The notes beneath the pieces are model-generated. The model saw nothing but the letters and a program-made list of their open reading frames with translations. It was not told where the DNA came from and searched no databases. A DNA stretch of 64,000 nt, from positions 310,001 to 374,000 of the forward strand of contig NZ_RBIQ01000007.1 of the NCBI RefSeq assembly GCF_003634105.1. The letters run 5' to 3'. Within the stretch, counting starts at the first letter, position 1. Every line of letters starts with the position of its first letter. Both the position numbers and the translations under genes were made by a program. Shown here one piece after another: positions 1 to 64,000 of the stretch. The stretch is from Maribacter vaceletii (GTDB lineage Bacteria; Bacteroidota; Bacteroidia; Flavobacteriales; Flavobacteriaceae).

Positions 1-1
1 A

Positions 2-2167
2 TTTAAGGATACCAACATACAAATAATAAACCTATACATTCCGCATATACATTGTAGTTCTTGTATTTGGGTATTAGAAAACCTGAATAAACTAAACCAA
101 CACATTAGTAATTCTCAAGTAGATTTTCCTAAAAAAACAGTCCGTATAAGCTATAATCCAGAGTCTATTTCTTTAAAAGAAGTAGTACTATTATTAACGC
201 ATATTGGGTATGAACCCACTATTTCTTTAGAAGACTATAATAACCCAAAAAAAAGTACTAACAACACACTCCTTTATAAACTAGGAATTGCAGGTTTTGC
301 TTTTGGCAATGTTATGTTTTTATCCTTTCCAGAGTATTTTGATTTAGCTTCTAGTGCCAAAAATGGCGGCGAATTTTGGCTAAATAAATACCAGGATATT
401 TTTAGGTGGATTATGTTTGCTTTTTCTTTACCAGTAGTTTTTTATGCTGCGCAAAATTATTTTATTTCGGCATATAAAGGATTACGTTCTAAACTTTTAA
501 ATATTGATGTTCCAATTGCACTTGGAATTTTAGTTTTGTTTTTAAGAAGCACAACAGAGATTATACTACAATGGGGTCCCGGTTTTTTTGATAGTCTTAC
601 AGGTCTTGTTTTCTTTTTATTATTAGGAAAATTTTTTCAGCAAAAAACTTATTCTTTTTTATCTTTTGAAAGGGATTACAAATCTTACTTTCCTATTGCC
701 GTAACACGTATTTTACCCAATAAAAAGGAAGAAACTGCTCCTATTCATGATATAAAAAAAGGGGACAAAATTCTTATTAGAAACGAAGAATTAATTCCAG
801 TAGATGGTGTTTTAATAAGTCCCATTTCTCGAATAGATTATAGTTTTGTTACAGGAGAATCAGAACCTGTTACCAAAGTCTCTGGAGATAAAATTTTTGC
901 TGGTGGCAAACAGTTACACAGCGCCATAGAAATGGAAGCTTTAAAAACAGTTTCTCAAAGTTACCTTACCCAATTATGGAGCAATTCTATTTTTAAAACT
1001 AATAAAACCAGTAGGTTCCAATCTATTACAGATAGTATTGGAAAACGCTTTACTATTGGTGTTTTAAGCATTGCCTTTTTAGCAACTTTATTTTGGCTGT
1101 TTTATAATCCAAGTATGGCATTAAATGTTTTTACAGCAGTACTTATAATTGCTTGTCCTTGCGCAATAGCGCTAGCTTCCCCATTTACACTTGGAAATAT
1201 GCTCCGCATTTATGGTAAAAATAAATTTTATCTAAAAGACACGTACACTATAGAACAACTTGCAAAAATAGACACTGTAATTTTTGATAAAACAGGAACC
1301 ATTACAACAGCTAAAAAGAGCACAGCCAGCTATGAAGGTTATTCCCTCACCAAGGAAGAAGAAGCTTTATTAAAAAATACACTTCGCTCTTCTAATCATC
1401 CATTAAGCAGGTCTTTATATAGTATGCTTTCTGAACAAAATATTGTAACTCTAGATGCGTATGAAGAACATTTAGGAAAAGGAATAATAGGTACTAAAGA
1501 AAATGCTACGATTAAAATTGGCTCGGCAAGTTTTGTGAAAAACACTAGCACTAAAGATGCTAAAAACACATCGGTACACATAAGTAGTAATGATGCTTAT
1601 AAAGGTAGATTTATTTTTAAAAACGAATACAGAGAAGGAGTTTCTAATTTGTTTTCCAAAATGTCTAAAACATTAAAATTAGCTATACTTTCTGGAGATA
1701 ATTCTGGCGAAAAATCTAGACTAGAAAAATTACTTCCAAAACTTACTCCGCTATATTTTAATCAAAAACCAGAAGACAAATTAGAGTTTATAAAATCGTT
1801 ACAAGACCAAGGAAAAACGGTAATGATGGTTGGCGATGGTTTAAATGACGCTGGAGCTTTAGCACAGAGTAATGTTGGCATTGCAATCTCAGAAAATGTA
1901 AATGTATTTTCTCCTGCCTGCGATGGCATTTTAGATGCTACAAAATTTCAGGAATTATACACTTATATCCTTGTCTCAAAAAAAGCCATGAATATAATTA
2001 AATGGAGTTTTCTCCTCTCTTTATTGTACAATATTGTAGGATTATATTTTGCAATTACAGGGCAACTAGAGCCAGTAATAGCAGCCATATTAATGCCTTT
2101 AAGTTCTATAAGCGTAGTTGCTTTTACAACAATTGCAACAAACTTTTTAGGTAAAAAATTACGTTAA
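2..2167 (+). CDS. ccoI: CcoI/FixI heavy-metal P1B-type ATPase, 5' end outside the window
   Basis: Copper-transporting ATPase that supplies copper for cbb3 oxidase assembly. The open frame continues upstream of the first internal ATG (314) to the window edge and there encodes a metal-binding domain with the HCSSC motif, so the gene is truncated by the window rather than starting at 314. Visible motifs in order are the TGES actuator loop, the CPC membrane metal site (ACPCAIAL), the phosphorylation motif DKTGT and the hinge motif GDGLNDA. Several hydrophobic segments flank them. It lies directly upstream of ccoS and ccoNO, the usual Bacteroidota order, which supports CcoI over a generic copper exporter. 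The N-terminal zinc-ribbon-like extension often found in this family would lie outside the window. Confidence 0.93.
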   Translation, partial: FKDTNIQIINLYIPHIHCSSCIWVLENLNKLNQHISNSQVDFPKKTVRISYNPESISLKEVVLLLTHIGYEPTISLEDYNNPKKSTNNTLLYKLGIAGFAFGNVMFLSFPEYFDLASSAKNGGEFWLNKYQDIFRWIMFAFSLPVVFYAAQNYFISAYKGLRSKLLNIDVPIALGILVLFLRSTTEIILQWGPGFFDSLTGLVFFLLLGKFFQQKTYSFLSFERDYKSYFPIAVTRILPNKKEETAPIHDIKKGDKILIRNEELIPVDGVLISPISRIDYSFVTGESEPVTKVSGDKIFAGGKQLHSAIEMEALKTVSQSYLTQLWSNSIFKTNKTSRFQSITDSIGKRFTIGVLSIAFLATLFWLFYNPSMALNVFTAVLIIACPCAIALASPFTLGNMLRIYGKNKFYLKDTYTIEQLAKIDTVIFDKTGTITTAKKSTASYEGYSLTKEEEALLKNTLRSSNHPLSRSLYSMLSEQNIVTLDAYEEHLGKGIIGTKENATIKIGSASFVKNTSTKDAKNTSVHISSNDAYKGRFIFKNEYREGVSNLFSKMSKTLKLAILSGDNSGEKSRLEKLLPKLTPLYFNQKPEDKLEFIKSLQDQGKTVMMVGDGLNDAGALAQSNVGIAISENVNVFSPACDGILDATKFQELYTYILVSKKAMNIIKWSFLLSLLYNIVGLYFAITGQLEPVIAAILMPLSSISVVAFTTIATNFLGKKLR

Positions 2168-2197
2168 AACACAGGTTTAAAAAAATAAATTCAAAAC

Positions 2198-2211
2198 CTG
2201 ACAAAAGTCAT
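2198..2211 (+). promoter_or_regulatory. FNR-type box upstream of ccoS
   Basis: The dyad reads CTGAC-AAAA-GTCAT, matching TGAY-N4-RTCA. Its centre (2204.5) is 36.5 bp from the last base of a -7-like element TAATTTTA at 2234-2241. The same spacing recurs at three other genes in the window. Binding by an FNR homologue is inferred. Confidence 0.6.
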
Positions 2212-2225
2212 ATTACAGGTGTAAT
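2212..2225. promoter_or_regulatory. Perfect 14-bp dyad between FNR-type box and ccoS -7 element
   Basis: ATTACA-GG-TGTAAT is a perfect inverted repeat abutting the FNR-type box and lying where a -33 element would be. It may be a second operator. No matching copy was noticed elsewhere in the window. Confidence 0.3.
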
Positions 2226-2260
2226 CACAAGCGTAATTTTACACTATAATTCAGGTAGGT

Positions 2261-2452
2261 ATGAGTGTTATATATGTGTTATTAACCATTAGTATTATTG
2301 TTGCTATTCTATTTTTTGTAGCATTTATTATATCCGTTAAAAATGGACAATATGAGGATTCCTATACCCCATCTGTACGTATGCTTTTTGAAGATGAGCT
2401 AGTAGTAAAAACTACAAAAGAAAAGACTCCAAAAATAAATCCAACTAAATAA
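2261..2452 (+). CDS. ccoS: cbb3 oxidase assembly protein CcoS
   Basis: Small single-pass membrane protein of 63 aa needed for cofactor insertion into cbb3 oxidase. An N-terminal hydrophobic helix (about residues 3-25) is followed by the CcoS-typical short basic/aromatic stretch (KNGQYED) and a polar tail. Length and position between ccoI and ccoN are standard for the family. It starts 16 bp before ccoNO and appears to be first gene of the oxidase operon, with an FNR-type box about 50 bp upstream of the start. Confidence 0.93.
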   Translation: MSVIYVLLTISIIVAILFFVAFIISVKNGQYEDSYTPSVRMLFEDELVVKTTKEKTPKINPTK

Positions 2453-2468
2453 AAAAGAGTAAATAATT

Positions 2469-4670
2469 ATGGAAGTACAACAGTTTTATTACGATAACAA
2501 AGTCGTAAAAAATTTCCTTTACGCCACTATGTTTTGGGGTATTATAGGAATGTCGGCAGGGCTTTTATTAGCTTTTATGTTTTTGTTCCCAAATGTAACA
2601 GATGGCATATCTTGGCTAAGTTTTGGTCGTTTACGTCCTTTACATACAAACGCAGTTATTTTTGCTTTTGTAGGTAACGCAATTTTTGCTGGAGTTTACT
2701 ACTCTACCCAACGTTTACTTAAAGCTAGGATGTTTAGCGATTTTCTAAGTAAATTTAATTTCTGGGGATGGCAACTTATTATTGTTGCAGCTGCAATTAC
2801 CTTACCATTAGGGTACACAACCTCTAAAGAATATGCAGAACTAGAATGGCCAATAGATATTGCTATTGCCTTAGTTTGGGTAGCTTTTGGAGTAAACCTA
2901 ATTGGCACCATGATAAAAAGAAGACAACGTCATTTATATGTTGCCATCTGGTTTTATGCGGGTACATTTGTTACAGTAGCCGTACTTCATATATTTAATA
3001 GTTTAGAACTTCCTGTAAGTGCTTTAAAAAGCTACTCTGTTTATGCAGGTGTACAAGATGCCTTGGTACAATGGTGGTATGGTCATAATGCTGTAGCATT
3101 TTTCTTAACTACGCCGTTCTTAGGGCTTATGTATTATTTTGTTCCTAAAGCAGCAAACAGACCTGTGTATTCGTATAAACTTTCTATTGTTCACTTTTGG
3201 TCTTTAATCTTTATTTATATCTGGGCAGGACCTCATCATTTATTATATTCTTCTTTACCAGATTGGGCTCAAAATTTAGGGGTTGCATTTTCTATTATGC
3301 TTATTGCACCTTCTTGGGGTGGTATGATAAATGGTTTATTAACTCTAAGAGGTGCCTGGGACAAAGTAAGGACAGACCCAACTTTAAAATTTATGGTAGT
3401 AGCCATTACTGGTTATGGTATGGCTACGTTTGAAGGACCTATGCTTTCTTTAAAAAATGTAAATGCCATTGCCCATTTTAGTGATTGGATTATTGCCCAT
3501 GTACATGTAGGTGCATTAGCATGGAATGGTTTTATGACCTTTGGTATGATTTATTGGTTAGCTCCAAAAATGTTTAAAACAAAATTATACTCTAACGGCT
3601 TAGCTAACTTCCATTTTTGGATAGGAACATTAGGAATCATTCTTTATGCTCTGCCAATGTATGTTGCTGGTTTTCTACAGGCGTTAATGTGGAAAGAATT
3701 TAACCCAGACGGAACTTTAGTTTACGGTAACTTCTTAGAAACTGTAACCGAAATTATTCCTATGTATTGGATGCGTGCCATTGGTGGTAGCATGTATATA
3801 ATTGGAGCATTAGTAATGGTGTACAACATTATATTAACTATAAAATCTGGTGTAAAAGTAGAAGACGAATTAGCAGAGGCTGCTCCGCTTACTAGAGTTT
3901 CTAAAAAAAGAACTGCTGGCGAAACTTTTCATACTTGGTTAGAACGCAAACCAATACAATTAACCATTTTGGCTACTGTTGCAATTTTAATTGGTGGTAT
4001 TATACAAATAATACCAACTATTATGGTAAAATCTAACATACCAACTATTACAAGTGTAAAACCATATACACCGCTAGAATTAGAAGGTAGAGACTTATAT
4101 ATAAGAGAAGGTTGTGTGGGTTGTCATTCGCAAATGGTAAGACCATTTAGAAGCGAAGTAGAACGCTATGGCGAATATGCAAAAGCAGGAGAGTTTGTAT
4201 ATGACCATCCATTTTTATGGGGAAGTAAACGTACTGGGCCAGATTTATTACGCGTAGGTGGCAAATACTCAGATAACTGGCATTTAAACCATATGTACGA
4301 TCCACAAAGTACCTCATCTGGTTCTATTATGCCAGCTTACCAATGGTTGGTAAGAGACAAACATGACCGTAGTAACATACAAGCAAAAATGGAAGCTATG
4401 GTGAGTTTAGGTGTACCATATACTGAAGAAGAAATTACACTTGCAAATATCTCCATGGACAAACAAGCAGAAAAGATTGAAAAGAATCTTTACGCAGATC
4501 CAGATTTTGCTAAGAACTACGAAGCAGATAAAAAATATGCCTCTGAAAACGGAGAAGATTTTGTAGAAATGAGAGATAGAGAAATAGTTTCTCTTATTGC
4601 TTACCTACAACGTTTAGGAACCGATATTAAAGTTAAAGAAACAGGAGAACTAATCTCAGAAAATAAATAA
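2469..4670 (+). CDS. ccoNO: cbb3-type cytochrome c oxidase, fused subunits I and II (CcoN-CcoO)
   Basis: Catalytic core of the high-affinity terminal oxidase. The first ~490 residues are a polytopic haem-copper oxidase subunit with many histidine-containing helices (for example WWYGHNAV and the IIAHVHVGALAWNG segment). After a linker helix comes the monohaem CcoO part with the haem c motif CVGCHSQMVRP near residue 550. In many proteobacteria these are two proteins; the fusion is characteristic of Bacteroidota. It is followed after 3 bp by a CcoQ-like gene and then ccoP, consistent with translational coupling. Confidence 0.96.
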   Translation: MEVQQFYYDNKVVKNFLYATMFWGIIGMSAGLLLAFMFLFPNVTDGISWLSFGRLRPLHTNAVIFAFVGNAIFAGVYYSTQRLLKARMFSDFLSKFNFWGWQLIIVAAAITLPLGYTTSKEYAELEWPIDIAIALVWVAFGVNLIGTMIKRRQRHLYVAIWFYAGTFVTVAVLHIFNSLELPVSALKSYSVYAGVQDALVQWWYGHNAVAFFLTTPFLGLMYYFVPKAANRPVYSYKLSIVHFWSLIFIYIWAGPHHLLYSSLPDWAQNLGVAFSIMLIAPSWGGMINGLLTLRGAWDKVRTDPTLKFMVVAITGYGMATFEGPMLSLKNVNAIAHFSDWIIAHVHVGALAWNGFMTFGMIYWLAPKMFKTKLYSNGLANFHFWIGTLGIILYALPMYVAGFLQALMWKEFNPDGTLVYGNFLETVTEIIPMYWMRAIGGSMYIIGALVMVYNIILTIKSGVKVEDELAEAAPLTRVSKKRTAGETFHTWLERKPIQLTILATVAILIGGIIQIIPTIMVKSNIPTITSVKPYTPLELEGRDLYIREGCVGCHSQMVRPFRSEVERYGEYAKAGEFVYDHPFLWGSKRTGPDLLRVGGKYSDNWHLNHMYDPQSTSSGSIMPAYQWLVRDKHDRSNIQAKMEAMVSLGVPYTEEEITLANISMDKQAEKIEKNLYADPDFAKNYEADKKYASENGEDFVEMRDREIVSLIAYLQRLGTDIKVKETGELISENK

Positions 4671-4673
4671 GCT

Positions 4674-4865
4674 ATGTTCAAATTTGTAAAAGGATATATG
4701 GAAACTATAGATGGCGTTGCAACATACCCAATGCTGTCTTTACTAATCTTCTTTTTATTTTTTGTTGTTCTTTTTTTATGGGTAATAACCGCATCAAAAG
4801 AACATATAAAGGAAGTAAGTAATATTCCATTAGAAAACGATAACCACAACCAATCTAAAGAATAA
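4674..4865 (+). CDS. ccoQ: CcoQ-like small cbb3 oxidase subunit
   Basis: A 63-aa protein with a single strongly hydrophobic helix (about residues 20-43) and a charged C-terminus. Sequence conservation in CcoQ is low, so the call rests on size, topology and the tight position between ccoNO and ccoP (3 and 5 bp gaps). It probably stabilises the oxidase complex. Confidence 0.75.
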   Translation: MFKFVKGYMETIDGVATYPMLSLLIFFLFFVVLFLWVITASKEHIKEVSNIPLENDNHNQSKE

Positions 4866-4870
4866 AAACT

Positions 4871-5764
4871 ATGAAAAATATAGCACCTTGGTGGGTAAGA
4901 ATACCTGTAATTTTCTTCCTTGTTTTTGGAATAATGGAATATTACATAGATTCTGGTGACAAACCTGCATTTATAGAATACCCTATTAGCCTAGTTTTTT
5001 TATTATTAGTACTACTTATTTTATTAGCAATAGAAATAATATTAAAAGCTATAGAAAATGTACTTTACCAAACCCTTTCTGAAGAAGCGAAAAAAAAATA
5101 TATAGCGTCTAAAAATAAAGAATGGCAATGGGCTTATGGTTCTAAAGTATACAAAAAACTAACCGGAAATAAACCAATAGAAAAAGAAGGTGAGATTGTT
5201 CTAGACCACAATTATGATGGTATTAGAGAATTAGACAACACTTTACCGCCTTGGTGGGTTTATATGTTCTACGGTACTATAATTTTTGCGGTAGTTTATT
5301 TGCTTCGCTTTCATGTTTTTAATGACTATAACCAAGATTTAGAATATGAGCAAGAAGTTGCTGCAGCACAAATAGCAATTGAAGAGTATAAAAAAACAGC
5401 AAAAAATTTAGTCGATGCTAACTCTGTAGAACTTCTCACAGAAGCTTCTGACATAAAAGCCGGAGAAGCTCTATTTACTGCAAATTGTGTTGCCTGTCAT
5501 ATGGCAGATGGTGGTGGAGGTATTGGCCCTAATTTAACCGATAAGAATTGGATACTTGGTGGTGGTATTAAAAATATATTTAATACTATTTCTGAAGGTG
5601 GCCGGGACGGAAAAGGAATGGTAGCATGGAAACAAAACCTAAAACCTTTAGAAATTGCTCAGGTAGCAAGTTACGTTTTAGTAGAAATTAATGGAAAAGA
5701 ACCCGCTAATCCTAAAGCACCCGAAGGAGATATTTGGGAAGACCCAGATACAACGCAAGAATAA
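4871..5764 (+). CDS. ccoP: cbb3 oxidase subunit III, monohaem cytochrome CcoP
   Basis: Membrane-anchored cytochrome c that passes electrons to the CcoNO core. Two N-terminal helices precede a cytoplasmic stretch, then a third helix after the PPWWVYMF motif and a periplasmic cytochrome c domain. Only one CxxCH site is present (CVACH, near residue 208), with distal MV motif GKGMVAW. Proteobacterial CcoP is normally dihaem; the monohaem form with an N-terminal membrane extension is usual for Bacteroidota, so this is not a truncation. Confidence 0.93.
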   Translation: MKNIAPWWVRIPVIFFLVFGIMEYYIDSGDKPAFIEYPISLVFLLLVLLILLAIEIILKAIENVLYQTLSEEAKKKYIASKNKEWQWAYGSKVYKKLTGNKPIEKEGEIVLDHNYDGIRELDNTLPPWWVYMFYGTIIFAVVYLLRFHVFNDYNQDLEYEQEVAAAQIAIEEYKKTAKNLVDANSVELLTEASDIKAGEALFTANCVACHMADGGGGIGPNLTDKNWILGGGIKNIFNTISEGGRDGKGMVAWKQNLKPLEIAQVASYVLVEINGKEPANPKAPEGDIWEDPDTTQE

Positions 5765-5810
5765 CAATCAACCAAACAATACTAATTCTTAACATAAAGA
5801 AAGGTTTGTA

Positions 5811-7226
5811 ATGGCACAAAACGAAAATTTTAGAGATACAATTGGCACCATCAATGAAGAGGGTAAACGCGCTTGGATTTTTCCTAAAAAACCAAGCGGT
5901 AAATTCTATGATTATCGCAAATGGGTTAGCTATGGTCTTCTCTTATTTTTAGTTGCTTCTCCTTTTATTAAGATAAACGGAAATCAATTTTTAATGTTTA
6001 ATGTCCTAGAAAGACGTTTTAACATATTCGGATTTCCTTTTTGGCCTCAAGATTTTCATTTATTTGTAATATCAATGATCATTGGTGTACTATTCATCGC
6101 ACTTTTTACGGTAGCTTTTGGTCGTATTTTCTGCGGATGGATGTGTCCACAAACTATTTTTTTAGAAATGGTTTTTAGAAGAATAGAATATTGGATTGAT
6201 GGTGACCGTGGTGCACAAATAAAACTAGAAAGACAGCCTTGGAATGCCGAAAAATTAAGAAAACGAGTTTTAAAATGGACCATCTTCTTTATCATTTCTT
6301 TTCTTATTGCTAACGTTTTTCTTGCGTATTTAATTGGTAGTGACCGCTTAATACAGTATGTGACAGACAGCCCTTTAAACCATATAAGCACCCTAATTTC
6401 ATTGTTAATATTTACGGGAGTTTTCTATTTTATTTTTGCATGGTTTAGAGAACAAGTTTGCATTATTGCCTGCCCTTATGGTAGAATGCAAGGCGTACTT
6501 TTAGACAATAAATCTATTGTGGTTGCCTATGACCATAAAAGAGGAGAAGGAGAAAATGGAAGAAAAAAATTTAGAAAAAACGAAGACCGTTCTGCGCTTG
6601 GTAATGGCGATTGTATAGATTGTTTTCAATGTGTAAATGTTTGCCCTACAGGTATTGATATTCGTAACGGAACACAATTAGAATGTGTTAACTGTACTGC
6701 TTGTATAGATGAGTGCGATACTATTATGGAAAAAGTAAATCTTCCAAAAGGGTTAATCCGCTATGCAAGTGAAGATAATATAGAGAAAAAAGCAAAATTT
6801 AAGTTTACACCAAGGTTAAAAGGATACTCTGCTGTACTTTTTATTTTAATTGGAATTCTTGCAGGTATGCTTTTTTTAAGAAATGAAGTGGAAGCAAATA
6901 TTTTGCGATTACCAGGCCAATTATACGAACATAAAGAAGGGAACATTATTAGTAATGTATACACCTACAAACTAGTAAACAAGACTTCTAAGAACATTAA
7001 TGATGTAAGCTTTAAACTCTTATCTCATAAGGGCACTATAGAGTTAGTTCGCCATAACGATTTTACGGTACCTGCACAAGATTTAGCAGAAGGAACATTA
7101 TTTATAGAAATAAATAATGCCGCTTTAAATGGTGATAAAGACAAATTAAAAATAGGAATTTACAGTAAAGACAAACTCATAGAAACTACTTCCGCTCGTT
7201 TTTTAGCGCCTAGAAGTTATAAATAA
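5811..7226 (+). CDS. ccoG: Cytochrome c oxidase accessory protein CcoG (polyferredoxin)
   Basis: Membrane iron-sulfur protein implicated in copper handling during cbb3 assembly. Several N-terminal helices with the CGWMCPQT motif and the CIIACPYGRMQG motif are followed by two ferredoxin clusters in the segment from CIDCFQCVNVCP to CVNCTACIDEC, then another helix and a C-terminal immunoglobulin-like domain. At 471 aa it has the family's normal length. It lies in the oxidase operon, 46 bp after ccoP and just before fixH. Confidence 0.95.
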   Translation: MAQNENFRDTIGTINEEGKRAWIFPKKPSGKFYDYRKWVSYGLLLFLVASPFIKINGNQFLMFNVLERRFNIFGFPFWPQDFHLFVISMIIGVLFIALFTVAFGRIFCGWMCPQTIFLEMVFRRIEYWIDGDRGAQIKLERQPWNAEKLRKRVLKWTIFFIISFLIANVFLAYLIGSDRLIQYVTDSPLNHISTLISLLIFTGVFYFIFAWFREQVCIIACPYGRMQGVLLDNKSIVVAYDHKRGEGENGRKKFRKNEDRSALGNGDCIDCFQCVNVCPTGIDIRNGTQLECVNCTACIDECDTIMEKVNLPKGLIRYASEDNIEKKAKFKFTPRLKGYSAVLFILIGILAGMLFLRNEVEANILRLPGQLYEHKEGNIISNVYTYKLVNKTSKNINDVSFKLLSHKGTIELVRHNDFTVPAQDLAEGTLFIEINNAALNGDKDKLKIGIYSKDKLIETTSARFLAPRSYK

Positions 7227-7248
7227 CAAACCTTAAAGAATAGTGGTT

Positions 7249-7695
7249 ATGAAAATTAATTGGGGAACAGGTATTATTATCGCATTTATAGGTTTTATAA
7301 GTTTTATACTCTTTTTTGTTTTTAAAATGAGTACCGATCATAAAGCTAATCATGATTTAGTAATTGAAGAATATTATAAAGCAGAACTAGGCTATCAAAA
7401 TGAAATAGATGCTACCATTAATGCTAAAAATATAAAATTAGAAATTGCAAAAACCGCAGAAGGTTTATCTATTAAATTCCCAGAAAATATAGAAGAAAAA
7501 AATATTACTGGTTCAGTATCCCTTTACAGACCATCTAATAAGCACTTGGATTTTGACTTACCATTACGTCTGTCCAATTCACATTTGCTCATACCTGACA
7601 AACGCTTGTTAGATGGTCGCTGGGATATTAAAATATTCTGGAATTATAATAAAAAAGACTACTTACACAAAGAAAGCATTACCTATATAAAATAA
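7249..7695 (+). CDS. fixH: FixH family protein
   Basis: Single-pass membrane protein of 148 aa associated with cbb3 oxidase assembly and copper delivery. One N-terminal helix (residues 6-26) precedes a periplasmic domain ending in the FixH-like WDIKIFW segment. I chose the ATG at 7249; a GTG two codons earlier is possible but less likely. The neighbours ccoG and a SafE-like gene are the expected partners. Confidence 0.88.
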   Translation: MKINWGTGIIIAFIGFISFILFFVFKMSTDHKANHDLVIEEYYKAELGYQNEIDATINAKNIKLEIAKTAEGLSIKFPENIEEKNITGSVSLYRPSNKHLDFDLPLRLSNSHLLIPDKRLLDGRWDIKIFWNYNKKDYLHKESITYIK

Positions 7696-7699
7696 AAAA

Positions 7700-8404
7700 A
7701 TGATACTATCTGCCTTATTATTAGGACTCATGGGAAGTTTGCACTGCGTAGGCATGTGCGGACCCATTGCATTTATGCTCCCGGTAGATAGAGAAAGTAA
7801 TATTAAAAAATTTACGCAAATTTTTATTTACCATTTTGGAAGATTAGTAGCCTATTCTATTATGGGTTTATTATTTGGTTTATTAGGTAAAAGCTTACAA
7901 GTATTTGGTCTACAACAAAAGCTCTCCATTATTATTGGTGTGGTAATGATATTGGTAATTCTTATTCCCTACAAAACGTTTAATAAATACAATTTTTCCA
8001 AGCCCATTTACAAAGTAATCAGCAAAGTTAAATCGCAACTAGGTAAAGAATTACAAAAAAAAACTCCAGACACTTTTTTAACTATAGGTTTTTTAAATGG
8101 CTTTCTCCCATGCGGATTAGTATATATGGCATTATTTGGAGCCATTGCCATGGCAAACATTTGGGAAGGTTCTTTGTATATGCTGCTTTTTGGAATTGGG
8201 ACTATTCCTTTAATGACAACCGCAATTTATTTTAGTAATTTATTAAAAGGCGTTACTAGGCAAAAGGTGCAAAAATTAATTCCAGCTTTTGTAATTATAA
8301 TTGGAGTTCTATTTATTTTAAGAGGATTAGGGCTTGGCATACCTTATATTTCTCCAAAACCAGTTACCGAAATTGTTTCTGCAAAAATGGAATGCCATAA
8401 TTAA
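7700..8404 (+). CDS. SafE/TauE-like (UreH-domain) membrane protein of the cbb3 cluster
   Basis: Polytopic protein of 234 aa with about six helices and two internal cysteine motifs, LHCVGMCGP near the N-terminus and FLPCGLVY in the middle, typical of the 'sulfite exporter TauE/SafE' or UreH_2/DsbD-like transmembrane family. Members beside ccoG and fixH are thought to help metal or redox handling for the oxidase; sulfite export is unlikely. It starts 4 bp after fixH, so it is probably translationally coupled. Confidence 0.82.
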   Translation: MILSALLLGLMGSLHCVGMCGPIAFMLPVDRESNIKKFTQIFIYHFGRLVAYSIMGLLFGLLGKSLQVFGLQQKLSIIIGVVMILVILIPYKTFNKYNFSKPIYKVISKVKSQLGKELQKKTPDTFLTIGFLNGFLPCGLVYMALFGAIAMANIWEGSLYMLLFGIGTIPLMTTAIYFSNLLKGVTRQKVQKLIPAFVIIIGVLFILRGLGLGIPYISPKPVTEIVSAKMECHN

Positions 8405-8431
8405 CTATCTTACCATTATATTAGATAGCTT

Positions 8432-8830
8432 ATGACCCAAAAGCAAGATATTCAAGATAGAAACGATGTAAAAATCCTTGTGCATACTTTTTATGATAAA
8501 ATAAGAGCCCACGAAACTTTGGGCCCAATTTTTAACGCCATTATTAAAGATTGGGATACCCATTTAGATTTATTGACAGACTTTTGGGAAACCCAACTCT
8601 TTTTAAAGCGCAAATACTACGGAAACCCTGTTACAGCACACCAAGAAGTAGATATTAAGACTAATGGCACAATTACCTCAGAGCATTTTGGGCTTTGGTT
8701 AAACACCTGGTTTGCGACTATAGATGATTTGTTTGATGGCGAAACCGCCTGGATTGCAAAAAATAGAGCGCAAAAAATGTCTACTATGTTATTTATGAAA
8801 ATGTTTGAGAGTAGAGGAATTCGCAAATAA
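8432..8830 (+). CDS. Group III truncated haemoglobin
   Basis: A 132-aa globin of the 2-on-2 class. The proximal histidine is in TSEHFGLWL and the N-terminal VHTFYDKIR block matches the group III profile. It is the last gene of the cbb3 operon, 27 bp after the SafE-like gene, so it is probably expressed when oxygen is scarce. Roles proposed for the group include oxygen or NO handling; here NO protection of the oxidase is an inference from position. Confidence 0.88.
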   Translation: MTQKQDIQDRNDVKILVHTFYDKIRAHETLGPIFNAIIKDWDTHLDLLTDFWETQLFLKRKYYGNPVTAHQEVDIKTNGTITSEHFGLWLNTWFATIDDLFDGETAWIAKNRAQKMSTMLFMKMFESRGIRK

Positions 8831-8866
8831 TATTATACCACAACAAGAATTTATTAAAGTAGTGTT

Positions 8867-9565
8867 TTACTCCAATTCCTTAATCAATTTTATATTATAG
8901 CATTCTATTTCTGTTAAAAAAACACTTACTTCCTTATGCTCTGCTCTATACCAATTTTGCTTTTTAAAATATTTATCCATCTTTCCATTCTTAATAAAAA
9001 TATATCCGTATCGAGCATATATTTCATTTCTCATTATAATTAGCTCTTGAGTATTTATTTTTTTTAGTTCATCCTTTGTTAGTTTCCTATAGGATGTTTC
9101 TCCATACTTTCCGTAAAAAATATCATCAAATGCAAGTTCTATCTTTGTTCCAATTTCAAAATCACTAGCATCAATCCAACTTGCCCAAGGATTATCAATC
9201 TTTAATGCTTTATAATATTCTCCTTTTTTGGTTTTATATGTAACAAATTGCCCTGAATGCTGATCACTCGTAAAATGTCCTACTTTATCAATTTTTATAT
9301 TAGTTAGGGTTATGTATTTACTCTTTCTATCTCCTGTTTTTTCCTCCCAATACCCGCTCCTTACTTGTCCAGTTATAGAACCTTCTGAAAAGAACAAATA
9401 AAAATCAGATTCGCTCTCGCTTTCTCCAAAATGATAAACCCCAGCGTATTCAGTTTCAAATTTTGGCACCCATTTAGAAAAATCAGACTCATTAACCTCT
9501 TGCCCACCCATATATTGAGCAAAAACAAAGTTTGTTACACTTAAAAAAAGTAATAGTATTCTCAT
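8867..9565 (-). CDS. Exported YARHG-domain protein
   Basis: A 232-aa secreted protein. An N-terminal signal peptide ends near VFAQ. The C-terminal third carries the YARHG-type motif (MRNEIYARYGYIF) found in exported bacterial proteins, preceded by a beta-rich region with repeated aromatic residues. Molecular function is unknown. It is convergent with the cbb3 operon and has no obvious operon partner. Confidence 0.75.
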   Translation of the reverse strand: MRILLLFLSVTNFVFAQYMGGQEVNESDFSKWVPKFETEYAGVYHFGESESESDFYLFFSEGSITGQVRSGYWEEKTGDRKSKYITLTNIKIDKVGHFTSDQHSGQFVTYKTKKGEYYKALKIDNPWASWIDASDFEIGTKIELAFDDIFYGKYGETSYRKLTKDELKKINTQELIIMRNEIYARYGYIFIKNGKMDKYFKKQNWYRAEHKEVSVFLTEIECYNIKLIKELE

Positions 9566-9766
9566 ATTGTAATTTTAAAAAAATAGTATAACATATTAAA
9601 TATAATTAGTACCTAAAAAATTTACCTGGCATTATTTAATTAAAGTATCTAATTAGATTACTTAAATAATCATACAAAAAAACTGTATAAACTCTTCACT
9701 ATAACAGCAAACTACGGTATTAATTATAGGTTGCATTATTTTCTACATACAAACACTTTTAAACAA

Positions 9767-10591
9767 CTATTCTTTCTTAATAAAACCTTGTTCCTTAAAC
9801 GCAATACTTTTTAACTTTAGATATTCCCAAATCTCTTCTGTGTTAGTTGCTTTTGATAATTCTGAAAAGTCTGTTTGGGATAAACAAAATGTAAGAAATC
9901 CATCAATTTTTTCTTCAGGAATTTTAAAACTTTCAGACATTGTTTTCTTTGAAAACTTGGCAATTATTTCTTTTTCTATCTCCATATTTTTATCTCGAGC
10001 TACCATCCCTTTCATTCTATCTGTTCTTCCAGATAACTTATTCAGTATTTTATGTGTATTTATAGTTAGTGCTATTACATAAAAACGCATATACTTACCC
10101 CTATCTGCCTCTATTAGAAGTCGTTCACTTTGAGACATTTTTTCGACATCTGCATTAGGCAATCCTAATACAGAAGAAGTAACGCTAGGTGCAATAGCTA
10201 ACCTTTCAATGTCTAAGTCTATCTTACCGGTTAAATTATAAGGGGTTACTGTAACTTCGTTTAAATTTATTACGTTGTCTACAAGATCCACTACAAGTAA
10301 TTTTTCTAGAAAAATTTTACTGGTAATACTAATTTCTTTTGTTTGGTATTGAACTGCCGTAAAACGAAGCGAGTCCTTTAATTTTACTTCAATAGTAAAC
10401 TGCCCTAAAGAATCTGTGATTGTCGATTTTTTTGAGTTTTTATTTACAATGAGCACAAATAAAACATCATTACTTATGCTTTGTACTTTTCCGTTTAATT
10501 TTATTGTTTTTTCTTGGCCAAAACAAGAACTTAGGGTAAAAACAAAATATAAAAAGATGCAAAATTCAAAAGTTTTTTTTGGTGTTAACAT
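9767..10591 (-). CDS. Carboxypeptidase-like regulatory domain protein, probable lipoprotein
   Basis: A 274-aa exported protein. The N-terminus is hydrophobic with a lipobox-like LSSC. Residues of about 30-115 form a CarboxypepD_reg-like beta-sandwich (KLNGKVQ..., TDSLGQFTIEV, VQYQTKEISI), which is common at the N-terminus of Bacteroidota surface proteins. The remaining half is helical and not recognised. It is not attached to a TonB receptor here. Function unknown. Confidence 0.7.
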   Translation of the reverse strand: MLTPKKTFEFCIFLYFVFTLSSCFGQEKTIKLNGKVQSISNDVLFVLIVNKNSKKSTITDSLGQFTIEVKLKDSLRFTAVQYQTKEISITSKIFLEKLLVVDLVDNVINLNEVTVTPYNLTGKIDLDIERLAIAPSVTSSVLGLPNADVEKMSQSERLLIEADRGKYMRFYVIALTINTHKILNKLSGRTDRMKGMVARDKNMEIEKEIIAKFSKKTMSESFKIPEEKIDGFLTFCLSQTDFSELSKATNTEEIWEYLKLKSIAFKEQGFIKKE

Positions 10592-10704
10592 GAGTATTTG
10601 TTTTTACGAAACGTAAAGTATAAAACAATTGCATCTAACAAAAAATGTCGTAGGTAAAATATTGTTAAATAACAGGGTGTAACAAAACAAAACCCTTTTA
10701 AGAA

Positions 10705-10718
10705 CTGATATATATCAT
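10705..10718 (+). promoter_or_regulatory. FNR-type box upstream of the NMO-like gene
   Basis: CTGAT-ATAT-ATCAT matches the dyad seen at hemN and nrfH. The centre (10711.5) is exactly 36.5 bp from the last base of the -7-like element AAAATTTG at 10741-10748. The start codon lies 70 bp downstream of the box. Confidence 0.6.
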
Positions 10719-10788
10719 ATTCTAAGAGCCAGAATAATAGAAAATTTGCAGTTGGTTATTTTCATAAAACTGTAAAACAAAAATATTC

Positions 10789-12564
10789 ATGGCAAATACA
10801 CATTCTTTTCATATTCCTGTAATGGGAATTGGTTTTACTATCGATTCTCCTTTAAAGGTTTCGCACTTAGGTATTGATTCTGTCATTTCTTTAGTAGATG
10901 ATATTCTATTAGAAAAATTACGCAAAATGTATTGCGAAATTTCGAAGCTTCCATATTCAGAAATAACAGAAAAAATGGAAGACTTTAGAGCAAAAAGAAT
11001 AACATCTTACTTAAATCTAATGCAAAATTTAGCAGAAGAAAAGTTTGAAACTTTAAAAATTGCTACACTAGAATCTAGCAATGAAATAAAAAAGTATTTT
11101 TCTATCCTCCCAGACACTTCTTCTTTAAAAAAAGAATTTAATAAACGAACTAAAGCTAATTTTAATGTAAATGAAATTAAACATTGGCTTAAAGAAAATC
11201 TTTCTATGGGTAGTATAGATGTAAATATCATGACCAAGGTAGATAAAGATAATTATAAAAAGAAAGAACAACTACCAACAGAGTACAATGATGCCCATGC
11301 CGCACTTAGAGGATATGCCACAAGCAACCTTAGTTCTTCTCTTATTTTATCTGCTGGAATGAATCCTAGATTGTATAGCTACATAGAACAGTTTGATGAT
11401 TTTTTTCCAGATTCTAATGGGTATATAAAAAAGAAAATAGTTCTTAAGGTTAGTGATTTTAGGTCTGCCTTAATCCAAGGTAAATTTTTAGCAAAAAAAG
11501 GTCTTTGGGTATCGGAGTATAGAATAGAATCTGGTTTAAACTGTGGCGGACACGCATTTGCTACAGATGGCTATTTAATGGGGCCTATACTAGAACAGTT
11601 TAAAAATGAGAAAGAGTCTCTAGCAACCTCTATTTATTCCATTTTAACTTCTGCATTAAAAAGAAAAGAAAAAACTGTTCCGCAAAATATACTTCCTATA
11701 AAATTAACGGCTCAAGGTGGTGTAGGAACAGCAGAAGAACATAATTTTATACTAAACCATTACAAAGTAGATTCTGTAGGTTGGGGAACCCCTTTTTTAT
11801 TAGTTCCAGAAGCCACAACCGTAGATAAAGCAACTGTAAAAAAGTTAGTAGAAGCCAAAGAAAATGACCTATACCTAAGTAATATATCGCCTTTAGGAAT
11901 ACCTTTTCATAGTTTAAAAGGAAATACTAAGGATGTAGAAAAAGAAAAAAACATTGCCAAAAACAGGCCTGGAAGTTCTTGTCCTAAAAAATTTGTTTCT
12001 TTAAATAAAGACTTCAAAGAATCTGGATTATGTACTGCCTCTAGAGAGTACCAACATTTAAAAATACTAGAACTAAAAAAAGACACCTTAACTCCTAAAG
12101 AATACACCATCCAATACGAAAAAATTATAGAAAAATCTTGCACCTGTGTTGGCCTAGGAACTTCTGCTTTACTAGCTTATGGGTTAGATACAAAAACCGA
12201 AGGAGATGGTGTTTCTATATGCCCTGGACCAAATATGGCTTATTTTTCTAAAACAATGAACCTAAATGAGATTACGGACCATATTTATGGGCGCAATAAC
12301 GTTATTAAAAGAGAAGATCGCCCACATATGTTTATTAAAGAGTTAGGCATTTATAACTCCTTTTTAAAAGAAAAAATTAAAGAGACCAACACACTAAGTA
12401 CTCCTAAAGAGGTTAAATATTTATCTGTTTTTAGAAACAATTTATTAGATGGCTTAACATATTACAAAACAATCTTTAGTAAAGACCCTACTTTTTTAAA
12501 AGCACTTACAAAACAAAAAGAAGAATTAAATATTTTATCTTCAACAATAGATAAGATACAATAA
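10789..12564 (+). CDS. Unrecognised protein with nitronate-monooxygenase-like flavin barrel features
   Basis: I do not recognise a named family for this 591-aa protein. No signal peptide is visible. Two segments resemble the FMN barrel of nitronate monooxygenase/FabK: CGGHAFATDG near residue 252 (compare the EAGGH motif) and QGGVGTAEEHN near 310 followed by VGWGTPFLLVPEA near 331 (compare AAGGI...GTRF). Downstream are conserved-looking cysteines in GSSCPKK, SGLCTAS, SCTCVGLG and SICPGPN, which could hold a metal or Fe-S centre. An FNR-type box upstream suggests low-oxygen expression. Enzyme activity and substrate are unknown. Confidence 0.5.
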   Translation: MANTHSFHIPVMGIGFTIDSPLKVSHLGIDSVISLVDDILLEKLRKMYCEISKLPYSEITEKMEDFRAKRITSYLNLMQNLAEEKFETLKIATLESSNEIKKYFSILPDTSSLKKEFNKRTKANFNVNEIKHWLKENLSMGSIDVNIMTKVDKDNYKKKEQLPTEYNDAHAALRGYATSNLSSSLILSAGMNPRLYSYIEQFDDFFPDSNGYIKKKIVLKVSDFRSALIQGKFLAKKGLWVSEYRIESGLNCGGHAFATDGYLMGPILEQFKNEKESLATSIYSILTSALKRKEKTVPQNILPIKLTAQGGVGTAEEHNFILNHYKVDSVGWGTPFLLVPEATTVDKATVKKLVEAKENDLYLSNISPLGIPFHSLKGNTKDVEKEKNIAKNRPGSSCPKKFVSLNKDFKESGLCTASREYQHLKILELKKDTLTPKEYTIQYEKIIEKSCTCVGLGTSALLAYGLDTKTEGDGVSICPGPNMAYFSKTMNLNEITDHIYGRNNVIKREDRPHMFIKELGIYNSFLKEKIKETNTLSTPKEVKYLSVFRNNLLDGLTYYKTIFSKDPTFLKALTKQKEELNILSSTIDKIQ

Positions 12565-12569
12565 AAAAA

Positions 12570-12604
12570 CCTAAAGGATACACAAGTCTTGTGTATCCTT
12601 TAGG
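12570..12604 (-). terminator. Intrinsic terminator between convergent genes
   Basis: A perfect 17-bp inverted repeat (CCTAAAGGATACACAAG and its complement) with a one-base centre is followed on the minus strand by a T-run (complement of AAAAAAA at 12563-12569). It terminates the cupin gene and may also block readthrough from the plus-strand gene. Confidence 0.85.
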
Positions 12605-12607
12605 GGC

Positions 12608-12901
12608 TTATCTAATTATTATAAATTTAGAATTTTCATTAGCCTTAACCCAATGTTCTACATTCTTTGGGAAACTAAAATGTTGTTGTTCCGTAAGCTT
12701 ATAAACCGCATTATTTATAGAGAATGAAATGTTACCCTCCAAAACAATTAATTGCGCATCTAAAGGAGAACTATGTTCTGGAAACAAAGCTCCTTTTTCT
12801 AAACAAATACTAAGAATTTCTATAGTGTCTGTTTTTATTATTTTATGAACCTGCAAGCCATTAAACTTGGTTTCTTTAATACTATTATTTATAGAATACA
12901 T
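12608..12901 (-). CDS. Small cupin-domain protein
   Basis: A 97-aa single cupin. The pattern FPEHSSPLDAQLIVLEGNISF followed by FSFPKNVEHWVKA matches the two cupin motifs, although the usual second histidine of motif 1 is replaced (EHSSPLDAQ), so metal binding is uncertain. Similar short cupins occur beside nitrogen-oxide and stress genes, but the substrate is unknown. It may be co-regulated with the downstream-facing region only by proximity. Confidence 0.7.
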   Translation of the reverse strand: MYSINNSIKETKFNGLQVHKIIKTDTIEILSICLEKGALFPEHSSPLDAQLIVLEGNISFSINNAVYKLTEQQHFSFPKNVEHWVKANENSKFIIIR

Positions 12902-12983
12902 ATTTTACTTTTTTTTACAAAAAAAGGAGGCCAACTACAACCTCCCTCCTCTTCTTCAACTAAAATCTATGTTAAAAAAATCA

Positions 12984-13805
12984 CTAAATTTTAAATGTAA
13001 CTACGGGCATATTAGCATGGTTTACAATATCTTCTCCTATACTCCCCATAAAAAAATGAGACAATCCTTTACGACCATGTGTAGGAATACCAATAATATC
13101 TGCACCACTAGATTCGCTATAATTTAAAATTCCTTGTTCTACACTATAATCGTTATATATAGCAACCTCAGCTCCTATATTACCTTTTTGTAAAAAGACA
13201 TTTATTTGTTCATAAGCATCCGCAGTACTTAGAAAATTATCTCCAGGCACATTTATATAAACCAAGTCTAATTTTGCACGCAACATTGCTGCAAAATCTT
13301 TAGCCTTTTTAAAAGCTGGTAGTTTATCTTCTTTAAAATCAGACGCAAAAACAAAACGGTCTATTTTAAAGTTTATATGCTCTTTTTTAATTACCAAAAC
13401 TGGTATTTCAGCATTTCTAACCACTTTTTCAGCATTAGAGCCTATGAATATTTCTTTTAAGCCATCTGTACCATGAGAGCCCATAATAATCATATCTGCA
13501 TTGTGCTTTTTAGCTACCTCATTAACTTCAGAGAAAACTTTAAAATGCTTAATTATTGGCGTTATTGTACTATCTTTTACATAGTCTTTATTTAAAAAAT
13601 CTTTGAAACGTTTTTCTGCAAGCTTTAAAAAAAACACCGTTTGTTCTGGATGCATTCCTGCTTCCGACGAAATTAAAGCAGAGTTAAGCTCTAACATATG
13701 CAATGCTAAAATTTCTGAATCGTGTTTTTTTGCTAAAGAAACAGCCACTTTTAATGCATTTTCTGACTGTTCTGAAAAATCTATAAGTACTATTATTTTT
13801 TTCAT
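12984..13805 (-). CDS. Universal stress protein with tandem Usp domains
   Basis: A 273-aa protein with two UspA domains. Domain 1 starts at KKIIVLIDFSEQSENAL and ends with the nucleotide-binding loop GSHGTDGLKEIFIGSNAE. Domain 2 ends with GIPTHGRKGLSHFFMGS. It begins 11 bp after the hemN stop codon and therefore probably shares hemN's FNR-type promoter, matching the known low-oxygen induction of many tandem Usp proteins. Confidence 0.88.
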   Translation of the reverse strand: MKKIIVLIDFSEQSENALKVAVSLAKKHDSEILALHMLELNSALISSEAGMHPEQTVFFLKLAEKRFKDFLNKDYVKDSTITPIIKHFKVFSEVNEVAKKHNADMIIMGSHGTDGLKEIFIGSNAEKVVRNAEIPVLVIKKEHINFKIDRFVFASDFKEDKLPAFKKAKDFAAMLRAKLDLVYINVPGDNFLSTADAYEQINVFLQKGNIGAEVAIYNDYSVEQGILNYSESSGADIIGIPTHGRKGLSHFFMGSIGEDIVNHANMPVVTFKI

Positions 13806-13816
13806 GATTGTAGGGT

Positions 13817-15178
13817 TTAAATTGTCATTGAAAATAATTTGGTTTCTGGAGCTTTTCTATGCAAATGCACATCAAAAGCCATGCATATATTTCTTATAAA
13901 AGGCTTGCCTTTTTCTGTTACTTCTAATTTATTTTCCGAAATAAGCACTAAATTATCTAAGTGCATTTCTTTTAAGTTTTCTAAAACAGTATCTACATCA
14001 TTAAAACTCATATTATCATACCCCCAAGAGGTTTGGTAAGTACACATGAGGTTCAAAATATGTTTCCTTATTACTTGGTCTTCTTTGGTTAATATGTGTC
14101 CTCTATAAATTGGAATTATATTATTATTTACCAAATGCTTATACTCCTCTATACTTTTTACATTTTGTGCAAAACTATACCAACTATCGCTAATACTAGA
14201 TGCCCCTAAACCAACCATAAGCTTTGTTTTAGATGCCGTATACCCCATAAAATTACGGTGTAATTTCCCAGATTTCATAGCGGTATATAAACTATCTTTA
14301 GAAAGTGCAAAGTGATCCATTCCTATTTCAGAGTACCCAACTTGTGCTAATAACTTTTTTCCTTCTTCGTATTGCTCTCTCTTCTCTTCTGGTGTTGGTA
14401 AATCACTGTCTTTATACCCTCTTTGTCCATTTCCTTTTAACCATGGTACATGTGCATAGCTATAAAATGCTAAACGGTCTGGACGCAACTCTTTTGTCTT
14501 TAGAATAGTCTCTTTAACGTGGTCTAAGGTTTGGTGCGGTAGACCAAAAATAATATCGTGTCCAATAGAAGTATACCCAATCTCTCTTGCAATTTCTGTA
14601 ACGTTTTTCACATTTTTAAAAGGCTGTACTCTATGTATTGCTTTTTGTACCGTTTCATTATAATCTTGCACCCCATAACTTACTCTTCTAAAACCTACAT
14701 CATACAAAGCTTGTAAATGTTCTCTAGTAGTATTATTTGGGTGTCCCTCAAAACTAAACTCATATCCTTCAGCTTTTTCAGCTTTTCTAAAAATTCCTTC
14801 TATAAGTCTTTTTAAATTTTCAGGAGAAAAAAAAGTTGGTGTTCCTCCTCCTAAATGTAGTTCTTTAATTTTAGGTTTTTCAGAAAATAATTGGGTATAT
14901 AAATCCCATTCTTTTAAAACGGTATCTATATATGGTTCCTCTACATTGTGTTTTTTTGTTATGCGTTTGTGGCATCCACAAAAGGTACACATACTCTCAC
15001 AAAAAGGTAAGTGTATATACAAACTAATTCCTTCTTTAGAATTACTTTCTTTAAAACTATTTACAAGAGTAGTTTCCCATTTTACACCAGAAAAAGCATC
15101 TATATTCCAGTAAGGAACTGTAGGGTAACTAGTATACCTAGGACCCGAAACATTATATTTTTTAATTAAACTGCACAT
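13817..15178 (-). CDS. hemN: Oxygen-independent coproporphyrinogen III oxidase
   Basis: Radical-SAM enzyme that converts coproporphyrinogen III to protoporphyrinogen IX without oxygen. The N-terminus GPRYTSYPTVPYW and the cluster motif CESMCTFCGC (CxxxCxxC) are diagnostic of true HemN rather than HemW. Length, 453 aa, is normal. It supplies haem for the cytochromes encoded nearby. A perfect ATGATAATTATCAT dyad and a -7 element TATGTTTG lie upstream, indicating FNR-type control. Confidence 0.95.
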   Translation of the reverse strand: MCSLIKKYNVSGPRYTSYPTVPYWNIDAFSGVKWETTLVNSFKESNSKEGISLYIHLPFCESMCTFCGCHKRITKKHNVEEPYIDTVLKEWDLYTQLFSEKPKIKELHLGGGTPTFFSPENLKRLIEGIFRKAEKAEGYEFSFEGHPNNTTREHLQALYDVGFRRVSYGVQDYNETVQKAIHRVQPFKNVKNVTEIAREIGYTSIGHDIIFGLPHQTLDHVKETILKTKELRPDRLAFYSYAHVPWLKGNGQRGYKDSDLPTPEEKREQYEEGKKLLAQVGYSEIGMDHFALSKDSLYTAMKSGKLHRNFMGYTASKTKLMVGLGASSISDSWYSFAQNVKSIEEYKHLVNNNIIPIYRGHILTKEDQVIRKHILNLMCTYQTSWGYDNMSFNDVDTVLENLKEMHLDNLVLISENKLEVTEKGKPFIRNICMAFDVHLHRKAPETKLFSMTI

Positions 15179-15195
15179 ACCTGTTATTTACACTA

Positions 15196-15239
15196 CAAAC
15201 ATAGACATACAGAGTTCTACAAAATATGATAATTATCAT
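15196..15239 (-). promoter_or_regulatory. hemN promoter with FNR-type box
   Basis: The perfect palindrome ATGATAATTATCAT is at 15226-15239. On the minus strand a canonical -7 element TATGTTTG occupies 15203-15196. Dyad centre to last base of the -7 element is 36.5 bp, the same as at ccoS, the NMO-like gene and the porin. Confidence 0.72.
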
Positions 15240-15417
15240 GTAAATAGGCCTTTATTACAGCTATTTATATTCCTTTATTTTATTATACCTTTTTTTTGAT
15301 GATTTTCTTTTATTTACACAAAACAAAATATTAGATTTAACGTTAAATTCTAATGCTAACCAAATTTTGAAATATCTTTATAGTAGTATAAATACTACTT
15401 TTTAACATTTTTAAATT

Positions 15418-16308
15418 ATGACATTATTATTAATGGCTGCCGGACGCGGAAGTCGATATGGAAAATTAAAACAGTTTGATGATTTAGGCCCAAATGGCGA
15501 GCTCTTAATGGAGTATAGTATTTTTGATGCTATAGAAGCCGGTTTTACACAAATTGTGGTTATTACCCAAAAAGATAAAGTAGACTTTACACACAACCAC
15601 TTAGACGAACGTATTCCAGAAGATATTGAGTTAGATGTAATTGCACAAGAAACTTCAGACATTCCTTATGGGGTTGCTTTTATGGAAGATAGAGAAAAAC
15701 CTTGGGGTACTGCGCATGCCGTATGGTCTGCTCGTAATGTAATAGAAGATGCTTTTGTGGTAATAAATGCGGATGATTATTATGGCAAAGAAGCTTTTAT
15801 TAATGCTGCAAAATTCTTAAATAATCCGGATAGCGAAAATAGCTATGGTTTGGTTGGCTATACATTAAAAGAAACCTTATCTACTAATGGTTCTGTTTCT
15901 AGGGGAATTTGTAAAACAGATGGGGACAATAATTTAATTGCTATAAATGAGCATTTAAAGATTGAAAAGAAAGCCAATGTAATTACGGATATTACTACTG
16001 GAGCAAATTTTAGTGGAGAAGAATTAGTTAGTTTAAATTTTTGGGTATGTCAACCAGAAATTTTTGAAACTATAGAAGAAGAATTTATCACCTTTTTAGA
16101 AGACAAAAAATTAGTAAAAAGCAGTGAATTATACTTACCGCTAATTATTAAGAAAATAATGGATTCTGGCGAAGACACTATTAAAACTATCCCTTCTAAC
16201 GAGCAGTGGTTTGGTATTACTTACGCAGCAGACCGTGAAGAAGTGGTACAAGCTCTAAAAGAAAAAACAGATAATGAACAATACCCTGTTCCTATGTGGC
16301 AAGATTAA
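15418..16308 (+). CDS. Sugar-phosphate nucleotidylyltransferase
   Basis: A 296-aa NTP-transferase fold protein. The N-terminal signature LLMAAGRGSRYGKLKQ is the nucleotide-binding loop; VINADDYYG carries the metal-binding aspartates. It probably makes an NDP-sugar from a sugar 1-phosphate. It is followed after 3 bp by a NahK-like kinase, so the pair probably phosphorylates and then activates a sugar, analogous in logic to AmgK-MurU. The sugar cannot be read from sequence. Confidence 0.82.
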   Translation: MTLLLMAAGRGSRYGKLKQFDDLGPNGELLMEYSIFDAIEAGFTQIVVITQKDKVDFTHNHLDERIPEDIELDVIAQETSDIPYGVAFMEDREKPWGTAHAVWSARNVIEDAFVVINADDYYGKEAFINAAKFLNNPDSENSYGLVGYTLKETLSTNGSVSRGICKTDGDNNLIAINEHLKIEKKANVITDITTGANFSGEELVSLNFWVCQPEIFETIEEEFITFLEDKKLVKSSELYLPLIIKKIMDSGEDTIKTIPSNEQWFGITYAADREEVVQALKEKTDNEQYPVPMWQD

Positions 16309-16311
16309 AGT

Positions 16312-17382
16312 ATGCAAACGTATTCTAATACTGTATTACAAAACATAATATCTAACTTTATAGATAATGCTCAAAAGTATTATTTTACTCCTATAACAAA
16401 CGGATTAATTAACACTACTTTTTTAGTATCAGATACCAATAATTACCCTACATATATTTTACAACGAGTAAATTCTGACGTTTTTCTAGACACAGCTGCT
16501 CTAATGCAAAACATAAACAATGCTATTGGTGTTTTGCAGCACAATACTTATGCTAAAATTGAGTTTTTAAAATCCAAAGAAAACAAAAAATACGTTTCTA
16601 CAACGCATGGAGATTGGCGAGTATTAACTTATATAAATAATACTGTTGTTTATAACACAACCACTAATACCAAAGTTGCTTTTGAAGCTGGTAAAATTAT
16701 TGGCACATTTCATTCTCTTTTAGAAAAAGAAGATACTACAAAGTATAAAGATAGTATTCCGGATTTTCACAATTTAGAAATACGAAAAAAACAATTTTTA
16801 AAAGCGCTAGAAACTACCTCTGTAGAACAAAAAACAACTGCAAAAAAAGCAATTACATTTACGAATACTCTTTTTCCAATATTGAGCCCTCTTCAGGATT
16901 TAAAAATACCTGCTAGAGTTTGCCATAACGACACTAAACTCAATAATATTTTATTTTCTAAAACCAATACTAAAGCGCTTTGTCTTATAGATTTAGATAC
17001 TATTATGAAAGGATATTTTTTTTATGATTTTGGAGATGCCGTACGTACCATAGTAAATACTGCTCCAGAAGACGAAAAAGAATTGAGTAAAATAACTTTT
17101 AACAAAGAGTTATTTATTGCGTTTGTAAATGGCTTAAAAACCAATTCTAATTTCTTAACCCATGAAGAAATAAAAACGTTGCCTTTAGGTGTTGTTTTTA
17201 TGCCTTTTATACATGGTCTAAGAGCCTTAACCGATTATTTGAACGGGAATAAATATTACAAAGTTAGTTACAAAAACCAAAATTTAGACCGTGCTATAAG
17301 CTTGTTTTCTTTTGCCCAAAAAGCAGCTAAAGAACTAGATTTTATGACCAACCTAATTTATTATGGAAACCCTTCTACTTAG
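16312..17382 (+). CDS. APH-fold sugar kinase, NahK-like
   Basis: A 356-aa phosphotransferase. The catalytic loop VCHNDTKLNNILF (HxDxxxxN) and metal motif LIDLDTIMKG are intact, and the arrangement resembles N-acetylhexosamine 1-kinase. It lies 3 bp after the nucleotidylyltransferase and is probably translationally coupled. The 3' end overlaps the convergent rubredoxin gene by 8 bp. Likely substrate is an amino sugar, but this is inference. Confidence 0.8.
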   Translation: MQTYSNTVLQNIISNFIDNAQKYYFTPITNGLINTTFLVSDTNNYPTYILQRVNSDVFLDTAALMQNINNAIGVLQHNTYAKIEFLKSKENKKYVSTTHGDWRVLTYINNTVVYNTTTNTKVAFEAGKIIGTFHSLLEKEDTTKYKDSIPDFHNLEIRKKQFLKALETTSVEQKTTAKKAITFTNTLFPILSPLQDLKIPARVCHNDTKLNNILFSKTNTKALCLIDLDTIMKGYFFYDFGDAVRTIVNTAPEDEKELSKITFNKELFIAFVNGLKTNSNFLTHEEIKTLPLGVVFMPFIHGLRALTDYLNGNKYYKVSYKNQNLDRAISLFSFAQKAAKELDFMTNLIYYGNPST

Positions 17383-18817
17383 TACCTAATACTAAATGCG
17401 TTTCTTTAAAACTACTTTTTGGTGCCTCGCAAACAGGGCAAGAGTAATTATCTGGTAATGCTTCAAAAGAGGTTCCTGCTTTTACATTTCTTTTACTATC
17501 GCCATAAAATGGGTCATAAATAGTAAAACAAGAATTACATTGATACACTTCTGATGGTTCTTCTGGGTTTGCCTTAATTTTCTTTTTAGTTGGTACCGAT
17601 ACACTTCCTAATTGTCCAAAATACTTTTTACTAAGCTCCATTAACAAGCCTGGAAGTTCTATCTTATCTACATCTTGGGCATACATTTGATACACTTGTG
17701 TATTAGGGTCAAAGTTTTTAAAATGCAGCACATTATACGTTGGCCTTACCTCATAATCTTTTACAATAGTTGGCGGTGTATTTTTCTCTATTAATACCGA
17801 TGCAAAATGCGTTCTTTTACCAGGAGAATTACTAATACCAAAAGTAAGTCCGTAGGTACTAATATCATTCTGATCAAAACTACGAACTAGGAATTTTTTT
17901 AACTCTAAAGCCTCCTTATCATCTACAGGTAAATGCCAATTCATTTCTAGTTGTGAATGACGTATATTAATACCCCATTGCCCTAAAAAACGCTCTAATT
18001 GTGGTCTACTTTCTGTTTTTATTCCTTTTACAATAAAAGATTTCCAAGGGGTAATACATATTTTACCAATACTATTATCCAAACAAAAATCACAAAAATG
18101 CTTTAAAAAATCTAAATCGTATTTATTGTTGCGCCAGTATAAACCTAACCAATACTCATCTAGTCCCATACGGTTCATCCCCTCATAATACGGAAAAGTT
18201 AAATACGGAATTTGCAATTCCTTTTCCATAATTTTGTTGTTGGTATCTAGTTTTTTATTTAATAGAAAAAAGATATCGTCTATAGATGCTACCTCCTCAT
18301 AAATTTCCTCTATAGCACTAGATATTTTAGTAATATCCCAACTGTAGACTAAAACAGGGTAGTAAGCACCCTCTTCCCATTCTGGTAATTTTATATATAA
18401 ATACCAATAATCTTCATTTTCTGATGCTATAAAATTTAAGTTCCCACTAAAAATTGGTACCAGCCTTTGCTTTGGGTCGGTAATATTAATTTTAAGTAAT
18501 GGTTGGTAATTAAACCCTTCTAAAATATAGAGGTAGGTAGAACCTTTTAACCAATGCGTCATATTAAAAATATCGGCAGAAACGTAAGAACACACTATAT
18601 TTTGATAGCCTCTTTCCGATTCTATATCGGTATTAAACTGCGATAAGCTTTCTAATTGTTTTTCACTTACATCTTTAAGCGGAAAAAGCAAATCTTGGCG
18701 AGAACCAAAATACACTTCTTTTAAACCAGCAGCTTCTAGCATGGTAATGCTATCTTTTAATTCTCCTGGAGAAGTAATACCGCCTTTTATTAAAATTCTA
18801 TGCAAATCATCATTCAT
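17375..18817 (-). CDS. Rubredoxin fused to a siroheme-reductase-like scaffold lacking siroheme ligands
   Basis: A 480-aa protein. The C-terminus (about 420-475) is a rubredoxin: YQCNSCFTIYDP and YSCPVCEAP supply two CxxC pairs. The N-terminal part resembles two ferredoxin-like half-domains of nitrite/sulfite reductases (residues ~10-60, with SRQDLLFPLKDV; ~235-275, with CITPWKSFIVKGI). The C-x5-C...C-x3-C ligands for the 4Fe-4S/siroheme centre, present in NirB in this window, are absent. It starts 11 bp after nasA, so it is probably an electron carrier or assembly factor for the nitrate reductase. Confidence 0.78.
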   Translation of the reverse strand: MNDDLHRILIKGGITSPGELKDSITMLEAAGLKEVYFGSRQDLLFPLKDVSEKQLESLSQFNTDIESERGYQNIVCSYVSADIFNMTHWLKGSTYLYILEGFNYQPLLKINITDPKQRLVPIFSGNLNFIASENEDYWYLYIKLPEWEEGAYYPVLVYSWDITKISSAIEEIYEEVASIDDIFFLLNKKLDTNNKIMEKELQIPYLTFPYYEGMNRMGLDEYWLGLYWRNNKYDLDFLKHFCDFCLDNSIGKICITPWKSFIVKGIKTESRPQLERFLGQWGINIRHSQLEMNWHLPVDDKEALELKKFLVRSFDQNDISTYGLTFGISNSPGKRTHFASVLIEKNTPPTIVKDYEVRPTYNVLHFKNFDPNTQVYQMYAQDVDKIELPGLLMELSKKYFGQLGSVSVPTKKKIKANPEEPSEVYQCNSCFTIYDPFYGDSKRNVKAGTSFEALPDNYSCPVCEAPKSSFKETHLVLGTK

Positions 18818-18828
18818 ACCACTTCTTT

Positions 18829-21800
18829 TTAAACTGTTGCTAATTGGGAATTTAAAATATCTTTAATCTCTGGCTTACAACTACCACAACCTAATCCACC
18901 ACCTGTTTCAGAGCATAATTTAGAAAATTCTGTACAACCATTTTGGACTGCTTCTATAATATTACCTTCGCCTACTTGGCTACAAGAACAAACTAATTTT
19001 CCTTTTAAAGGCACTGTATTTGTAGCACCACGAAGAAGCTCATTTCTTTTCTCTGATAATTCTATTTCCTCTTCTATAAGTCTTTTAAATTCTGCAAACT
19101 CATTTTTATCGCCCATTAAAATAGCGCCTTTTAACATATCATCTTTTACAATACATTTTTTATAAAAACGCTTGCTCACATCCATCAAAATAATTTCTTC
19201 ATAGCTAGGGTCGTTTGCAGGAGCATATGCCATACCAATACTACAAAGGTCTAGATTTTCGAACTTTAAAATATTCATTAAAACAGAGCCAGAATACATA
19301 CTACCATAATCTCCCAAGATATAGTTTGCAGCAATATCTGCTTGTTGTTCTGCGGCTGATGTTATTCCAAAAAGCGAACTATTAAATTCTGCAATTTCTC
19401 CTAAAGCAAAAATAGAAGGCTCGCTAGTTTCTAAATAAGAATTTACCACTACACCCCTTCTAGTTTTTAGATTACTTTGTTTTGCAAGTTCTATATTTGG
19501 TCTGGTACCAATGGCATATACAATTGCGTTACATTTAATAGTACGGCCAGTTTTTAAATTTACTAAAAGAGAATGCTTACTCTCTTTTTCTTGAAAAACG
19601 GTACTTACTTCATTATCAAAATAAATTTGTATGCCACGCTCTAAAACATCTTCGGCTAACAACCTACTAGCTACACGGTCCAATTGGCGTTCCATTAATC
19701 GTGGTGCACGTTGTACAATACTAATATTTACGTTATTTTTTTTAAGAGCAGCAGCAAGTTCTAAACCTAATAAACCACCACCAACAATTACTACATGTTG
19801 CTCTTGCGCTGGCAAGCCCGTATCTCCTAAATATTTTTTTAGTTTATCGGCATCGCCACGCTCTCGCATAGTAAAGCGTCCAGGTAATTGTATTTGCACA
19901 TCTGCTGGTATAAAAGCCCTACTACCAGTTGCCATAATTAGCAGATCATACTCATGGGTATTTCCTTTTTCGTCTATAACAGTTTTTTCTTCTGCATTAA
20001 TTTTTGCTATTCCATTTCCAGGATGCAAATCTACCTCTAGCTTTTCTAACTCTCCTTTTTTAAGCTTTTCTAACGCTTCCCAAGAAAGTTCATCACTTAC
20101 ATATTCTGGTAAGAGTACTCGATTGTAAAAAGGATCTTTCTCTTTAGAAAAAACATGAATTTTATCTACTTCATTCTTTTCTCTATACGATTGTATAAAA
20201 CGGTAGGCAGCTGCTCCCGCTCCAATTACAATAATTTTTTGTTCTTTTTTGGTAAACTTGGCAACCTGTACCGCGCAATACTTAAAATCTGGTTCTTTAG
20301 AAATTGGGTCTACCAACTCACTGGTAAGGTTATTCGCTCTACCAAAATCATTATTTAATATTTTTCCCCAGTGCATTGGTAAAAACACAACACTCTCCCT
20401 AATATCATAGTTAATCTTAACTTTTACTTGCACCTCTCCCCTACGGCTTTTTACCACAGCAATATCCCCCTCTTTTAGTTGGCGCAAATAGGCATCTACC
20501 TTATTCATTTCTAGATACGGTTGTGGTATATGAGTAAGTAATCTATTTACTTTCCCTGTTTTTGTTCGTGTGTGCCATTGGTCCCTAACCCTACCTGTAT
20601 TTAATATTAAAGGAAATTCTGTATTAGTTTCTTCGGACTTATTATATATGTTTTTTGGAGCATTAAAATGTGCTTTTTTATCTCCTGTATAAAACGTCTT
20701 ATCTTCAAAAAGTCTTGGTGTTCCTGGGTGTGTTCGGTGTGGTACTGGCCATTGAAAGCTCCCTTCTTCCTTTAATCTATCATAAGAAAGACCAGAAATA
20801 TCAATTTTTGTGCCTTTGGTAAGTAAGCAATGCTCGTCATATACCTCACTAGCAGATTCATAATCAAAACCACCATAATCCATTGCCTGTGCAAATTTCC
20901 AAAGAATTTCTGCATCTGGTAAGGCTTCTCCAGGAGCATCTATAACCTTAGGCAAATAACTTATTCTACGTTCCGAATTGGTCATAGTCCCTTCTTTCTC
21001 TAACCAACCCGCTGCTGGTAAAAGTAAATCTGCATATGCAGCGGTTTCGGAATTATGGGATATATCTTGTACCACAACAAAACTTGCATTTTTAAGGGCA
21101 CGTTCTATCTTTTTAGCATTAGGCATAGATACTACTGGGTTTGTACAAATAACCCAAATAGCTTTTAAATCGCCTTTATCTAAAGCATCAAACATTTCGG
21201 TAGCGGTGTAACCAGGCGCTGCTTGTATTTCTTTACCGCCCCAAAAATTAGATACTTCTTTTCGGTGTTCCGGGTTTTCTAAATCTTTATGCGCAGCCAA
21301 TAAACTAGCCATACCACCAACCTCACGACCACCCATAGCATTTGGTTGTCCTGTTAACGAAAATGGTCCAGAACCAGGTTTCCCTATTTGCCCTGTTAGT
21401 AAAGAAAGGTTAAATAAAGACACATTCTTATCTACCCCAATAATACTTTGGTTAAGCCCCATGGTCCACATACTAATAAACCCAGAAGCATCGCCAATAT
21501 ATTTGGCTGCTCTACGAATATCTTCTGCGGGAATTCCACATTTTTCTGCTGCTTGGCGAACCGATAGTTGATACGCACTTTCTTTACAAGCTTCAAAATT
21601 TACAGTATGCTGTTTTATAAATTTTTTATCTATTTTTTTCTTGTCTATTAAACAACGAGCAATAGCATTAAAAAGAATAACATCGGTACCTGGGAGAATT
21701 TGCAAATGTAAATCTGCCGAGGCACAAGTTTGTGTTTTTCTTGGGTCTACTACTATTATTTTAATATCTGGATTCTCTTCTTTGTGTTTTTCTATACGTC

Positions 21801-22356
21801 TAAAAAGAATTGGATGACACCATGCTGGGTTTGCCCCTGCTATTAAAAAACAATCTGCAAGTTCTATATCTGCATAGGCAATAGGAACGGAATCTTCCCC
21901 TACTGTTTTTTTGTACCCAACCACCGCAGAACTCATGCATAAACGCGAGTTGGTATCTATATTATTAGTTCCTATAAAACCTTTGGTAAGTTTATTTACC
22001 AAATAGTATTCTTCTGTTAAACATTGTCCAGATACATAGAAACCAACACTATTAGGCCCGTGTTTTTCTATTATACTTTTAAAAACACCAGCCGCACGCT
22101 TAAAAGCAGTATCCCAAGAGACTCTTTGCATAGGGTGGTTACGGCTATAACGCATTTCTGGATACAAAATACGGTCTGTAGTATCTTGTGCTACGTAATT
22201 AAGATTCATGCCCTTGGAGCATAACATGCCTTTATTAACAGGATAGTCCTGGTCTCCTGTAACTGCAATGGTTCCTTTATTGTCTACCGATACGTCTATG
22301 CCGCAGCCTACACCGCAATAGCTACATATAGTTTTATGAATCTTATTTTCTTGCAT
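18829..22356 (-). CDS. nasA: Assimilatory nitrate reductase fused to NirB-like FAD/BFD module
   Basis: A protein of about 1175 aa that reduces nitrate to nitrite in the cytoplasm. The N-terminal CSYCGVGCG plus MLCSKG holds a 4Fe-4S cluster, followed by a molybdopterin oxidoreductase domain of about 690 residues. A second half (starting at IIVIGAGAAAYRF) is a pyridine-nucleotide/FAD domain like that of NirB, ending in a BFD-type 2Fe-2S domain (CSCSQVGEG...GCGSCKPE). I prefer ATG 22356 to an upstream GTG at 22377. The promoter carries a TACGTA dyad. Confidence 0.93.
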   Translation of the reverse strand: MQENKIHKTICSYCGVGCGIDVSVDNKGTIAVTGDQDYPVNKGMLCSKGMNLNYVAQDTTDRILYPEMRYSRNHPMQRVSWDTAFKRAAGVFKSIIEKHGPNSVGFYVSGQCLTEEYYLVNKLTKGFIGTNNIDTNSRLCMSSAVVGYKKTVGEDSVPIAYADIELADCFLIAGANPAWCHPILFRRIEKHKEENPDIKIIVVDPRKTQTCASADLHLQILPGTDVILFNAIARCLIDKKKIDKKFIKQHTVNFEACKESAYQLSVRQAAEKCGIPAEDIRRAAKYIGDASGFISMWTMGLNQSIIGVDKNVSLFNLSLLTGQIGKPGSGPFSLTGQPNAMGGREVGGMASLLAAHKDLENPEHRKEVSNFWGGKEIQAAPGYTATEMFDALDKGDLKAIWVICTNPVVSMPNAKKIERALKNASFVVVQDISHNSETAAYADLLLPAAGWLEKEGTMTNSERRISYLPKVIDAPGEALPDAEILWKFAQAMDYGGFDYESASEVYDEHCLLTKGTKIDISGLSYDRLKEEGSFQWPVPHRTHPGTPRLFEDKTFYTGDKKAHFNAPKNIYNKSEETNTEFPLILNTGRVRDQWHTRTKTGKVNRLLTHIPQPYLEMNKVDAYLRQLKEGDIAVVKSRRGEVQVKVKINYDIRESVVFLPMHWGKILNNDFGRANNLTSELVDPISKEPDFKYCAVQVAKFTKKEQKIIVIGAGAAAYRFIQSYREKNEVDKIHVFSKEKDPFYNRVLLPEYVSDELSWEALEKLKKGELEKLEVDLHPGNGIAKINAEEKTVIDEKGNTHEYDLLIMATGSRAFIPADVQIQLPGRFTMRERGDADKLKKYLGDTGLPAQEQHVVIVGGGLLGLELAAALKKNNVNISIVQRAPRLMERQLDRVASRLLAEDVLERGIQIYFDNEVSTVFQEKESKHSLLVNLKTGRTIKCNAIVYAIGTRPNIELAKQSNLKTRRGVVVNSYLETSEPSIFALGEIAEFNSSLFGITSAAEQQADIAANYILGDYGSMYSGSVLMNILKFENLDLCSIGMAYAPANDPSYEEIILMDVSKRFYKKCIVKDDMLKGAILMGDKNEFAEFKRLIEEEIELSEKRNELLRGATNTVPLKGKLVCSCSQVGEGNIIEAVQNGCTEFSKLCSETGGGLGCGSCKPEIKDILNSQLATV

Positions 22357-22400
22357 TGTCTTTGTATTATGGGACACTTATATTCTATGCATGCAAGATA

Positions 22401-22422
22401 TAAAATTACGTATAAATACGTA
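22401..22422 (-). promoter_or_regulatory. nasA promoter: TACGTA dyad joined to a -7-like element
   Basis: TACGTA-TAAA-TACGTA occupies 22407-22422. On the minus strand its gene-proximal TA begins a -7-like element TAATTTTA (22408-22401). The same layout occurs at narK and nirB. Confidence 0.7.
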
Positions 22423-22633
22423 GTGATTATATCGTAATTGTTTTGGGTTTAAAAAACAAAATTCTCAAAAAATAACCGCTCTTAACAGAATATACATAAA
22501 GGTTCTTTGCAATTAGAAGAACATAATATTGATGATAAAACCCTCATTTGCATTTAAAAAACTAAGTAGTTAATTAAAAAATTACTTTATTTTAGCGTAG
22601 GAAAATTAAGGAGAATAGTTCCTGATATAAGGA

Positions 22634-22642
22634 GTTGGCGTG
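22634..22642. repeat. Left copy of 9-bp inverted flank of the endonuclease gene
   Basis: GTTGGCGTG here is matched by CACGCCAAC at 23387-23395, so the endonuclease-like gene is bracketed by an inverted 9-mer. This resembles boundaries of cassette-like insertions but is short. Confidence 0.4.
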
Positions 22643-22664
22643 CATTAGAAAAAAAGAACTTAAA

Positions 22665-23378
22665 TTGAAAATTATTACTTGGAATTGTAATGGAGCATTA
22701 AGAAAAAAGTTTGAGAATTTAACGGACTTTAATGCTGACATACATATAATTCAAGAGTGTGAAAATCCAGCGGAAACTAAACACAAAGAATACAATGAAT
22801 GGGCGGAAAATTATTTATGGATTGGAGACACGAAAAATAAAGGAATTGGAATTTTTGCGAAGAAAAATATAGGATTAAAAAGACTGAATTGGTCAGACAA
22901 TTTTAAAGACCATAAAGTAAAACACTTTTTACCTTGTTCTGTAAATGGAGATTTTGACTTATTAGCTGTTTGGAATCACAGCAATAAATCACCGACTTTT
23001 GGGTATATTGGACAATTATGGAAATATCTTCAAGTTAACAAACCGAATTTAAATAAGAGTTTAATTATTGGAGATTTTAATAGTAACAAGATTTGGGACA
23101 AATGGGACAGATGGTGGAATCACTCTGATGTTGTGGCTGAACTGAACGAAATCGGAATTGAAAGTTTATATCATAAATATTGGAAAGAAGAACAAGGAAC
23201 CGAAACTCGACCGACTTTTTTCCTGCATAGAAAATTAGAAAAGCCATATCATATCGATTATGTTTTTGGCAGTAAAGCATTTATAAACGGACTAAAAAAA
23301 ATGGAATTTGGAAAGGTTAGTGATTGGTTAAAAGTAAGCGACCATATATCAATTATTTGCGAATTTGAAACTGAATAA
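22665..23378 (+). CDS. Endonuclease/exonuclease/phosphatase family protein
   Basis: A 237-aa EEP-fold phosphodiesterase or nuclease. Motifs in order are ITWNCNGAL, IIQECE (metal-binding Glu), IIGDFNSN and SDHISII (catalytic Asp-His). There is no signal peptide. I chose the TTG giving MKIITWNCNG; a further TTG at 22635 would add ten residues lying within the flanking 9-mer. It sits alone in a cassette-like setting between nas genes and an acetyltransferase; the substrate is unknown. Confidence 0.75.
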   Translation: MKIITWNCNGALRKKFENLTDFNADIHIIQECENPAETKHKEYNEWAENYLWIGDTKNKGIGIFAKKNIGLKRLNWSDNFKDHKVKHFLPCSVNGDFDLLAVWNHSNKSPTFGYIGQLWKYLQVNKPNLNKSLIIGDFNSNKIWDKWDRWWNHSDVVAELNEIGIESLYHKYWKEEQGTETRPTFFLHRKLEKPYHIDYVFGSKAFINGLKKMEFGKVSDWLKVSDHISIICEFETE

Positions 23379-23386
23379 AATAACGA

Positions 23387-23520
23387 CACGCCAACAATGT
23401 ATAAAAATAATTGCTCAATTTTGGGCTTAACCAAAGGTAGTTGCAAGTTTACTACGTCTGATTTTCCTTCGGAAAATCCTCGCACGTAAAGACGCAACTA
23501 TTCTTATACGATACCGTTAG
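23387..23520. repeat. Long imperfect inverted repeat with internal hairpin, cassette-boundary-like
   Basis: The segment begins with CACGCCAAC. Outer arms (ATGTATAAAAATAATTGC and, at the right end, GCAACTATTCTTATACGAT) are imperfectly complementary. Between them lies a perfect hairpin GATTTTCC-TTC-GGAAAATC. The element separates the endonuclease gene from the acetyltransferase. It is not a canonical attC site. Confidence 0.45.
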
Positions 23521-23529
23521 AAAAAAATA

Positions 23530-23970
23530 ATGAACAAAATAGATACAATAGAAAAAGGGGAATATGAAAATGTAGTTGAACTTTGGGAATCTTCGGTTAG
23601 GGCAACTCATCACTTCTTAAAAGAGGAAGATATTGAATATTTTAAACCACTAATTTTAAATACTTATTTAGATGCCGTTGAATTGAGATGTATAAGGAAT
23701 AATGATAAAAAAATAGTTGGTTTTCTTGGTGTTGCAGAACAGAATTTGGAAATGTTATTTATTCACCCTGAATATAGAGGAAAAAAGATAGGAAAAACTC
23801 TACTGTATTATTCAATTAAGCAATTGGATGTAACAAAAGTTGATGTAAACGAACAGAATGAACAAGCAGTAGGATTTTACAAACATTGCGGATTTGAAGT
23901 AACTGGTCGCTCTGAATTGGATTCCTCTAGCAAACCTTATCCTACTTTACATATGGAATTAAAAAAATAA
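23530..23970 (+). CDS. GNAT family N-acetyltransferase
   Basis: A 146-aa single-domain acetyltransferase. The acetyl-CoA loop is visible in HPEYRGKKIGKTLL, preceded by the beta-4 strand LEMLFI, and the C-terminal YKHCGFEVTGR motif is typical. The acceptor is unknown. It follows a structured intergenic element and has no operon partner, which suggests a cassette-like acquisition. Confidence 0.82.
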   Translation: MNKIDTIEKGEYENVVELWESSVRATHHFLKEEDIEYFKPLILNTYLDAVELRCIRNNDKKIVGFLGVAEQNLEMLFIHPEYRGKKIGKTLLYYSIKQLDVTKVDVNEQNEQAVGFYKHCGFEVTGRSELDSSSKPYPTLHMELKK

Positions 23971-24368
23971 AATTACTACCAACAACAACTATAATTTATA
24001 AGCATTACTGTGCTTAATTAAAAGTTTAGATTTTTTAACCAAGTCCCCCAAATTTTTTGATTTGGTATTTTTTAGAAAAAATTATGCTTTCCTATACTCC
24101 GAAAAATAAACGTTTTTTTAAACGCTACTTTTCATATACTAGACCGCTATACAACGTTATGACCCGTCCTGAATAAAGGCTCCATAATTACCAATAGTAG
24201 TCGTAGTAACGCATAGAATTAAAAAAACTTTCCTCCTTGTTTGGTTACAAAAGATTTAGAAGAGTATTAAAAATAGAAAATTAGTTACCTAGTTGAACAA
24301 GTTCAACTTTTTTCTCAGTTTCATTCAATTAATTTACACTATATCAAATTGTTACTAGAAACTAAACT
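23971..24368. other. Intergenic stretch without a recognisable gene
   Basis: No convincing coding frame of normal composition is seen in these 398 bases. A phrase GACCCGTCCTGAATAAAGG near 24162 resembles ends of some IS elements as I remember them, but no second end or transposase remnant is visible. The last part is the leader of the acyltransferase gene. Confidence 0.4.
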
Positions 24369-25487
24369 ATGAAACCTAAATCTATTACTTACATTTCTTC
24401 CTTAACACCATTAAGAGGAATTGCAGCAATATTTGTTGTACTATTCCATTACGATGTTTGGTTAATGTTACGCGGATTTCCCAGGTTGGTTAACACAAAA
24501 TACTCCTCTATTATAACTAGTAGTTATTTATGGGTAGACTTTTTTTTTATTCTAAGTGGCTTTGTAATTTGCCATGCATACGGTAAGAAATTAGAAAATA
24601 AAACTATAACCGCAGTAAAAAAATATTTATGGGCAAGATTCTCTAGGCTTTACCCCTTACATGTTTTTATAATGTTACTTTTTGTAGTGCAAACCATTGT
24701 TTTATTTTGGCTATTTCCGGAGTATGCTATTGAAAAATGGCAATGGACTAGAACCGTACCAGACTTTTTTATTCATTTGTTTTTTTTACAAACTAGCGGC
24801 ATTATAGACCGCCCTGTTTGGAACGTTGGCTCGTGGTCTATTGCTGCAGAATGGTGGACATACATTTTTGCAATTGCACTTATTCCTTTATTAAATAAAA
24901 GTAAAACACATTTAAGTATAATTTTTACTATACTGGCTTTATTAGGGTATGTTTATATTGCATATAAAAACCCAAATTTTACCCTTGATGAATTTTATGG
25001 CTTAGGTACACTTCGGTGTATTTTTGGTTTTACAATTGGCATGAACGTATATCAAGCATATAAAACCCTAATTAATAAAGAAACTATATGGCGTAAAGAT
25101 TGGTTATTTTATATCATGGTTTTAGGCGCTTTATCTGTACTGCATTTTAATCTATTTAATGTGCTTGTAATACCATTTTTTGGAGGTTTTATTCTTTGTG
25201 CTTCGCTCAACAATGGGTTGCCATCTAGATTATTAAATTCTAAACCTTTGCTTTTTCTAGGAGATATTTCTTATTCCATTTATTTAATTCATCTGTTTTG
25301 GATATATCTTTGGGTAATGTGGTTAGATTTATATTTTATACCTAAAAACCCCGATAGTACACTCAGCATATCTCATAAAATTCTTTGGCTATTTACACTA
25401 TTAGCTTTAATAATTGGCTCGTCCTATTTAACCTATAAATATGTTGAAATTTTTGCTCAAAAAAAACTAAGACAACGGAAAAAATAA
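24369..25487 (+). CDS. Acyltransferase 3 family membrane protein (OafA/YrhL type)
   Basis: A 372-aa integral membrane O-acyltransferase with about ten helices. The N-terminal block LRGIAAIFVVLFHYDVW contains the family's catalytic-type histidine, followed by FFFILSGFVICH and WARFSRLYPLH. Such enzymes acylate surface polysaccharides or peptidoglycan; the acceptor is not evident from neighbours. It is monocistronic. Confidence 0.88.
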   Translation: MKPKSITYISSLTPLRGIAAIFVVLFHYDVWLMLRGFPRLVNTKYSSIITSSYLWVDFFFILSGFVICHAYGKKLENKTITAVKKYLWARFSRLYPLHVFIMLLFVVQTIVLFWLFPEYAIEKWQWTRTVPDFFIHLFFLQTSGIIDRPVWNVGSWSIAAEWWTYIFAIALIPLLNKSKTHLSIIFTILALLGYVYIAYKNPNFTLDEFYGLGTLRCIFGFTIGMNVYQAYKTLINKETIWRKDWLFYIMVLGALSVLHFNLFNVLVIPFFGGFILCASLNNGLPSRLLNSKPLLFLGDISYSIYLIHLFWIYLWVMWLDLYFIPKNPDSTLSISHKILWLFTLLALIIGSSYLTYKYVEIFAQKKLRQRKK

Positions 25488-25661
25488 GGGTTAAGAAGAT
25501 AGAAAACGTTGTGCAAAAATGGGTATAATTAATGTGAAGTTTAGCGTTTAATCTAAAAGCTTGTGTATATTTATTGCGTAGCCAAATTAGTGTAACTTGG
25601 CTTTTAAAAATAGGTAATGAACGAGCTATTAAAATATACAGCTCCAAAAAATAATTGCTAA

Positions 25662-26387
25662 ATGGACAAAGTAATAATAGTAACCGGAGCTTCTCGTGGC
25701 ATTGGAAAAGAAATAGCTAAATTATTGGCAAAAAACGGAGGAAAAGTAGTAGTTAACTATTCTAATAATAAACAAGCTGCAAATGATACTGTTGCAGAAA
25801 TAAAAAAGACAGGTGGCATTGCTATTGCAATTAAAGCTAACGTAGCACAAAGGAATGAAGTTACAGCATTATTTAACGAAACAATTAAACACTATGGCAA
25901 AGTAGATGTAGTAATTAATAATGCAGGGATAATGATAAATAAACTAGTTAAAGACAATAGCGAGGAAGACTACAGGAAACAATTTGATGTAAACGTAAAA
26001 GGAACGCTCAACACCTTGCAAGAATGTGCTTCAAAATTATCAGACAATGGTATTATAATTAATGTTTCTTCTAGTACTGTAAAATTAATGCTTCCTACTT
26101 ATGCTCTTTATTCCGCATCTAAAGCAGCAGTAGAACAAATGACCAGAGTTTTCTCTAAAGAAATTGGAAGAGGTATTTCTGTAAATGCAATTGCTCCAGG
26201 GCCTACAAGTACTGAACTATTTTTAAATGGAAAATCTGATGAGCTGATAAAAAAACTTATAAGTCAGAATGCTTTTAACCGATTAGCGGAACCTAGTGAT
26301 ATTGCAAAAGTTGTACTTTTCTTAGCAAGCGATAACTCTAAATGGATTTCTGGACAAGTACTACCTGTTAACGGAGCTATGGTGTAA
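25662..26387 (+). CDS. Short-chain dehydrogenase/reductase
   Basis: A 241-aa classical SDR. The cofactor loop TGASRGIG, NNAG and catalytic YSASK (with the upstream NVSSST serine) are intact, as is the C-terminal SGQVLPVNGAMV. It resembles FabG-like 3-oxoacyl reductases or glucose dehydrogenases, but substrate cannot be assigned. It is monocistronic. Confidence 0.88.
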   Translation: MDKVIIVTGASRGIGKEIAKLLAKNGGKVVVNYSNNKQAANDTVAEIKKTGGIAIAIKANVAQRNEVTALFNETIKHYGKVDVVINNAGIMINKLVKDNSEEDYRKQFDVNVKGTLNTLQECASKLSDNGIIINVSSSTVKLMLPTYALYSASKAAVEQMTRVFSKEIGRGISVNAIAPGPTSTELFLNGKSDELIKKLISQNAFNRLAEPSDIAKVVLFLASDNSKWISGQVLPVNGAMV

Positions 26388-26516
26388 TTCTAGGTGTTTT
26401 TTAAAGAAAAAACAGCACTATTCCTAATATATTATTTTAACTACAATAACTTAAAAATAACCCTAGCAAACGGTACTTCCTCTCAATTACCTTAACTTTG
26501 TAGTATAATAGTAAAC

Positions 26517-26612
26517 AACCTCGGGGCAAGCCCAAGAGGCATTTATTAAGAAACTATTTTTTTTTAATTTCGAGGCAAGCCTCGGAGCATTTAAATCTCG
26601 ATTATCGAGTAA
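26517..26612 (+). repeat. Three-hairpin intergenic repeat, copy 1
   Basis: The copy comprises CCTCGGGGCAAGCCCAAGAGG, a T-rich spacer, CGAGGCAAGCCTCG and CTCGATTATCGAG. It ends seven bases before the TTG start of the FUSC gene. See the finding on the repeat family. Confidence 0.85.
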
Positions 26613-26618
26613 AACCTC

Positions 26619-28871
26619 TTGAAAGAAAAACTAAAACAGCTAGAGTTATTTCTAAAAAGCACCGACTTTGAAAGAGGAATTAAGGTTGGCTTTGGTATTG
26701 CCGTTCCTTTTACACTACTCTACATATTAGGTTATTTTGAATACGCTCCGGCAGTTGTTCTTGGCCTATTTTTAAATGTTCCTGGAGATATTCCTGGAAG
26801 CGCAAAACGCAAAGTAAATGCCCTATTAATTAGTATAGGGCTAACTATGGTTATTACTGCCATAATTCTTTTTTCAAAACCTTTTTTACCTCTTTTACTA
26901 CTAGTCCTTACTGCAATTTCTTTCTTTGTTTCTCTTATATCAATATATGGTTTTAGGGCATCGTTAGTGTCCTTTTCTGGCTTATTGGCAATGGTATTAG
27001 CTTTTGCAATACAAAAAGAAACCCCGCAAGAGATTTTACTACAAATTTTATTAATGGGGATTGGCGGTCTTTGGTATTTAATTGTAACCTTTATTTTTAA
27101 AAAAATTACACCTAAAAAAGACCAAAATCAGCTACTATCAGACACACTTTTACTTATTGGTCAATATTTAAAATTACGAGGAAAACTATTAACTAAAAAG
27201 ACTAAACGTGATGACCTTCTTAAAGAAACATTTGTACTACAACATCAAATAAGTGAAAAACATGAAACATTAAGAGAAGCTTTACTTACAGAGCGTAAAC
27301 GTTCTGGGCGCTCACGATACGAAGAAAAACAACTACTAATCTTTATTTCTTCTATAAATATTTTAGAATTAATAGAAGCAAAACATTTAGATTATAAAAT
27401 GATTGATGCCATTTTTGGCGAGCGTAAAGAATTTTTAAAAGCTTCTAAAAAGTTAAATAAAATTATGGGGAATCATTTAATTCGATTATCAGAATTATTG
27501 ATTCAGAAAGATAAAATTCCTAATAAAAATACCCTATTAAAGGCGCTAACAGAAACTAACAACGCTATCACTAATTATATAGACACTATAAAATTACCCG
27601 AAGCGCGTGAGGGAGCTCTAGTATTAAAAAATTTATACGATTATCAAGAACAACTTGTTTATGAAATAAGAGCCATTAGACGTGTAATGGCAAATGTAAA
27701 AAGTGCTTCCAAAGTATCTTTAAAAAAACAAGATTCTAATCAGTTTTTAACGCTACAGGAATATAATATAAATATTCTCCTCCAGAATTTTAGTTTAAAT
27801 TCTTCCATGTTTAGACACTCCTTGCGACTTACTATTGCACTGGTTTTTGGGTATTTGCTAGGCTTTGTTTTAAATATCCAAAATACGTATTGGATTTTAC
27901 TTACTATTATTGTTATTATGCGCCCTAGCTATGGTTTAACTAAAGAACGTTCTAAAGACCGTATTATAGGTACACTTATTGGTGCCGTGGTTGCCGTTGG
28001 TATTGTACTTATTACGCAAAACATGATTGTCTATTCTATACTAGCAATTGTATCATTAATTTTGGCTTTCTCTTTAGTTCAACAGAATTACAAATTTGCC
28101 GCCTTCTTAATTACCATTAGTGTTATATTCCTATATTCTTTAGCTAATCCTAATGCTTTTGAAGTAATACAATACCGTGTAATTGATACTATTATTGGTG
28201 CAACCATAGCTGTAGTTGCTAACTACCTACTCTTTCCAAGTTGGGAAGTAAACACTATAAAACAGGTGCTTCTAGAGACTTTAAAAATGAACAGGGAATA
28301 TCTTTTAGCAATGCAAAACCTTTACAAAGAACCCACAAAAAACAGACTACCGTATAATTTAGCCAGAAAAGAAGCCTTCTTAGCTATTAGTAATTTAAAT
28401 GCGGCTTTCCAACGTTTAACCCAAGACCCAAAATCTAAACAAAAAGAATTTCAATTAATTTATGAAATTGTTACCCTTAACCAAACCATGATTTCTGCTA
28501 TTGCGTCTATAGGAAATTTTATAATAAACCATAAAACCACTCCTGCCTCTAAGGACTTTAATAATCTTATTAAAAAAATTTCTACAAGCTTACAAGTATC
28601 ATTAAATAGTCTAGAATCTAATGAAGATAAAAATAAAATTACAGAAGAGGTTATGGAAGATGCCCATGAAAAATTATTAGACAAATACACGCAATTATCT
28701 AATTTAAGAGATAAAAACATTGAGCAAGGGAAAACAGAAATAGATACAGATACCCTTCATGGTCTACAAGAAGCTTTCTTAATATCTAACCATATGAGTT
28801 GGTTAAGAACACTGTCGGAAAATTTACAAAAAGCTACAAAAAAATATCGTTCTTCTATGATAAATACTTAG
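26619..28871 (+). CDS. FUSC family inner-membrane protein (YccS/YhfK-like)
   Basis: A 750-aa protein with two blocks of about six helices (residues ~20-150 and ~395-530), each followed by a long cytoplasmic helical region. This duplicated architecture and the motif RPSYGLTKERSKDRIIGTLIGA match the fusaric-acid-resistance-like FUSC superfamily. The role may be efflux of aromatic acids, but the substrate is unknown. The start is TTG directly after a repeat element; no earlier ATG is in frame nearby. Confidence 0.85.
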   Translation: MKEKLKQLELFLKSTDFERGIKVGFGIAVPFTLLYILGYFEYAPAVVLGLFLNVPGDIPGSAKRKVNALLISIGLTMVITAIILFSKPFLPLLLLVLTAISFFVSLISIYGFRASLVSFSGLLAMVLAFAIQKETPQEILLQILLMGIGGLWYLIVTFIFKKITPKKDQNQLLSDTLLLIGQYLKLRGKLLTKKTKRDDLLKETFVLQHQISEKHETLREALLTERKRSGRSRYEEKQLLIFISSINILELIEAKHLDYKMIDAIFGERKEFLKASKKLNKIMGNHLIRLSELLIQKDKIPNKNTLLKALTETNNAITNYIDTIKLPEAREGALVLKNLYDYQEQLVYEIRAIRRVMANVKSASKVSLKKQDSNQFLTLQEYNINILLQNFSLNSSMFRHSLRLTIALVFGYLLGFVLNIQNTYWILLTIIVIMRPSYGLTKERSKDRIIGTLIGAVVAVGIVLITQNMIVYSILAIVSLILAFSLVQQNYKFAAFLITISVIFLYSLANPNAFEVIQYRVIDTIIGATIAVVANYLLFPSWEVNTIKQVLLETLKMNREYLLAMQNLYKEPTKNRLPYNLARKEAFLAISNLNAAFQRLTQDPKSKQKEFQLIYEIVTLNQTMISAIASIGNFIINHKTTPASKDFNNLIKKISTSLQVSLNSLESNEDKNKITEEVMEDAHEKLLDKYTQLSNLRDKNIEQGKTEIDTDTLHGLQEAFLISNHMSWLRTLSENLQKATKKYRSSMINT

Positions 28872-28963
28872 TATAGAGAATACACTTTATTACCATTAAA
28901 TAAAGAGAACCTAATTACTTTAGAAATATACTTATTTTAGACTAAACATTACATTTTACTTAA

Positions 28964-29356
28964 ATGAGTAAAACTTTAAACATAGAAGAAAGAAAACCTA
29001 TTTGGATTGCCTTATCTAATTTTTATCTGGATACAGAACTTGAAGAATACACTTTAAAATCTATTGCAAAAAAAATTATAGAAAGTCCTTACTCTTTAAA
29101 AAAAGTAAAAGAAATTAATACCTATGAGCTTTTTCCGGTATTACATTATAACTTATTAAGTGGTGCAGGTGTCTGGACTGGTTTTGATGAGGACTGGCTA
29201 ATAAATAGCATTTTAAACTCCTTATCTAAAAGAAATAAATTAAAAACTATTTTCATAAAAGCTTATTTTCAAATTAATAAACGAATGTTTACCACCTATT
29301 GGGAAAAACTAGAACAAGTATATAATACCATAAAACAAGACTCTAAATCTTCTTAG
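28964..29356 (+). CDS. Conserved hypothetical protein, DUF7079-like
   Basis: A 130-aa soluble protein with no signal peptide. The pattern WIALSNFYLDTEL...ESPYSLKKVKEI...ELFPVLHYNLLSGAGVWTGFDEDWL recalls a small family I know as DUF7079, found as a single domain in diverse bacteria; the name is from memory. No function is known. The following intergenic region holds repeat copy 2. Confidence 0.6.
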   Translation: MSKTLNIEERKPIWIALSNFYLDTELEEYTLKSIAKKIIESPYSLKKVKEINTYELFPVLHYNLLSGAGVWTGFDEDWLINSILNSLSKRNKLKTIFIKAYFQINKRMFTTYWEKLEQVYNTIKQDSKSS

Positions 29357-29363
29357 AAATAGT

Positions 29364-29459
29364 AAACTACCTCGGGGCAAGCCCACGAGGTATTTATTAG
29401 GAAACTAATTTTGATTTCGAGGCAATCCCCAGAGCATTTAAATCTCGATTATCGAGTAA
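29364..29459 (+). repeat. Three-hairpin intergenic repeat, copy 2
   Basis: This copy is close to copies 1 and 4 throughout, but the second hairpin is altered (CGAGGCAATCCCCAGAG), losing pairing. The third hairpin CTCGATTATCGAG is intact and ends 14 bases before the next start codon. Confidence 0.85.
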
Positions 29460-29469
29460 TATATCACTT

Positions 29470-30033
29470 ATGAATAAACGTATAATTGTAATGCTATTAT
29501 TAATAGGATTTATGTCCTGTAAAAATTATGATGAAAAAATTGAAAAACTTACCATTGCAAAAGAATACTACAAAGCCCTTAACAATTCTAATGATGTAGG
29601 AATAGAAATTTTATTAAGAGACAGCCTCTTAACTAAAGAAAGTAATTATAAACAAACTTTTTCTATAGCAGAATATAAAGAATGGCTCCAATGGGATGCT
29701 ATATTTGAACCTACTTACATAACACTTGACATTAAAGAAGAAAACGAAGTTGTTAAAGCCACCATTTCTAAAATGGATAAGAGAATATTATTTTTACATG
29801 AAAAACCAATTGTTACCAAGCAAACTATACATTTTAAAAATACTAAAATAAGTAGTATTGAAACAACGGATTATCTAGATTTTAAGGATACAATATTTAT
29901 TAAAAACAGAACAAAACTATTAAACTGGGTTAGCAAAAAACATCCAGAACTGGATGGTTTTATCTATGACCAAACTAAAAAAGGAGGGCAAAAATATTTA
30001 AAGGCAATAGAGTTATATAACCAGGAAAATTAA
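29470..30033 (+). CDS. Hypothetical lipoprotein
   Basis: A 187-aa probable lipoprotein with signal sequence and lipobox ending at C17 (LIGFMSCKN). The rest is mixed alpha/beta with a charged C-terminus and resembles a small SnoaL/NTF2-like fold in its first half (EYYKALNNSNDVGIEILL), a tentative impression. Function unknown. It lies directly behind repeat copy 2 and 39 bp before the metallo-beta-lactamase gene. Confidence 0.6.
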   Translation: MNKRIIVMLLLIGFMSCKNYDEKIEKLTIAKEYYKALNNSNDVGIEILLRDSLLTKESNYKQTFSIAEYKEWLQWDAIFEPTYITLDIKEENEVVKATISKMDKRILFLHEKPIVTKQTIHFKNTKISSIETTDYLDFKDTIFIKNRTKLLNWVSKKHPELDGFIYDQTKKGGQKYLKAIELYNQEN

Positions 30034-30072
30034 ATCCAATAAATCTTATATAATAAAAAAATATACTTTTCT

Positions 30073-30813
30073 ATGAACAAGACATTTTTATCATTACTCA
30101 GTATTTTTCTTTGCTACTCCTGTTCTGCCCCAAAAAAAACTGTAAAAGGGTTAACTACAGATAGTTTAAAAATAAAAGAAGTTAGCACTAACACTTTTGT
30201 TCATACCTCCTATCTACAAACTAATGACTTTGGAAATGTCCCATGTAATGGCATGGTATATTTTAATGAAGATGAAGCTATTGTTTTTGATACTCCTACA
30301 AACAACACGATTTCTAAACAACTTATACATTGGATTGAAAACGTACAAAAAAAGAAAATTACTGCTGTAGTAGCTACTCATTTTCATAACGATTGTTTAG
30401 GAGGACTAGAGGAGTTTCATGCAAACGGAACAAAAAGTTACGCTAGTACTAAAACTATTTCATTAGCAAAGAAAAATAAGGTTAAAGTGTTACCCCAAGA
30501 AGGGTTCACCAAAGGATTAAAATTAATTATTGGCAAAAAACCTGTTTTTACTAGCTTTTATGGAGAAGGTCATACTAAAGACAATGTGGTAGGCTATATT
30601 CCTGAAGAAAATGTTCTTTTTGGAGGCTGCCTAATTAAAACTCTTAATGCAACAAAAGGCTATTTGGGAGATGCTAATGTAAAAGAATGGTCTGCAACTG
30701 TTTCTAAAATAAAAGAAGAAAAACCAGGGGTGAAAATTGTTATTCCTGGCCATGGAAAAACAGGCGGTATAGAACTTTTAGACTATACAATTAGCTTATT
30801 TTCTACAAAGTAA
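30073..30813 (+). CDS. Subclass B1 metallo-beta-lactamase
   Basis: A 246-aa zinc hydrolase with all B1 ligands: H103, H105 and D107 in THFHND, the histidine of GEGHTKDN, the cysteine of GGCLIK and the final histidine of PGHGKTGG. The cysteine ligand and spacing distinguish subclass B1 from B3 and from general MBL-fold enzymes. The N-terminal signal could be of lipoprotein type, with C17 in CYSC. It probably hydrolyses beta-lactams in the periplasm; activity and spectrum are unproven. The chromosomal context lacks mobile genes. Confidence 0.88.
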   Translation: MNKTFLSLLSIFLCYSCSAPKKTVKGLTTDSLKIKEVSTNTFVHTSYLQTNDFGNVPCNGMVYFNEDEAIVFDTPTNNTISKQLIHWIENVQKKKITAVVATHFHNDCLGGLEEFHANGTKSYASTKTISLAKKNKVKVLPQEGFTKGLKLIIGKKPVFTSFYGEGHTKDNVVGYIPEENVLFGGCLIKTLNATKGYLGDANVKEWSATVSKIKEEKPGVKIVIPGHGKTGGIELLDYTISLFSTK

Positions 30814-30886
30814 ACTACCTCGGAGCAAGCCCAGAGGTATTTAAAGGAAATAAATTTTCAATTTCGAGGCAAGCCTTGGGGTATTA
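30811..30886 (+). repeat. Three-hairpin intergenic repeat, copy 3 (partial)
   Basis: The first hairpin (CCTCGGAGCAAGCCCAGAGG) and the CGAGGCAAGCC segment are present, but the 3' part diverges and the CTCGATTATCGAG hairpin is missing. It follows the metallo-beta-lactamase stop codon directly. Confidence 0.75.
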
Positions 30887-31045
30887 TACCCTTTGGCGAA
30901 GCTAATAAATAAAGCCATTCTTAAGTAAAACAGCATTTTACAAAATTCTTATTTAGATTTATTATAAATAATTTGGAAGTGTGATTTCCAAAGAATACAT
31001 TTGCTCGAAAATTAAATTATTTTTAACGAGTCTAAATAAATATAA

Positions 31046-33445
31046 ATGAACAAACCATTACTAATCCTATTACTTTTTCTAGCAACACAAATAGGATTTT
31101 CACAAAGTACAAGTATAACGGGAAGTATTACTGACAATTCTAAAGAACCACTATTTGGTGTAAATGTTATACTTAAGAATACTACAAACGGGTCTCAGAC
31201 TAATGAAAATGGGCAGTTTATTATAGAAAATGTAGCAAACGGAGAATATCTTATTTCTATATCTTACATTGGTTTTAAAACTAAAGAAGTTAAAATTAAC
31301 ATTACCAATAATACTTCTGTAAACCTAGAACCTATTTTCCTATTAGAAGGGAATGAAATGCTTAATGAAGTAGTTGTTGAAGGAAGCCGAACTAATAAAT
31401 TTTCTAGAAAGAAAAGTGCATACGTTTCTAAAATGCCTTTAAAAAACATAGAAAATGCACAGGTTTATAATACAATTACTAGCCAATTATTAATATCGCA
31501 GTCTGTAAATACCTTTGAAGATGCATTAAAAAATGCAGCTGGAATTTCTAAACTATGGTCCTCTACTGGTAGAAGTGGCGATGGTGCTGGTTACTATTCT
31601 AGTCGTGGATTTGCAGTACAACCACAACTTGTAAATGGTGTTGCTGGTATTACCAATGGTTTTATAAACCCCTCTAACGTAGAAAGAGTTGAAGTTATTA
31701 AAGGCCCATCAGGAACTTTATTTGGAAGCTCCGTAACGTCTTATGGTGGCTTAATAAATATTATTACTAAAAAACCATATAACAGTACGGGAGGAGAAAT
31801 TACAATGTCTGGCGGTACTAATGATTTTGCTAAACTTATAGCAGATGTAAATATTTCGGACACCGAAAAACTATCCTTACGTTTTAATACCGGTTTTCAA
31901 AAAGATAATAGTTTTCAAGATGCAGGTTTTAAAAAATCGGTTTTTATTGCCCCTTCATTAACTTATAAAGTAAATAACAAATTGGCTTTTAACTTTTCTT
32001 ATGAAGCCTCTAGTAACGAACAAACTAATGAAACCTTTTTATTCTTAAATAGATATGGCCCTATAGCATTTAATACTATTGATGAATTAGGATACGATAC
32101 CAATTTATCGTTCACCAATAATGATGTAACCATAGATAATGTAACACAAAATTACCGCGGAGAAATTGCATGGAAATTAACAGACAATTGGTCTTCACAA
32201 ACTCTTATTGCTGGTGGTATTGCAAAATCTAAAGGGTATTATACCTACTTATGGAATGTTGCAGACTGGACAAACCCAGCAGCTCCTATTGGCACAGAAA
32301 ATTTTAGCCTATATGCCCAAGACACAGATGCAAGAACAAAAACCCTAAATCTGCAACAAAACTTTACTGGAGATTTTAAATTAGGAGATTTAAAAAACAA
32401 ATTACTTGTTGGGGTAGACTATCTAGATACAAAAACTATAGACAATAGTTCTAACTGGGGATATTTACACACCATAAATATTGATGGAGATTTAATTTTT
32501 GGAGAGCCAGAAATTAATGCCACAAACCTTAATACTGCTTTAAATGGCATAGGAAACCTAGATAGTGATATTCGTCAAAATATTTTAGGCGCTTATGTTT
32601 CTGATGTAATAAATATACTTCCTTCTTTATCTATTATGGGAAGTGTTCGTTATGATAGATTTAATTATCTGGGAGATAAAAATACAGATACCGATGATGA
32701 TACTGAATATACCCAATCTACTTGGTCTCCAAAATTTGGCATTGTTTATCAACCAATACTTAATCAAGTATCTGTTTTTGCAAACTACCAAAATGGATTT
32801 TCATATGTTAACCCACAATACATAACAGATTTTGGTACCGGAGAAACTACATTACAATCCTATGATGTAGAGGAAGCTAATCAACTAGAATTTGGTATTA
32901 AAACCAACTTATTTCATAACAAGTTAGAAACTACTTTAAGCTACTATAATATTAATGTAGATAACAAGTATTATTGGGCTACAAAAACACAAGACCTTAA
33001 AATAAATAGCCAAGGAATAGAACTAGAACTAAATGCAAGCCCAATTAAAGGGTTAAATTTACATAGCGGATTTAGTTATAACGATTCTGAAATTAAAGAC
33101 TCTCCTTCTGCTACAGGTTTAGAAGGCAACCGTTATGGAGAATCTGGCCCAGAAATTACATATAACTTTTGGGCAGACTATAAATTCCTAAGTAAGTTTG
33201 GAGTTGGAGCAGGGTTCAATGGTGCATCTGAATATGACACTATGGTAGATTATAAGTCTGTCACTGGCAGTTTTTACATTCCTGGATATACCATTTTTAA
33301 CGCATCTGTATATTATGAAACAGATACCTTTAGATTTAGTCTTAAAGGAAACAATTTAAGCGACAAAACATATTACTCTGGATGGAGCACTGTAACCCCA
33401 CAACAACAAAGAGTAATTTTAGCAGCAGTAAATTATAAATTTTAG
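31046..33445 (+). CDS. TonB-dependent siderophore receptor
   Basis: A 799-aa outer-membrane receptor. A signal peptide ends near QIGFSQ; residues ~22-105 form a carboxypeptidase-like domain; then plug (VVVEGSRT..., RVEVIKGPSGTLFGSS) and a 22-strand barrel ending in aromatic F (AAVNYKF). The FhuE/FpvA-type plug and the downstream PepSY protein indicate ferric siderophore uptake. A terminator follows immediately. Confidence 0.9.
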   Translation: MNKPLLILLLFLATQIGFSQSTSITGSITDNSKEPLFGVNVILKNTTNGSQTNENGQFIIENVANGEYLISISYIGFKTKEVKINITNNTSVNLEPIFLLEGNEMLNEVVVEGSRTNKFSRKKSAYVSKMPLKNIENAQVYNTITSQLLISQSVNTFEDALKNAAGISKLWSSTGRSGDGAGYYSSRGFAVQPQLVNGVAGITNGFINPSNVERVEVIKGPSGTLFGSSVTSYGGLINIITKKPYNSTGGEITMSGGTNDFAKLIADVNISDTEKLSLRFNTGFQKDNSFQDAGFKKSVFIAPSLTYKVNNKLAFNFSYEASSNEQTNETFLFLNRYGPIAFNTIDELGYDTNLSFTNNDVTIDNVTQNYRGEIAWKLTDNWSSQTLIAGGIAKSKGYYTYLWNVADWTNPAAPIGTENFSLYAQDTDARTKTLNLQQNFTGDFKLGDLKNKLLVGVDYLDTKTIDNSSNWGYLHTINIDGDLIFGEPEINATNLNTALNGIGNLDSDIRQNILGAYVSDVINILPSLSIMGSVRYDRFNYLGDKNTDTDDDTEYTQSTWSPKFGIVYQPILNQVSVFANYQNGFSYVNPQYITDFGTGETTLQSYDVEEANQLEFGIKTNLFHNKLETTLSYYNINVDNKYYWATKTQDLKINSQGIELELNASPIKGLNLHSGFSYNDSEIKDSPSATGLEGNRYGESGPEITYNFWADYKFLSKFGVGAGFNGASEYDTMVDYKSVTGSFYIPGYTIFNASVYYETDTFRFSLKGNNLSDKTYYSGWSTVTPQQQRVILAAVNYKF

Positions 33446-33452
33446 TTTTAAA

Positions 33453-33497
33453 CCTAATTATAGGTGGCATTCCCCACACCTATAATTAGGCTTTTTT
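33453..33497 (+). terminator. Intrinsic terminator after the TonB receptor
   Basis: The perfect stem CCTAATTATAGGTG/CACCTATAATTAGG with a 10-base loop is followed by C and six T. It separates the receptor from the PepSY gene, which therefore probably needs its own promoter or readthrough. Confidence 0.9.
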
Positions 33498-33499
33498 AG

Positions 33500-33593
33500 T
33501 AATCTACTTCGGGGTAAGCCCATGAGGTATTTTAGGAAACTAATTTTGATTTCGAGGCAAGCCTCGGAGCATTTAAATCTCGATTATCGAGTA
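33500..33593 (+). repeat. Three-hairpin intergenic repeat, copy 4
   Basis: This copy has intact second and third hairpins (CGAGGCAAGCCTCG and CTCGATTATCGAG) and a slightly degraded first. It lies between the receptor terminator and the GTG start of the PepSY gene. Confidence 0.85.
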
Positions 33594-33607
33594 AACAAAA
33601 TAACAAA

Positions 33608-34729
33608 GTGAAAAAAGTTATATTTCAACTCCATAAAATATTAGGTTTAGCTACTGGCATAGTAGTATTTATTGTTTCTATAACTGGCTGCTGTTGGGCT
33701 TTTAGAGAAGAAATAGAAAGTATATATGATGACTACAAAAAGGTTGAAATACAAGATAAAGCTATATTAACACCAACACAAGCAAAAAAATATGCCGAAA
33801 AAGAACTTCCAGAAAATACAATTCATGGCACTATTTTTAGAAAAGCAGATGATGCTATTGAGGTTATTTTCTATGATGCAGAACCAGAATTTTATCAAAG
33901 TGTTTTTTTAAATCCGTATACTGGAAAAGTAATACAAATAGACAACCACCTTTCAGGTTTTTTTGCTTTTACCTTAAAAGGACATATGCGTTTATGGCTA
34001 CCTAAAGATATTGGAGAGCAAGTAGTAGGTGCATCCATATTAATCTTTATTCTTATTATTATTTCTGGTTTTATCTTATGGATTCCTAAAAAAAGAAAAA
34101 ACTTAAAACAACGCCTAAAATTGGATTGGAAAGATACCACCAAATGGAAACGTAAAAACTTTGATTTACATACCGTAGTTGGTTTTTACATTTGTTCCTT
34201 TGCTTTAATTCTTGCCTTTACGGGTTCTATGATTTCTTATAACTGGCTTAAATATGTAGTTTATATTTCATCCGGAGGAGAAAAAGATGCTCGTTTTATA
34301 ATCCCAGAAAACACAAGCGAACCTGTAATTGATGAAAAAACAGTTCCTATGGATTTTTTAATTACTAAACTTTTAAAAGAGTCTCCAGAAGCCGAAAGTT
34401 TTGAGTTACATTACCCTAAAACAAAAGAAGAAAGTATTTATATAGAAGTCTCTAACAATAAAAGTACATTTTACGATTCTGATTTTCGTTTTTTTGACCA
34501 AAACACTTTAGAAGAATTAGAGACAACCAGCATCTATGGCAAATATAAAAATGCTAAAGTAGCAGATAAAATTCTACGTATGCATTATGATATTCATATT
34601 GGAGCTATAGGTGGCATTATTGGTAAAATAATTGCTTTTTTAGTTAGCCTACTTACCGCAACCTTACCAGTTACCGGAATTTTACTTTGGTACGGAAGAA
34701 CGTATAAAAAGAAAAAAAGCTTTAGCTAA
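33608..34729 (+). CDS. PepSY-associated TM protein, siderophore-linked
   Basis: A 373-aa inner-membrane protein with four helices: one N-terminal (LHKILGLATGIVVFIVSITG), a central pair and one C-terminal. Periplasmic PepSY regions lie between them. Conserved histidines at the helix ends (LHKILG, DLHTVVGFY, MHYDIHIG) suggest haem- or iron-reductase-like function as proposed for such partners of siderophore receptors. Start is GTG, directly behind a repeat copy. Confidence 0.85.
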   Translation: MKKVIFQLHKILGLATGIVVFIVSITGCCWAFREEIESIYDDYKKVEIQDKAILTPTQAKKYAEKELPENTIHGTIFRKADDAIEVIFYDAEPEFYQSVFLNPYTGKVIQIDNHLSGFFAFTLKGHMRLWLPKDIGEQVVGASILIFILIIISGFILWIPKKRKNLKQRLKLDWKDTTKWKRKNFDLHTVVGFYICSFALILAFTGSMISYNWLKYVVYISSGGEKDARFIIPENTSEPVIDEKTVPMDFLITKLLKESPEAESFELHYPKTKEESIYIEVSNNKSTFYDSDFRFFDQNTLEELETTSIYGKYKNAKVADKILRMHYDIHIGAIGGIIGKIIAFLVSLLTATLPVTGILLWYGRTYKKKKSFS

Positions 34730-34782
34730 ATAACAAACAAATTCTATATCTTTAGGTTTGTTTATTAGTACCATAGCAAATA

Positions 34783-35283
34783 ATGCAAGACGAAAAGCCT
34801 TTAGTAAATAAAGAGTACTTACTTCAAAAATTTCACGGTAAAGGTGGCTGGACCTATGCCGAAATACCTGAGGTCCTTCAAAACAAAAACAACCCTTTTG
34901 GATGGGTAAAAGTAAAAGGTTCCATTGATTCGTATTCTCTAAAACAATACAAGCTAATGCCCATGGGGAATAGCAAATTGTTTTTACCAGTAAAAGCGGA
35001 GATTCGGAAAAAAATTAAAAAGCAAGCAGGAGATTATGTCCATGTTGTTTTATATGCAGATACATCTTCTTTAGAAATTCCGGCTGAGATTTTAGAATGT
35101 TTTAAAAACGAACCTAAACAAGTTTTTAAAAATTTCACTTCTTTTACCCAAGGAGAACAAAAAACCTATGTAGATTGGATATACCAAGCTAAAACCGAAG
35201 AAACTAAAGCTAATAGAATAGCACAAATGCTTAAAAAAGTGGAGAAAAAAATGCGTTTTAGTGATAAGGAAGATAGTATATAA
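34783..35283 (+). CDS. DUF1905/YdeI-OmpD-associated family protein
   Basis: A 166-aa soluble protein. Residues ~10-95 match the DUF1905 beta-barrel (GGWTYAEIP, GWVKVKGSID, PVKAEIRKKI), and the C-terminal helical part (FTQGEQKTYVDWI..., RIAQMLKKVEK) matches the YdeI/OmpD-associated domain. Function is not established. It lies 15 bp before a P-loop kinase gene, a likely two-gene unit. Confidence 0.8.
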   Translation: MQDEKPLVNKEYLLQKFHGKGGWTYAEIPEVLQNKNNPFGWVKVKGSIDSYSLKQYKLMPMGNSKLFLPVKAEIRKKIKKQAGDYVHVVLYADTSSLEIPAEILECFKNEPKQVFKNFTSFTQGEQKTYVDWIYQAKTEETKANRIAQMLKKVEKKMRFSDKEDSI

Positions 35284-35298
35284 TTTTAAAAAAATAGA

Positions 35299-35787
35299 AT
35301 GATACATTTAATTGTTGGCAATACTGGCTCTGGAAAAACAACATACTCTAACTCTTTAAAAACAAAAAACAATGGTATCATTTTTTCAATAGATACATGG
35401 AACAATACTTTGTTTCTTGCCGACAAAAAAGAAACCGATGGATTAAACTGGTTCCTAGAAAGGATTGAAAGAGCAGAAAAAATGATTTGCAATTTAATAG
35501 AACAATTAGAAGCTTCAGGTGTAGATTCTATTTTAGATTTAGGTCTTTCTAAATTAGCACACCGTGAAAAATTTAGAACGTTTGCTACATCAAAAGGTTT
35601 TAAAACAACTACGCATTTTTTAGATATTTCTAAAGAAATAAGACTGCAAAGAGTATTTCAAAGAAATACAGAAAAAGGAGAAACTTTTGAATTTGAAGTG
35701 AGTCAGGAAAATTTTGACTTTATGGAAACTTGGTTCGAAAAACCTTCAGAATTAGAAATGAAAAGCGGAATACTTATTACGGAGTAA
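35299..35787 (+). CDS. P-loop ATPase/kinase of the zeta-toxin-like AAA_33 type
   Basis: A 162-aa protein. The N-terminal Walker A loop GNTGSGKTT is followed by SIDTW and a second conserved block ILDLGLSKLAHREKF, then RLQRVFQRN as a likely lid. This is the AAA_33 small-molecule kinase pattern. No antitoxin-like gene precedes it, so toxin function is not supported. Substrate unknown. Confidence 0.78.
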   Translation: MIHLIVGNTGSGKTTYSNSLKTKNNGIIFSIDTWNNTLFLADKKETDGLNWFLERIERAEKMICNLIEQLEASGVDSILDLGLSKLAHREKFRTFATSKGFKTTTHFLDISKEIRLQRVFQRNTEKGETFEFEVSQENFDFMETWFEKPSELEMKSGILITE

Positions 35788-35893
35788 TTGTTTTTTTTTA
35801 CACAAGACAAAAATCTAACTCACTATTTTATTAATAACTATAATAAAATCGTAATATAAACTCATTTTTTATATAAATTATTTTAAATAAAAA

Positions 35894-35907
35894 ATGATAA
35901 TTATCAT
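35894..35907 (+). promoter_or_regulatory. FNR-type box upstream of nrfH
   Basis: A perfect ATGATAATTATCAT palindrome, identical to the one at hemN, sits 111 bp before nrfH. A weak -7-like TCAATTTT (35931-35938) is 37.5 bp from its centre; a perfect TATATTTG at 35987-35994 gives a possible second, closer promoter. Confidence 0.68.
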
Positions 35908-36017
35908 AAAATAGTATTTACTTTTAAAATTCAATTTTTTACATAAAAATACTGACAATCAGCTATATATGTATTTTTATATTATATATATTTGTTATAT
36001 AATTAACCACCCAAAAA

Positions 36018-36614
36018 TTGAAAAACACGTCTAAAATATTGCCTAAAAAAAACTCCAAATGGAGAACCACAGCGGTTTTTCTTATCGCTGTATTTATAGG
36101 TATAGGTCTTTTTTTGGCTAAAGAAGGAGAAGTGGTTTCCTACATGTCAGACAATCCAGAAGCATGTGTTAACTGCCATGTTATGACTCCAGTGTATAAT
36201 GGATGGATGCATAGCTCGCATAGAGAATGGGCAAATTGTAATGATTGCCACGTTCCTCAAGACAATGTGGTAAACAAATACTTTTTTAAAGCCAAAGACG
36301 GATTATATCATGCTTCCGTTTTTACATTAAGAGCAGAACCAGATGTTATAACTATGAAAGAGGCATCACAAAAAGTAGTACAAGCCAATTGTATTCGTTG
36401 TCATGTTCAGCAGGTAACACAAACTAAATATGATGGTTGGATAGATAACCATGCAGCAAATAGAACAGAAAGACAGTGTTGGAGCTGTCATGTGGAGATT
36501 CCACATGGAAAAGTTCAAGGAATTTCAACATTACAATATAATATAGCACCATTACCAACCGATCAAGAAGAAGCTGTTATACCTTCTTGGTTAGAAAAAG
36601 AAACGAACAAATAA
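36018..36614 (+). CDS. nrfH: Cytochrome c nitrite reductase small subunit NrfH
   Basis: A 198-aa membrane-anchored tetrahaem quinol dehydrogenase that feeds electrons to NrfA. An N-terminal helix (residues ~17-35) is followed by four haem sites: CVNCH, CNDCH, CIRCH and CWSCH. The start is TTG; the only in-frame ATG lies far inside (MSDNPEA). nrfA begins 11 bp after its stop. A perfect FNR-type dyad lies upstream. Confidence 0.93.
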   Translation: MKNTSKILPKKNSKWRTTAVFLIAVFIGIGLFLAKEGEVVSYMSDNPEACVNCHVMTPVYNGWMHSSHREWANCNDCHVPQDNVVNKYFFKAKDGLYHASVFTLRAEPDVITMKEASQKVVQANCIRCHVQQVTQTKYDGWIDNHAANRTERQCWSCHVEIPHGKVQGISTLQYNIAPLPTDQEEAVIPSWLEKETNK

Positions 36615-36625
36615 CTACCAAGAAT

Positions 36626-38119
36626 ATGAAAAATAAAGTCTTATTCATTGTAACCATTATTGCAGTTTTTCTATTAGGATTACTTGCATCTAGTATCATT
36701 AATCGAAAAAGCGAAGCAAAGTACCAATATGTACCCAAGGTAGATATTAGCGAAAATGAACCTAGGAATGAGGTTTGGGGAGAAAACTACCCAAAAGAAT
36801 ACCAGTCTTGGTTACAAACTGCAGATACAACATTTGCTAGCTACCAAGGTGGTTCTGCAATGCGCGATGTGTTAGAGGAAGACCCTAGACTAGTGGTTCT
36901 TTTTGCTGGATATGGTTTCTCTAAAGATTATAACCAAGGAAGAGGGCACTCTTATGCGATAGAAGATATTCATAATACTTTAAGAACAGGTGGGCCAACA
37001 GGTAAAGGGGATGGCCCTATGCCAGCTACTTGTTGGACGTGTAAGAGCCCAGATGTTCCAAGATTAATGAGTGAAAACGGAGTAACAGAATTTTATTCTG
37101 GAAAATGGGCAGATAAAGGAGAAGAAATAGTAAATCCTATTGGTTGTGCAGATTGTCACGATGCTGATAATATGAAACTAAAAATTACAAGACCTGCATT
37201 GGTTGAGGCTTTTGATGCAATGGGAAAAGATATAAACCAAGCAACACACCAAGAAATGCGTTCTTTAGTTTGTGCACAATGTCACGTAGAATATTACTTT
37301 AATAAAAACTTACCAGGTAAAGAAGGTGTACCATATTTAGTTTTTCCTTGGAAAGAAGGAATGGCTGTGGAAGACATGGAAAAGTATTATGACGATTTAG
37401 AGTTTTCAGATTGGACACATAAAATTAGCAAAACACCAATGCTAAAAGCGCAACACCCAGGATATGAAACTTTTAAAACTGGCGTGCATGCTGATAGAGG
37501 TGTTTCTTGCGCAGATTGTCATATGCCATATAAGAGTGAAGGCGGTCAGAAATTTACAGACCACCATGTACAATCTCCTTTAAACAATATGGCTAATGCT
37601 TGTCAAACATGTCATAGAGAAGAATCAGAAAAATTAATGGAGAACGTTTACGAACGTCAACGTAAAGCCACCGAAAACAGAATTAAGTTAGAAAACTTAT
37701 TAGTAAAAGCACACGTAGAAGCAGGAAAAGCATGGGAGTTGGGAGCATCGGAAGATCAAATGAAACCGGTATTACAAGATATTCGTCACGCACAATGGCG
37801 TTGGGATTATTCAGCAGCTTCTCACGGAGCCTCTTTCCATTCACCTGTAGAAATAGGAAGAGTAATTGGTAGTGGTTTAGATGTAGCTGCGGAAGCTAGA
37901 GTTAAATTAGCACGTTTATTAGCAGATTTAGGTCATAACAAGCCAGTAGAGATGCCAGATATTTCTACGAAAGAAAAAGCGCAAAAATATATTGGGATGG
38001 ATATAGAAAAATTAGAGGCAGATAAAGAGGCCTTTAAAAAGAATTTATTACCAAAGTGGATGGAAGCTGCAAAAGCTCGTGAGGCTAAAATGGAAACAAA
38101 AGCAATTTCAATGAACTAA
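36626..38119 (+). CDS. nrfA: Ammonia-forming pentahaem cytochrome c nitrite reductase NrfA
   Basis: A 497-aa periplasmic enzyme reducing nitrite to ammonium with six electrons. The catalytic haem motif CWTCK (lysine ligand) and four CxxCH sites (CADCH, CAQCH, CADCH, CQTCH) are present. The start is the ATG giving MKNKVLFIV, which begins the signal anchor; a TTG 13 codons upstream overlaps nrfH and is unlikely. A terminator hairpin follows. Confidence 0.95.
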   Translation: MKNKVLFIVTIIAVFLLGLLASSIINRKSEAKYQYVPKVDISENEPRNEVWGENYPKEYQSWLQTADTTFASYQGGSAMRDVLEEDPRLVVLFAGYGFSKDYNQGRGHSYAIEDIHNTLRTGGPTGKGDGPMPATCWTCKSPDVPRLMSENGVTEFYSGKWADKGEEIVNPIGCADCHDADNMKLKITRPALVEAFDAMGKDINQATHQEMRSLVCAQCHVEYYFNKNLPGKEGVPYLVFPWKEGMAVEDMEKYYDDLEFSDWTHKISKTPMLKAQHPGYETFKTGVHADRGVSCADCHMPYKSEGGQKFTDHHVQSPLNNMANACQTCHREESEKLMENVYERQRKATENRIKLENLLVKAHVEAGKAWELGASEDQMKPVLQDIRHAQWRWDYSAASHGASFHSPVEIGRVIGSGLDVAAEARVKLARLLADLGHNKPVEMPDISTKEKAQKYIGMDIEKLEADKEAFKKNLLPKWMEAAKAREAKMETKAISMN

Positions 38120-38151
38120 ATTTCTAATACACTAGAAAAAATTATATAACG

Positions 38152-38190
38152 TATCCTCATCGCTGTTATAGTGTATGAGGATATTTTTTT
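38152..38190 (+). terminator. Intrinsic terminator between nrfA and ccsBA
   Basis: Stem arms TATCCTCAT (38152-38160) and ATGAGGATA (38175-38183) are followed by seven T. A GTG at 38171 that would start the next frame earlier lies in the loop, which argues against that start. Confidence 0.82.
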
Positions 38191-38200
38191 TAAGAATGAT

Positions 38201-41200
38201 ATGACAAAAAGATTATATAAAATACTAGCTTCTCCTGTATTAGCCTTATTACTTCTTTTAACTTTTGGAGTTGCTATGGCAGTTGCCACATTTGTAGAGA
38301 ATGATTATGGTACCGCTACAGCATGGAAATTAATTTATAATGCACTCTGGTTCGAGCTCGTTATGGTTGGCTTAGCCATTAGTTTCTTTCTTAATATTTT
38401 TAAATACAATCTTCTTAGAAAAGAAAAGTGGGCCATTCTTCTTTTTCACTTAGCATTTATACTCATTATAATTGGTGCAGGGATTACACGCTATACATCC
38501 TATGGTGGTGTTATGCGTATTCGAGAAGGCGCATCTTCTAATGTAATTATATCAGATGCTAATTTTATAAAAGCACAAATATCTGACGGGAAAACAACAA
38601 AAGTAGTACTTAAAGAAATCAGCTTTTCACCTTTAACCAATAACGATTTTTCTATACAAACAGAATTTGAAAATACGCCAATAGAGATTAAATACAACAA
38701 ATTTGTTGCCGATGCTTTACCAAAAATTGAGGATAATGTAGAAGGTGGAAAATCTTTATTAGAGCTTGTAGTTACTTCTGGAAATGGTAGAGAAACCGTT
38801 TTTTTAGAAAAGGGAGAAATAGAACAAATAGGAGAGCACAAACATTTGGTTGGTTTTGAGGCCGAAGGAGAAGGTGTTATTAATATTATCGAGAAAGATG
38901 GGGACTTTAAAATGCTTACACCAAGAGATTTAGATTTCTTTATAATGGCATCACAAAATGCTGGGGTAATTATGAAAGATACCCTGATGAATATGACTTT
39001 AAGAACCTTGTATAGAGATGGTGATGCTTCTTTTGTTCCCACAGCTTTTTATTCCAAAGCAAAAATTGCTATTGTTAGCACTTCTGATAAAATAAAAGAT
39101 AATGACCCTAATAAGGATGATGCCTTATTGGTAGATGTGGTTCTAAATGGCGAAACAAAAACCACAAACCTTTTATACAGACAAGGGTTTTTACCAACGG
39201 AGCATTTGGCGGAATTTGATGACCTTTCTGTGCTATTGTCATATGGAGCAGAAGCACAAGAAACTCCGTTTTCTATTAAGTTAAACGATTTTCAATTAGA
39301 ACGCTATCCGGGTTCTACAAGTCCGTCTGCTTATGCTAGTGAGGTAACAGTAATAGATGAAGGTGTAGAAACACCTTATCGTATTTTTATGAATAACGTT
39401 TTGGATTATAAAGGCTACCGCTTTTTTCAGGCAAGTTATGATACCGATGAGCAAGGCACCGTTCTTTCTGTAAATCATGATGCTTTAGGTACTTGGGTTA
39501 CCTATATAGGTTATTTGTTAATGGGAGTAGGTATGTTTTTTACACTCTTTGGAAAAGCTTCTAGATTTAGAGAAGTAAATAAAAAACTGAATAAGCTAAA
39601 GAAAAAGAAGGCATTGCTGCTAATGTTGTTATTTTTAGGTTTTGGTGCATTGCATGCCAATCCTGTTCAAACCCAAGAGAAACAACCGCAACAAATTATA
39701 GATGTTGATCATGCCACTTTATTTGGGAGGCTTATGGTGCAAGATTTAGACGGTAGAATAAAACCTATAAATACGCTAGCATCAGAATTTTTGCGCAAGA
39801 TATCTGGTAAACCATATTTTAAATTAAGCCAGAATGGGGCAACGGTAAAACTAGATGCTAACCAAACTTTTTTGGCTATGCATGTCTCTGCAAATTATTG
39901 GGAAAAAGTTCCAATTATAAAGATAGATAAGCAAAAACTAGGCACTATTTACGAGTCTTTAGAATTAGGAGAAAACGGACTTATTTCTTTCCAAAACCTA
40001 TTAGGCGAAGGTGGGGAATATAGGTTCTCAAGAGATGTAGAAATTGCCAACCAGAAAAAACCAGCAGAACGCAATGAGTTTGATAAAGAAGTTCTAAAAG
40101 TAGATGAGCGTTTTAATATTCTCTACAATGTATTTATTGGTAACTATTTAAAGATTTTTCCAAATAGTAACGATACTAATAATACTTGGTTTACCTATAC
40201 CCACCATTTTCAGGACTTTCCTGAGGAAGACGGTAATTTTGCTAAGGGAATAATGCCAGCTTATTTTAGCAATGTAGCTGGTCAAAAATGGAAAGATGCT
40301 ACAGAGCAATTAGGTTATATACATACCTACCAGAATGTTTTAGGCAAAGATATTATTCCGAGTGAAAAGCGTATTGCTGCAGAACTTTGGTATAACGATT
40401 TAAACCTTAATTTTTGGCTATTTCAAGTACTTTTCATGATAGGATTAGTGCTTTTAGTATTAGCCATGGTAAAAGTATTTACCGATAAAAAAGGCATAGA
40501 AATAGCTTGGAATATAGCCATTGTAATAACCCTTATAAGCTTTATACTATTCGGTGGTAATATTATATTACGTTGGTATGTGGCACAGCATGCACCATGG
40601 AGTAATGGGTACGAAATGCTAATTTTTGTAGCATGGGTACTTATGTTATGCGGTTTTCTAAGTTTTAGAAAATCGGACTTTGCATTGCCTTTAGCAACGT
40701 TGTTTTCTGGAGCCTTATTATTTGTGAGTTATTTAGATTGGATTAATCCTGAAATAACCAACCTTATGCCAGTACTAAAATCGTACTGGTTAAAAGTGCA
40801 TGTTGCAACTATTGTTAGTAGTTATGCTCCTTTAGCATTATCAGCAGTATTAGGATTAATGGCACTTATTTTAATGATAATAAAAACACCAAAAACCAAA
40901 GAAAGGATAGATTTAAAAATAAAAGAACTAACCTATATAAATGAGTCTTCTATGACCATAGGTTTGTTTGTTTTAGCTATTGGAACCTTTTTAGGAGGTA
41001 TTTGGGCAAATGAGTCTTGGGGCCGTTATTGGGCGTGGGATCCAAAAGAAACATGGGCATTAATAAGTATTATAGTATACGCTATAGTATTGCATTTACG
41101 TTTTGTACCGGCTTTAAAAAGCAGCTATGTGCTAAACGTTGCCAGTATGTTTGCCTTTTGGTCTATTATAATGACATCTTTTGGAGTTAATTATTATCTG

Positions 41201-41335
41201 TCAGGATTACATAGTTATGCGGCAGGTGATCCAGTGCCAATTCCTCAATTTGTTTACTTTTTAGCAGCGTTTATGCTTCTTGTTGCTATAGTTGCTTTTT
41301 TTAGAAATAGAAGTAACACAATCATTAATGTATAA
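38201..41335 (+). CDS. ccsBA: Fused ResB-ResC cytochrome c maturation protein (CcsBA)
   Basis: A protein of about 1044 aa that exports haem and attaches it to cytochromes c (System II). The N-terminal third has ResB helices and a large periplasmic domain; the C-terminal part (from about residue 740) has multiple helices with the tryptophan-rich haem motif WGRYWAWDPKETW and flanking histidines (HAPWSNGYEML, LHSYAAGD). It sits behind nrfHA, whose nine haems need it. ATG 38201 is preferred over the GTG inside the terminator. Confidence 0.93.
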   Translation: MTKRLYKILASPVLALLLLLTFGVAMAVATFVENDYGTATAWKLIYNALWFELVMVGLAISFFLNIFKYNLLRKEKWAILLFHLAFILIIIGAGITRYTSYGGVMRIREGASSNVIISDANFIKAQISDGKTTKVVLKEISFSPLTNNDFSIQTEFENTPIEIKYNKFVADALPKIEDNVEGGKSLLELVVTSGNGRETVFLEKGEIEQIGEHKHLVGFEAEGEGVINIIEKDGDFKMLTPRDLDFFIMASQNAGVIMKDTLMNMTLRTLYRDGDASFVPTAFYSKAKIAIVSTSDKIKDNDPNKDDALLVDVVLNGETKTTNLLYRQGFLPTEHLAEFDDLSVLLSYGAEAQETPFSIKLNDFQLERYPGSTSPSAYASEVTVIDEGVETPYRIFMNNVLDYKGYRFFQASYDTDEQGTVLSVNHDALGTWVTYIGYLLMGVGMFFTLFGKASRFREVNKKLNKLKKKKALLLMLLFLGFGALHANPVQTQEKQPQQIIDVDHATLFGRLMVQDLDGRIKPINTLASEFLRKISGKPYFKLSQNGATVKLDANQTFLAMHVSANYWEKVPIIKIDKQKLGTIYESLELGENGLISFQNLLGEGGEYRFSRDVEIANQKKPAERNEFDKEVLKVDERFNILYNVFIGNYLKIFPNSNDTNNTWFTYTHHFQDFPEEDGNFAKGIMPAYFSNVAGQKWKDATEQLGYIHTYQNVLGKDIIPSEKRIAAELWYNDLNLNFWLFQVLFMIGLVLLVLAMVKVFTDKKGIEIAWNIAIVITLISFILFGGNIILRWYVAQHAPWSNGYEMLIFVAWVLMLCGFLSFRKSDFALPLATLFSGALLFVSYLDWINPEITNLMPVLKSYWLKVHVATIVSSYAPLALSAVLGLMALILMIIKTPKTKERIDLKIKELTYINESSMTIGLFVLAIGTFLGGIWANESWGRYWAWDPKETWALISIIVYAIVLHLRFVPALKSSYVLNVASMFAFWSIIMTSFGVNYYLSGLHSYAAGDPVPIPQFVYFLAAFMLLVAIVAFFRNRSNTIINV

Positions 41336-41586
41336 AATGCATACGTTTTTAAAATCTAAAGTTCCTGCTCTAAAAATAAGCCAACTATACTATTAATTAA
41401 TATTGAATTAGGAACATTTTCTAATAAACATAATATATTTAACTCTGAAAGAATTTAATATTGTATTAGAGTCTTTGAATGACGTAAATACAATAAAAAA
41501 TATCTCTAATAGTTGTTTATAATAACTTACCCAGACGGTAATCCTATTTTTTTTGAACAATACAAATAGCTTAACTTTATACATAT

Positions 41587-42342
41587 ATGCATAAACCTAG
41601 CACTATTTCTGAGGTTCTAGTGGAACTAGATTTTATAATAGATGATGCCATAGCAAACAACGATCGCTTAGGTCTATTTGCCTATGTTTATAGAAGAACT
41701 ACAGCCGAAGTTCTTAAAGAAGTAGAACTTGGTAATTTTGAAGATAATGATCAACTACAACGAATGGATGTAGCCTTTGCTAATCTATATTTAGAAGCTT
41801 ATCATAATTATAAAAAAGGGTTTCCCGTAAGTAAATGTTGGGAATTTTCTTTTCAATGCAGAACAGAGCCTCTTACCATTCTACAACATATAATGCTTGG
41901 TATTAATGCACATATAAATTTAGATTTAGGCATTGCTACAAGCCAAACTATGAAAGGCAAAGATATTGGAGCTATTGCAAAGGACTTTAATGCTGTAAAC
42001 ACAGTACTTTTTAATATTACCAATGAACTCCAAAAAAGATTAGGAAGAGTATCTCCGTTATTATTTTTATTGGATGTTGTTGGTGCAAAATCTGATGAAC
42101 AAATTATAGATTTTAGTATGCGTAAAGCCAGAGAACAATCCTGGATTAGTGCTATGCATTTACATTCTCTAGATGGAGTTGAAAATAAAAAAGCTGTACA
42201 AGAAATAGACCAACTAGTGCTCTCTTTAAGCACCATTATAAAAGCACCAAAAGCTTTTCTTATTAGAACAGGATTAAAGCTAATTAGTTTCTTTGAGGAA
42301 AAAAACGTTGGTAAGATTATACAAAAGTTAAAAGAAGATTAA
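41587..42342 (+). CDS. DUF5995 family protein
   Basis: A 251-aa soluble helical protein. The core QHIMLGINAHINLDLGIA with preceding RMDVAFANLYLEAY matches the DUF5995 pattern, which contains conserved histidine and aspartate residues suggestive of metal binding. No function is established. Its stop codon abuts that of the convergent NarL-like regulator. Confidence 0.78.
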   Translation: MHKPSTISEVLVELDFIIDDAIANNDRLGLFAYVYRRTTAEVLKEVELGNFEDNDQLQRMDVAFANLYLEAYHNYKKGFPVSKCWEFSFQCRTEPLTILQHIMLGINAHINLDLGIATSQTMKGKDIGAIAKDFNAVNTVLFNITNELQKRLGRVSPLLFLLDVVGAKSDEQIIDFSMRKAREQSWISAMHLHSLDGVENKKAVQEIDQLVLSLSTIIKAPKAFLIRTGLKLISFFEEKNVGKIIQKLKED

Positions 42343-43020
42343 TTAGATACTAGTTAAATTATAATCTTGTGCTTTTTTAGAAAGTTCCATTAAATTTTTA
42401 ACTTCCATTTTACGCATTAAATTAAACCTGTGGGTTTCTACAGTACGTTTACTATTTTGTAATTTTTCTGATATTTCTTTATTCGTTAATCCAGATAAAA
42501 CTAACTCTAGTACTTTTAATTCTTTATTGGTAAGATTAAAAGGAGTTTCTTTTTCTGTCTCTTTACTAACCTCTTCAGGAGTTTCCTTAGAAGGGTTTAA
42601 TAAATTATTTACCAACACATTAGATATTGCTCCGCTAAAATACTTACCTCCCTCTCTAACGGTATGTATAGCTTTTATAAATTCTGTTTTACCAGTATCT
42701 TTTAATAAATACCCATTAGCACCTGCACTAACAGATTTTAGAATATATTCTTCCGAATCGTGCATTGAAAGTATAATGGTTTTAACCGCTACATTTTGTT
42801 TATTTAAAAGTGCAACAGCATCTATACCATTTAAAACAGGCATACGTATATCTATGATTAAAATTTCTGGTTTTTTATCTTTAACCATTGCTATAGCTTC
42901 TTGCCCATTAGAAGCCTCCCCAATAACCACTAAGTCCTGTTCACTTTCTAATAACGCTCTAATACCGTCTCTTACTAAAGAATGATCATCTGCTAGAACT
43001 ATGCTTGTAGTTGTACTCAT
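42343..43020 (-). CDS. NarL/FixJ family response regulator
   Basis: A 225-aa two-component regulator. The receiver has ADDHSLVRDG, phospho-acceptor in IIDIRMPVLNG, SMHDSEEY and the lysine of YLLKDTG; the C-terminus is a LuxR-type helix-turn-helix (LTNKELKVLELVLSGLTNKEIS...RTVETHR). It lies close to the nitrate transporter genes and is a candidate partner for the NarX-like kinase at 59641-61470. Its promoter has a TACGTA between -33 and -7. Confidence 0.9.
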   Translation of the reverse strand: MSTTTSIVLADDHSLVRDGIRALLESEQDLVVIGEASNGQEAIAMVKDKKPEILIIDIRMPVLNGIDAVALLNKQNVAVKTIILSMHDSEEYILKSVSAGANGYLLKDTGKTEFIKAIHTVREGGKYFSGAISNVLVNNLLNPSKETPEEVSKETEKETPFNLTNKELKVLELVLSGLTNKEISEKLQNSKRTVETHRFNLMRKMEVKNLMELSKKAQDYNLTSI

Positions 43021-43039
43021 AAAATATTCAAATTTCTAC

Positions 43040-43066
43040 AAATATAATTTAAAATACGTAGTACAA
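43040..43066 (-). promoter_or_regulatory. Promoter of the NarL-like regulator
   Basis: On the minus strand a -33 TTG (43066-43064) is separated by 16 bp from TATATTTG (43047-43040). A single TACGTA (43055-43060) lies between them; no second half-site is clear. Confidence 0.5.
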
Positions 43067-43109
43067 AAAAAGCTACCACAGCCACTGAAACTAAAGGACC
43101 GTGATAGCT
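43065..43109 (-). terminator. Intrinsic terminator after the porin gene
   Basis: The minus strand forms AGCTATCAC...GTGGTAGCT followed by a run of six or more T. It abuts the promoter of the downstream response regulator. Confidence 0.8.
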
Positions 43110-43136
43110 TGCTCGAAGCAAAGCCTCTTTTATAAC

Positions 43137-44384
43137 TTATTGTTTTGTTGTATTTAAAAATTTAGGCTTTATAATTAACATTGCCCATGCCCAATTTTGT
43201 GTTGATTTTACACCTGGCGTATCCGCAATTTCACTTGGTTCAAAGAAATGAGAATACCCTCCTACCAACTTAAATTCCTTAAATTGTTTTGCTATTACCA
43301 AATCTAATTCTGTTCCTAAACCTTTACCATCAAAACCATTAACATCTTCAACTTCAGAAAAAGAATGTCCAGTTAAACTAACCGCTAAACCAGAGATTTT
43401 AGTCGCTAGAGAAACCTGAAAATCATTTAAACCTCCAGCGTTGCCATGGTTTCCTACGTAAAACCTATCCATTAAACCATTAAAAGCATGGTTAGTACCG
43501 TATAATGGGAAGAAAGCTGCAGAATCATCTTTTCTACCCGAAATAGTTTCAAAACCAGCTCCTAAAGTTAATTTGTCTGAAACTTTATATTTAGCAGATA
43601 AACTTGCTAAAAGTGCGCCTTTAACATCCACTCCACCTATTCTTTGCCCTTGTTGAAGAAATAAGTTAGCACCTAATGATAATGCTTTAGCTTTATAATC
43701 TGCGTGAACGCCTGCAGTTACTAAACTTGACTTATCATCTCCGTCTACATTAGAGTCTTGGAACGTATTAACTAATCCTAAGAAAGAAAAATTAAGCTTT
43801 TCCCCTTTCGTATTTGCTCTTAAGAATACCATGTCTCTATAAGAAAATAACGCTGAAGTATTGTACACTTCATCTGCTGTTGTATTTAAAGCACCACCAA
43901 GATCTAAACTAAATTTGTTCTTCTTGTATTTGTACACGGCAGCATCGTGTGTTCTGGCTTGTTGTGCCCATCCTAGTCCACCTAAAATTCTTTGATCGTC
44001 ATAAGATAATGGCTGACGCCCTACTTTAAAACTTGAAGATGCACCTAATTTTAAATCTGCCCAAGCTTCTTGTACTCTAAAATTTCCGTTACTATTGGTA
44101 GCTATTTGTGGCCTATCTCCAAAAGCAAAAACTTCTTGAAAACTAGTAAAAACAGTATACGTTTCTGCTGTATACTTAGCTGTTATTGCAGCTCTAACTG
44201 TTGTTCTTATAAAACCTTCATCTGCATCTGTTGCAGTTTGTGCAGGAAAAGTACCCCCTGTAAAATTACCTCCATTACCAAAATATTCTGCACGAGGTCT
44301 AAATTCACCTTCTAATATAAATTGCGAGTATCCAAATTGGATGCTTAATAAGGCTATACTTAAAAGTAATAATTGTTTTTTCAT
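43137..44384 (-). CDS. Alginate-export-family outer-membrane porin, probably for nitrate
   Basis: A 415-aa outer-membrane beta-barrel. A signal peptide ends at FGYSQ; then amphipathic strands typical of the alginate_exp porin family, including VGRQPLSYDDQRILGG. Members next to nitrate genes are thought to let anions through. It follows the nrt operon by 112 bp but has its own FNR-type promoter. Substrate is inferred only from context. Confidence 0.8.
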   Translation of the reverse strand: MKKQLLLLSIALLSIQFGYSQFILEGEFRPRAEYFGNGGNFTGGTFPAQTATDADEGFIRTTVRAAITAKYTAETYTVFTSFQEVFAFGDRPQIATNSNGNFRVQEAWADLKLGASSSFKVGRQPLSYDDQRILGGLGWAQQARTHDAAVYKYKKNKFSLDLGGALNTTADEVYNTSALFSYRDMVFLRANTKGEKLNFSFLGLVNTFQDSNVDGDDKSSLVTAGVHADYKAKALSLGANLFLQQGQRIGGVDVKGALLASLSAKYKVSDKLTLGAGFETISGRKDDSAAFFPLYGTNHAFNGLMDRFYVGNHGNAGGLNDFQVSLATKISGLAVSLTGHSFSEVEDVNGFDGKGLGTELDLVIAKQFKEFKLVGGYSHFFEPSEIADTPGVKSTQNWAWAMLIIKPKFLNTTKQ

Positions 44385-44403
44385 AATAGTTTGTTTGATG
44401 TGA

Positions 44404-44447
44404 TAAAAATATTTTTTTTAATTACTTGATTTTATGATGCTTGTCAT
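44404..44447 (-). promoter_or_regulatory. Porin promoter with FNR-type box
   Basis: ATGAT-GCTT-GTCAT is at 44434-44447 and a -7-like TATTTTTA on the minus strand at 44411-44404. Their spacing (36.5 bp, centre to last base) equals that at ccoS, hemN and the NMO-like gene. Confidence 0.6.
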
Positions 44448-44496
44448 GTTTTTAGCTAAAGCTTGAACATTTTATAGTTTTTTTAGTACTCTATTT

Positions 44497-45327
44497 TTAA
44501 TGCTCTAGAAACTCAATTAAATGTTTTCTGTATTTGTAATAATCGTTATGCTCTAAAACTGACTTTCTAGTTCTTGGTCTTTCAAAATCTATATTTAAAA
44601 TATCTCCAATTTTAGCACTAGGTCCACTTGTCATCATAACCACACGATCTGCAAGGAAAATTGCTTCATCCACATCATGTGTAATCATTACTGCTGTTAT
44701 TTTTTCTTTATTCCAAATTTCAATTAATATGTCTTGTAATTCTCCTCTTGTTAAAGAATCTAACATTCCAAAAGGCTCATCTAAAAGCAGCACTTTAGGT
44801 TTTATGGCAAATGCTCTTGCTATACCTACACGCTGTTGCATACCTTGCGAAAGTGCTATTGCTTTTTTATCAAAAGAACCATCTAAACCAACTTTATGTA
44901 AGTAATACTTAGCTATATCTTTACGCTCCTTTTTAGAAGCATGAGGAAAAACTTGGTTTACACCTAGCATAACGTTTTCTAGAGCTGTCATCCAAGGCAT
45001 AAGACTTGGTGCTTGGAAAATCACACCACGATCTGGTCCTGGACCTTTTACTGGGTTACCTAATACAGCTATATTACCGCCAGAAATAGGGTTTAAACCA
45101 GCAATCATAGATAACATAGTTGTTTTTCCGCAACCAGAATGCCCAATAATAGTTACAAATTCTTCCTTCATAATCTGAAGGTTTAGGTCTTCTAACACTA
45201 CATAATCTCCTTTTGGAGTTGGGTATACTTTTTTTAAATTATGTAGGTCTAACATTACTTTAGAAGGATACTGAATTCCGTTTTCCGATAATGTACTTGT
45301 GTCTGTATTTAATGTCGCTGTCTTCAT
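44497..45327 (-). CDS. nrtD: Nitrate ABC transporter ATP-binding protein, NrtD-like
   Basis: A 276-aa ATPase with Walker [10 protein letters not shown], signature LSQGMQQRV, Walker B LLLDEPFG and the H-loop ITHDVDEA. The motif PSLMPWMT in the Q-loop region is characteristic of the nitrate/sulfonate/taurine class. It is last in a four-gene operon with the lipoprotein, permease and a second ATPase, and the two ATPases probably form a heterodimer. Confidence 0.9.
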
Positions 45328-45338
45328 CTTATATATTT

Positions 45339-46178
45339 TTATGCAACAAAACTTTTTGGACTTATTTCTGGAAGTTCATAAGTTTCATTAGAAACAGATT
45401 TACGTTCATTCCCTATATCCATTAAGTATTCTATAATAGCGTTTCTATTCTTCTTATAAGTTTCATTATCATTTAATGAAGTTTTATCTCTTGGCCTTTC
45501 AATATCTATAGTAAACTCTGGCCCCAGAGTTGCATTTGGCCCTGGCTTTAGAGGAATTATGCGGTCTGCCATATAAATACCTTCGTCTACATCATTAGTA
45601 ATTAACAAAGCAGTACGCTTATCTTTAGACCAAATATTTAAAATTTCATCTTGTAAATTACCTCTAGTTAACGCATCTAAAGCCCCTAATGGTTCATCCA
45701 TAATTATCATCTCTGGGTTCATAGCCAAAGCTCTTGCAACAGCAACTCTTTGACGCATACCTCCAGAAAGTTCTTTTGGCCTTTTATTAATTGCAGGAGA
45801 TAAACTAACCATAGCAACATAGTCTTTTACAATAGCCTGTAACTTTTCTTTACTTTCTTTTGGAAAAGCTTCTTTTACTGCCATATAAACATTTTGACCA
45901 ACCGTAAGCCAAGGGAGCAAAGAGTAGTTTTGAAAAATAACGCCGCGTTCATGACTAGTATCTGTAACAGGCACTCCTTTAAACAGAACTTCTCCGCTAG
46001 TAGGCTTAATTAAACCATTTATTAAGTTTACAAGTGTAGTTTTTCCACTTCCTGTAAAACCTACTATAGCAACAAATTCTCCTTCTTCAATAGTTAAATT
46101 AATATTAGAAAGAACCTCTGTTCCTCCTGAAGCATCTTCATATGTTTTACATACATTTTTTAGTTCCAAATATGCCAT
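45339..46178 (-). CDS. nrtC: Nitrate ABC transporter ATP-binding protein, NrtC-like with Asn in the H-loop
   Basis: A 279-aa ATPase with Walker [10 protein letters not shown], signature LSGGMRQRV and Walker B IIMDEPLG. The switch histidine is replaced by asparagine ([10 protein letters not shown]), unlike its partner. It lacks the C-terminal NrtA-like regulatory domain of cyanobacterial NrtC. It is 11 bp upstream of the second ATPase gene and 18 bp downstream of the permease gene. Confidence 0.88.
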
Positions 46179-46196
46179 AGTCGTAATTTTTAGTGG

Positions 46197-47303
46197 TTAT
46201 ACTCCTTCATTTTTATTAAATGAAACCATGTTTTGTATGGTTAGCATAATACGGTCTAACAAGAATCCAATAATTCCGATAATAAACATTGCTACAATTA
46301 TTTTAGAATTAGAATCTATTGCTCCATTCTGAAATTCTTCCCATACAAAGGATCCTAATCCAGGACTTTGTGCTAAAAGTTCAATAGCAATAAGTACCAT
46401 CCAAGCAACAGAAAGGGTAATACGTAATCCTGTAAAAATTAACGGCAATGAGGAAGGTAATATAACTTTAAACACTTTTTGCATTGGCCCTAATTTTAAA
46501 ACCTTTGCTACATTTATATAATCTTTATCCACGGATGAAACCCCCATTGCCGTATTCACTAATGTTGCCCACATAGAACACAAACCAACACTTATAAAAG
46601 AGATGATAAATGCACTATCTGAGTTAGAGTCTTTGGTTAGTGTTTTAACTATCATAAAAACTAGAAGTAACCAAACTACCGGTGATACCGGCTTAAATAT
46701 TTGAATTAGCCAATTAAAAGAACTCCTTAATGTTGTGCTCAAACCTATTACAACCCCAATAGGAACTGCAATAACTAATGCTAATAAGAACCCAGCAAAT
46801 ACCGTTTTTAAACTTGTAAATATTTGATCCACAAAAGAAGGCCTTCCTGTATAGGTTATAGGCTCTTTGCCTGCAGCTACTCTTTTCTCATTCATAGCAG
46901 CAGTTTTCTCTTTAAAAGCAAGTTTATCTGCGCTAATAACTTTATGATCTTCTAATAAAGTTTTAAAAGAAGCCCAAACCTGAGAAGGAGAAGGCAATGT
47001 ATTTGGCTGGCAACTAATTTCTCCAGAAGCGATACATGCTTTCATTTCATCTGCAGCTGCTTGCCCTTGATCTGCTAAGGCTTTTTCTATTTTAAAGTTT
47101 GCTTCCTTATTAAAAAGAGCTGTAGATCCTCCTTGCCAAACTCCTAAAAATAAAAGAATAGACAAGAGTGGTACAATAATCTTTTTTAAAAAGTTTACTA
47201 CATCTTCTTTCTGTGGTTTTCCAGTAAATAGCGCTGTAATGGGTTTTAAAAAACCAAAACCCATTAGTTGCGTTATTTTATTTAAAGTAATACTTTGCTT
47301 CAT
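46197..47303 (-). CDS. nrtB: Nitrate ABC transporter permease, NrtB-like
   Basis: A 368-aa permease of the BPD-transport class with an EAA-type loop (AKVLKLGPMQKVFKVILP). Between helix 1 (about residues 42-60) and the core a polar insertion of about 80 residues with two cysteines (KACIASGEISCQ) is present, longer than expected for NrtB. It lies 25 bp after the substrate-binding lipoprotein gene. Confidence 0.9.
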   Translation of the reverse strand: MKQSITLNKITQLMGFGFLKPITALFTGKPQKEDVVNFLKKIIVPLLSILLFLGVWQGGSTALFNKEANFKIEKALADQGQAAADEMKACIASGEISCQPNTLPSPSQVWASFKTLLEDHKVISADKLAFKEKTAAMNEKRVAAGKEPITYTGRPSFVDQIFTSLKTVFAGFLLALVIAVPIGVVIGLSTTLRSSFNWLIQIFKPVSPVVWLLLVFMIVKTLTKDSNSDSAFIISFISVGLCSMWATLVNTAMGVSSVDKDYINVAKVLKLGPMQKVFKVILPSSLPLIFTGLRITLSVAWMVLIAIELLAQSPGLGSFVWEEFQNGAIDSNSKIIVAMFIIGIIGFLLDRIMLTIQNMVSFNKNEGV

Positions 47304-47328
47304 AATTATTAATTTAAATAGTTAGTGT

Positions 47329-48699
47329 TTAGTCCTTGTTACCTATAGAAAAACTATTGATGTACCCTATTGGGTCTTTTGCATCATATTTTGTGCCGTC
47401 TATAAAATCTGTTGTAGCTGGCTTATACCCATCTGTATCTGGAATATCTGCTGCAGGAATATGTCCTTCTGTTACTAAAATTTTTGCTGCTTTTTCCCAG
47501 ATATCTGGTCTATATATATCTTTAATAGTATTAGCATACCATTCTACAGGTTTAGCATCTGGAATTTGGCCCCATCTTCTCATTTGTGTTAAAAACCAAG
47601 TACCATCAGAATAGAATGGGTATGTTGCGTTATACTTATAGAATACATTAAAGTCTGGCATTTCACGCTTGTCTCCTTTTTCGAACTCAAATGTACCTGT
47701 CATAGAATTTGCTAAAACTGCTTCATCTGCGCCTACGTATTGTGACATAGATAATATTTTTACTGCTTCTGGTCTATTTGCTGGTTCATCTAACCATTTA
47801 CCAGCTCTAATAAGTGCTTTAGTAACTGCTATTGCTGTATTAGGATTTTCCTCAACAAATTTCTTTGTCATTACAAATACTTTTTCTGGGTTATTTTTCC
47901 AGATATCATAGTTTGTAGTTACTGGAACACCAATACCTTTAAATACTGCTTGTTGGTTCCATGGTTCTCCAACACAATATCCATAAATAGTTCCTGCTTC
48001 AAGAGTAGCTGGCATTTGTGGTGGTGGAGTTACAGATAATAAAACCTCAGCATCAATTTGCCCTTGTACATTATCTTTTGTATACATTCCTGGGTGAATT
48101 CCTGCAGCAGCTAACCAATAACGAATTTCGTAGTTGTGTGTAGATACCGGAAATACCATTCCCATTTTAAAAGCTTTACCAGAATTTTTATATTCTGTAA
48201 TTACTGGTTTTAAAGCATCTGCTTTAATTGGATGTACTGGTTTACCATCTGCACCTTTAGGAACATTTGGCTTCATTTTAGACCAAACATCATTAGAAAC
48301 TGTAATACCATTTCCATTTAAATCCATTGAAAAAGGAGTAACCAATTCTGCTTGTCTACCAAAACCTGCACCTGCAGCAATTGGTTGCCCTGCTAACATA
48401 TGAGAACCATCTAATTGACCATCAATAACACGATCCAAAATATTTTTCCAGTTAGATTGTGCTTCAACAGAAACAAACAATCCTTCTTCTTCAAAAAAGC
48501 CTTTTTCTTTCGCAATGGCTAATGGTGCCATATCTGTTAATTTTATAAAGCCAAAAGTTAATTGTGGTTTTTCAATTTCTAATGTTGCAGCTGCAGCTTC
48601 AGTTGCTGCTTCCGTAGCTGCCTTTTTTGTTTTATCACCACAGGATGCCGCTAGGACAAGAAGTAATAAAAAAGCGGTTTTTTTAAAGATAGTTTTCAT
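47329..48699 (-). CDS. nrtA: Nitrate-binding lipoprotein, NrtA/CmpA family
   Basis: A 456-aa lipoprotein (lipobox LAASC) of the CmpA/NrtA substrate-binding family. Family features include [29 protein letters not shown] and CVGEPWN. It captures nitrate (possibly nitrite) in the periplasm for the adjacent permease and ATPases. A TACGTA-type dyad is 20 bp before its start, and a third half-site abuts a -7 element further upstream. Confidence 0.93.
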
Positions 48700-48719
48700 A
48701 TTTATAATTTTAAATGTTC

Positions 48720-48756
48720 TACGTATTAATACTTATTTAAGGCAAATATATACGTA
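48720..48756 (-). promoter_or_regulatory. nrtA promoter with TACGTA dyad and extra half-site
   Basis: TACGTA-TTAA-TACTTA lies at 48720-48735 and a third TACGTA at 48751-48756, which on the minus strand abuts a -7 element TATATTTG (48750-48743). No -33 TTG is at the expected distance. Confidence 0.68.
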
Positions 48757-48947
48757 ACATTAAAAGTATTCTATGGCATTACCCATCTTAAATCCGTCTT
48801 TTACACCATGGTTGCAGCATACAACTAACAGCTTAAAAACTATCAAAAAACATATTTAAACAATAACAACTTGTTTTACAAAACATTACGAAAAACAATC
48901 AATACGTATATCCCGATAAAAAAAGCTACGTAACTACTACTTAGAAT
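48757..48947. other. Intergenic stretch between nrtA promoter and globin-operon terminator
   Basis: No coding frame is seen. Two further isolated TACGTA hexamers occur at 48903-48908 and 48927-48932 without N4-spaced partners. Confidence 0.5.
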
Positions 48948-48988
48948 AAAAAAAGCCAACTAATTATGTACTTAGTTGGCTTTTTTTT
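48948..48988 (-). terminator. Bidirectional intrinsic terminator
   Basis: Arms GCCAACTAA and TTAGTTGGC with an 8-base loop are flanked by A and T runs, so it works in both directions; on the minus strand it ends the globin operon. Confidence 0.88.
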
Positions 48989-49008
48989 AAAACAAATGTG
49001 TTATTAAA

Positions 49009-49722
49009 TTATTTCTTATTTAAATTTAATTTAATCCATTCCGGCTCAGACAAACCTATATATTTTTTATCTGTTCCATAAGGGTCTTTCCCTCCTTTTA
49101 GATATGCATTAATTGTTTGCATAGGAATAGTATCTTGTAATTTTGTTGGAACTTCATATCTATGGTTTCCATGAAAGTCATGACATTGTATACATGTATT
49201 CCATTGTTCTTCTGCAATAAGTGTTTCATGAGCAACATCTATAGGATCCTCTTCTACTTTTAAATCTTGATGACAGTTCATACAGTAATTAACAACTGCA
49301 ACAGTAACTCTTTCTCCATTATGTTCTGAGTGGCAGGTAATACAGGTTGTAGCATCTATTACTTTTATAATTTCTTTAAATCTTGGTTCCGAAAAACGAT
49401 GATTAGGGTGCCTGTCATTTGGTCTATCATGGCATTGCAAACAATTTTCAACCGTAACATCTTGGGTTCCAAAATCTACATTATGCTCTCTTATACCCAT
49501 TACAAATTGCATATTAGATTGTATTTGTTGCGATAAATTTCCTTTAGCATCGGCATGACAAGTGACACAAGATAAATCATCATGCCCTTCATTCATAGGA
49601 CCTAATGAGATATATTCCTCAGAAGACTTTAAGGTTAAAAACAGAACAATACATATTCCTAATAGCACTCCTACAACTCCTCCTGTAAATTGTCTTTTTC
49701 TTAATGGACTTATTTTAAACAT
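49009..49722 (-). CDS. Membrane-anchored pentahaem cytochrome c
   Basis: A 237-aa protein with one N-terminal helix (about residues 13-31) and five CxxCH motifs: CVTCH, CLQCH, CITCH, CMNCH and CIQCH. It looks like a NapC/NrfH- or cytochrome c3-like electron carrier on the periplasmic face, but does not match NrfH closely. It is the last gene of a five-gene operon starting with a globin and is separated by 5 bp from the reductase gene. It probably accepts electrons from the di-haem b protein. Confidence 0.85.
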   Translation of the reverse strand: MFKISPLRKRQFTGGVVGVLLGICIVLFLTLKSSEEYISLGPMNEGHDDLSCVTCHADAKGNLSQQIQSNMQFVMGIREHNVDFGTQDVTVENCLQCHDRPNDRHPNHRFSEPRFKEIIKVIDATTCITCHSEHNGERVTVAVVNYCMNCHQDLKVEEDPIDVAHETLIAEEQWNTCIQCHDFHGNHRYEVPTKLQDTIPMQTINAYLKGGKDPYGTDKKYIGLSEPEWIKLNLNKK

Positions 49723-49727
49723 ACCTT

Positions 49728-50756
49728 TTAAAAATTAATTACAACAGTTTCACTCGCAGGATAGCTTATACAGGTTAATATTTTACCCTCTTCTACTTCT
49801 TCTGTTGGCATAAAGTGCCCTTCTGTCATTACTACATCTCCTTTAGAACAAGATGCTTTACAAGTAGAACACATACCAGACCTACAAGAATATGGCAAAG
49901 CAATATTATTTACCATTGCCATTTGTAAAATAGATTTGTTTTTAGGCACTTTAATTTTATAGGATTCATTATCATAATTAATTTCTACATCGCATTCTTG
50001 ATTTTCTCCTACAACTGCTATTTTTGGGCTTGCAAAAACTTCAACCTTAATATTAGAAGGAGACACCTTATTAGTGTTTAAAATTTCTTTAACACATTCC
50101 ATATATCCAAACGGACCACAAATCATATACTCACTAGAATCGAATTTTAAATTATGCTTTTCCATAATTGCCATCAAAACTTCTTCTGTAAGCAATCCTG
50201 AATAATAATTTAATGGTGCATTATCACTCTTAGAAAGTATATGTTCTACACTGAATGAAGAAGGATATTTCTTAGTTAAGTTTTCAATCTCACTATTAAA
50301 AATAATTCCTTCGTAATTTTGATTAGCATACACTAAGAGAATTTTAGAGTTTGGTTCTTTTTCTAGAACAGATTTTACTATAGAAAATATTGGGGTTATA
50401 CCACTACCCCCGGCAAAAAAAACATATTGTTTTTTAGCATCTTTTTTAGGATCTATATAAAAACTTCCTGTAGGCTTATCCACCTCATATTTATCTCCTA
50501 CTTTAAAATTGTCATGGATATAATTAGACACTAAGCCCTGTTCCACTCTTTTTATTGTTATTCTTAAATCTGAATCGGTATAGGGATTACTACTAAAGGA
50601 GTATGCTCTTTTATGTACTGTATTATCTATAGGAACGTTTATAGTCATAAACTGTCCTGGTTTATAAGATAGCTTTTTAAAAAAACTCCCGTTTTTAAAA
50701 CAGATTGTTACAGCATCTTTTGTTTCCTGTATTATTTCTTTTACTAATAACTTCAT
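49728..50756 (-). CDS. NAD(P)H:ferredoxin-type reductase (FAD, NAD(P), 2Fe-2S)
   Basis: A 342-aa cytoplasmic reductase. N-terminal FAD domain carries KRAYSFSSNP; the NAD(P) domain starts at FFAGGSGITPIFSI; the C-terminal plant-type ferredoxin domain has CRSGMCSTC plus a final cysteine in LTCIS. The order equals that of PaaE/Hcr-type reductases. The operon also has a single-domain globin, so globin and reductase could act as a split flavohaemoglobin, or the reductase could reduce the membrane b haems. Confidence 0.88.
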   Translation of the reverse strand: MKLLVKEIIQETKDAVTICFKNGSFFKKLSYKPGQFMTINVPIDNTVHKRAYSFSSNPYTDSDLRITIKRVEQGLVSNYIHDNFKVGDKYEVDKPTGSFYIDPKKDAKKQYVFFAGGSGITPIFSIVKSVLEKEPNSKILLVYANQNYEGIIFNSEIENLTKKYPSSFSVEHILSKSDNAPLNYYSGLLTEEVLMAIMEKHNLKFDSSEYMICGPFGYMECVKEILNTNKVSPSNIKVEVFASPKIAVVGENQECDVEINYDNESYKIKVPKNKSILQMAMVNNIALPYSCRSGMCSTCKASCSKGDVVMTEGHFMPTEEVEEGKILTCISYPASETVVINF

Positions 50757-50764
50757 TTACAGAC

Positions 50765-51244
50765 TTATTTATAATAAAACACCATTACTATATGGAAACA
50801 CATTAAAATGGAGATGATTATTGAAAATGCTACATGAAAAATCATCCAACCTTTAAACAAAATTTCTCCTTTACTTTTAATAACATCTAAATTTATATAC
50901 CCTAAAAGAGCATTAGCAAAAAACAAATAAGACATAAGAGCTATATAGCCATATCCTAATTTTACACTATGAATATAAAAAAGAAGAGGACTCATTGCAC
51001 CTAACCATTTATGAATTGTTGCCATTTTCATTGCACTTTGTCTAAACCTTTTTATTATACGAGTAAAGGTTAACAGCCACTGAAAAATGATAAACAATGC
51101 CACTGCTAAGCCAGACCATCTTTTATAGTTTTCTTGTTGTTGCAGTTCTTGTAACCACACCCATTCTATATTCCCAAAATAGAATACAAAAAAGGCTGAT
51201 AACAATACCAATCCTAAAATAGTAGAGTTGTTATTACTTTTCAC
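50765..51244 (-). CDS. Small di-haem b membrane protein, ferric-reductase-like
   Basis: A 159-aa protein with about four to five helices. It has exactly four histidines, arranged as two H-x13-H pairs (H78/H92 and H137/H151), each pair within one helix. This is the bis-histidyl pattern of the ferric reductase/NOX/YedZ superfamily, which would hold two stacked b haems across the membrane. No flavin domain is attached, but the next gene, 8 bp downstream, encodes an FAD/NAD(P) reductase. Confidence 0.68.
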   Translation of the reverse strand: MKSNNNSTILGLVLLSAFFVFYFGNIEWVWLQELQQQENYKRWSGLAVALFIIFQWLLTFTRIIKRFRQSAMKMATIHKWLGAMSPLLFYIHSVKLGYGYIALMSYLFFANALLGYINLDVIKSKGEILFKGWMIFHVAFSIIISILMCFHIVMVFYYK

Positions 51245-51285
51245 TAATATAAAATCTAATAGAGGTTAAAAATTTACTAATTTGT

Positions 51286-52119
51286 TTACTCCCTTACAGC
51301 TACTAATTTTTTCATTGTTTTGTAAGAAGTTAATTTCTTTACACTATCTAAAAACACTTCAGACGTTGGTAAGTAATTACCTTCTACCGGCCATTTATCT
51401 CCAATGGTTGGCTTTTCACTATCTTTAAAAGCAGCTATTTCATTTAAGTATTCTACATATATATCTACTGTCCCCATTGCATAAGAGTTTAACACATCTA
51501 TTGTTTCTTTATAAGTTAAAGAATCCTTAGGGTATTGCCATGTAGTTGCCCCCATTACGTCTCCTAGTTTCCAATCGTCCTTTGTGGTTTGTGGGTGTTT
51601 ATTATGACAAGTAACACATGCGCCTGCACTAGCTAAATCTGCAAACATTGCGGTATGCAACTTTGTATCTTCTTCATAAAAAAATTGTGGCTCTTGATCC
51701 TCTTTTATTTTTTTAAAAAGCTCTGCTTGTTTCCCTTCAAACTTATTTGCTGCATTTACAGGAAAATCAGACCCCAAATATAGCCCTAATGGCACTGGGC
51801 TTTTTCTTATACTTGTTGCTACACCTCTTAAAAAAAGAGCAGGTAAAGGTCCAGCTTCCACATCATCTTTTCTCCAATCCTCATCAAACTTCATTCCTTG
51901 TAATTTTCCTTTTCCAACAATAGCTTTGGTATATAGAGTTCTTGTAACATCATTCTCTTCTGCAACCATTTCCAGAACCTCTTCCACAGAAAAAGCATTA
52001 TTAGCCATCTCCCCATCTTTTACTTTTTCTTCGGGTACTCCTCCACAGGAGTTAAGAAGAATAAGACTAGTTAATAAAATAGCGATTACTAAAACTGGGT
52101 TTTTTTCTATTTTTATCAT
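51286..52119 (-). CDS. DUF3365 haem lipoprotein
   Basis: A 277-aa exported lipoprotein (lipobox LLNSC). The C-terminal two-thirds match DUF3365 (Tll0287-like), a PAS-related periplasmic haem domain. A single c-type site CVTCHNKHP is present. Relatives act as redox sensors or electron carriers. It is the second gene of the globin operon, 21 bp after the globin stop. Confidence 0.82.
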   Translation of the reverse strand: MIKIEKNPVLVIAILLTSLILLNSCGGVPEEKVKDGEMANNAFSVEEVLEMVAEENDVTRTLYTKAIVGKGKLQGMKFDEDWRKDDVEAGPLPALFLRGVATSIRKSPVPLGLYLGSDFPVNAANKFEGKQAELFKKIKEDQEPQFFYEEDTKLHTAMFADLASAGACVTCHNKHPQTTKDDWKLGDVMGATTWQYPKDSLTYKETIDVLNSYAMGTVDIYVEYLNEIAAFKDSEKPTIGDKWPVEGNYLPTSEVFLDSVKKLTSYKTMKKLVAVRE

Positions 52120-52140
52120 ATCAGTATTTTTTTGAACTTG

Positions 52141-52554
52141 TTAATAAGATGCTTTTATCATTACGTCAGACATAGTTCCATAAACCAATGTCCATGCTTC
52201 TTTAACCTCTGGAGTAAAATCATCTCCTAATCCTACAGAAAGAGTATCCAATAAAGCGGCACCTACAGTATTATAGTGAGAAGGTTCTACTTTGTATTCC
52301 ACATGTTTTTTTCCAAGATTTTCTAAAACAGGGACTAACATCTCCAGGTTACTTAATCCAGCAACGGCACTACCTAGCATAGTCATTAACTTATTACCCT
52401 GCATTGCCATCTTTTCTTGATCCGATGGAAATAAAGGCTTTAGTGCTGGATCTAGTTCAAATAACTTAGTATAAAATATCTCTGCTGCTGTAGAAGCAAT
52501 TGGCTTTACTTTTTCGAATGATTCCTGTACAAGAGAAATTGTTTTTTCTTCCAT
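52141..52554 (-). CDS. Single-domain globin of the flavohaemoglobin type
   Basis: A 137-aa globin similar to the haem domain of Hmp or Vitreoscilla haemoglobin. The proximal histidine lies in LGKKHVEYKVEPSHY, and the B/E-helix region has the normal FPSDQEKMAMQGNKL block. A reductase domain is missing but is encoded two genes downstream. NO oxygenation or reduction is the probable role. The promoter has three TACGTA-like half-sites. Confidence 0.9.
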   Translation of the reverse strand: MEEKTISLVQESFEKVKPIASTAAEIFYTKLFELDPALKPLFPSDQEKMAMQGNKLMTMLGSAVAGLSNLEMLVPVLENLGKKHVEYKVEPSHYNTVGAALLDTLSVGLGDDFTPEVKEAWTLVYGTMSDVMIKASY

Positions 52555-52590
52555 AATAGATTGTTTTAGTTTAATGGTTATTCTAAAAAT

Positions 52591-52620
52591 AAAAATTACG
52601 TATTTACGTATTTTTACTTA
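52591..52620 (-). promoter_or_regulatory. Globin operon promoter with three TACGTA-type half-sites
   Basis: Half-sites occur at 52597-52602 (TACGTA), 52605-52610 (TACGTA) and 52615-52620 (TACTTA). The outer two form the 6-N4-6 dyad; the first overlaps a -7-like TAATTTTT (minus strand, 52598-52591). Confidence 0.68.
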
Positions 52621-52733
52621 GACAAATTTAAAGACCGAAACTTAAATCTTGTATGATTAAAGGCAGAAGAAAATATTTATTATTTCATAAACAACAATGT
52701 TTTTTACTCTTATTTAATATGATTTTAATACAT

Positions 52734-52761
52734 AAAAAAGGCTGCATGAATGCAGCCTTTT
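52734..52761 (-). terminator. Intrinsic terminator after the FNR-like gene
   Basis: A perfect 12-bp stem (AAAAGGCTGCAT and complement) with a GA centre precedes a T-run on the minus strand. It ends the narK-fnr transcription unit. Confidence 0.88.
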
Positions 52762-52807
52762 CAGAAAGGTTTGAAAAAAATAAACAACTAACTATTACAA
52801 ACACTTA

Positions 52808-53560
52808 CTATGTATCCAAATAGAAATTGTGTTCCGATATTTCTCTTTTGAGAACTTTTACATCTGGAATGCCTATACGCTTTCCTTTTGCTATTACTAA
52901 ATTTTCCTTTTTTAAAACTGAAAGAATACGTATTACTTGTTCTTCTGTTGTACCTGCATAATCTGCGTATTCTTTTCTACTTAATTGCAGGTTTATATAA
53001 CCATTAAGTTGTCCAAATTTTCTATTAACATAGAGAAGTGTATCTATTACTCTTTCCCTAACTGTCATTTGAGATATTGATTTTACTTTGGCCTCACTCT
53101 TATTAAGCTCATTTGCATAAAAAAGCATTAAATCATAGGTAAAACTCGCATCTTCCTTTAAAGCATGTTGTAACAAATTTTTAGAAAAATAACATAAAGT
53201 AGTGTTTTCTAAGGCTATTGCAGAAATGGAATAATACTCTTCTGTGCCAAAACCTCTGTGACCAATTATTTCTCCTTCTTTTGCAAAACGTACTATTTGT
53301 TCCCTGCCATTAATACCTGTTCTAAAAACTTTTACTTTTCCTTTTAATATAAAAAACAGTCCATTTACAGGTGCTCCTTCCATAATAAACTGTTGTCCTT
53401 TTTTACAGTTTATATCTGTTTTTTCATAAGAGAAGTCTAAAACTAATTTAGATGTAATGTTTTTTTTCATCAAACACTTTACATTTTCACACGTATTACA
53501 AGAAATACCAGACATGGATTTTTTTCTCATTTTTTGTATGTTTTCTATGTTTGATTGCAT
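52808..53560 (-). CDS. FNR-like Crp/Fnr family regulator with [4Fe-4S] cysteines
   Basis: A 250-aa regulator. Cysteines C21, C24, C29 and C122 correspond closely to the four cluster ligands of E. coli FNR (C20, C23, C29, C122), so it is probably an oxygen sensor. A cyclic-nucleotide-binding fold is followed by a helix-turn-helix; the recognition helix reads TTEEQVIRILSVL, keeping the Glu and Arg that read the TGA core but with Ile where FNR has Ser212. It lies 40 bp after narK and probably shares its promoter. Confidence 0.88.
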   Translation of the reverse strand: MQSNIENIQKMRKKSMSGISCNTCENVKCLMKKNITSKLVLDFSYEKTDINCKKGQQFIMEGAPVNGLFFILKGKVKVFRTGINGREQIVRFAKEGEIIGHRGFGTEEYYSISAIALENTTLCYFSKNLLQHALKEDASFTYDLMLFYANELNKSEAKVKSISQMTVRERVIDTLLYVNRKFGQLNGYINLQLSRKEYADYAGTTEEQVIRILSVLKKENLVIAKGKRIGIPDVKVLKREISEHNFYLDT

Positions 53561-53600
53561 ATCTATTGCTTTAAATTACCAATGCGCTACTATTAAACCA

Positions 53601-54992
53601 TTATTTATCTGCCTTTAAAACCAATTCTGGAGTCTCTGCTGCTACAGGAGCAAACTTAATAGTCAATGCTAATATTCCTGCAAGAACAACAAAACCTCCA
53701 ATTATAAAATAACCGCTAGAAACCGCTGATGCTGATGCCGCCATTTGTGCAGTTTTAACTGCCTGTTCTCCAAGTTGAGAATTGGAAGCTATTGCAGCAC
53801 TTTCTGCTACTGCCGATTTAGACTTTAAAAGCATAGCTGCAACAAAAGCACCTACATTACCTCCTGCGCCTACAATTCCTGAAATAGAACCTATTGCTTT
53901 TTTATTTATAAAAGGAACTACTGAAAATGTTGCGCCTTCTGCCATTTGTACACTTAAACTAAAGGCTATTAAAAATCCCATACCCACTACTAAACTAGTT
54001 GCTGTAGAAAAAGTAGTAAGAACAATACCCTCTATTGCGAGAATTACAGCCAAGAAAATTACACGACCTCTTAATCCTTTGAGCCTTCCGAACATATCTC
54101 CAAAATACCCTCCTAAGGTTCTTGCAAAAATGTTCATTAATGCAAAAGACAGAACTAAATTTCCTGCGAAACTTCTACTTAACCCAAATCTATTTTGCAA
54201 ATAATCGTCCATGGTACCATAAACGGTAAGCTCCATACCAAAACAAGCCGCATATATTAAAAAAAGTATCCAAACTCTATAATCTTTTAAAACCTCTAAA
54301 AACCCTATTTCGTCTTTTTTACTTGTAGGTAACTCTCCTCTTTCTTTTAGTTCTTTAAAGTTTCCTTCTGGTGTATCTTGCGTAAAAAAGAAATATACAA
54401 TTCCCATTATAAAACATGTAATACCTGCAATAATCATAGAATACCTCCAAGCATTTTCTGCTTCAGCAATTCCTAAACTCACTACCGCAGCAGCAATAAT
54501 TGGCATTCCTAATCTATTAGCACCGCCACCAAGATTACCCCATCCTGCAGAAGTTGCATTTGCAGTACCAACAATATTTGATGCAAACATTATTGAGGTA
54601 TGTACTTGCGTAATTACAAAGGAAGCTCCAATGAAACCTATAAACAACCTGCATATTAAAAATTGTTCTGGCGTTTGCACAAACCCTATTAATATAACAG
54701 GCAAAGCCCCAATCATTAACATCCAGGTATAACACAAGCGTGGTCCATATTTATCACATAATTTACCAATAGCTAATCTTGCAAATACAGTCCCAGAAAC
54801 CGCAAGAATAATAGAGTTCCATTTTTGTTCCGGCGTTAAACCTAAATCCTTAACAACATCTGGCATAAAAGGCACTATACCAAACCATGAAAAGAAGCAT
54901 AAGAAGAATGCAATAGAGGTTATCCAAAATGTTCTTGTAGAAATACTTTTAAAATTAAGTAACTGTAGTTTTGTTGCTTTTTTAGAATCCAT
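53601..54992 (-). CDS. narK: Nitrate/nitrite MFS transporter NarK
   Basis: A 463-aa, 12-helix MFS protein. The nitrate signature region AGWGNLGGGANRLGMP and the second half motif GIVGAGGNVGAF are diagnostic of the NarK/NNP family. ATG 54992 (MDSKKATK) is chosen over a TTG at 55034, which would lie in the promoter. A TACGTA-type dyad is 45 bp upstream. It probably imports nitrate or exchanges nitrate for nitrite. Confidence 0.93.
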   Translation of the reverse strand: MDSKKATKLQLLNFKSISTRTFWITSIAFFLCFFSWFGIVPFMPDVVKDLGLTPEQKWNSIILAVSGTVFARLAIGKLCDKYGPRLCYTWMLMIGALPVILIGFVQTPEQFLICRLFIGFIGASFVITQVHTSIMFASNIVGTANATSAGWGNLGGGANRLGMPIIAAAVVSLGIAEAENAWRYSMIIAGITCFIMGIVYFFFTQDTPEGNFKELKERGELPTSKKDEIGFLEVLKDYRVWILFLIYAACFGMELTVYGTMDDYLQNRFGLSRSFAGNLVLSFALMNIFARTLGGYFGDMFGRLKGLRGRVIFLAVILAIEGIVLTTFSTATSLVVGMGFLIAFSLSVQMAEGATFSVVPFINKKAIGSISGIVGAGGNVGAFVAAMLLKSKSAVAESAAIASNSQLGEQAVKTAQMAASASAVSSGYFIIGGFVVLAGILALTIKFAPVAAETPELVLKADK

Positions 54993-55031
54993 ATTTTCAA
55001 TAACTATATGTTTATACTTAGTAATGAACTT

Positions 55032-55053
55032 CAAAACTACGTATTTATACTTA
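55032..55053 (-). promoter_or_regulatory. narK promoter: dyad joined to a perfect -7 element
   Basis: On the minus strand TAAGTA-TAAA-TACGTA (55053-55038) runs into a perfect -7 element TAGTTTTG (55039-55032), sharing its TA. There is no -33 TTG at the normal distance. Confidence 0.75.
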
Positions 55054-55158
55054 ATTGTAAGTTATTTTACTATGAAAAATGAAAAAATTACGAAAATGAA
55101 AAAAAGTAGCTGCACAAAAACAGAAAATCATAAATAAAACTATCAAAAGACATATAAA

Positions 55159-55932
55159 TTATATGTAATCATGTAGAACTCGCTGTAATTCTTCTTCAAA
55201 AAAAGCAGGATGTTCTGATACAACATTGCCAATTACAATTATTCCTGGTTGGGTAATATCTACTTTTTTAAACGCCTCTAAACCCTCTCCTAAAATTCCT
55301 AAAACACAAGTCTCATTTACTAAAGTCCCGTTTTGTATTAATGCAAAAGGAGTATTGTTTCCCTTATAAGTAGCAACGGTTTTAATTATAGCATTAAACT
55401 TACGCACTCCCATTAAAATAACCATAGTTGAAGAGGATTGTGCAGCTAATTTTAAATCTTCAGAAAAGCTATTATCTTTTTTTGTTGCTGTCATTACCCA
55501 AAAACTACTACTAACCCCTCTTTTAGTAACTGGAATACCTTGACTTTGCGGAACAGCTATTGCACTGGTAACTCCTGGAACTACAGTTACTGGAATACCA
55601 AAATTTTCTGCATATTCTATTTCTTCACTAGCTCTACCAAAAACAAAAGGATCACCTCCTTTTAAACGTACTACATGACCACATTCAAATGCTTTTTCTA
55701 CTAGTAAACTATTTATAGAATCTTGCGTATAAGAATGTGCATTGCATCTTTTACCTACGTATATTTTAGGAATTCTTTCATCAATCTCACTTAAGAGTTC
55801 TTTACTAATTAAAGCATCATATAAAATTACATCTGCAGACTGTAAAAGCCTAAAACCTCTACGTGTTATTAGGTCACTACTACCAGGACCAGCTCCTATT
55901 AAAGATATTCTTGCTTTTTTGCTTTTAATCAT
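55159..55932 (-). CDS. cobA: Uroporphyrinogen-III C-methyltransferase
   Basis: A 257-aa SAM-dependent methylase making precorrin-2 for siroheme. Motifs are LIGAGPGSSDLITRRG, YVGKRCNAHS, VRLKGGDPFVFGR and VPGVTSA. It is encoded as a separate enzyme, not as CysG fusion; the dehydrogenase/ferrochelatase step is provided by sirC in the divergent operon. Together they supply the siroheme of NirB. Confidence 0.95.
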   Translation of the reverse strand: MIKSKKARISLIGAGPGSSDLITRRGFRLLQSADVILYDALISKELLSEIDERIPKIYVGKRCNAHSYTQDSINSLLVEKAFECGHVVRLKGGDPFVFGRASEEIEYAENFGIPVTVVPGVTSAIAVPQSQGIPVTKRGVSSSFWVMTATKKDNSFSEDLKLAAQSSSTMVILMGVRKFNAIIKTVATYKGNNTPFALIQNGTLVNETCVLGILGEGLEAFKKVDITQPGIIVIGNVVSEHPAFFEEELQRVLHDYI

Positions 55933-55973
55933 GATTTCTAATTTTTTAGGACTAACAATTATGAATTCTGCAA

Positions 55974-55985
55974 CAAAACTACGTG
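55974..55985 (-). promoter_or_regulatory. cobA promoter: half-site joined to a -7 element
   Basis: The minus strand reads CACGTAGTTTTG, that is a TACGTA-like half-site sharing its TA with the perfect -7 element TAGTTTTG, as at narK. The distal half-site is degenerate. Confidence 0.55.
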
Positions 55986-56012
55986 TTTATTTTGATAAAA
56001 TTATATAAAAAA

Positions 56013-56034
56013 TACGTAATTATACGTATTTTTG
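56013..56034 (+). promoter_or_regulatory. nirB promoter: perfect dyad joined to a -7 element
   Basis: TACGTA-ATTA-TACGTA (56013-56028; extended arms AAATACGTA/TACGTATTT) shares its final TA with the -7 element TATTTTTG (56027-56034). It lies between divergent cobA and nirB. Confidence 0.78.
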
Positions 56035-56059
56035 TAATGTAATATCTAAACAAGTACGT

Positions 56060-58576
56060 ATGAAAACTATAATAGTAGTTGGAAATGGGATGGTTGGTTA
56101 TAAGTTTTGTGAAAAATTTGTTGCCAAAAAAGAAAGCAAAGAATATAAGGTTATAGTTTTTGGTGAAGAACCAAGACCTGCTTACGACCGTGTTCATTTA
56201 AGTGAGTTTTTTGAAAATCAAGATGCAAAAGCTTTAGAAATGGCTCCTGCTGAATGGTATGCAGAAAATAACATAGATTTAATTGTAGATGAACGTGTTA
56301 CAGATATACACAAGGCCTCTAAAAAAATTACTACTGCAAAAGACCGTGAGTTATCTTACGACTATTTAGTTTTAGCTACTGGTTCTTCTGCTTTTGTACC
56401 TCCTATTAAAGGGGTAGAAAAAGAAGGGGTTTTTGTATATAGAACTATTGAAGATTTAGAAGGTATGCTTGCTTATGCCGCCAAACTAAAACAAACTAAT
56501 CCTAATGCAAAAGCGGCTGTACTTGGTGGCGGATTGTTAGGTTTAGAGGCAGGAAAAGCTGTAATGGATATGGGACTAGAACCACATATTGTTGAATTTG
56601 CACCTAAATTAATGCCAAGACAATTAGATTCTAGAAGTAGCCAGGTATTACAACTTAAACTAGAATCTATAGGGTTAAACATACATTTAAGTAAAGCTAC
56701 CAATCAAATTTTAGGAGATAAAGCTATTACAGGAATGGAGTTTGGAGAAGACGATGTTTTAGACGTAGAAATGCTTATTATATCTGCTGGTATTAGACCA
56801 AGAGATGAACTTGCTAAAACAAGCGGCTTAGAAATGGGCGTACGTGGCGGTATTGTTGTAGATAATAAAATGCAAACCTCTGATCCTAATATTTATGCTA
56901 TTGGAGAAATTGCTCTTTATAACCAAATGATATATGGTTTAGTTGCTCCAGGTTATGATATGGCAGGGGTAGCTGTTGACCAAATATTAGGAGATACAGA
57001 AACCTTAATGCCAGAAGAAATAGACATGTCTACCAAATTAAAATTAATTGGGGTAGATGTTGCTAGTTTTGGAGAACCTTTTATGCCTGCAGCAAAAGGG
57101 CATTCTATAATTTTTGAAAATAAAACCCAACATTTATATAAAAGAATAAACGTTAGCCTTGATGGAAAAAAGCTATTAGGTGGTATTCTAGTTGGTGATG
57201 CTACAGATTATAGCATGTTACACCAAATTTATTTAAACGGAATGGCCATTCCTGAAGACCCTGCACAATTAATTTTACCTGCTGGTGAAGGTGGTGGTTC
57301 TTTTGGTGATGTTATGGATTTACCAGATGAAGCACAAATATGTTCTTGTGAAAATGTTACAAAGGGACAAATTTGCGGGACTATTGAAAGTGGAGAGTCT
57401 AAAGATTTAGCAGATGTGGTTAGCTGTACCAAAGCAGGTACCGGTTGCGGCGGTTGTAAACCAATGGTAAAAGACCTTACGGAAGCTACCTTAAAATCTT
57501 TAGGTATAGAAGTTAAAGATACCGTTTGCGAACACTTTGATTTAAACAGACAGGATTTATATAAAATCATTCAAGTAAAAGGGTATAAAACTTTTGATGA
57601 AGTTCTTGATAATCACGGTAACGGTGGTCATGGTTGTGAGTTATGCAAACCAGTTGTAGCGTCTTTAATGGCTAGTATAAATGCAGATACTGCTAATAAA
57701 GAATATGCCATACAAGATTCTAACGATAGGTTCTTAGCCAACATTCAACGTAATGGAACCTATTCTGTTGTTCCTCGTGTTCCAGGTGGAGAAATTACAC
57801 CAGATAAGCTAATTGCACTAGGAGAAATTGCTAAGAAATATGATTTATATACAAAAGTAACTGGTGGTGTTCGTATCGATTTATTTGGTGCAACTCTAAA
57901 CCAATTACCATTAATCTGGAAAGATTTAATAGACCACGGTTTTGAAAGTGGACATGCCTACGGAAAATCTTTACGTACAGTAAAAACTTGTGTGGGTTCT
58001 ACTTGGTGTCGTTACGGTATGGATGAAAGTGTAAGTTTTGGTATTGAACTAGAAAATAGATATCGAGGAATACGTGCACCTCACAAAATTAAAGGTGGCG
58101 TATCTGGTTGTATTCGTGAATGTGCCGAAGCTCGTGGTAAAGATTTTGGTTTAATTGCTGTAGAAGGTGGTTGGAACTTATATCTTGGCGGTAATGGTGG
58201 CGCTACACCAAGACATGCTGAGTTATTTGCAGAGCAAATAGATAATAAAACGGTAATTAAATACATAGACCGTTACTTAATGTTATACATGCGTACCGCA
58301 AAACCTTTACAAAGAACAGCAGCGTGGCAAGAACGTTTAGAAGGTGGTCTTGAGTATTTAAAAGAAGTAATTATTGATGATAAATTAGGAATCGCAGAAG
58401 ATTTAGAAAATGAAATGCAAACGCTAGTTAATAAGTTTGAGTGCGAATGGACACAAGCTATTAATGACCCAGAAATGATGAAACGTTTTAACCACTTTGT
58501 AAATAGCGAAGAGGAAGATGATAACTTAGTTTTTGTACCATTAAGAGAACAAAAAATGCCAGAAAAATGGGTCTAA
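56060..58576 (+). CDS. nirB: NADH-dependent assimilatory nitrite reductase, large subunit
   Basis: An 838-aa cytoplasmic enzyme reducing nitrite to ammonium. N-terminal FAD/NAD domain (VVGNGMVGYKF, VLGGGLLGLEAG), two BFD-like 2Fe-2S segments (CSCENVTKG...GCGGCKP; GGHGCELCKP), a ferredoxin-like half-domain, then the 4Fe-4S/siroheme ligands CVGSTWC near residue 646 and CIRECAEA near 685. It leads the operon nirB-nirD-DUF4202-kinase-sirC-DUF7009. Confidence 0.96.
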   Translation: MKTIIVVGNGMVGYKFCEKFVAKKESKEYKVIVFGEEPRPAYDRVHLSEFFENQDAKALEMAPAEWYAENNIDLIVDERVTDIHKASKKITTAKDRELSYDYLVLATGSSAFVPPIKGVEKEGVFVYRTIEDLEGMLAYAAKLKQTNPNAKAAVLGGGLLGLEAGKAVMDMGLEPHIVEFAPKLMPRQLDSRSSQVLQLKLESIGLNIHLSKATNQILGDKAITGMEFGEDDVLDVEMLIISAGIRPRDELAKTSGLEMGVRGGIVVDNKMQTSDPNIYAIGEIALYNQMIYGLVAPGYDMAGVAVDQILGDTETLMPEEIDMSTKLKLIGVDVASFGEPFMPAAKGHSIIFENKTQHLYKRINVSLDGKKLLGGILVGDATDYSMLHQIYLNGMAIPEDPAQLILPAGEGGGSFGDVMDLPDEAQICSCENVTKGQICGTIESGESKDLADVVSCTKAGTGCGGCKPMVKDLTEATLKSLGIEVKDTVCEHFDLNRQDLYKIIQVKGYKTFDEVLDNHGNGGHGCELCKPVVASLMASINADTANKEYAIQDSNDRFLANIQRNGTYSVVPRVPGGEITPDKLIALGEIAKKYDLYTKVTGGVRIDLFGATLNQLPLIWKDLIDHGFESGHAYGKSLRTVKTCVGSTWCRYGMDESVSFGIELENRYRGIRAPHKIKGGVSGCIRECAEARGKDFGLIAVEGGWNLYLGGNGGATPRHAELFAEQIDNKTVIKYIDRYLMLYMRTAKPLQRTAAWQERLEGGLEYLKEVIIDDKLGIAEDLENEMQTLVNKFECEWTQAINDPEMMKRFNHFVNSEEEDDNLVFVPLREQKMPEKWV

Positions 58577-58613
58577 TTAAATTTTAAAACAACCAATTTC
58601 TAAATTTTAAACA

Positions 58614-58991
58614 ATGAATATAGTTTCTGAAAAATATAAAACAGTAAAGCCCGAAGATGTAACTACCTGGTTTAAAGCTGCACCAATTACTGCATTCCCA
58701 AAAGATGGAGGCGCATGTGTAAAATATAAAGATTTGCAAATTGCCGTATTTAATTTTGAAAGACTAAATACATGGTACGCTTGCCAAAACCTATCTCCTG
58801 AAAAACAAGAAATGGTTTTAAGTAGAGGAATGATTGGTGATCACAAAGGTATCCCTATGGTTGCCTGTCCATTACACAAAAAGATATTTTCATTAGAAAA
58901 TGGCGATAATCTAAATGGCGATTTAGAAGCAATTGCAACATATCCTATAAAAATTGAAAATGACTTTGTGTATGTAGGTTTTTCTGAATAG
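58614..58991 (+). CDS. nirD: Nitrite reductase small subunit
   Basis: A 125-aa Rieske-fold protein. CPLHKKIF corresponds to the second Rieske cluster box, but the first box CxH is missing, so no iron-sulfur cluster is expected, as is usual for NirD. It forms the complex with NirB and starts 37 bp behind it. Confidence 0.92.
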   Translation: MNIVSEKYKTVKPEDVTTWFKAAPITAFPKDGGACVKYKDLQIAVFNFERLNTWYACQNLSPEKQEMVLSRGMIGDHKGIPMVACPLHKKIFSLENGDNLNGDLEAIATYPIKIENDFVYVGFSE

Positions 58992-59018
58992 CTTTGGATT
59001 TACTAATCCTAGTTATAT

Positions 59019-59606
59019 ATGGCAACTACAGAAAAATTACAAAAAGCATATTCTTTATTTGATGCTGCAAATGAAAAAGACCCAAATAAAGAAGAATACC
59101 AAGGAAAAACATATGCAAAAGAAGTATTGTACGCTATAAGGATGACAAACAAATTAAATGCGTTTGCACCAAATGCATCAGAAGCATTACAACTTACTGC
59201 ACGTTGCCAACATATTTGCAGATGGGAAATTGCAAGAGATAGCTACGAAATGAATAGAGTTGGTTATCTAAAATGGAGACAAGATTTAAAAAAATATCAT
59301 GCTAAAAAATCTTCAGACATATTAAAAGAAGTGGGCTATGATCAAGAAACCATAAATAAAGTTGCTTTCCTTTTAGAAAAGAAACAACTTAAAAAAAATG
59401 AAGAAACACAAACACTAGAAGATGTAATTTGTTTGGTCTTTTTAGAGTTTTATTTTGAACCTTTTGCAAAAAAATATGAAGAGGATAAACTAATAGATAT
59501 TTTACAAAAAACATGGCGTAAAATGTCTGACGTAGGACACCAAGCTGCTTTAAAACTACCTCTATCAGATTCTTCTTTAGCATTAGTAACAAAAGCACTA
59601 GCTTAA
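59019..59606 (+). CDS. DUF4202 family protein
   Basis: A 195-aa soluble helical protein. Conserved polar features are RCQHICRWEIARDSY, GYLKWRQDLKKYHA and DVICLVFLEFYF, the pattern of DUF4202, often found with nitrate and sulfate assimilation genes. The alternating H/D residues suggest an HD-like metal site, but no activity is known. It is between nirD and the nitrate-sensor-like kinase. Confidence 0.85.
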   Translation: MATTEKLQKAYSLFDAANEKDPNKEEYQGKTYAKEVLYAIRMTNKLNAFAPNASEALQLTARCQHICRWEIARDSYEMNRVGYLKWRQDLKKYHAKKSSDILKEVGYDQETINKVAFLLEKKQLKKNEETQTLEDVICLVFLEFYFEPFAKKYEEDKLIDILQKTWRKMSDVGHQAALKLPLSDSSLALVTKALA

Positions 59607-59640
59607 AAATTACCCTTTTTGGGAATAATTTTATTCTAAT

Positions 59641-61470
59641 ATGAGCGAAGATAAATTGCAACAACCATTAGATACCGAAACCTTTAATAGGATTCGTAAA
59701 TGGTATTTGCTTGCCTTATCTGCAATAGCACTTACGGTTATTATAGCGCAAATATTAATACAAACAAATATTAATACCCAACTAGACGATTCTAGAATAA
59801 TAAATATTGCAGGTAGGCAACGGGCTTTTAGTCAAAAACTAGTAAAGGAAATACTACTTTTAAAAGAGGTGAAAAAGAAAAGTGAAAAAGACCTAATTAC
59901 TGGAGAAATAAAAACCACCTTATCTAAATGGACTGCTTCTCATAAAGCATTACAATTTGGCGACAAAGAAATGGATATTGTTGTTGAAAACTACAGCCCA
60001 ATTAAAGAACTATTTAAAGATTTAAATCCGCACCATAATGCAATGGTAAGTGCCATTACTAAAATTCTTAAGGCATCTAATACCCCCAACTACCACACTA
60101 CAAAAGAATACCAAGAAAACACATCTATCTTACTAAAAAAAGAAAGAATTTTTCTTAACATAATGGACACTATTGTTAATACGTATGATAAACAAAGTAG
60201 AAAGGAACTTCAAAAATTAAAAAACAAAGAATATCTACTTTTAGCTTTTTCTTTATTGATTCTATTTTTAGAAATGGTTTTTATTTTTAGACCTCTTTCT
60301 ATCCAAATTAGAAATAGTATTTCTAAGTTAATGAAACATAAATTAGTTTCTGATAAAAATGCTTCTCAAATACAAAAACTGTATAATGAGAAAGAAAAGT
60401 CTTTACAGGAGCTTCAAGAATTAAATTTTGTAATTGATAATGCTGCCTTATTTGCAAGTGCTAGAGAAGACGGCAGTATTGTTTTTATTAGCAAAAAATT
60501 TATTGCCCTACTTGGGTGTTCTCATGAAGATTTAAAAAAGCCACTACAAGAGCTCTTAACTACAGATCAAGGGCAACAAAAATATTTAAAAGAAATTTTA
60601 AAAAGCAATAAAAAGAATAGCATAAGAAACGAAGAAATAAAAATTACCACTACTAGTAAAACAATTTGGTTAGACATTTCTATAATTCCTATGTACCAAT
60701 CTAGCAGGCAACAAAGTGTTTTAATTTTATGTTCTGATATTACAGAAAGAAAAAAACACTTAATGCAAGTAGAAAAACTTACTAAAGAAAATTATGAAGA
60801 AAGAATACTTCAGAAAAAAAGACAAGCAAGCCAAATAGTAGAAGGGCAAGAAGAGGAACGTAAACGTATTGCCAAAGATATTCATGATGGCATTGGCCAA
60901 ATGCTAACAGCTTTACGATTTAATATAGAATCAATAGACCTAGAAAATCAAGAAAAAGCGGAAGAAAAAATCATCTATTTAAAAGAATTAACTTCCGACT
61001 TAATAAAAGGAGTACGTACTGCCACTTTTAATTTAACTCCACCAGAATTAAGTGATCATGGTATATTACCTGCATTACAAAAAATGACCACAGAACTTTC
61101 TAGATTAACTGGAAAAAACATTCTTTTTGATAACAAAACTGAAACTAATTTTCGGTTTGACTCTCTAGCAGAAACCAATATTTATAGAGTTACTCAAGAA
61201 GCCATAAATAACGCCATAAAATACGCAGAATCTAACTACATATTACTAACCATAAACTACACAGATAATGTTTTAAGTGTAGTAATAGATGATGATGGCA
61301 AAGGGTTTGATCCTATTATTTTAAAAGAAGCCCCAAAAAATAATAGTGATGGTGGCATGGGCTTATTTTTTATGAAAGAAAGAATAAGTTATATTAATGG
61401 CAGATTGTTTATAAACTCTATTCCAGGAGAAGGTACTAGAGTAACTATAAACTACAAAACAGATAAATAA
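59641..61470 (+). CDS. NarX-like sensor histidine kinase with PilJ-type sensor domain
   Basis: A 609-aa membrane kinase. Two helices (about 24-42 and 202-222) enclose a periplasmic PilJ-type helical domain that starts with SRIINIAGRQRAFSQKLV, closely like the P-box used by NarX/NarQ for nitrate. A PAS domain (about 262-375) follows, then HisKA_3 with the phospho-acceptor in RIAKDIHDGIGQ (about residue 416) and HATPase (DDDGKGFDP, GGMGLFFMKER). No response regulator is adjacent; NarL-like candidates lie at 42343-43020 and 62802-63464. Confidence 0.88.
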   Translation: MSEDKLQQPLDTETFNRIRKWYLLALSAIALTVIIAQILIQTNINTQLDDSRIINIAGRQRAFSQKLVKEILLLKEVKKKSEKDLITGEIKTTLSKWTASHKALQFGDKEMDIVVENYSPIKELFKDLNPHHNAMVSAITKILKASNTPNYHTTKEYQENTSILLKKERIFLNIMDTIVNTYDKQSRKELQKLKNKEYLLLAFSLLILFLEMVFIFRPLSIQIRNSISKLMKHKLVSDKNASQIQKLYNEKEKSLQELQELNFVIDNAALFASAREDGSIVFISKKFIALLGCSHEDLKKPLQELLTTDQGQQKYLKEILKSNKKNSIRNEEIKITTTSKTIWLDISIIPMYQSSRQQSVLILCSDITERKKHLMQVEKLTKENYEERILQKKRQASQIVEGQEEERKRIAKDIHDGIGQMLTALRFNIESIDLENQEKAEEKIIYLKELTSDLIKGVRTATFNLTPPELSDHGILPALQKMTTELSRLTGKNILFDNKTETNFRFDSLAETNIYRVTQEAINNAIKYAESNYILLTINYTDNVLSVVIDDDGKGFDPIILKEAPKNNSDGGMGLFFMKERISYINGRLFINSIPGEGTRVTINYKTDK

Positions 61471-61478
61471 AATTAACA

Positions 61479-62072
61479 ATGGAACGTAACGAGTTATATC
61501 CCATATTTTTAAAAGTATCACAACTTAATATTTTGGTTGTTGGCGGGGGTAATGTTGGTCTAGAAAAACTTACTTTTTTATTAAAGTCTAGTCCTAATGC
61601 AAAAGTAGAAATGGTTTCTATAGATTTTTTAGAGGATACACTTGCATTAGCAAAAAAACATGATGTAAAGATTATTAAAGATGCGTATCATGAGAAATAT
61701 TTAGAAAGGAAACACATTGCTATAGCTACTACGGACAATGTTCCCGTTAATGAACAAGTATACCATGATTGTAGAGAAAGAAGTATCCTTGTTAATGTTG
61801 CTGACAATCCTCCATTTTGTGATTTTTATATGGGTGGTATTGTTACTAAAGGGAATGTAAAAATTGCAATTTCTACAAACGGAAAATCGCCTACCACAGC
61901 AAAAAGATTACGACAATTCTTTGAAGATGTTATTCCAGATAATATAGATGATTTGGTAAGAAACCTTAATGAATTTAGAAAAACTATTAAAGGAGACTTT
62001 GAAGAAAAAGTAGAAACATTAAATGAATTTACTAAAGGTTTAGTAAGTAAAAAAGATACTCATGAAAATTAG
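61479..62072 (+). CDS. sirC: Precorrin-2 dehydrogenase/sirohydrochlorin ferrochelatase (Met8/SirC-like)
   Basis: A 197-aa protein corresponding to the N-terminal part of CysG. The NAD-binding motif VVGGGNVGLEKL and NVADNPPFCDFYMGGIVTKG are diagnostic. It oxidises precorrin-2 and probably inserts iron to give siroheme. It starts 8 bp after the kinase stop and completes the pathway begun by cobA. Confidence 0.9.
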   Translation: MERNELYPIFLKVSQLNILVVGGGNVGLEKLTFLLKSSPNAKVEMVSIDFLEDTLALAKKHDVKIIKDAYHEKYLERKHIAIATTDNVPVNEQVYHDCRERSILVNVADNPPFCDFYMGGIVTKGNVKIAISTNGKSPTTAKRLRQFFEDVIPDNIDDLVRNLNEFRKTIKGDFEEKVETLNEFTKGLVSKKDTHEN

Positions 62073-62430
62073 AATAAGAGGAAATTCTGTACGTCTTAGG
62101 CTTACAAAAACAGAAGTAGACAGTTTAGCAAAAACAGGTTCATTTTCAGAAAAAATTGTATTTCCTAATAATACACTAGTATATACTATTATTGCCAAAG
62201 AAGCTATAAATACAATGGAGGCCTCCTATATAGAAAACATAATTACCATCTATATCCCAAAAAAAGATTCTTTAGAATGGCCTACCAATACTATAATTGG
62301 CCATAAACACTCTCTAAAAATTGATGCTGCAAATTCTTTATCTATACTTGTAGAAAAAGATTTTGTTTGTATGGATGAAACCGTAGAGGATCAATCCGAT
62401 AATTATCCTAATCCTAAAGCATTAACTTAA
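62062..62430 (+). CDS. DUF7009-like small protein
   Basis: A 122-aa soluble beta-rich protein. It starts with MKIRIRGNSVRLRLTKTEVD, matching a family I recall as DUF7009, which occurs in Flavobacteriia next to siroheme or nitrite reductase genes. It overlaps sirC by 11 bp, indicating coupled translation and a shared role. No function is known. Confidence 0.7.
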   Translation: MKIRIRGNSVRLRLTKTEVDSLAKTGSFSEKIVFPNNTLVYTIIAKEAINTMEASYIENIITIYIPKKDSLEWPTNTIIGHKHSLKIDAANSLSILVEKDFVCMDETVEDQSDNYPNPKALT

Positions 62431-62801
62431 TATAAATTTCTTTTATAATAGTAAATTTCATACAACAAGCGTTAGTTTTTTTGTTTTTTAATTATTCTTG
62501 CATCAATACCTTATTTATAAATAATTACACTTCTTTGGTAACATCAATAGAACATAAACGCATCAAAACGTGATGGTTTTTCCTTCTATTTTACTCAAAA
62601 AGAGTGTTTTTAAGCAATAAGTGAGAACTTACTTACACAAAGTAAAATCTTCTTCTAAAGTAATTTTTATATTGCGCAATTATTAACACTAACCATTAAT
62701 TACATAAAAAAAGTACTATGGTGCTTCTGTAATAATTGTAAATTATTACAGAAACTTATGTATTAAAAAATATATCTGGCATAAACTAGATTTTTGAAAT
62801 T
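62431..62801. other. Intergenic region upstream of the second response regulator
   Basis: No coding frame was found in these 371 bases. The main structure is the perfect 13-bp inverted repeat near its 3' end, annotated separately. Confidence 0.5.
62725..62753. promoter_or_regulatory. Perfect 13-bp inverted repeat upstream of the response regulator
   Basis: TTCTGTAATAATT and AATTATTACAGAA are separated by GTA. No T-run follows, so an operator or leader hairpin is more likely than a terminator. It ends 48 bp before the downstream start codon. Confidence 0.55.
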
Positions 62802-63464
62802 TTGAAACTTATAATAAAAATTTTAATGGTCGATGACCATCCAATAATCCTAAAAGGTTATGAATTGTCATTAAATGAATTTAGTGATAATTATATATTT
62901 GAATTTTATAAAGCACAAAATAGTGTAGAGGCTGTAAATTTAATAGAACAAAATGAACCTGATTTTTTTCATATAGTCTTCTTAGATATACGCTTACCTG
63001 TTAATAATGATTATGCTTTAATAAATGGGGAAGATTTAGGAATTAAAATTAGAAAAACAACAAACTCTAAAATTATTGTTTTAAGCTCTATAGGAGATAC
63101 CCAAAGAATATACAGCATTCTAAATAACTTAGAACCAGATGGGTATATTATTAAAACAGAAACAACTCCAGAAATATTACTAGATGCTATTGATGCTGTT
63201 TTGAATGATAGAAACTACTTTTCTAGCAAAATAAAAAAACTAAAAAATGTTCAAAACTCGGAGAACCCTACTCTAGATGTTTATGACATAAAAATTTTAT
63301 ACTTTTTATCGGTAGGCGAAAAAATGAAAAACTTACCAGATTTTGTACACCTTTCTATTGCAAGTATAGAAAGGAGAAAAAAGAAAATAAAGGCATATTT
63401 TGGTAATAAAGAAGCATCAGATAGGCAACTTATTGAAGCTGCTAAAGAAAAAGGGTTTATTTAA
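62802..63464 (+). CDS. Response regulator with LuxR-like output domain
   Basis: A 220-aa regulator. The receiver has MVDDHPIILKG, phospho-acceptor in VFLDIRLPVNN, LSSIGD and the lysine of GYIIKTE. The C-terminus (about 150-220) is a divergent helix-turn-helix (DIKILYFLSVGEKMKNLPDFVHLSIASIERRKKKI, broken by weaker consensus) of the kind common in Bacteroidota orphan regulators. Start is TTG; an ATG eight codons later would remove the first beta strand. No kinase is adjacent. Confidence 0.85.
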   Translation: MKLIIKILMVDDHPIILKGYELSLNEFSDNYIFEFYKAQNSVEAVNLIEQNEPDFFHIVFLDIRLPVNNDYALINGEDLGIKIRKTTNSKIIVLSSIGDTQRIYSILNNLEPDGYIIKTETTPEILLDAIDAVLNDRNYFSSKIKKLKNVQNSENPTLDVYDIKILYFLSVGEKMKNLPDFVHLSIASIERRKKKIKAYFGNKEASDRQLIEAAKEKGFI

Positions 63465-63474
63465 CTATTTCTCC

Positions 63475-64000
63475 TTACAATTTGCCACCATAAGACAAAT
63501 CTCCTGAGTCTCCTAAACCTGGAATAATATATCCTTTGGAATTAAGTTCTTTATCTATATCTGCAATCCATAAATGCGTGTTTTCAGGAAATACATCTTT
63601 AATAAACTCAATACCTTCCTCCGAGCCTATTACTGCAACAATATGTATTTGTTTTGGTGTCCCGTGCGATTTTAGAGCTTCTTTTACATTTTCTAACGTT
63701 CTACCCGTAGCTAACATTGGGTCTGCTAAAATTAATGTCTTACTCTCTATGGATGGTGCTGCTAAATAATTCACAACTACATCAAAATTATCTTTCCCAT
63801 CTGGGTGATGTCTATACGCAGATATAAATGCATTTTCTGCAGCATCAAAATAATTTAATATTCCTTGATGTAATGGTAATCCTGCACGCATAATGGAACA
63901 AAGAACAATAGTATCTGTAAATTCAGACGTGTTTTTTACACCTAATGGTGTTTGTACTTCTGTATCTTCAAAATGCAAGGTTTTACTTAACTCATAACTT
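63475..64000 (-). CDS. upp: Uracil phosphoribosyltransferase, N-terminus outside the window
   Basis: Enzyme converting uracil and PRPP to UMP. The PRPP-binding motif LILADPMLATGRT and the uracil-binding end YIIPGLGDSGDLSYGG are present. The reading frame stays open to the window edge, with SYELSKTLHFEDTEVQTPLG reading as a UPRT internal segment, so a start at 63978 is only an artefact of the cut. It is convergent with the response regulator, 10 bp apart. Confidence 0.95.
   Translation of the reverse strand, partial: SYELSKTLHFEDTEVQTPLGVKNTSEFTDTIVLCSIMRAGLPLHQGILNYFDAAENAFISAYRHHPDGKDNFDVVVNYLAAPSIESKTLILADPMLATGRTLENVKEALKSHGTPKQIHIVAVIGSEEGIEFIKDVFPENTHLWIADIDKELNSKGYIIPGLGDSGDLSYGGKL

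Follow-up and report, generated by a model that had tools for sequence, protein, structure and literature searches.

In enterobacteria, the NarXL and NarQP systems act through 7-2-7 sites composed of TACYYMT heptamers, with a pyrimidine at base 4, and in E. coli the NarX and NarQ kinases are switched on by nitrate. Regulators of the MerR type act from the promoter spacer. The DNA sites of FixJ have been described as two SELEX classes (GTAMGTAG and GTAGTTTCCC) and as the fixK site of S. meliloti (TAAGTAATTTCCCTTA) (PMC4999443). In the Bacteroidetes, a kinase/regulator pair is already known from a sequence survey, which named the genes narHK and narRR and described nitrate-sensor kinases devoid of HAMP and GAF domains, some of them with a PAS domain (PMC8199190). 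The passages of that survey concerned with the pair give no operator, and the words “promoter” and “DNA-binding” occur zero times in its main text. In the open literature that was searched we found no described DNA site or regulon for narHK/narRR.

The stretch of DNA analysed here (64,000 nucleotides from Maribacter vaceletii, referred to as the window) contains a pair of this kind. It also carries a short repeat, TA(C/A)GTA-N4-TAC(G/T)TA, which is located on nitrate-gene promoters of this bacterium and its relatives. This dyad is most likely the attachment site of a nitrate-sensing two-component regulator, i.e. of a switch that has so far been uncharacterised. The features of the window are as follows.

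56013..56028, plus strand: operator dyad of nirB, TACGTAATTATACGTA
56027..56034, plus strand: -7 box of nirB, TATTTTTG, its TA common with the dyad (TAnnTTTG at 62 of 78 nirB dyads in the relatives)
55038..55053, minus strand: operator dyad of narK, leading into the -7 box TAGTTTTG at 55032-55039 (27 of 36 narK dyads fused to TAnnTTTG)
22407..22422, minus strand: operator dyad of nasA, leading into the -7-like TAATTTTA at 22401-22408 (18 of 24 nasA dyads fused to TAnnTTTG)
48720..48735, minus strand: operator dyad of nrtA, 3' of the likely transcription start
48743..48756, minus strand: half-site TACGTA of nrtA abutting the -7 box TATATTTG (in 12 of 22, a half-site precedes the dyad by 20-21 bp)
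52605..52620, minus strand: operator dyad of the globin operon (4 globin dyads in the relatives, each with TAnATTTG upstream)
52623-52630, minus strand: likely -7 of the globin operon, TAAATTTG, upstream of the dyad
52597-52602, minus strand: additional half-site of the globin operon
55974..55985, minus strand: degenerate half-site CACGTA of cobA, fused to the -7 box TAGTTTTG
43055..43060, minus strand: lone half-site TACGTA of the response-regulator gene, 14 bp upstream of TATATTTG (43039-43046)
42343..43020, minus strand: narRR, NarL/FixJ-family response regulator, proposed reader of the operator
59641..61470, plus strand: narHK, sensor kinase (PilJ/NarX-type sensor, PAS, HisKA_3 and HATPase in Pfam)
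56060..58576, plus strand: nirB, a target, followed by nirD, DUF4202 and the kinase
53601..54992, minus strand: narK, a target, its start moved to the ATG at 54992
52808..53560, minus strand: FNR-like Crp-family regulator, behind narK

With the NarXL/NarQP systems this locus shares nitrate genes, a NarX/NarQ-type sensor, a NarL-family regulator and the 7-2-7 symmetry (TACGTAT-N2-ATACGTA). It differs from them in base 4 of the heptamer, which is G in the TACGTA halves (all five window sites), in the recognition-helix stretch (TVKVHVK in NarL, TVETHRF in narRR) and in the kinase, for which Pfam detected neither HAMP nor GAF, a PAS domain being present instead. The likeness to FixJ concerns the half-site TAMGTA, the 16-bp imperfect palindrome with halves 10 bp apart (as in the fixK site) and the recognition helix, which in narRR resembles that of FixJ (SPRTVEVHRANVMAKM). 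FixJ, however, responds to a haem kinase that senses oxygen, and its place on the fixK promoter is between -69 and -31 (PMC4999443), whereas here we found a NarX/NarQ-like kinase, nitrate-gene targets and a site in the core promoter. The kinase of the FixLJ system is of the oxygen-sensing haem-PAS type; narHK has a PAS domain of its own, and its N-terminal sensor is PilJ/NarX-like. Among solved structures, the closest by sequence to the whole narRR protein was E. coli NarL (E 1.2e-33; FixJ 2.9e-11), whereas for its DNA-binding domain alone EsrB, SsrB and FixJ came ahead of NarL; a literature search for an EsrB site gave nothing usable. Since the half-site matches FixJ and differs from the NarL heptamer at base 4, we would place the operator with the NarL/FixJ family, nearest to FixJ in its letters, and yet a nitrate-type kinase appears to drive the system. 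The position of the operator between the expected -33 and -7 positions recalls MerR-type regulation, but the protein family is another one, and here the operator takes in the first two bases of the -7 in promoters without a -33.

We confirmed that the dyad is real, non-random and conserved. The preliminary description had placed five 16-bp dyads before nasA, nrtA, the globin operon, narK and nirB, and all of them were found there; each precedes a nitrate gene or the globin operon. The window has 5 copies of the pattern TAMGTA-N4-TACKTA, whereas 200 first-order Markov copies of it averaged 0.05 and none had more than 1. With one mismatch allowed there were still 5, while 100 shuffles gave 1.49 on average, the count of 5 being reached in 2 of them, and the plain TACGTA was seen 27 times against 9.67 expected. 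The dyad is not equally frequent elsewhere in the 3.89 Mb genome, which has 6 copies of the strict form TACGTA-N4-TACKTA, 5 of them in the window (binomial p 7e-9). A palindromic W form was found at 8 sites genome-wide (control pattern, 3), again with 5 in the window. Its 3 other sites (one intragenic, one between convergent genes, and one directly before an ORF read as 5-formyl-THF cyclo-ligase) look like chance or uncertain matches, and a wider regulon in this genome was therefore rejected.

Conservation was assessed in related nirB loci. The NirB search confirmed 402 relatives, and the best 80 loci (1.72 Mb), nearly all labelled as Flavobacteriaceae genera, were used here and in the locus counts that follow; one of them had no upstream DNA, which left 79 for the scan upstream of nirB. 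Within 300 bp upstream of nirB, 78 of these 79 have a site that departs from TACGTA-N4-TACGTA by no more than 2 mismatches. Over the best 80 of the 402 loci, TAMGTA-N4-TACKTA was found 209 times, as opposed to 0-18 times for 13 control patterns (other spacings and rearranged halves), and the enrichment upstream of nitrate genes proposed for the relatives was thereby found. The controls with spacing 5 (18) and 6 (14) exceed the others (0-7) and may include true variants. Named genes follow 199 of the dyads: nirB 78 (a count of sites, not loci), narK 36, the regulator gene 35, nasA 24, nrtA 22 and globin 4. The remainder consists of 7 other dyads and 3 that lie inside narK by the gene ends used.

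To avoid selecting on the motif, we aligned the nirB promoters on the -7 box alone (73 promoters; 6 of the 79 loci had no -7 in range and were left out). In 66 of these 73 both half-sites were present, located at -14 and -4 relative to the TA of this box, and the strongest positions included G at -11 and C at -2. The half-site is followed by G in 43 of 71 nirB promoters. Further half-sites were counted 35 times in 77 nirB promoters at 30-31 bp behind the start of the dyad, near the ATG; in the window, a TACGTA at 56055-56060 overlaps the nirB start codon. Another apparent position, 33 bp ahead of the dyad at nirB (31 of 77), was discarded, since in 17 aligned rows it proved to be the cobA half-site seen from the opposite side. 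The latter had been claimed at 55980-55985, which was correct in part: on the cobA strand it reads CACGTA, with one mismatch, but it is fused to a -7 box. In 12 of 17 aligned promoters (the window and 16 chosen from the 80 loci) it is an intact TACGTA; the mismatch is confined to 5 rows, those of the window and of four Maribacter records.

The fusion of the dyad to the -7 box is a feature of three target genes. It is present in the window at nirB, narK and nasA, as described before, and in the best 80 of the 402 loci 107 of 138 nirB, narK and nasA dyads end in the TA with which TAnnTTTG begins. The statement that the operator is often fused to the -7 therefore holds for most dyads of these genes, but not for those of nrtA (0/22), globin (0/4) and the regulator gene (3/35). 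At nrtA and globin a conserved -7 is located upstream of the dyad, which thus lies downstream of the likely transcription start. The start of narK is most likely the ATG at 54992 rather than the TTG at 55034, which falls within the narK -7 box. In F. psychrophilum the -7 box occupies -12 to -5 from the start, and this placement was used to position the dyads relative to inferred starts (PMC9723704). On this scale the fused dyads would cover about -26 to -11. Those of the regulator gene would lie at about -35 to -20 (of the 33 with a -7, 30 have it 8-11 bp downstream of the dyad), and those of nrtA at about +4 to +19 (in 18 of 22 the TAnnTTTG is 13-17 bp upstream of the dyad start). Extra half-sites 22-24 bp upstream of the dyad occur at narK (22 of 29) and nasA (15 of 24), i.e. 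at about -50 from the start. The reported absence of a -33 TTG was borne out at the fused promoters: none of the 107 has TTG at spacer 19-21, whereas 9 of the 83 TAnnTTTG sites found elsewhere in these loci do (p 4e-4). As a control for ordinary promoters these 83 sites are weak and noisy, TTG peaking only slightly at spacer 20 (6 of 83).

The two proteins of the pair were analysed as well. In Pfam, narRR has a receiver (Response_reg, E 1.1e-26) and a LuxR/GerE DNA-binding domain (GerE, E 6.9e-18), and the sensor of narHK matches PF13675 (E 1.4e-11). Residue R61 of narHK, which we take to correspond to the P-box arginine R50 of NarQ, was invariant in 13 of 13 sequences, and the motif AG[RF]QR was seen in 79 kinase sequences read from relatives. 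The fold match of the sensor sits among common four-helix bundles, and a sequence search with the sensor for a solved NarX or NarQ structure found none. The likeness of the narHK sensor to NarX and NarQ comes from Pfam, a short motif and a match to a common fold. The order of genes in relatives is nirB-nirD-DUF4202-kinase-regulator: in 47 of the best 80 of the 402 loci the narRR gene follows the kinase within 1 kb, in 14 it is found at another place in the fetched span, and in 19 it is not in the span. In the window, unlike in many relatives, the two genes are far apart. The recognition helix, S[KR]RT[VIA]E[TV]HRFN[LM]M[KR]K, is near-constant in these best 80 loci. A second receiver protein (62802-63464) was rejected as the reader, as it is in the span of only 4 of the 80.

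Among 31 genomes (our own and 30 relatives) the kinase was present in 10, and exactly these 10 also have the regulator. In every one of them a dyad lies no more than 5 kb from the kinase gene; a congener without the pair has no dyad. Clusters of dyads were found in 10 of 10 genomes with the kinase versus 2 of 21 without it (Fisher p 1.5e-6). Stray dyads occurred in 8 of the 21 genomes without the pair, including the two with clusters (G012 and G016). Some of these clusters lie beside another NarL-family regulator, and the half-site is therefore not exclusive to narRR; a second regulator family may use the same half-site there. In both cases (L168:1351-1837 in G012 and L169:1698-1713 in G016) TACGTA-N4-TACGTA dyads stand behind the gene of this other regulator, with the helix RTVEKHKS, and precede a convergent gene read as dehydrogenase E2. 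In one of the ten genomes with the kinase (G009:C12:1611285-1612505) the kinase match covers only residues 198-605 of 609, apparently without the PilJ-type sensor.

The association was also seen on the scale of the class. A search of 395 Bacteroidia genomes for NirB (E 1e-150 or better) identified 20, and we used the 19 besides the source, with 13.6-20 kb around nirB per genome (one stretch was shorter, 13.6 kb). The kinase (E 1e-60 or better) was found in 6 of the 19. In these six, the DNA upstream of nitrate and regulator genes (2,880 bp) contains 26 copies of TACGTA and the other 110,325 bp contain 13; the 13 genomes without the kinase have a single copy in 8,406 bp of such upstream DNA and 39 in the rest. 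At least 2 upstream TACGTA were present in 6 of 6 genomes with the kinase versus 0 of 13 without (p 4e-5), and the N4-spaced dyad in 5 of 6 versus 0 of 13 (p 5e-4). Six half-sites precede nirB in the sixth kinase region, whose GC content is 61%, and one pair of them is 11 bp apart (spaced by 5, not 4). In G236, dyads precede the regulator gene and a porin-like gene but not nirB, the promoter of which has single half-sites. In three genomes of one other family (G271, G319 and G416) the kinase matches are diverged and leave out the PAS region, the regulators differ in their recognition helices (SVRTVDNHRANMM, SPNTVANQRASII), and the dyad is absent. Judged from these sequences, the absence of the dyad where the helix is changed would fit the view that the helix of the regulator sets the motif, and the three genomes offer a natural test of specificity. 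Nitrate loci of this description are L151, L152 and L157.

Taken at the level of sequence, it is highly probable that the motif serves as operator in a two-component nitrate switch of the Bacteroidota, running from narHK through narRR to the dyad. The membrane kinase narHK, with its NarX/NarQ/PilJ-type sensor, would phosphorylate narRR, presumably in response to nitrate. A dimer of narRR would then bind directly to TAMGTAW-N2-WTACKTA, a site that is often accompanied by additional half-sites at distances of about 10-12 bp. The regulon would consist of nirB-nirD-kinase, narK-fnr, nasA, nrtABCD, the globin operon and cobA, with operon extents as predicted, as well as narRR's own gene, for which we count the full dyads before it as support for autoregulation. 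The term “nitrate-assimilation operator” of the preliminary description is strongly supported as regards an operator of nitrate genes (209 dyads versus 0-18, and 5 of 6 genomic sites). The reading of the dyad as a 7-2-7 NarL-type site gains support because the co-occurring regulator is of the NarL/FixJ family and has a NarX/NarQ-like kinase, the two being adjacent in many relatives. As to the direction of control, we somewhat favour activation, dependent on the phosphorylated regulator, of promoters without a -33 element over repression. More tentatively, and with a little less than even confidence, we suggest that the spacer-bound NarL/FixJ-family regulator might take the place of the contact that the primary sigma factor of the Bacteroidota makes at -33. 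One half-site would then have bases in common with the -7, and promoters unable to fire alone would be activated, which, if true, would be a new activation geometry for this family.

The opposite direction of control is less likely but is the main alternative, and has several observations in its favour. As a repressor, narRR would occupy the spacer and -7 (nirB, narK, nasA) or the start region (nrtA, globin) and block RNA polymerase, and nitrate would relieve this block, e.g. by switching the kinase to a phosphatase. Activators seldom act from -26 to -11 or from 3' of the start, and the dyad positions alone therefore fit a repressor as well or better. Some promoters also have half-sites on both sides of the -7, and typical dyads extend between about -35 and +19 of starts inferred from the -7 placement in F. 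psychrophilum (PMC9723704). Against this stands the lack of TTG at spacer 19-21 (0/107 versus 9/83), which fits activator-dependent promoters. Moreover, a kinase activated by nitrate, as in E. coli, would under this scheme repress the use of nitrate.

Far less probable is that the dyad is read, as a 5-N4-5 site, by the FNR-like protein (52808-53560), which would couple the nitrate genes to oxygen or redox state. The gene lies behind narK inside the cluster, and the symmetry and N4 spacing of the dyad would suit a Crp/Fnr dimer. However, an orthologue (at least 60% identity) is present in only 8 of the 10 operator genomes, G008 and G018 having matches of just 32-33%, and a match above 50% is in the fetched span of only 20 of the best 80 of the 402 nirB loci (spans only). 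The FNR-like protein therefore cannot be the general reader and was rejected as such, which weakens the Crp/Fnr reading of the preliminary description. It is likely to be a target instead: the gene is directly behind narK on the same strand (52808-54992), and is therefore probably expressed from the narK operator promoter. The special sigma site listed among the earlier alternatives, i.e. TACKTA-NTTTG as an extended -7 recognised with no separate regulator, is more improbable still. The 107 of 138 fused dyads speak in its favour, but the dyad is symmetric, and it also occurs away from the -7 at the regulator gene (30 of 33), nrtA (18 of 22) and globin, while the -7 itself stays an ordinary TAnnTTTG consensus. 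Finally, the half-sites are short and AT-rich and have stray matches in unrelated genomes, as an artefact of chance or of composition in AT-rich intergenic DNA would; this explanation is practically negligible in view of the Markov copies, the genome count, the 80 loci, the -7-aligned promoters and the class-wide sample, which includes the region of 61% GC.

A defined operator with a list of targets makes nitrate control in these marine bacteria directly testable. In uncultured genomes the operator can serve as a marker of the regulon. Its location on the -7 of promoters without a -33 also bears on how a NarL-type factor works with the unusual sigma factor of the Bacteroidota.

As judged from their spacing, nirB, nirD, the DUF4202 gene and the kinase gene probably form one operon. 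The DUF4202 protein (59019-59606) is encoded between nirD and the kinase in the window, and likewise in relatives. In Algibacter-type loci (L016, L018-L021 and others, at about 7770-9950), a gene whose product has 24-25% identity to nasA is located directly upstream of nirB.
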